Shown here piece after piece: positions 1-12,462 of a stretch of DNA of 12,462 bases. The position numbers and the translations under genes are program-made. The stretch spans positions 1-12,462 of the forward strand of contig DAOWOJ010000002.1 in assembly GCA_030642125.1 (NCBI GenBank). The letters run 5' to 3'. The stretch is from Candidatus Aenigmatarchaeota archaeon (GTDB lineage Archaea > Aenigmatarchaeota > Aenigmatarchaeia > DAOWOJ01). Positions within the stretch are counted from its first letter, which is position 1, and each line of letters begins with the position of its first letter. The notes under the pieces are model-generated. The model saw only the letters and a list, made by a program, of their open reading frames with translations, made no database searches and was not told the DNA's origin.

Positions 1-2
1 GC

Positions 3-116
3 AATGAACTTTGTGGAAATGGAGGCGGATCGCAACAAATAGGAGAAGGACATTGTTCGAATAAAGAAAAATTGGACATTATTATAAAAAAATTAAAACT
101 AGAAATAGGAAATTAA
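3..116 (+). CDS. alaS: C-terminal end of a probable alanyl-tRNA synthetase (partial, DHHA1 end)
   Basis: Only the last 37 codons are in the window, open from its left edge in frame 3 to a TAA at 114-116. The peptide starts around NELCGNGGGSQQIGEGH and ends in a Lys-rich helix. The glycine-rich core followed by a short charged helix resembles the end of the DHHA1 domain of archaeal AlaRS, where the usual form is GGxGGGxPxxAQGGG. AlaRS charges tRNA-Ala with alanine. The match is imperfect: the usual AQGGG is IGEGH here. Another DHHA1 protein, such as a trans-editing AlaX or a DHH phosphoesterase, is possible. The stop codon overlaps the stop of the convergent small gene on the minus strand. Confidence 0.5.
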   Translation, partial: NELCGNGGGSQQIGEGHCSNKEKLDIIIKKLKLEIGN

Positions 117-271
117 ATACGATCTATTTTTGTTCCTGCGATTCCATAATCATGTGTTTCTGTTATCATAATTTCAACTCTCTTGTTCATATAATACACT
201 ACCATAAATTCGATAATAAATATTATAATTATTAGTATAATCAATAATATCAATATTAAAATATTTTTCAT
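113..271 (-). CDS. Small single-pass membrane protein, unrecognised (52 aa)
   Basis: This short reading frame starts at an ATG (271-269) and ends at a TAA (115-113). Residues 4-20 are almost entirely Ile and Leu and form one strong membrane segment. A polar tail of about 25 residues follows, containing THDYGIAGTKIDR. I do not recognise a family. Support comes from the intact ATG-to-stop frame, the plausible membrane-plus-tail design, and the TATA-like element about 20 nt upstream that it would share with the divergent RDD gene. It could be a chance frame in AT-rich DNA, although the tail composition (His, Asp, Gly, Thr, Lys) looks like real protein. Confidence 0.45.
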   Translation of the reverse strand: MKNILILILLIILIIIIFIIEFMVVYYMNKRVEIMITETHDYGIAGTKIDRI

Positions 272-285
272 TATTATTAATAAAA

Positions 286-296
286 GCTTATATACT
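286..296. promoter_or_regulatory. TATA-like element between divergent genes
   Basis: The sequence cttatatact centres near 291. It lies about 25 nt before the ATG of the RDD gene (316) and about 20 nt before the ATG of the minus-strand small gene (271). Because TTATATA is nearly symmetric, it could be read by TBP in both directions. The spacing to 316 implies a leaderless mRNA. This is inference from spacing and composition only, and AT-rich DNA gives many chance matches. Confidence 0.4.
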
Positions 297-315
297 ATAT
301 GTTGATAATTATATT

Positions 316-690
316 ATGGAAGAAAAAGCTAATGCTGGTGTAAGGTTTGTATCATCTATAATTGATTCATTTATACTTATGATTATTGGATCCATTTTTG
401 CATTTATTCCATATGCTGGATCTGTGTTGCCGGCTATATTAAGCATTTTATATTTCACTTATTTCTTTGGAAATGGCCAAACTTTTGGTATGAAGGCAAT
501 GAAAATAAAATTAATTGGGACAAAGGGAGAATATCCTATAGGATATAAAAAAGGATTTATCAGATGGGCAGGAATGTTGGTTTCCGGTGCAGTTATTGGT
601 TTAGGGTATATTTGGATATTGATAGATAAAGACAAACAAGGATGGCACGATAAAATAGCGGACACATATGTGGTAGAGTTTAAAGAGTAG
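316..690 (+). CDS. RDD-family membrane protein
   Basis: This 124-residue protein has the RDD-family pattern. An Arg lies near the N-terminus (GVRFVSSIIDS), followed by two hydrophobic segments at about residues 13-31 and 34-50. Next comes the signature GQTFGMKAMKIKLI (about 54-67), a third membrane segment at about 86-103, and the closing QGWHDKIADTYVV (about 108-120). RDD proteins are small integral membrane proteins. Some have been linked to sodium/proton exchange, but the general function is not settled, so no substrate is assigned. The start is ATG 316, about 25 nt after a TATA-like box, which implies leaderless translation. It stands alone on the plus strand, with T-rich sequence after its stop. 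Confidence 0.85.
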   Translation: MEEKANAGVRFVSSIIDSFILMIIGSIFAFIPYAGSVLPAILSILYFTYFFGNGQTFGMKAMKIKLIGTKGEYPIGYKKGFIRWAGMLVSGAVIGLGYIWILIDKDKQGWHDKIADTYVVEFKE

Positions 691-727
691 TGCAATGTAT
701 ATTATTATGATACGCTATTCTTTAACA

Positions 728-776
728 TAATTTTTTTATATTATTATTTGCTTAATTAAACTTTTTTTTATTTTTC
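728..776 (+). terminator. T-tract terminator after the RDD gene
   Basis: Runs of T at 731-737, 762-769 and 771-775 follow the RDD stop codon. Archaeal RNA polymerase terminates at oligo-T tracts without needing a hairpin, so these runs probably end the RDD transcript before the bud32 promoter. No gene is visible in the 137 nt between the two genes. Confidence 0.45.
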
Positions 777-800
777 AATACAAACAACATGTTTTTCTAA

Positions 801-810
801 ATTTATAGTT
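801..810 (+). promoter_or_regulatory. TATA-like box before bud32
   Basis: The sequence atttatagtt centres about 24 nt before the bud32 ATG at 828. This fits a leaderless archaeal promoter driving the bud32-rpsO-recJ-eS1-tRNA-Ser unit. Confidence 0.4.
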
Positions 811-827
811 ATTTATTAATTATAATT

Positions 828-1445
828 ATGCGTGAAATTGTTGCTAGAGGAGCAGAGGCCGTTTTATATATTGATAATGGCAAAATAATAAAAGAAAGGA
901 TTGATAAAAGGTACAGAATAAATGAGATAGATGAATTATTAAGAAAAAATAGAACAAAAACAGAAGTTAAATTATTATCTGATGCAAGAAGAAATGGAGT
1001 AAAAACACCTAAAATTTTAGATGTCGACGAAAAAAAAATGATAATAATTATGGAGTTTGTGAGTGGAGATACTATAAAAGAATGTTTAAAAAATGATAAA
1101 AAATGTGATGAAATTTGTGAGAAAATAGGGATATCTATTGCTAAATTGCATACAGCTAACATAATCCATGGCGATCTTACTACATCAAACATGATTTTTT
1201 CTAATGAAGATGTTTATTTTATTGATTTTGGTTTAGGTTTTTTTTCCAATAAGTTCGAAGATAAGGCTGTTGATTTGCATCTACTAAATCGCGCATTAAG
1301 ATCAACTCATTTTAATATTTTAAATAGATGTTGGGACATAATTATGAAAGAATATAAAGATAATTATGTTTATTATGATAATGTATTTAAAAAATTAATT
1401 GAGATAAAAAGTAGAGGAAGATATTTGTCAAGAGGCGAAAAATAA
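828..1445 (+). CDS. bud32: KEOPS complex protein kinase/ATPase Bud32
   Basis: Bud32 is the small atypical kinase of the KEOPS complex. There its ATPase activity supports Kae1 in making the t6A modification at A37 of ANN-decoding tRNAs. The 205-residue protein carries the family marks in order: GAEA near residue 8, the lysine-rich strand KIIKERIDKRYR (19-30), RTKTEVKLL, and the catalytic loop HGDLTTSN (114-121). These are followed by the metal-binding DFG (133-135), EDKAVDLHLLNRAL (144-157) and the C-terminal GRYLSRGEK. It is a stand-alone kinase, not fused to Kae1 as in some euryarchaea. Its TAA overlaps the rpsO ATG by one base, so it heads an operon of translation genes. Confidence 0.95.
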   Translation: MREIVARGAEAVLYIDNGKIIKERIDKRYRINEIDELLRKNRTKTEVKLLSDARRNGVKTPKILDVDEKKMIIIMEFVSGDTIKECLKNDKKCDEICEKIGISIAKLHTANIIHGDLTTSNMIFSNEDVYFIDFGLGFFSNKFEDKAVDLHLLNRALRSTHFNILNRCWDIIMKEYKDNYVYYDNVFKKLIEIKSRGRYLSRGEK

Positions 1446-1855
1446 TGGAATTTCAAACAATGGATAAAAGTTTACCTAGCGATTATAAAAAAGAAGAAAT
1501 AGAAAAAATTATTATAAAATTATTGAAAGAAGAAAAAAATCCTTCTATGATAGGCATGATATTAAGGGATTCTTATGGAATAGGTTCTATAAAAATGAGA
1601 ACAGACAAAACGCTTAGTCAAATATTGAAAGATAATGATTCTTTACCAAATTTACCTGAAAATTTATTTTTTTTAATAAAAAAATCAATAAGTTTGAGAG
1701 AACATTTATTAAAAAATAAAAAAGATTTTCATTCTAAGAGAGGATTAGAACTTACAGAGTCAAAAATAAGAAGATTGGCAAAATATTATATTAGAAAAGG
1801 AGTATTACCAGAAGATTGGAAATATGATCCTGAAAAAGCGAAGTTATTAATTTAA
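1445..1855 (+). CDS. rpsO: 30S ribosomal protein uS15
   Basis: uS15 binds 16S rRNA in the platform of the small subunit. The archaeal signature is clear: NPSMIGMILRDSYGIGSIK, PENLFFLIKKSISLREHL, then ESKIRRLAKYYIRKGVLPEDWKYDPEKAKLL at the C-terminus. At 136 residues it is shorter than usual for archaeal uS15. The basic N-terminal stretch expected in the family (HSRRRGKSGS-like) is missing, and the protein begins with MEFQTMDKSLPSDY. The ATG at 1445 overlaps the bud32 stop. Upstream in the same frame there is no standard start codon before an in-frame TAG at 1412. The next gene begins 16 nt downstream, in line with co-transcription. Confidence 0.95.
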   Translation: MEFQTMDKSLPSDYKKEEIEKIIIKLLKEEKNPSMIGMILRDSYGIGSIKMRTDKTLSQILKDNDSLPNLPENLFFLIKKSISLREHLLKNKKDFHSKRGLELTESKIRRLAKYYIRKGVLPEDWKYDPEKAKLLI

Positions 1856-1871
1856 TTTTCATGGTTTTAAA

Positions 1872-2798
1872 ATGGAACATGTTTTAAATTCTGCTGTGGA
1901 TGAGATAATAAGGGTTAGAGACAACGGGGACATCATAAGAATTGTTTCTCATTTTGATGCTGATGGTTTGACATCTGCTGCTATAATAATGAAGGTCATG
2001 CAAAGAATACATGCAAATTTTCATTTATCTATAACAAATAGGTTGGATGAAAATATAATAAATAAACTAAAAAACGAAAACAGAGAATTATATATTTTTA
2101 CAGATATAGGATCTTCTTATTCAGATGTTCTTAATTTGAAGAATGTTATAGTATTGGATCATCATCAACCAAAGTTTGAACATGATATAATTCATGTTAA
2201 TCCGTTATTATTCGGAAAAGATGAGTGTTCTGGATCAGAAGTTACTTATTTTCTAGCCGATAAATTTGGTGGTAATGAAGATCTGTTGGATTTGGCTATT
2301 ATAGGAGCTGTTGGTGATTGTATGATAAATTATGATTCCAAATTGAATAAAAAAATAATAGATTTTGCAATAAAATCAAATTCTATACAAAAAAAACGTA
2401 GCATTAAAATTTTTAGTAAATGCACAAAACCATTATACAAGGCTGTGTCGTCTAGTTTTGATATGAATATACCAGGAATAACAGGAAATGAATCTGCGGC
2501 TGTTCAGTTTTTATCTGACATAGGAATTTTAAATAATGATCATACGAGGACATTTTCTGATTTAACAAAAGATGAAGAAAAAACATTAGCAGATTCAGTT
2601 ATAATTAAAAGAATAGAACATAATGAAGATAATCCTGATTCAATTTTTGAAGATACTTATTATTCAAATAGATTGAAAATGAATGCGTCAGAGATTGCGA
2701 TGATTCTAAATGCATATGGAAGATTGAAAGAAGCCCATCTTGGTGTTCTTTTTTGCCTTGGAATAGAAAATAATTACAAAAAAATATTGATTAAATAA
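1872..2798 (+). CDS. RecJ/GAN-like DHH phosphoesterase, N-terminal fragment
   Basis: The family is the archaeal RecJ-like DHH exonuclease (GAN), a manganese-dependent nuclease associated in many archaea with the CMG replicative helicase. The DHH motifs are in place: SHFDADGLTSAA (26-37), FTDIGSS (76-82), LDHHQP (95-100), and GAVGD (145-149). Further on, a conserved segment appears as MILNAYGRLKEAHLGVLFCLG. The frame then ends early at 2796-2798, just after GIENNYKKILIK. The DHHA1 half continues in another frame from about 2795. The intact gene would therefore span 1872-3127. Position between uS15 and eS1 matches an arrangement I recall from other archaea. Whether the two parts make an active enzyme is unknown. 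Confidence 0.85.
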   Translation: MEHVLNSAVDEIIRVRDNGDIIRIVSHFDADGLTSAAIIMKVMQRIHANFHLSITNRLDENIINKLKNENRELYIFTDIGSSYSDVLNLKNVIVLDHHQPKFEHDIIHVNPLLFGKDECSGSEVTYFLADKFGGNEDLLDLAIIGAVGDCMINYDSKLNKKIIDFAIKSNSIQKKRSIKIFSKCTKPLYKAVSSSFDMNIPGITGNESAAVQFLSDIGILNNDHTRTFSDLTKDEEKTLADSVIIKRIEHNEDNPDSIFEDTYYSNRLKMNASEIAMILNAYGRLKEAHLGVLFCLGIENNYKKILIK

Positions 2799-3127
2799 TA
2801 GAAACAGACAATGCTTTTTATTGTTTTGCAGGAAATGAGATAGAAGAGAATTTAATTGGTACAATAACTTCTATATATTCAAAGTCAGCAATTCGAGAAA
2901 AACCAGTATTTGGAGTGGTAGATATAGATAATGGTAATATGAAAGTTTCTCTTAGAGGATGTGAATTTAATATGAAATATATTTTGGATATGTTATGTGA
3001 ACAGATAGGTGGAGAATCAGGCGGACACGAAAGGGCAGCAGGAGCTATAATTCCTATTACATCAGAAAAAGTATTTATTGGAACTGTAGATAAAATAATA
3101 AATAAAGTTGGTGCATTAAATGATTAA
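2795..3127 (+). pseudogene. RecJ/GAN-like DHH protein, C-terminal DHHA1 fragment in shifted frame
   Basis: This frame is open from 2795 to the TAA at 3125-3127. It reads YCFAGNEIEENLIGT, then a core that includes KPVFGVVDIDNGNMKVSLRG, and then the DHHA1 hallmark GGESGGHERAAGA. This is the substrate-binding half of the same RecJ-like protein. The first usable start codon in this frame is GTG at 2915, inside the domain, so the earlier conserved residues could only be made by a frame change near 2793-2798. The shift is -1 (or +2). The linker between CLGIE and YCFAG also looks short for the family, so a deletion may be involved. It overlaps the eS1 start by 8 nt. Confidence 0.75.
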
Positions 3128-3668
3128 AAAAGTTAAAGGAAAAATATGGTTCGATGTATTTTCCCCAGAACAATTTGGAAATAAATTTATTGCAAGTGTT
3201 TTGATAGGAGAACCGAAGAAATTGATAGATAAAAAAATAGAAACAAAACCAAGAAATTTAATGACTGGAATAGATAATTTCTATTTAAAACTAATTTTTA
3301 GGATAATAGAAGTAAATGAAAACGCCAAAACAGAATTCTTTGGTTTTGAATATCCTAGAGACTATATAACTAGAATGGTAAGAAGAAGATCAAGCAAAAT
3401 AGATCTTATTATGAATTTCAAATCAATAGAAAACAAACGCATTAAAATGAAAATCATGGTTATAACATTTGGAAGAGCAAGATCTTCTGTTATTTCTGAT
3501 TTAAAGAAATATATAATTGAAATAATGAATGATATATTTGACAAAACGGATACAGAAGTATTCATAAATGAAGCGATAAATGGCATTTTAGAGAAAGAGA
3601 TTAAAAAGAAAGCATTAAAAATATTTCCATTAAGATTTGTTTTGATAAAGAAGTTTGAAATTTTATAA
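3120..3668 (+). CDS. rps3ae: 30S ribosomal protein eS1 (S3Ae)
   Basis: eS1 is an archaeal/eukaryotic small-subunit protein near the platform and mRNA exit. The 182-residue protein matches the family in order: a KGKIWFDVFSPEQFGNK start, IGEPKKLIDKKIE, LIFRIIEVNENAKTEFFGFE, and the basic segment YITRMVRRRSSKIDLI. A C-terminal part, KALKIFPLRFVLIKKFEIL, completes it. Family members are often near 200 residues, so this one is slightly compact. The ATG at 3120 overlaps the end of the broken RecJ-like gene by 8 nt, a typical operon junction. tRNA-Ser starts only 3 nt after its stop codon, so the tRNA is probably cut out of the same transcript or has an internal promoter. Confidence 0.93.
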   Translation: MIKKVKGKIWFDVFSPEQFGNKFIASVLIGEPKKLIDKKIETKPRNLMTGIDNFYLKLIFRIIEVNENAKTEFFGFEYPRDYITRMVRRRSSKIDLIMNFKSIENKRIKMKIMVITFGRARSSVISDLKKYIIEIMNDIFDKTDTEVFINEAINGILEKEIKKKALKIFPLRFVLIKKFEIL

Positions 3669-3707
3669 TTTGCCAGAATGGCAGAGCGGTAATGCGCTAG
3701 CCTGGAG

Positions 3708-3749
3708 ATTGATTTAGAAAATATTACAAACAAATGATTACTATCAGAT
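3708..3749 (+). other. Canonical 37/38 intron of tRNA-Ser, 42 nt
   Basis: A bulge-helix-bulge core is visible. The 4-bp central helix pairs CTGG (3702-3705) with TCAG (3744-3747), with one G-T pair. The 5' bulge is AGA and the 3' bulge is ATA. Cutting after the second base of each bulge leaves the loop CTGGAGA. The inner intron pairing is weak. Confidence 0.85.
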
Positions 3750-3782
3750 AGCTAGTGGGTCTTTGACCCTCCAGGGTTCGAA

Positions 3783-3806
3783 GGTACATTTTTAAAGTAT
3801 CGAAAA
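3783..3806 (+). other. T-loop intron (59/60) of tRNA-Ser, 24 nt
   Basis: This insertion splits the T-loop after TTCGAA. The bulge-helix-bulge is textbook. The outer T-stem is CAGGG/CCCTG, and the central helix pairs TTCG (3777-3780) with CGAA (3801-3804). The 5' bulge is AAG and the 3' bulge is AAT. The inner helix pairs GTAC (3784-3787) with GTAT (3797-3800), with one G-T pair. Removal gives TTCGAAT. Confidence 0.88.
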
Positions 3807-3820
3807 TCCCTGTTCTGGCG

Positions 3821-4636
3821 TTAAAATTTATAACCAATTTTCTCAAATGTTTTTTTCATTTTTAATGAATCTAGTTCAAGCATAGGACTTTCGCATATAA
3901 TTGTGATATCTATGTTTCTTTTCATTATTTCTTTCGCTAATGCTTCGAAATCTGGGTGTTTATTTATTGGGAGATGTCTTTTTTCTCCTTTTGGACCGAA
4001 TTCTATACCACTGAAATGTGTATGAACAAATTTTATTTTAAATTCTTCAAGAATATCGAAAATATCAGAGTAATCTATTTTTCCTTGTTGTCTAGCATAA
4101 ATATGTGCCCAATCGATTACTGGAACACATCTATTGTTTTTTTTACATATTTCAATTATTTCATTTAATGTACCAAATTGACATGTTTTTCCTGTTGTTT
4201 CTAATCCTAAATTAACATTCCATTTTTTATTTTTTATTATGTTTGACATTTCATCGCAGCTTTTTTTAACTAAGTATAATGCTTCGTTTTTCGATAATTT
4301 TCCATAATATGCTAGATGAAAAACTATTGTTTCTGCTCCCATATAAGAACCCCTTTCACATGATTCTAATATTCTACTTTTACTTTTTTCTATTTTTTGT
4401 TTTTCTGCTGAACAGAGATTTATGTAGTATGAAGCATGTATACTTAATTTTATATTGATGTCAATTGCCAATTCTTTTATTTCTTTTGATTGATCATTTG
4501 ATAAATATACATTTCTAACAAATTCTATCTCTTGCGCATTTAAATTTAATGTTTTTAAATATTTCAATGATTCTATTGTTCCTTTATTTTTCATAGAATA
4601 GCATTTTCCAGACGGACCAAGATATATATGTGCCAT
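3821..4636 (-). CDS. nfo: Endonuclease IV-like AP endonuclease (TIM barrel)
   Basis: This 271-residue protein belongs to the AP endonuclease 2 family, which nicks DNA 5' to abasic sites in base excision repair using a three-zinc centre. The expected metal ligands appear in order and near the positions known in E. coli Nfo. They are His67 (SIHASYY), His107 (VFHLAYYG), Glu146 (LGLETTGK), Asp175 and His178 (VIDWAHIYARQQG), His205 and His207 (HTHFSGIEFG), His221 (GEKRHLPI) and Glu249 (ICESPML). The Asp that forms a D-x-H pair in the bacterial enzyme is not obvious, with Lys two residues before His221. It is the last gene of a minus-strand unit, 17 nt after Sec61-beta, and its stop codon touches the tRNA-Ser gene. 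Confidence 0.88.
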   Translation of the reverse strand: MAHIYLGPSGKCYSMKNKGTIESLKYLKTLNLNAQEIEFVRNVYLSNDQSKEIKELAIDINIKLSIHASYYINLCSAEKQKIEKSKSRILESCERGSYMGAETIVFHLAYYGKLSKNEALYLVKKSCDEMSNIIKNKKWNVNLGLETTGKTCQFGTLNEIIEICKKNNRCVPVIDWAHIYARQQGKIDYSDIFDILEEFKIKFVHTHFSGIEFGPKGEKRHLPINKHPDFEALAKEIMKRNIDITIICESPMLELDSLKMKKTFEKIGYKF

Positions 4637-4653
4637 ATAATTATTTCAATCAA

Positions 4654-4821
4654 CTAAAATAATACATGTCCAAATTTATGTAAAAACATTTCCATGACTA
4701 TTACTAATACGGTCATTACTATTACATGTTCTGGTTTGAATTTTATTATTCCGTCTCCTTCATCTTTAAATCTAGTTAATCCTGCAATTTGATTTGGCAT
4801 ATATTTGTCTTTTTTTCCCAT
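4654..4821 (-). CDS. secG: Preprotein translocase subunit Sec61-beta (SecG)
   Basis: This 55-residue protein runs from ATG 4821 to a TAG at 4654-4656. It has the archaeal Sec61-beta layout. A short Lys-rich cytosolic N-terminus comes first, then MPNQIAGLTRFKDEGDGI, which corresponds to the family's PxxxAGLxRyfdEe pattern. IKFKPEHV follows, then a single membrane segment at about residues 33-46 (VIVMTVLVIVMEMFL). Sec61-beta is the small non-essential partner of SecY and SecE in the protein-conducting channel. SecY itself is encoded at 9639-10964. The gene lies 20 nt after pth2 and 17 nt before the endonuclease gene, so it is inside an operon. Confidence 0.85.
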   Translation of the reverse strand: MGKKDKYMPNQIAGLTRFKDEGDGIIKFKPEHVIVMTVLVIVMEMFLHKFGHVLF

Positions 4822-4841
4822 TTTTATCAACTATTATTTTG

Positions 4842-5180
4842 TTACAAAAGTTTTAATTTTTTTGTTAAATTATCTATTTTTCTATCATCATCTGGTCCTA
4901 TTCCTAGGCATGTTATTGTTGGTTCGGAAAATTCTGTTAATCCAGCGTCTACTACTAAAAAATTAGGTATTTTTAATGTATTAGCTTTATTTTTAATTTC
5001 AAATAGTTCATCTAGATTATATATTTTTAAGATAACTATCTTTTCTCCTGTTTTTTCCCATATTTTTGTGTTTAACCATTTTGATTTATTTTTAGATCCT
5101 AAGCTTGCGTGGCAAGCTTGTGCACATGATTTTCCTATTGGCATTTTAAGTTCTTTTCTAATAATTATAATTTGTTTCAT
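4842..5180 (-). CDS. pth2: Peptidyl-tRNA hydrolase Pth2
   Basis: Pth2 releases tRNA from peptidyl-tRNA that has dropped off the ribosome. The 112-residue protein has the family blocks: IIIRKELKMPIGKSCAQACHAS with the active-site Lys at about residue 17, a KWLN...WEKTGEKIVIL block, LKIPNFLVVDAGLTEF, and the end block PTITCLGIGPDD. The ATG at 5180 is preferred over an upstream in-frame TTG at 5195 because family members begin with this strand. The upstream choice would also overlap the preceding gene. It starts 4 nt after the stop of the TctA-like gene, so the two are translated from one mRNA. Confidence 0.93.
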   Translation of the reverse strand: MKQIIIIRKELKMPIGKSCAQACHASLGSKNKSKWLNTKIWEKTGEKIVILKIYNLDELFEIKNKANTLKIPNFLVVDAGLTEFSEPTITCLGIGPDDDRKIDNLTKKLKLL

Positions 5181-5184
5181 AATA

Positions 5185-6366
5185 TTATATCCCAAGAAAA
5201 AACAATATGCATGGTAGCAATAATATTCCCATTAAATTTATTTTTTTTACTTTTAAAAATGAAGTTAAAATTCCTAATGATGTTGAAGTAAATAAAATCA
5301 ACATTCCAATATATCCTGTTAAATATATTGTCATAAAATTTATTATAATTATAGTTATTATAGATATAGTTCTATAATTCACTTTTTCAACAATTTTTGC
5401 AAATACCTTTCCAAGTTTTAATGTTATTATAGATGCGATTCCAGCAGATATTAGTGCTATTGAGATTAAAAAAAGTAAATCATAAAATGAAAAATTATAT
5501 AATATTTCTTTTATTGCAATTGCTGTTCCGCTTCTCGCTTTTCCGATTGTGTATATTGATATAAATGAGAATATAGAATTTGCTGTATTTATCCCACCCA
5601 TTGCTATCAATAGATCTTTAGTAGACGCACCAGTGAATTCTGATGCTAGAACAGTTGCTTGAGCTGATCCAACGCCTGGCAGGCTACCTACCAATAAACC
5701 AGATGCCAATCCTGTTATAATTCCTTTTTTCGTGTTTTTTATTTCAATATTTTTTGTTATTTGTTTTGGAATATCTGGATTTACAGATAATGATATAATC
5801 AAAGTGCTAAGTCCAAATAAACCTGTTAAACTTGGAAATATAGAATTTGGTACATTCAAGATTAACATTCCTAATATTCCTGAGAATAAAAATATTATGA
5901 ATGCTGTAATTTTTCTTTTTTCTAGAAGTATCATCCACAAGCATATAAAAATTAATATAAATGCCATATACGGAAAAATAAAATTGTATAATAATGGAAT
6001 TACGAATAATAAGATTGGTAATGCTATAGTCGTTATTATGATAATTCCAAGTCCTCCGATTACAGTTAATACAACTGCTTCGTATCCAATTCCATTTAAC
6101 ATAAATGTATGACCTGGTAAAACAGACAATATTGTTGATTCATCTGGAGCTCCGAAAAATATTGATGGTAAAAAGTCTAAAAAACTGTTTGTAATTGTCA
6201 TTGATACTATAAATGCGATTAAGTTATACGATACTTCTGTTTGAAATAATAAAGATAAACATAATACAGCTATTAAATTCGGGTGTATTCCTGGTATAAT
6301 TCCTGTTATTGTTCCAAATAGAATACCTAGTAAAATGAATTCTATAATTAATATCATAAAAAACAT
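5185..6366 (-). CDS. TctA/DUF112-family membrane protein
   Basis: This 393-residue protein is almost entirely hydrophobic, with roughly ten or more membrane segments. Two glycine/proline-rich motifs identify the TctA (DUF112) family: GTITGIIPGIHPN near residues 18-30 and its second-half counterpart GLLVGSLPGVGSAQA near 223-237. SIFFGAPDES follows the first half. In bacteria TctA is the large permease of tripartite tricarboxylate transporters. Archaea often encode it alone, and no TctB or TctC homologue is seen here, so the substrate is unknown. An ATG at 6357 is an alternative start. It lies 19 nt after the lipoprotein gene and 4 nt before pth2. Confidence 0.85.
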   Translation of the reverse strand: MFFMILIIEFILLGILFGTITGIIPGIHPNLIAVLCLSLLFQTEVSYNLIAFIVSMTITNSFLDFLPSIFFGAPDESTILSVLPGHTFMLNGIGYEAVVLTVIGGLGIIIITTIALPILLFVIPLLYNFIFPYMAFILIFICLWMILLEKRKITAFIIFLFSGILGMLILNVPNSIFPSLTGLFGLSTLIISLSVNPDIPKQITKNIEIKNTKKGIITGLASGLLVGSLPGVGSAQATVLASEFTGASTKDLLIAMGGINTANSIFSFISIYTIGKARSGTAIAIKEILYNFSFYDLLFLISIALISAGIASIITLKLGKVFAKIVEKVNYRTISIITIIIINFMTIYLTGYIGMLILFTSTSLGILTSFLKVKKINLMGILLLPCILFFLGI

Positions 6367-6385
6367 TTAATTAAATGTTGTTATC

Positions 6386-7105
6386 TTAATGTTCGTTAAC
6401 TATTGGTTTGAAATTTTTAATAACTTTTTCAAAAGTTGGTTCCATATTTTCATAAATTAGTTCATTTGCGTAGAAGTCTAATTCATATAATATGTTATCT
6501 TCTACTATCAAACACATTTTTGCTATATTAGCTTTTTCATATGCAGCATTTATTTCATTTGTAAAAATAAGTTCAGTACATTTATGTCTTCCAATCTGTC
6601 TCTTTTTTGTATTTACTTTTTCAAATCTATTATTATAAAGTCCTATAGGTACGGCATTTCCATTCTTTACTTTGCTTTTCATTTCATTTATTTTTTTATT
6701 CATATCATTTTCTGCTAGAGATTTTGATAAATAATATTTTGGAGTTTTAATTTTTATTCCGGCTATATATGTATTGTTTGCACTCCTAAAAGTATATTGT
6801 GTAGATATATCACCATCAAGTTTTGTACCACTAATGAGACTTTTTGCAGTGTTTCCCCATCCATCTATTTCATTTGTTGGAAGGATTGCATTAAATCCAT
6901 ATATTAATTTATTTCCATCTGGAACTGTTTTCACAGTTCTATATTTAACATCTACAAAACCTTCTTTAGTTTTTATTTTTTCTATACTTTTTACTTCTTT
7001 CGTAACTTCATCAGAATTGAACAATGAAAAACATGAAACAATAGATGGTAAAACAAATATTGAAACAATCATTATAGCAAATAATATTTTAAAATTAGTA
7101 TTCAT
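6386..7105 (-). CDS. Predicted secreted lipoprotein, unrecognised family
   Basis: This 239-residue protein begins MNTNFKILFAIMIVSIFVLP and continues SIVSCFS, a signal peptide with a lipobox-like IVSC at about residues 22-25. It is therefore probably exported and lipid-anchored to the outer face of the membrane. The mature part alternates beta-like stretches (FVDVKYRTVKTVPDG, TYIAGIKIKTPKYYL) with a Lys-rich helix and ends in PTFEKVIKNFKPIV. I do not recognise a family. ATG 7105 is chosen over the in-frame ATG at 7144. A TATA box at about 7132-7139 lies between the two, and the signal peptide begins at 7105. The TctA-like gene follows after 19 nt, so this gene may head that operon. Confidence 0.75.
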   Translation of the reverse strand: MNTNFKILFAIMIVSIFVLPSIVSCFSLFNSDEVTKEVKSIEKIKTKEGFVDVKYRTVKTVPDGNKLIYGFNAILPTNEIDGWGNTAKSLISGTKLDGDISTQYTFRSANNTYIAGIKIKTPKYYLSKSLAENDMNKKINEMKSKVKNGNAVPIGLYNNRFEKVNTKKRQIGRHKCTELIFTNEINAAYEKANIAKMCLIVEDNILYELDFYANELIYENMEPTFEKVIKNFKPIVNEH

Positions 7106-7129
7106 TTTATCATTTATATTATATAATTG

Positions 7130-7156
7130 TATATATAAAAACATTTTTATCTATAA
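7130..7156. promoter_or_regulatory. Overlapping divergent TATA boxes (lipoprotein and FHA genes)
   Basis: On the minus strand TTTATATA (7132-7139) lies about 30 nt before ATG 7105. On the plus strand tttatctata (7146-7155) lies about 29 nt before ATG 7179. The two promoters sit almost back to back, so binding at one may exclude the other. This is inference from spacing. Confidence 0.4.
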
Positions 7157-7178
7157 TTGCTTGACATCAACAACGGGC

Positions 7179-7457
7179 ATGTTTAAAGATCTATATGATC
7201 TTAGTGGTTCTCGTCTCTATAGTATAGGTAGAGGAGGAGATAATAATATTGTTTTAACATATTCTGATCCAAAAGTTTCAGAAAATCATGCAATTATTGA
7301 TACAAAACTGCCAGAAATTGTTGATTTAGGAAGTTTTAATGGAACATATGTTAATAAAAAATCTGTAGGACGTCTTTATGTTAATAATCATAATGAATTT
7401 TCTGAAGATATAAAAACATTTGTGGAAATTATCAAGCAATTTCTGGAGAAGTTATAA
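7179..7457 (+). CDS. FHA-domain protein, N-terminal part (frame broken)
   Basis: FHA domains bind phosphothreonine peptides. The binding residues are present: Gly17-Arg18 (SIGRGGDNNIVL), Ser34 and His37 (VSENHAII), and Asn54-Gly55-Thr56 (GSFNGTYVN). The frame then runs through a stretch with no FHA counterpart (residues 62-92) and stops at 7455-7457. The missing last strands, LEDGDTITIGTKEYIFHV, lie in the -1 frame and end at 7570. A full product would therefore be about 130 residues with an inserted loop of roughly 50 residues before the final strands. The start is ATG 7179, about 29 nt after a TATA-like sequence. A TTG at 7161 is in frame but less likely. Confidence 0.75.
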   Translation: MFKDLYDLSGSRLYSIGRGGDNNIVLTYSDPKVSENHAIIDTKLPEIVDLGSFNGTYVNKKSVGRLYVNNHNEFSEDIKTFVEIIKQFLEKL

Positions 7458-7570
7458 ACGAAGATGTTTTAAGACAAACTTTTAATATGGGTTCAAGTAA
7501 TCTAGAAGATGGTGACACGATAACCATCGGCACAAAAGAATATATCTTTCATGTTATAATAGATGATTAA
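7406..7570 (+). pseudogene. FHA-domain protein, C-terminal strands in shifted frame
   Basis: This frame is open from 7406 to TAA 7568-7570. It contains SGEVINEDVLRQTFNMGSSN followed by LEDGDTITIGTKEYIFHV, the typical last strands of an FHA fold, where the GD-I-IG pattern is a hallmark. It overlaps the first part for about 50 nt, and any -1 or +2 change within 7406-7454 would join them. The only internal ATG (7487) would make a 27-residue peptide, so independent translation is unlikely. Confidence 0.65.
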
Positions 7571-7594
7571 GTAACTTAACAAGAGCAACATTTG

Positions 7595-7616
7595 TTAATT
7601 TTTTTATTATTTTAAT
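7595..7616. terminator. T/A-rich terminator between convergent FHA and Yip1 genes
   Basis: The tract ttaatttttttattatttt, with a T run at 7599-7605, follows the FHA stop and precedes the stop of the convergent Yip1-like gene. It can terminate plus-strand transcription. Confidence 0.4.
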
Positions 7617-8219
7617 CTAAAATATACGAATATGTCCAATTGCCATTCTTTCCATTACTATAGAACTTGTAAATTGAGTAGCTGTCCAAATTATAATTAT
7701 GTATATAATAATCAATGTTATTAAATACATAATTTTTTTATCTTCAGATGTTTTCATTAATATTGGTAAACCAATTAACATGATATATATTCCATATATC
7801 GATGCCAATACTACTAAAAATGATATTGATGGTATAATATACAATATTCCTGATACCAACCATGGCGTTGACATACATACAGCAAGTTTCATTGACATAT
7901 TAGCATTCTTTGTCGATGAAAAAATAGGAGCCAATGCATTTATTATATATCCAAATGCAATTATGCCAATTATTGAAAATGTATATTGAATTATACCGCA
8001 TGTAATTGCAAGTCCGATCGGTAATCTAAAATGGAAGCCTAAACCAGTAATTCCATATCCAACTGTTATACCTATCATAGTCGGTATTCCAATTATTGCT
8101 AGATATGTTATTAAACTTATTGTAGATATGTTTTCTGATTTTATATTTTTGATAGCTTTCCTCGGATTTATCATAATGTTTTTAACTTGTTTTATTGTGT
8201 CATTTATATCTGTATTCAT
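7617..8219 (-). CDS. Yip1-domain membrane protein
   Basis: This 200-residue protein has a short charged N-terminus (about 1-33) with MINPRKAIKNI, followed by about five membrane segments. The Yip1-like features are a membrane core containing CMSTPWLVSGILYIIPSI, then YGIYIMLIGLPILMKTSEDKK, which matches the family's YGlYLlyiGLpvlmk-p-eK pattern. Yip1 proteins are linked to membrane traffic in eukaryotes. In archaea and bacteria the role is unknown. The start is ATG 8219. No TATA box lies at the usual spacing, so an internal start at 8174 (MINPRK) cannot be excluded. The gene appears to be transcribed alone. Confidence 0.75.
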   Translation of the reverse strand: MNTDINDTIKQVKNIMINPRKAIKNIKSENISTISLITYLAIIGIPTMIGITVGYGITGLGFHFRLPIGLAITCGIIQYTFSIIGIIAFGYIINALAPIFSSTKNANMSMKLAVCMSTPWLVSGILYIIPSISFLVVLASIYGIYIMLIGLPILMKTSEDKKIMYLITLIIIYIIIIWTATQFTSSIVMERMAIGHIRIF

Positions 8220-8288
8220 TATATCAATATAATTATTTTGATCTTACGTGAAATACTATATGTTTTATGAGATTAAAATGTTGTTTTT

Positions 8289-8299
8289 GTTTATAAATT
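8289..8299 (+). promoter_or_regulatory. TATA-like box before tRNA-Phe
   Basis: The sequence gtttataaatt centres about 30 nt before the tRNA-Phe 5' end at 8324. It would drive the tRNA and possibly the endonuclease gene behind it. The stretch 8220-8323 otherwise shows no gene. Confidence 0.4.
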
Positions 8300-8359
8300 T
8301 GTTAATATTAATATAAAATAAGTGGGACAGTAGCTCAGGGGGAGAGCGATCGGCTGAAG

Positions 8360-8414
8360 AAGAACCTTCTAAAAATGTTCATAAAAGTAAAATTATTGTT
8401 AAACAATATCAGAA
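8360..8414 (+). other. Canonical 37/38 intron of tRNA-Phe, 55 nt
   Basis: The central helix pairs CTGA (8354-8357) with TCAG (8409-8412), all Watson-Crick. The 5' bulge is AGA and the 3' bulge is AAA. Cutting after the second base of each bulge leaves the loop CTGAAGA. Inside the intron are two local hairpins, GAAC/GTTC and TATTGT-TAA-ACAATA, instead of one obvious inner stem next to the core. Confidence 0.87.
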
Positions 8415-8436
8415 ACCGATATGTCGTGAGTTCGAA

Positions 8437-8451
8437 AGATTTATCAGAAAA
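8437..8451 (+). other. T-loop mini-intron (59/60) of tRNA-Phe, 15 nt
   Basis: The insertion sits at the same point as in tRNA-Ser, after TTCGAA and before the final T of the loop. The central helix is imperfect: TTCG (8431-8434) faces AGAA (8446-8449), giving three pairs and a G-A mismatch. Bulges AAA and AAT flank it, and GA/TC is the only inner pairing. Removal restores TTCGAAT. Confidence 0.78.
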
Positions 8452-8479
8452 TCTCACCTGTCCCATAATATGTGATTAT

Positions 8480-9037
8480 ATGCAAAAAAAATCAAAAGAA
8501 AAGAAAGTTTGGTCAGGCGATTTAGTCGGTACAAGAGTTGTTCTGTTTGACGATGATGCAATGGATTTGTACGATGAAAGTGGTTTTGGAAAGCCGATGA
8601 AAGACAGATTAGAATTAGATTTGATAGAAGCTCTTTTTCTTATGGAAAAGAAAAAATTAATTGTTTCAAAAAAAGAAGAAGAGATTTCATTTAAAAAATT
8701 GTTTAATCATGCAAATAAGAAAATCACTGATTTTCATCCATTATTTACTGTTTATAAAAATCTGAGAGAGAGAGGATATCTTTGTAAAACTGGTTTTAAG
8801 TTTGGTACATATATAAGATGTTATCAAAGAGGGGTCAAGCTAAAAAGAGGACCAAAAGCTCCACACGAACATACTAAATGGATAGTTCATCCAATTTCAG
8901 AAGAAATTGGATTTTCTTTTGCTGAATTGTCAAGGGCAGTTAGATTGGCTCAAAATATAAGAGCTTCAATGTTGTGGGCAATAGTAGATAGAGAAAACGA
9001 TTGTACATTCTATAAAATAGTCAGAATTACACCTTAA
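8480..9037 (+). CDS. endA: tRNA-splicing endonuclease EndA-like protein lacking the catalytic Lys
   Basis: EndA cuts archaeal pre-tRNAs at bulge-helix-bulge introns. The 185-residue protein has the single-unit length. An N-terminal domain (about 1-85) contains RLELDLIEALFLMEKKKL. The catalytic domain begins at YKNLRERGYLCKTGFKFGTYIRCYQRG. Tyr115 and His131 (HEHTKWIVHP) match the known Tyr and His. The catalytic Lys should lie 31 residues after the His, but position 162 is Ala (QNIRASMLWAIVD). The Tyr-His spacing is 16 residues instead of about 10, because of a basic KLKRGPK loop. ATG 8480 is chosen because the frame upstream runs through tRNA-Phe. It may be a heteromeric subunit or a variant enzyme. 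Confidence 0.9.
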   Translation: MQKKSKEKKVWSGDLVGTRVVLFDDDAMDLYDESGFGKPMKDRLELDLIEALFLMEKKKLIVSKKEEEISFKKLFNHANKKITDFHPLFTVYKNLRERGYLCKTGFKFGTYIRCYQRGVKLKRGPKAPHEHTKWIVHPISEEIGFSFAELSRAVRLAQNIRASMLWAIVDRENDCTFYKIVRITP

Positions 9038-9042
9038 TATTT

Positions 9043-9597
9043 TTATATTTCATATTTTGGGTATAAAGAAAATGTTAATGTCAAATTTTCATTAGAAAAA
9101 CTCTTTTCTACTAAACTCATGTTTTTAGGCATTTCAACGATTTTAAAGAAAGACTCTTTCTTCCCTATAGCACGTATTTCTATTGATTCTGATAATTTTT
9201 TTATTTCAATATCTGATTTTTTTACTCCTGGAAAATGTATTTTTACAGATACACGATTATTTGAATTTTTAATATTTGTTACTGGTTCCTTTACATTCAT
9301 CAAAGTTTTTTGTTCATCTGTCTCTTCATTTTTTTTATTTGTATTATATTCAGATAAAGAATTTATCATTTTTTTATTAATTGCTGTTTCTGGAATTCTT
9401 ATTAAAATCATGCTGTTGTAATGTTTATTCTGATCAATATTGTCAATATTAGTGAATTTCATTAAATTTTTAATTTCTTTATTAAAATAGTCTAATATTT
9501 TGTTTAAACTATTATTTCTGATTCTTTCTCCACAAATAGGACAAAAATTAAACTTTTTATCAATATCGGAATCGCAATTTTGACATTTCATATACAA
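9043..9597 (-). CDS. Zinc-ribbon protein with C-terminal Hsp20-like domain
   Basis: This 184-residue protein starts with a four-cysteine zinc ribbon (CQNCDSDIDKKFNFCPICG, about residues 5-23). A long polar middle follows (about 28-110), rich in Asn, Lys and Glu and probably partly disordered. It ends with a beta-rich domain like alpha-crystallin/Hsp20: NRVSVKIHFPGVKKSDIEI, SIEIRAIGKKESFFKIVEMP and a last strand LTLTFSL. The PGV-K-DI-I pattern is typical of Hsp20 folds. It could be a small chaperone or an adaptor. ATG 9597 and ATG 9591 are both plausible starts. A TTATTTAAA box lies at about 9617-9624, so it may have its own promoter 41 nt after secY. Confidence 0.75.
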   Translation of the reverse strand: MYMKCQNCDSDIDKKFNFCPICGERIRNNSLNKILDYFNKEIKNLMKFTNIDNIDQNKHYNSMILIRIPETAINKKMINSLSEYNTNKKNEETDEQKTLMNVKEPVTNIKNSNNRVSVKIHFPGVKKSDIEIKKLSESIEIRAIGKKESFFKIVEMPKNMSLVEKSFSNENLTLTFSLYPKYEI

Positions 9598-9638
9598 GTT
9601 AATGTATCATCTTTCATTTAAATAATTATTTTTAATAA

Positions 9639-10964
9639 TTATTTTTCGAAGAATTTTTTCATTCTAGGTGGCATTTCATCAGAGTGTTGAGTTGATATTT
9701 CTTGATATAACTGATATACTATCATAACAGTCAATAAAATTCCCATTCCACCGCCTAATGCTCCTGTGAAATCAGCCAATGCGGCCACGAGTCCAACAGT
9801 AGCTCCTCCCAATACAGTTAACGCGGGTATATATCTATTGAGAACCCTTTCTACAATTCTTGTATCTCTTCTAAATCCTGGTATACTCATTCCAATAGAT
9901 TCAATTTGTTTGGCAACAGATTTAGCGTCCATATCAGCTGTCGAAACCCAAAATATTGAAAATAATACAGAAAATACAACTATGAATATCGTATAACACA
10001 ATGCTCTTAAAAGATCGTCAAGTATTATGTTTCCATTTAATACATTTAGTAGAAGATCATGCGGCACAGAAAGATAATGTCCAATTTGGTCTAATCCAAC
10101 CATATTTGATATCATAATTATATTCATGATCAGTGCTATTGCAAAAATGACTGATATATTTGATGTGTATATAAAATTCAGTGGCCATCTTCTTCCAAAT
10201 CCTCTTATCGATGAAAACGATAGAGGAACTTCAACTTTCATCAATTGTATATATATAACTATCAAAAACACGATTACAGTAAATATTATTGGAAGCAATT
10301 GAAAGAAATCTGGCTGCATTGTTGATAGAGAAAATATAAATGCTGGTAAATGGCCAGCAGGCATCATTCCAAGTGGCGCTATGGGATTGAACATTTGAAT
10401 TATTATTGCTGATGAAACTCCTGCTACTATGAAAAGACTTATACCGCTTCCAAGTCCCCATTTTGTAACAATTTCATCCAAAAATATTATCAAAAATCCT
10501 CCGATTAATAACTGAAGAATTAATAATCCTGCAAATAAGTTCGATCCTCCTTCTGGAGGCAGACCTCCTACATAAACAAACGCAACTCCTTCTATGAGTG
10601 TAAAGGCTATTGCCAGTATTCTTTGAGCACTAGTAAATACTTTTCTATCATCTGTATCTTGTAAGTCTAGTGGTATAATTTTAGATCCAATCAACAATTG
10701 TAGTATTATTGACGACGTTACCAATGGTCCTATACCAAGCGTTATTAATGTACCAAAACTACCTGCCATTATTATTCTTACTGATTGTAAAAAATCAGTG
10801 GCATCTGCACTCAATCCAAACAACGGAACTTGACATAAAAGAAAATATAGCAATAATACAAGTCCAGTCCATTTCAATTTTTCAACTAAATTTAATTTAG
10901 TACCTGGTCCTTTAATGGATGGAATAAAACTGGAAATTTTCAGAATTATTTGTCTATAATTCAT
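9639..10964 (-). CDS. secY: Preprotein translocase subunit SecY
   Basis: SecY forms the protein-conducting channel in the cytoplasmic membrane with SecE and Sec61-beta. The 441-residue protein has the archaeal N-terminus MNYRQIILKISSFIPSIKGP, then EKLKWTGLVLLLYFLLCQVPLFGL, which is the first membrane helix and the start of the plug. ITLGIGPLVTSSIILQLL, WGLGSGISLFIVAG, the cytosolic loop VEVPLSFSSIRGFGRRWPLNFIYTSNI and the ribosome-facing FRRDTRIVERVLNRYIP follow. The start is ATG 10964, 4 nt after the uL15 stop. An upstream ATG at 11000 would overlap uL15 and add a non-family extension. The adenylate kinase gene often found after archaeal secY is absent. Confidence 0.96.
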   Translation of the reverse strand: MNYRQIILKISSFIPSIKGPGTKLNLVEKLKWTGLVLLLYFLLCQVPLFGLSADATDFLQSVRIIMAGSFGTLITLGIGPLVTSSIILQLLIGSKIIPLDLQDTDDRKVFTSAQRILAIAFTLIEGVAFVYVGGLPPEGGSNLFAGLLILQLLIGGFLIIFLDEIVTKWGLGSGISLFIVAGVSSAIIIQMFNPIAPLGMMPAGHLPAFIFSLSTMQPDFFQLLPIIFTVIVFLIVIYIQLMKVEVPLSFSSIRGFGRRWPLNFIYTSNISVIFAIALIMNIIMISNMVGLDQIGHYLSVPHDLLLNVLNGNIILDDLLRALCYTIFIVVFSVLFSIFWVSTADMDAKSVAKQIESIGMSIPGFRRDTRIVERVLNRYIPALTVLGGATVGLVAALADFTGALGGGMGILLTVMIVYQLYQEISTQHSDEMPPRMKKFFEK

Positions 10965-10968
10965 TAAA

Positions 10969-11337
10969 TCACGTAATGATTTTTCCATTGTTTTTTTCAA
11001 TTTTTTGTTTTGCTATTTTAGAAGTCGAATCTATTATTATATTTTTTCTTCCTATTTTACCTGTTCCAAGCAGTTTATTATATCCTAACTTCTTCAAATC
11101 AATTGTTTCACTATCTATATTTTCTATATCTCTTATGTTTATAATTTTTTTCTTATTCTTTGGTTTGAGTACTTTTTTGCTGAAATGATCTGGTTCGTTT
11201 TTAATTATCCATATCCATTTATGCTTTTTTGAACCTGCATATCCTCTTCCACCTTTGCTACCAGCTCCCCTATGTTTCTTTTTCGAACCATAACCATGCG
11301 TTTTTGATCCTCTAAATTTAACGTTCTTTTTTTTCAT
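10969..11337 (-). CDS. rplO: 50S ribosomal protein uL15
   Basis: uL15 is a large-subunit protein that binds 23S rRNA. The N-terminal basic, glycine-rich segment [21 protein letters not shown] and the following [13 protein letters not shown] are the archaeal uL15 signature. [20 protein letters not shown] is the C-terminal core. At 122 residues it is shorter than the roughly 145 usual in archaea. It ends in TGA at 10969-10971, 4 nt before the secY ATG, so uL15 and SecY are translated from one mRNA as in most prokaryotes. The usual upstream partners (uS5, uL30) are missing. Instead a divergent gene and overlapping promoters sit directly upstream. Confidence 0.93.
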
Positions 11338-11344
11338 TATAACA

Positions 11345-11372
11345 TTTATAATATGTTAAATGTATTTATTGA
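11345..11372. promoter_or_regulatory. Overlapping divergent promoters (uL15 and plus-strand gene)
   Basis: On the plus strand tttataatat (11345-11354) lies about 29 nt before ATG 11378. On the minus strand AATAAATA (11362-11371) lies about 29 nt before ATG 11337. Each TATA-like box lies within the expected start region of the opposite transcript. This supports the shorter start of the plus-strand gene. It is inference from spacing. Confidence 0.4.
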
Positions 11373-11377
11373 TACCT

Positions 11378-12031
11378 ATGAATTTTAATTTTTTCGAAAA
11401 AGTTACAAGCATAATAAATATACAGGAACTTGGTTTACCAACACCAGAAACTATTTTTATTTCTGATTCAGATGTACAAATAAAAGATATTGAAGATTTC
11501 ATAGAAAATAGGAATATTCTAACAATAAGATCAGATAAAATTGGACAAACAGAGTATTGTCCACATAATTTAAAATGCCCTAAACATGAAGTTATAAATT
11601 TTGTACGAGAACTGAATTCAAATGAATTTGTAGCAATAATTCAAGAATATATACCTTGGGAAGAGCCTGATTTTTTTACAATATTATCTGGAAACATATT
11701 GCTTTTAAAAAAGTATATTGTTATTGAAATGATGGAAGGTGGTCCTATAACTTTATTAAATAGATATGGAAAAATGGATGAACATATTCAAATTAAGAGA
11801 TATAATAATTTTGAGGAAACATTCCATTTTGGAAATAGATTAATTTCAAAAAATAATTTGCATAAAGTGCTAAAATTAACAGAAAATTTATCATTTGATA
11901 ATAAAATTTTTGAATTTTCGATTGGAAATAAAAATATTGATGGAATTTATTACGATTGGCTATATTTTTGGCATATTAAAGACGATAAAACGAGCAAATC
12001 TGTAGAACAGAATATCTCATCTAAATGTTAG
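11378..12031 (+). CDS. Unrecognised protein with weak ATP-grasp/PEP-synthase-like features
   Basis: This 217-residue soluble protein is not clearly assignable. Its order of elements resembles the N-terminal ATP-binding half of PEP synthase-type ATP-grasp proteins: ELGLPTPETIFIS, then ILTIRSDKIGQTEYCP where PEP synthases have an RSS segment, and FVAIIQEYIPWEEPDFF where they have a VQ strand. The segment that follows is IEMMEGGPITLLNRYGKMDEH. Two cysteines (CPHNLKCPKHE) with nearby His could bind metal, but this is speculative. ATG 11378 is preferred over ATG 11360 because a TATA-like box at 11345-11354 leaves 29 nt to 11378 but only about 11 nt to 11360. It stands alone, divergent from uL15. 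Confidence 0.65.
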   Translation: MNFNFFEKVTSIINIQELGLPTPETIFISDSDVQIKDIEDFIENRNILTIRSDKIGQTEYCPHNLKCPKHEVINFVRELNSNEFVAIIQEYIPWEEPDFFTILSGNILLLKKYIVIEMMEGGPITLLNRYGKMDEHIQIKRYNNFEETFHFGNRLISKNNLHKVLKLTENLSFDNKIFEFSIGNKNIDGIYYDWLYFWHIKDDKTSKSVEQNISSKC

Positions 12032-12051
12032 ATATTTTAATATTATCAATT

Positions 12052-12429
12052 TTATTTTTTAAAGAATCTTAGTTTTCTATTCTGTTTCTTTGGTCTCTTT
12101 CCTTGTTTCTTTAATCTATTTTCTGTATATTTTATGTCATTTTTCATAATACGATTATCATGTTCCGATTTCTGATATCTCATTATATCAGAAAAATCTC
12201 CATCTGCCTTAACATAACATTTTTCCATTTTTTCATAGTTTCCTAATCCAAAATAAATATGTCCAATTTTGTACCATACTTCAGAAGAAAACGGATCTAT
12301 TTCTAATGCATTTTTATAATATCCCAGTTTTTCTTTTAGATCTAACGCTGAATCTCCTTTTCTAACAGAATGAATATATTCAACCGAATCTCTAAAATCC
12401 AACTTATTTAGGTGAACTATATTGCCCAT
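12052..12429 (-). CDS. Small TPR-repeat protein
   Basis: This 125-residue protein carries one clear tetratricopeptide unit and part of a second. LGYYKNALEIDPFSSEVWYKIGHIYFGLGNYEKMEKCYVKA shows the spaced W, G, Y, A pattern at about residues 35-75. The C-terminal 35 residues are very basic (RLKKQGKRPKKQNRKLRFFKK), which suggests contact with nucleic acid or an acidic partner. TPR units mediate protein-protein contact, and no partner can be named. The start is ATG 12429, about 26 nt after a TATATATAA-like box near 12449-12461. An in-frame GTG at 12438 is only about 17 nt from it. It converges on the upstream gene across a T-rich tract. Confidence 0.75.
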   Translation of the reverse strand: MGNIVHLNKLDFRDSVEYIHSVRKGDSALDLKEKLGYYKNALEIDPFSSEVWYKIGHIYFGLGNYEKMEKCYVKADGDFSDIMRYQKSEHDNRIMKNDIKYTENRLKKQGKRPKKQNRKLRFFKK

Positions 12430-12447
12430 ACTTCTCACTCAATAGTA

Positions 12448-12461
12448 ATTATATATATAAA
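12448..12461 (-). promoter_or_regulatory. TATA-like box before the TPR gene
   Basis: The minus-strand sequence TTTATATATATAA lies about 26 nt before ATG 12429, consistent with a leaderless transcript. Confidence 0.4.
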
Positions 12462-12462
12462 C

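Follow-up and report, generated by a model that had tools for sequence, protein, structure and literature searches.

The stretch of DNA analysed here (the window) is an entire contig (G000:C21) of 12,462 bases from a genome of 575,186 bases in 117 contigs that is 57.44% complete. It encodes a RIO1/Pkinase-type kinase that we take to be Bud32-like, along with S15, a RecJ-like DHH protein, S3Ae, a TIM-barrel protein, Pth2, TctA, the tRNA-splicing endonuclease subunit EndA, and SecY, with a gene for tRNA-Ser(GGA) at 3672-3820 between the S3Ae and TIM-barrel genes (Table 1). The RecJ-like gene looks split by a frame change (1872-2798 and 2795-3127), and the NCBIfam RecJ_archaeal profile is covered only up to position 312 of 452. 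A GGHERAAGA stretch, presumably DHHA1-like, lies in a different frame, which overlaps the stop of the first open reading frame; sequencing error, decay, or a real frameshift may underlie this arrangement.

Table 1. Features of the tRNA-Ser(GGA) locus and EndA in the window, and intron sites of tRNA genes seen in the same genome.
Feature	Position	Strand	Parts, introns or basis
tRNA-Ser(GGA) exon 1	3672..3707	+	acceptor 5' strand, D-arm, anticodon arm 5' strand; anticodon GGA 3704-3706
Canonical 37/38 intron, 42 nt	3708..3749	+	ARAGORN intron mode; junction pairing
37/38 BHB, central helix CTGG/TCAG	3702-3705/3744-3747	+	one G-T; bulges AGA, ATA
37/38 BHB, outer helix CTAGC/GCTAG and inner helix		+	inner helix weak (2/3); junction pairing
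Exon 2	3750..3782	+	anticodon arm 3' strand, variable arm GGGTC/GACCC, T-stem 5' strand, T-loop TTCGAA
T-loop intron, site 59/60, 24 nt	3783..3806	+	strict BHB; ARAGORN after removal
Strict BHB	3772..3812	+	T-stem 3772-3776/3808-3812; central helix 3777-3780/3801-3804; bulges 3781-3783 and 3805-3807; inner helix 3784-3787/3797-3800
Exon 3	3807..3820	+	last T-loop base, T-stem 3' strand, acceptor 3' strand, discriminator base G
EndA tRNA-splicing endonuclease subunit, 220 aa	8375..9037	+	PF01974 and TIGR00324 above curated cut-off
tRNA-Ser(GGA), own genome			37/38 + 59/60; hand splicing and ARAGORN
tRNA-Ala(GGC), own genome			37/38 + 59/60; hand splicing and ARAGORN
tRNA-Lys(CTT), own genome			D-loop + 37/38 + 59/60; hand splicing and ARAGORN
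tRNA-Met(CAT), own genome			30/31 + 37/38 + 59/60; hand splicing and ARAGORN
tRNA-Gly(GCC), own genome			29/30 + 37/38 + 59/60; hand splicing and ARAGORN
tRNA-Asp(GTC), own genome			D-loop + 37/38 + 59/60; hand splicing and ARAGORN
tRNA-Thr(TGT), own genome			30/31 + 40/41 + 59/60; hand splicing and ARAGORN
tRNA-Ala(CGC), own genome			intronless
tRNA-His(GTG), own genome			intronless
tRNA-Tyr(GTA), own genome			37/38; no T-loop intron
tRNA-Glu(CTC), own genome			37/38 + 53/54; no T-loop intron
tRNA-Thr(GGT), own genome			37/38 + 45/46; no T-loop intron
Initiator-like tRNA-Met(CAT), own genome			7/8 + 37/38; no T-loop intron

The T-loop of this tRNA gene is interrupted by an intron whose placement in the original prediction is exact to the base, as judged by sequence, pairing, and ARAGORN after its removal. 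All parts of the bulge-helix-bulge (BHB) described there are present in the sequence CAGGG TTCG AAG GTAC ATTTTTAAA GTAT CGAA AAT CCCTG: the T-stem CAGGG/CCCTG (5/5 bp) as the outer stem, a 4-bp central helix TTCG/CGAA, two bulges of 3 nt each (AAG and AAT), and an inner helix GTAC/GTAT that includes one G-T. Cuts after the second base of each bulge take out the 24 nt and leave the 7-nt T-loop TTCGAAT, the very product that had been predicted. The gene model was incomplete in one respect, in that the canonical 37/38 intron of the same gene had gone unmentioned. With both introns out, the exons form the complete cloverleaf of an 83-nt type II tRNA.

ARAGORN found no tRNA in the raw window with intron mode on or off and still none after removal of the 37/38 intron alone, while removal of the T-loop intron made its intron mode report tRNA-Ser(gga) with a 42-nt intron at 37/38. 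Rfam likewise reported no tRNA at the locus, either at the gathering threshold over the whole window or at E<=1 on 3600-3900, where the sole match was a chance CRISPR-repeat on the opposite strand. No group I or group II self-splicing intron was matched by Rfam at gathering in the window, and the insert is 24 nt long.

Taken alone, the T-arm BHB motif is not significant because a loosely defined bare version of it occurs on average 1.4 times per shuffled window and at least once in 75% of them (200 dinucleotide shuffles). Chance is excluded because all the other parts of a tRNA-Ser surround this BHB and the arrangement recurs in eight more tRNA genes of the genome. Compared with its shuffled versions, the 46-nt arm folds more stably (z -2.8; 1 of 200 equally stable). 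Its ViennaRNA minimum free energy structure is an internal loop with an inner hairpin at -11.2 kcal/mol, compared to -9.1 for the BHB, i.e., 2.1 worse, with a pairing probability of about 0.12 for the BHB central helix.

Introns at 59/60 were seen in 9 of 15 clear tRNA genes of the genome, a ratio that is no census given that the reading covered parts of the genome and that the T-loop was searched more thoroughly than other sites. Left out of the 15 are a tRNA truncated by the start of contig C102 (T-arm intact) and a doubtful match on C69. The latter (L009, G000:C69:3495-3536, minus strand) is a weak tRNA-like match with an odd T-arm, GGGTTAGAATCCC; ARAGORN takes it for a Lys gene containing a 74-nt intron, and it may be a real tRNA or chance.

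A T-arm pattern had eight matches in this genome compared to none for the reversed control, seven of them with a perfect 5/5 T-stem, the window gene included. From 22 T-arms of this genome, G019, and G061 we built a model, R1; the perfect pairing of these aligned arms is by construction, since the script required central pairing. Dropped for lack of a 5/5 T-stem were 5 of 27 pattern matches (L164 of this genome, 4/5; L174 of G019, 3/5; L188-L190 of G005, 4/5), and L175 of G019 was left out for an A-C central pair. R1 has ten matches in the genome, comprising seven pattern genes, two on C67, and one on C18 (23.3 bits) that we did not count, as no tRNA is visible around it. The window intron scores 39.3 bits, as a member of the training set; R1 also matches the window at 8426-8457 (20.2 bits), within the EndA gene, which was taken as chance.

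Seven of the nine genes with T-loop introns were resolved to cloverleafs by hand splicing checked with ARAGORN, and five of these carry three introns (Table 1). No cloverleaf was obtained in this way for a gene with a long variable arm on C55 or for the second gene on C67 (L221, minus strand). The latter has a GGGCCCG acceptor, a 57-nt T-loop intron, and a long insertion in the anticodon region with a GCTTTTAA/TTAAAAGC hairpin, and may hold three or more introns. Several automatic ARAGORN labels were wrong and were replaced by hand for this genome only. Some hand-set introns pair imperfectly in their central helices: 2/4 pairs in strict register for the D-loop and 37/38 introns of Lys(CTT), at most 2/4 for Thr(TGT) 40/41, and 3/4 for Gly 29/30, Thr(GGT) 37/38, and initiator-like Met 37/38. 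This initiator-like tRNA-Met (L006, G000:C75, minus strand) adjoins tRNA-Glu(CTC), and in its probable 7/8 intron the acceptor strand GCGG is also the central helix strand. None of the nine T-loop-intron genes passes the Rfam tRNA cut-off and two are visible below it at E<=1; the intron at 59/60 is the reason why such genes are missed by the tRNA finders tried.

The relatives of the window EndA place the host in the class of Candidatus Aenigmatarchaeota (DPANN), in line with the original impression that the genes here are not crenarchaeal: 51 of 80 named relatives, including nine of the best ten, are labelled Aenigmat(a)rchaeota, with best-segment identities of up to 60%. At E<=0.01, R1 has matches in 62 of 156 genomes of this class (10 in the genome studied and 17 in G019), part of which were verified, and this may be an undercount because 39 candidates were scored per genome. 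The strict arrangement is present in 28 of 30 retrieved loci of R1 matches, and ARAGORN reports a tRNA across the site in 20 of these 28 after splicing compared to one before (18 of 25 after splicing without the three loci of training genomes). Weaker matches were borne out only partly, since among 18 stretches from relatives 10 passed the filter of strict arrangement and tRNA, one repeated a known intron, and seven failed. In genus g16, where the intron load seems to vary strongly, R1 matches number 17 in G019, which is in the training set, 3 in G067, and 0 in G066, which is 69% complete. A search with R1 that scored 126 to 150 candidates in each genome, run with no positive control, matched none of 17 genomes of other archaeal groups, reached via records labelled Nanohaloarchaea (14 of 15), Hydrothermarchaeota (1), and Altiarchaeales (2). 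Two earlier searches had been discarded. A pattern with a 2-nt spacer missed the window gene, and the bare pattern GGTTCR-N10-40-YGAA-NNN-CC matched 155 of 156 genomes of the class and was replaced by R1; it is little informative outside the genome studied (8 vs 0) and G019 (14 vs 1) because counts for the reversed control are similar in many genomes.

How the introns came to occupy so many genes can be read in two ways. They may be old and have descended vertically within each tRNA gene lineage, as could be expected from their occurrence in many families of the class and from tRNA-Ser genes with a T-loop intron in several families (compared without a tree). Against this stands the close similarity of some introns that lie in separate tRNA genes of a single genome: z is 9.8 for two neighbouring genes of G152, 11.2 for a pair in G041, and 6.4 for Asp and Gly in the genome studied. 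Weaker pairs are unreliable because the introns are short and AT-rich. The unequal numbers in g16 also speak against vertical descent, with the caveats on G066 completeness and G019 training given above. We regard purely vertical inheritance as quite possible while leaning against it, and the similarity within genomes would fit copying of introns between tRNA genes, as in the intron transposition described for Thermoproteales in excerpts of PMC4033280 and PMC4090602.

The window EndA, the only PF01974 match in this incomplete genome, retains the Tyr and His of the catalytic triad and has Ala in place of Lys (presumably the equivalent of K156 in Methanocaldococcus jannaschii EndA). The Tyr and His of the window protein are Y150 and H166, and its loop Lys is K161. 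The position of the triad Lys was referenced to K282 of the ARMAN-2 enzyme, as given in an excerpt of PMC6379350. It is Ala, Thr, or Ser in 75 of the 76 readable among 80 homologs and, in a second pass, in 71 of 74 readable (L084-L163). Where the loop before the catalytic His could be read in Lys-less homologs (67 in all), it always has 15-16 residues that include a Lys (mostly GPK), while the three homologs with the usual Lys have a short loop there. Loss of the Lys alone as the source of T-loop introns is an idea weakened by the 14 Nanohaloarchaea-labelled genomes, which share this loss and have no R1 match in a search that lacked a positive control.

The substitution would also be expected if the intron were real and cut by another EndA, one with the Lys, whose gene the assembly does not contain, with the window protein reduced to a structural subunit. 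Heterotetrameric EndAs with a non-catalytic subunit exist (excerpt of PMC6379350), and some relatives have at least two PF01974 matches, including proteins of around 400 aa. However, a purely structural subunit would have no need of the Tyr and His that are kept, a single PF01974 match is present in relatives with over 90% completeness, among them G007, G014, and G074 (the G007 and G014 proteins being Lys-less), and the Lys-bearing loop recurs without exception in the Lys-less homologs that could be read. We therefore think a missing second enzyme unlikely.

That the gene is instead a decayed tRNA, its T-loop broken by a short insertion and its work done by another Ser(GGA) gene, is very improbable: such a gene could be missing from an assembly that is 57.4% complete, and ARAGORN and Rfam indeed see no tRNA at the locus, but the remaining tRNA features are intact, removal of the insertion restores an exact 7-nt T-loop, and nine genes of the genome with intact T-stems are interrupted at this very site, seven of them with identified and different anticodons. 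A second intact tRNA-Ser(GGA) gene, the finding named beforehand as fatal to the intron, was sought by BLAST with the mature sequence, which returned this gene only within the 57%-complete assembly.

A functional tRNA-Ser(GGA) gene with two introns is thus by far the most probable reading, as far as sequence comparison can tell, and its splicing would proceed as follows. The precursor would be transcribed whole, the T-stem would serve as the outer helix, and the conserved T-loop TTCG would pair with the CGAA supplied by the intron. Cleavage would then follow the second base of each 3-nt bulge so formed, with the EndA whose gene lies 4.6 kb away as the most likely enzyme, and a ligase, expected to be RtcB, would join the exons and restore the loop TTCGAAT. 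Counting against it are a predicted minimum free energy structure other than the BHB and, in the window EndA, the absence of the Lys that is catalytic in known enzymes. Recurrence of the site in at least nine genes may plausibly be explained by tRNAs generally bringing along one half of the central helix (TTCR) and a strong outer stem, so that an insert ending in YGAA plus two bases would be spliceable there. We tentatively suggest that 59/60 could be a general landing place in Aenigmatarchaeota for small BHB introns that copy themselves between tRNA genes until most tRNAs of some lineages carry one, and that these might be cut by a rebuilt EndA in which the catalytic Lys has been relocated out of its usual helix into a loop inserted directly before the catalytic His.

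Neither the site nor tRNAs with several introns are new. Excerpts of PMC4090602, PMC4033280, and PMC11291895 list 59/60 as a site in "some archaeal genomes" and describe BHBs, three-intron tRNAs, and intron-rich tRNA sets, and excerpts of the first two cite Sugahara 2008 and Fujishima 2010 for multi-intron tRNA genes of Thermoproteales. As described in these excerpts, the latter resemble our genes in having as many as three BHB introns each, placed at non-canonical sites and similar between different tRNAs; our case differs in its DPANN host and in that a single site in the T-loop outnumbers every other non-canonical site seen, in a search that favoured it. Among small archaea, multi-intron tRNAs are listed for Nanoarchaeum equitans, ARMAN-1/2, and others (excerpt of PMC4033280), and their multiple or non-canonical tRNA introns resemble ours (excerpts of PMC4033280 and PMC6379350), while their EndAs, (alpha-beta)2 and epsilon2 as described in part of this literature, contrast with the single 220-aa EndA without the triad Lys found here. 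Introns were reported for 92-95% of tRNA genes in three Asgard genomes, often at non-canonical positions (excerpt of PMC11291895). As in our genome, most tRNA genes of Asgard Atabeyarchaeia and Freyarchaeia have introns and more than half have several, according to the same excerpt; this is a different phylum, and the term "T-loop" has no occurrence in the main text of PMC11291895. The expected extension of T-arm introns beyond Thermoproteales holds for an Aenigmatarchaeota host, and the assumption that such introns are unusual elsewhere needs correction in view of the multi-intron tRNAs of N. equitans and ARMAN-1/2 and the non-canonical Asgard introns in these excerpts. We found no paper on tRNA introns of Aenigmatarchaeota in the open-access full-text literature. 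What is new is the phylum and the unusually concentrated recurrence at one T-loop site.

With these results, the range of non-canonical tRNA introns in the T-loop comes to include Aenigmatarchaeota, a DPANN phylum. The failure of all nine genes to pass the Rfam tRNA cut-off suggests that the tRNA counts of some genomes of this phylum are too low. Many tRNAs interrupted at one position, between near-identical flanks, provide natural replicates for how tRNA introns spread, and an EndA without the usual Lys makes the catalytic requirement of this enzyme directly testable.
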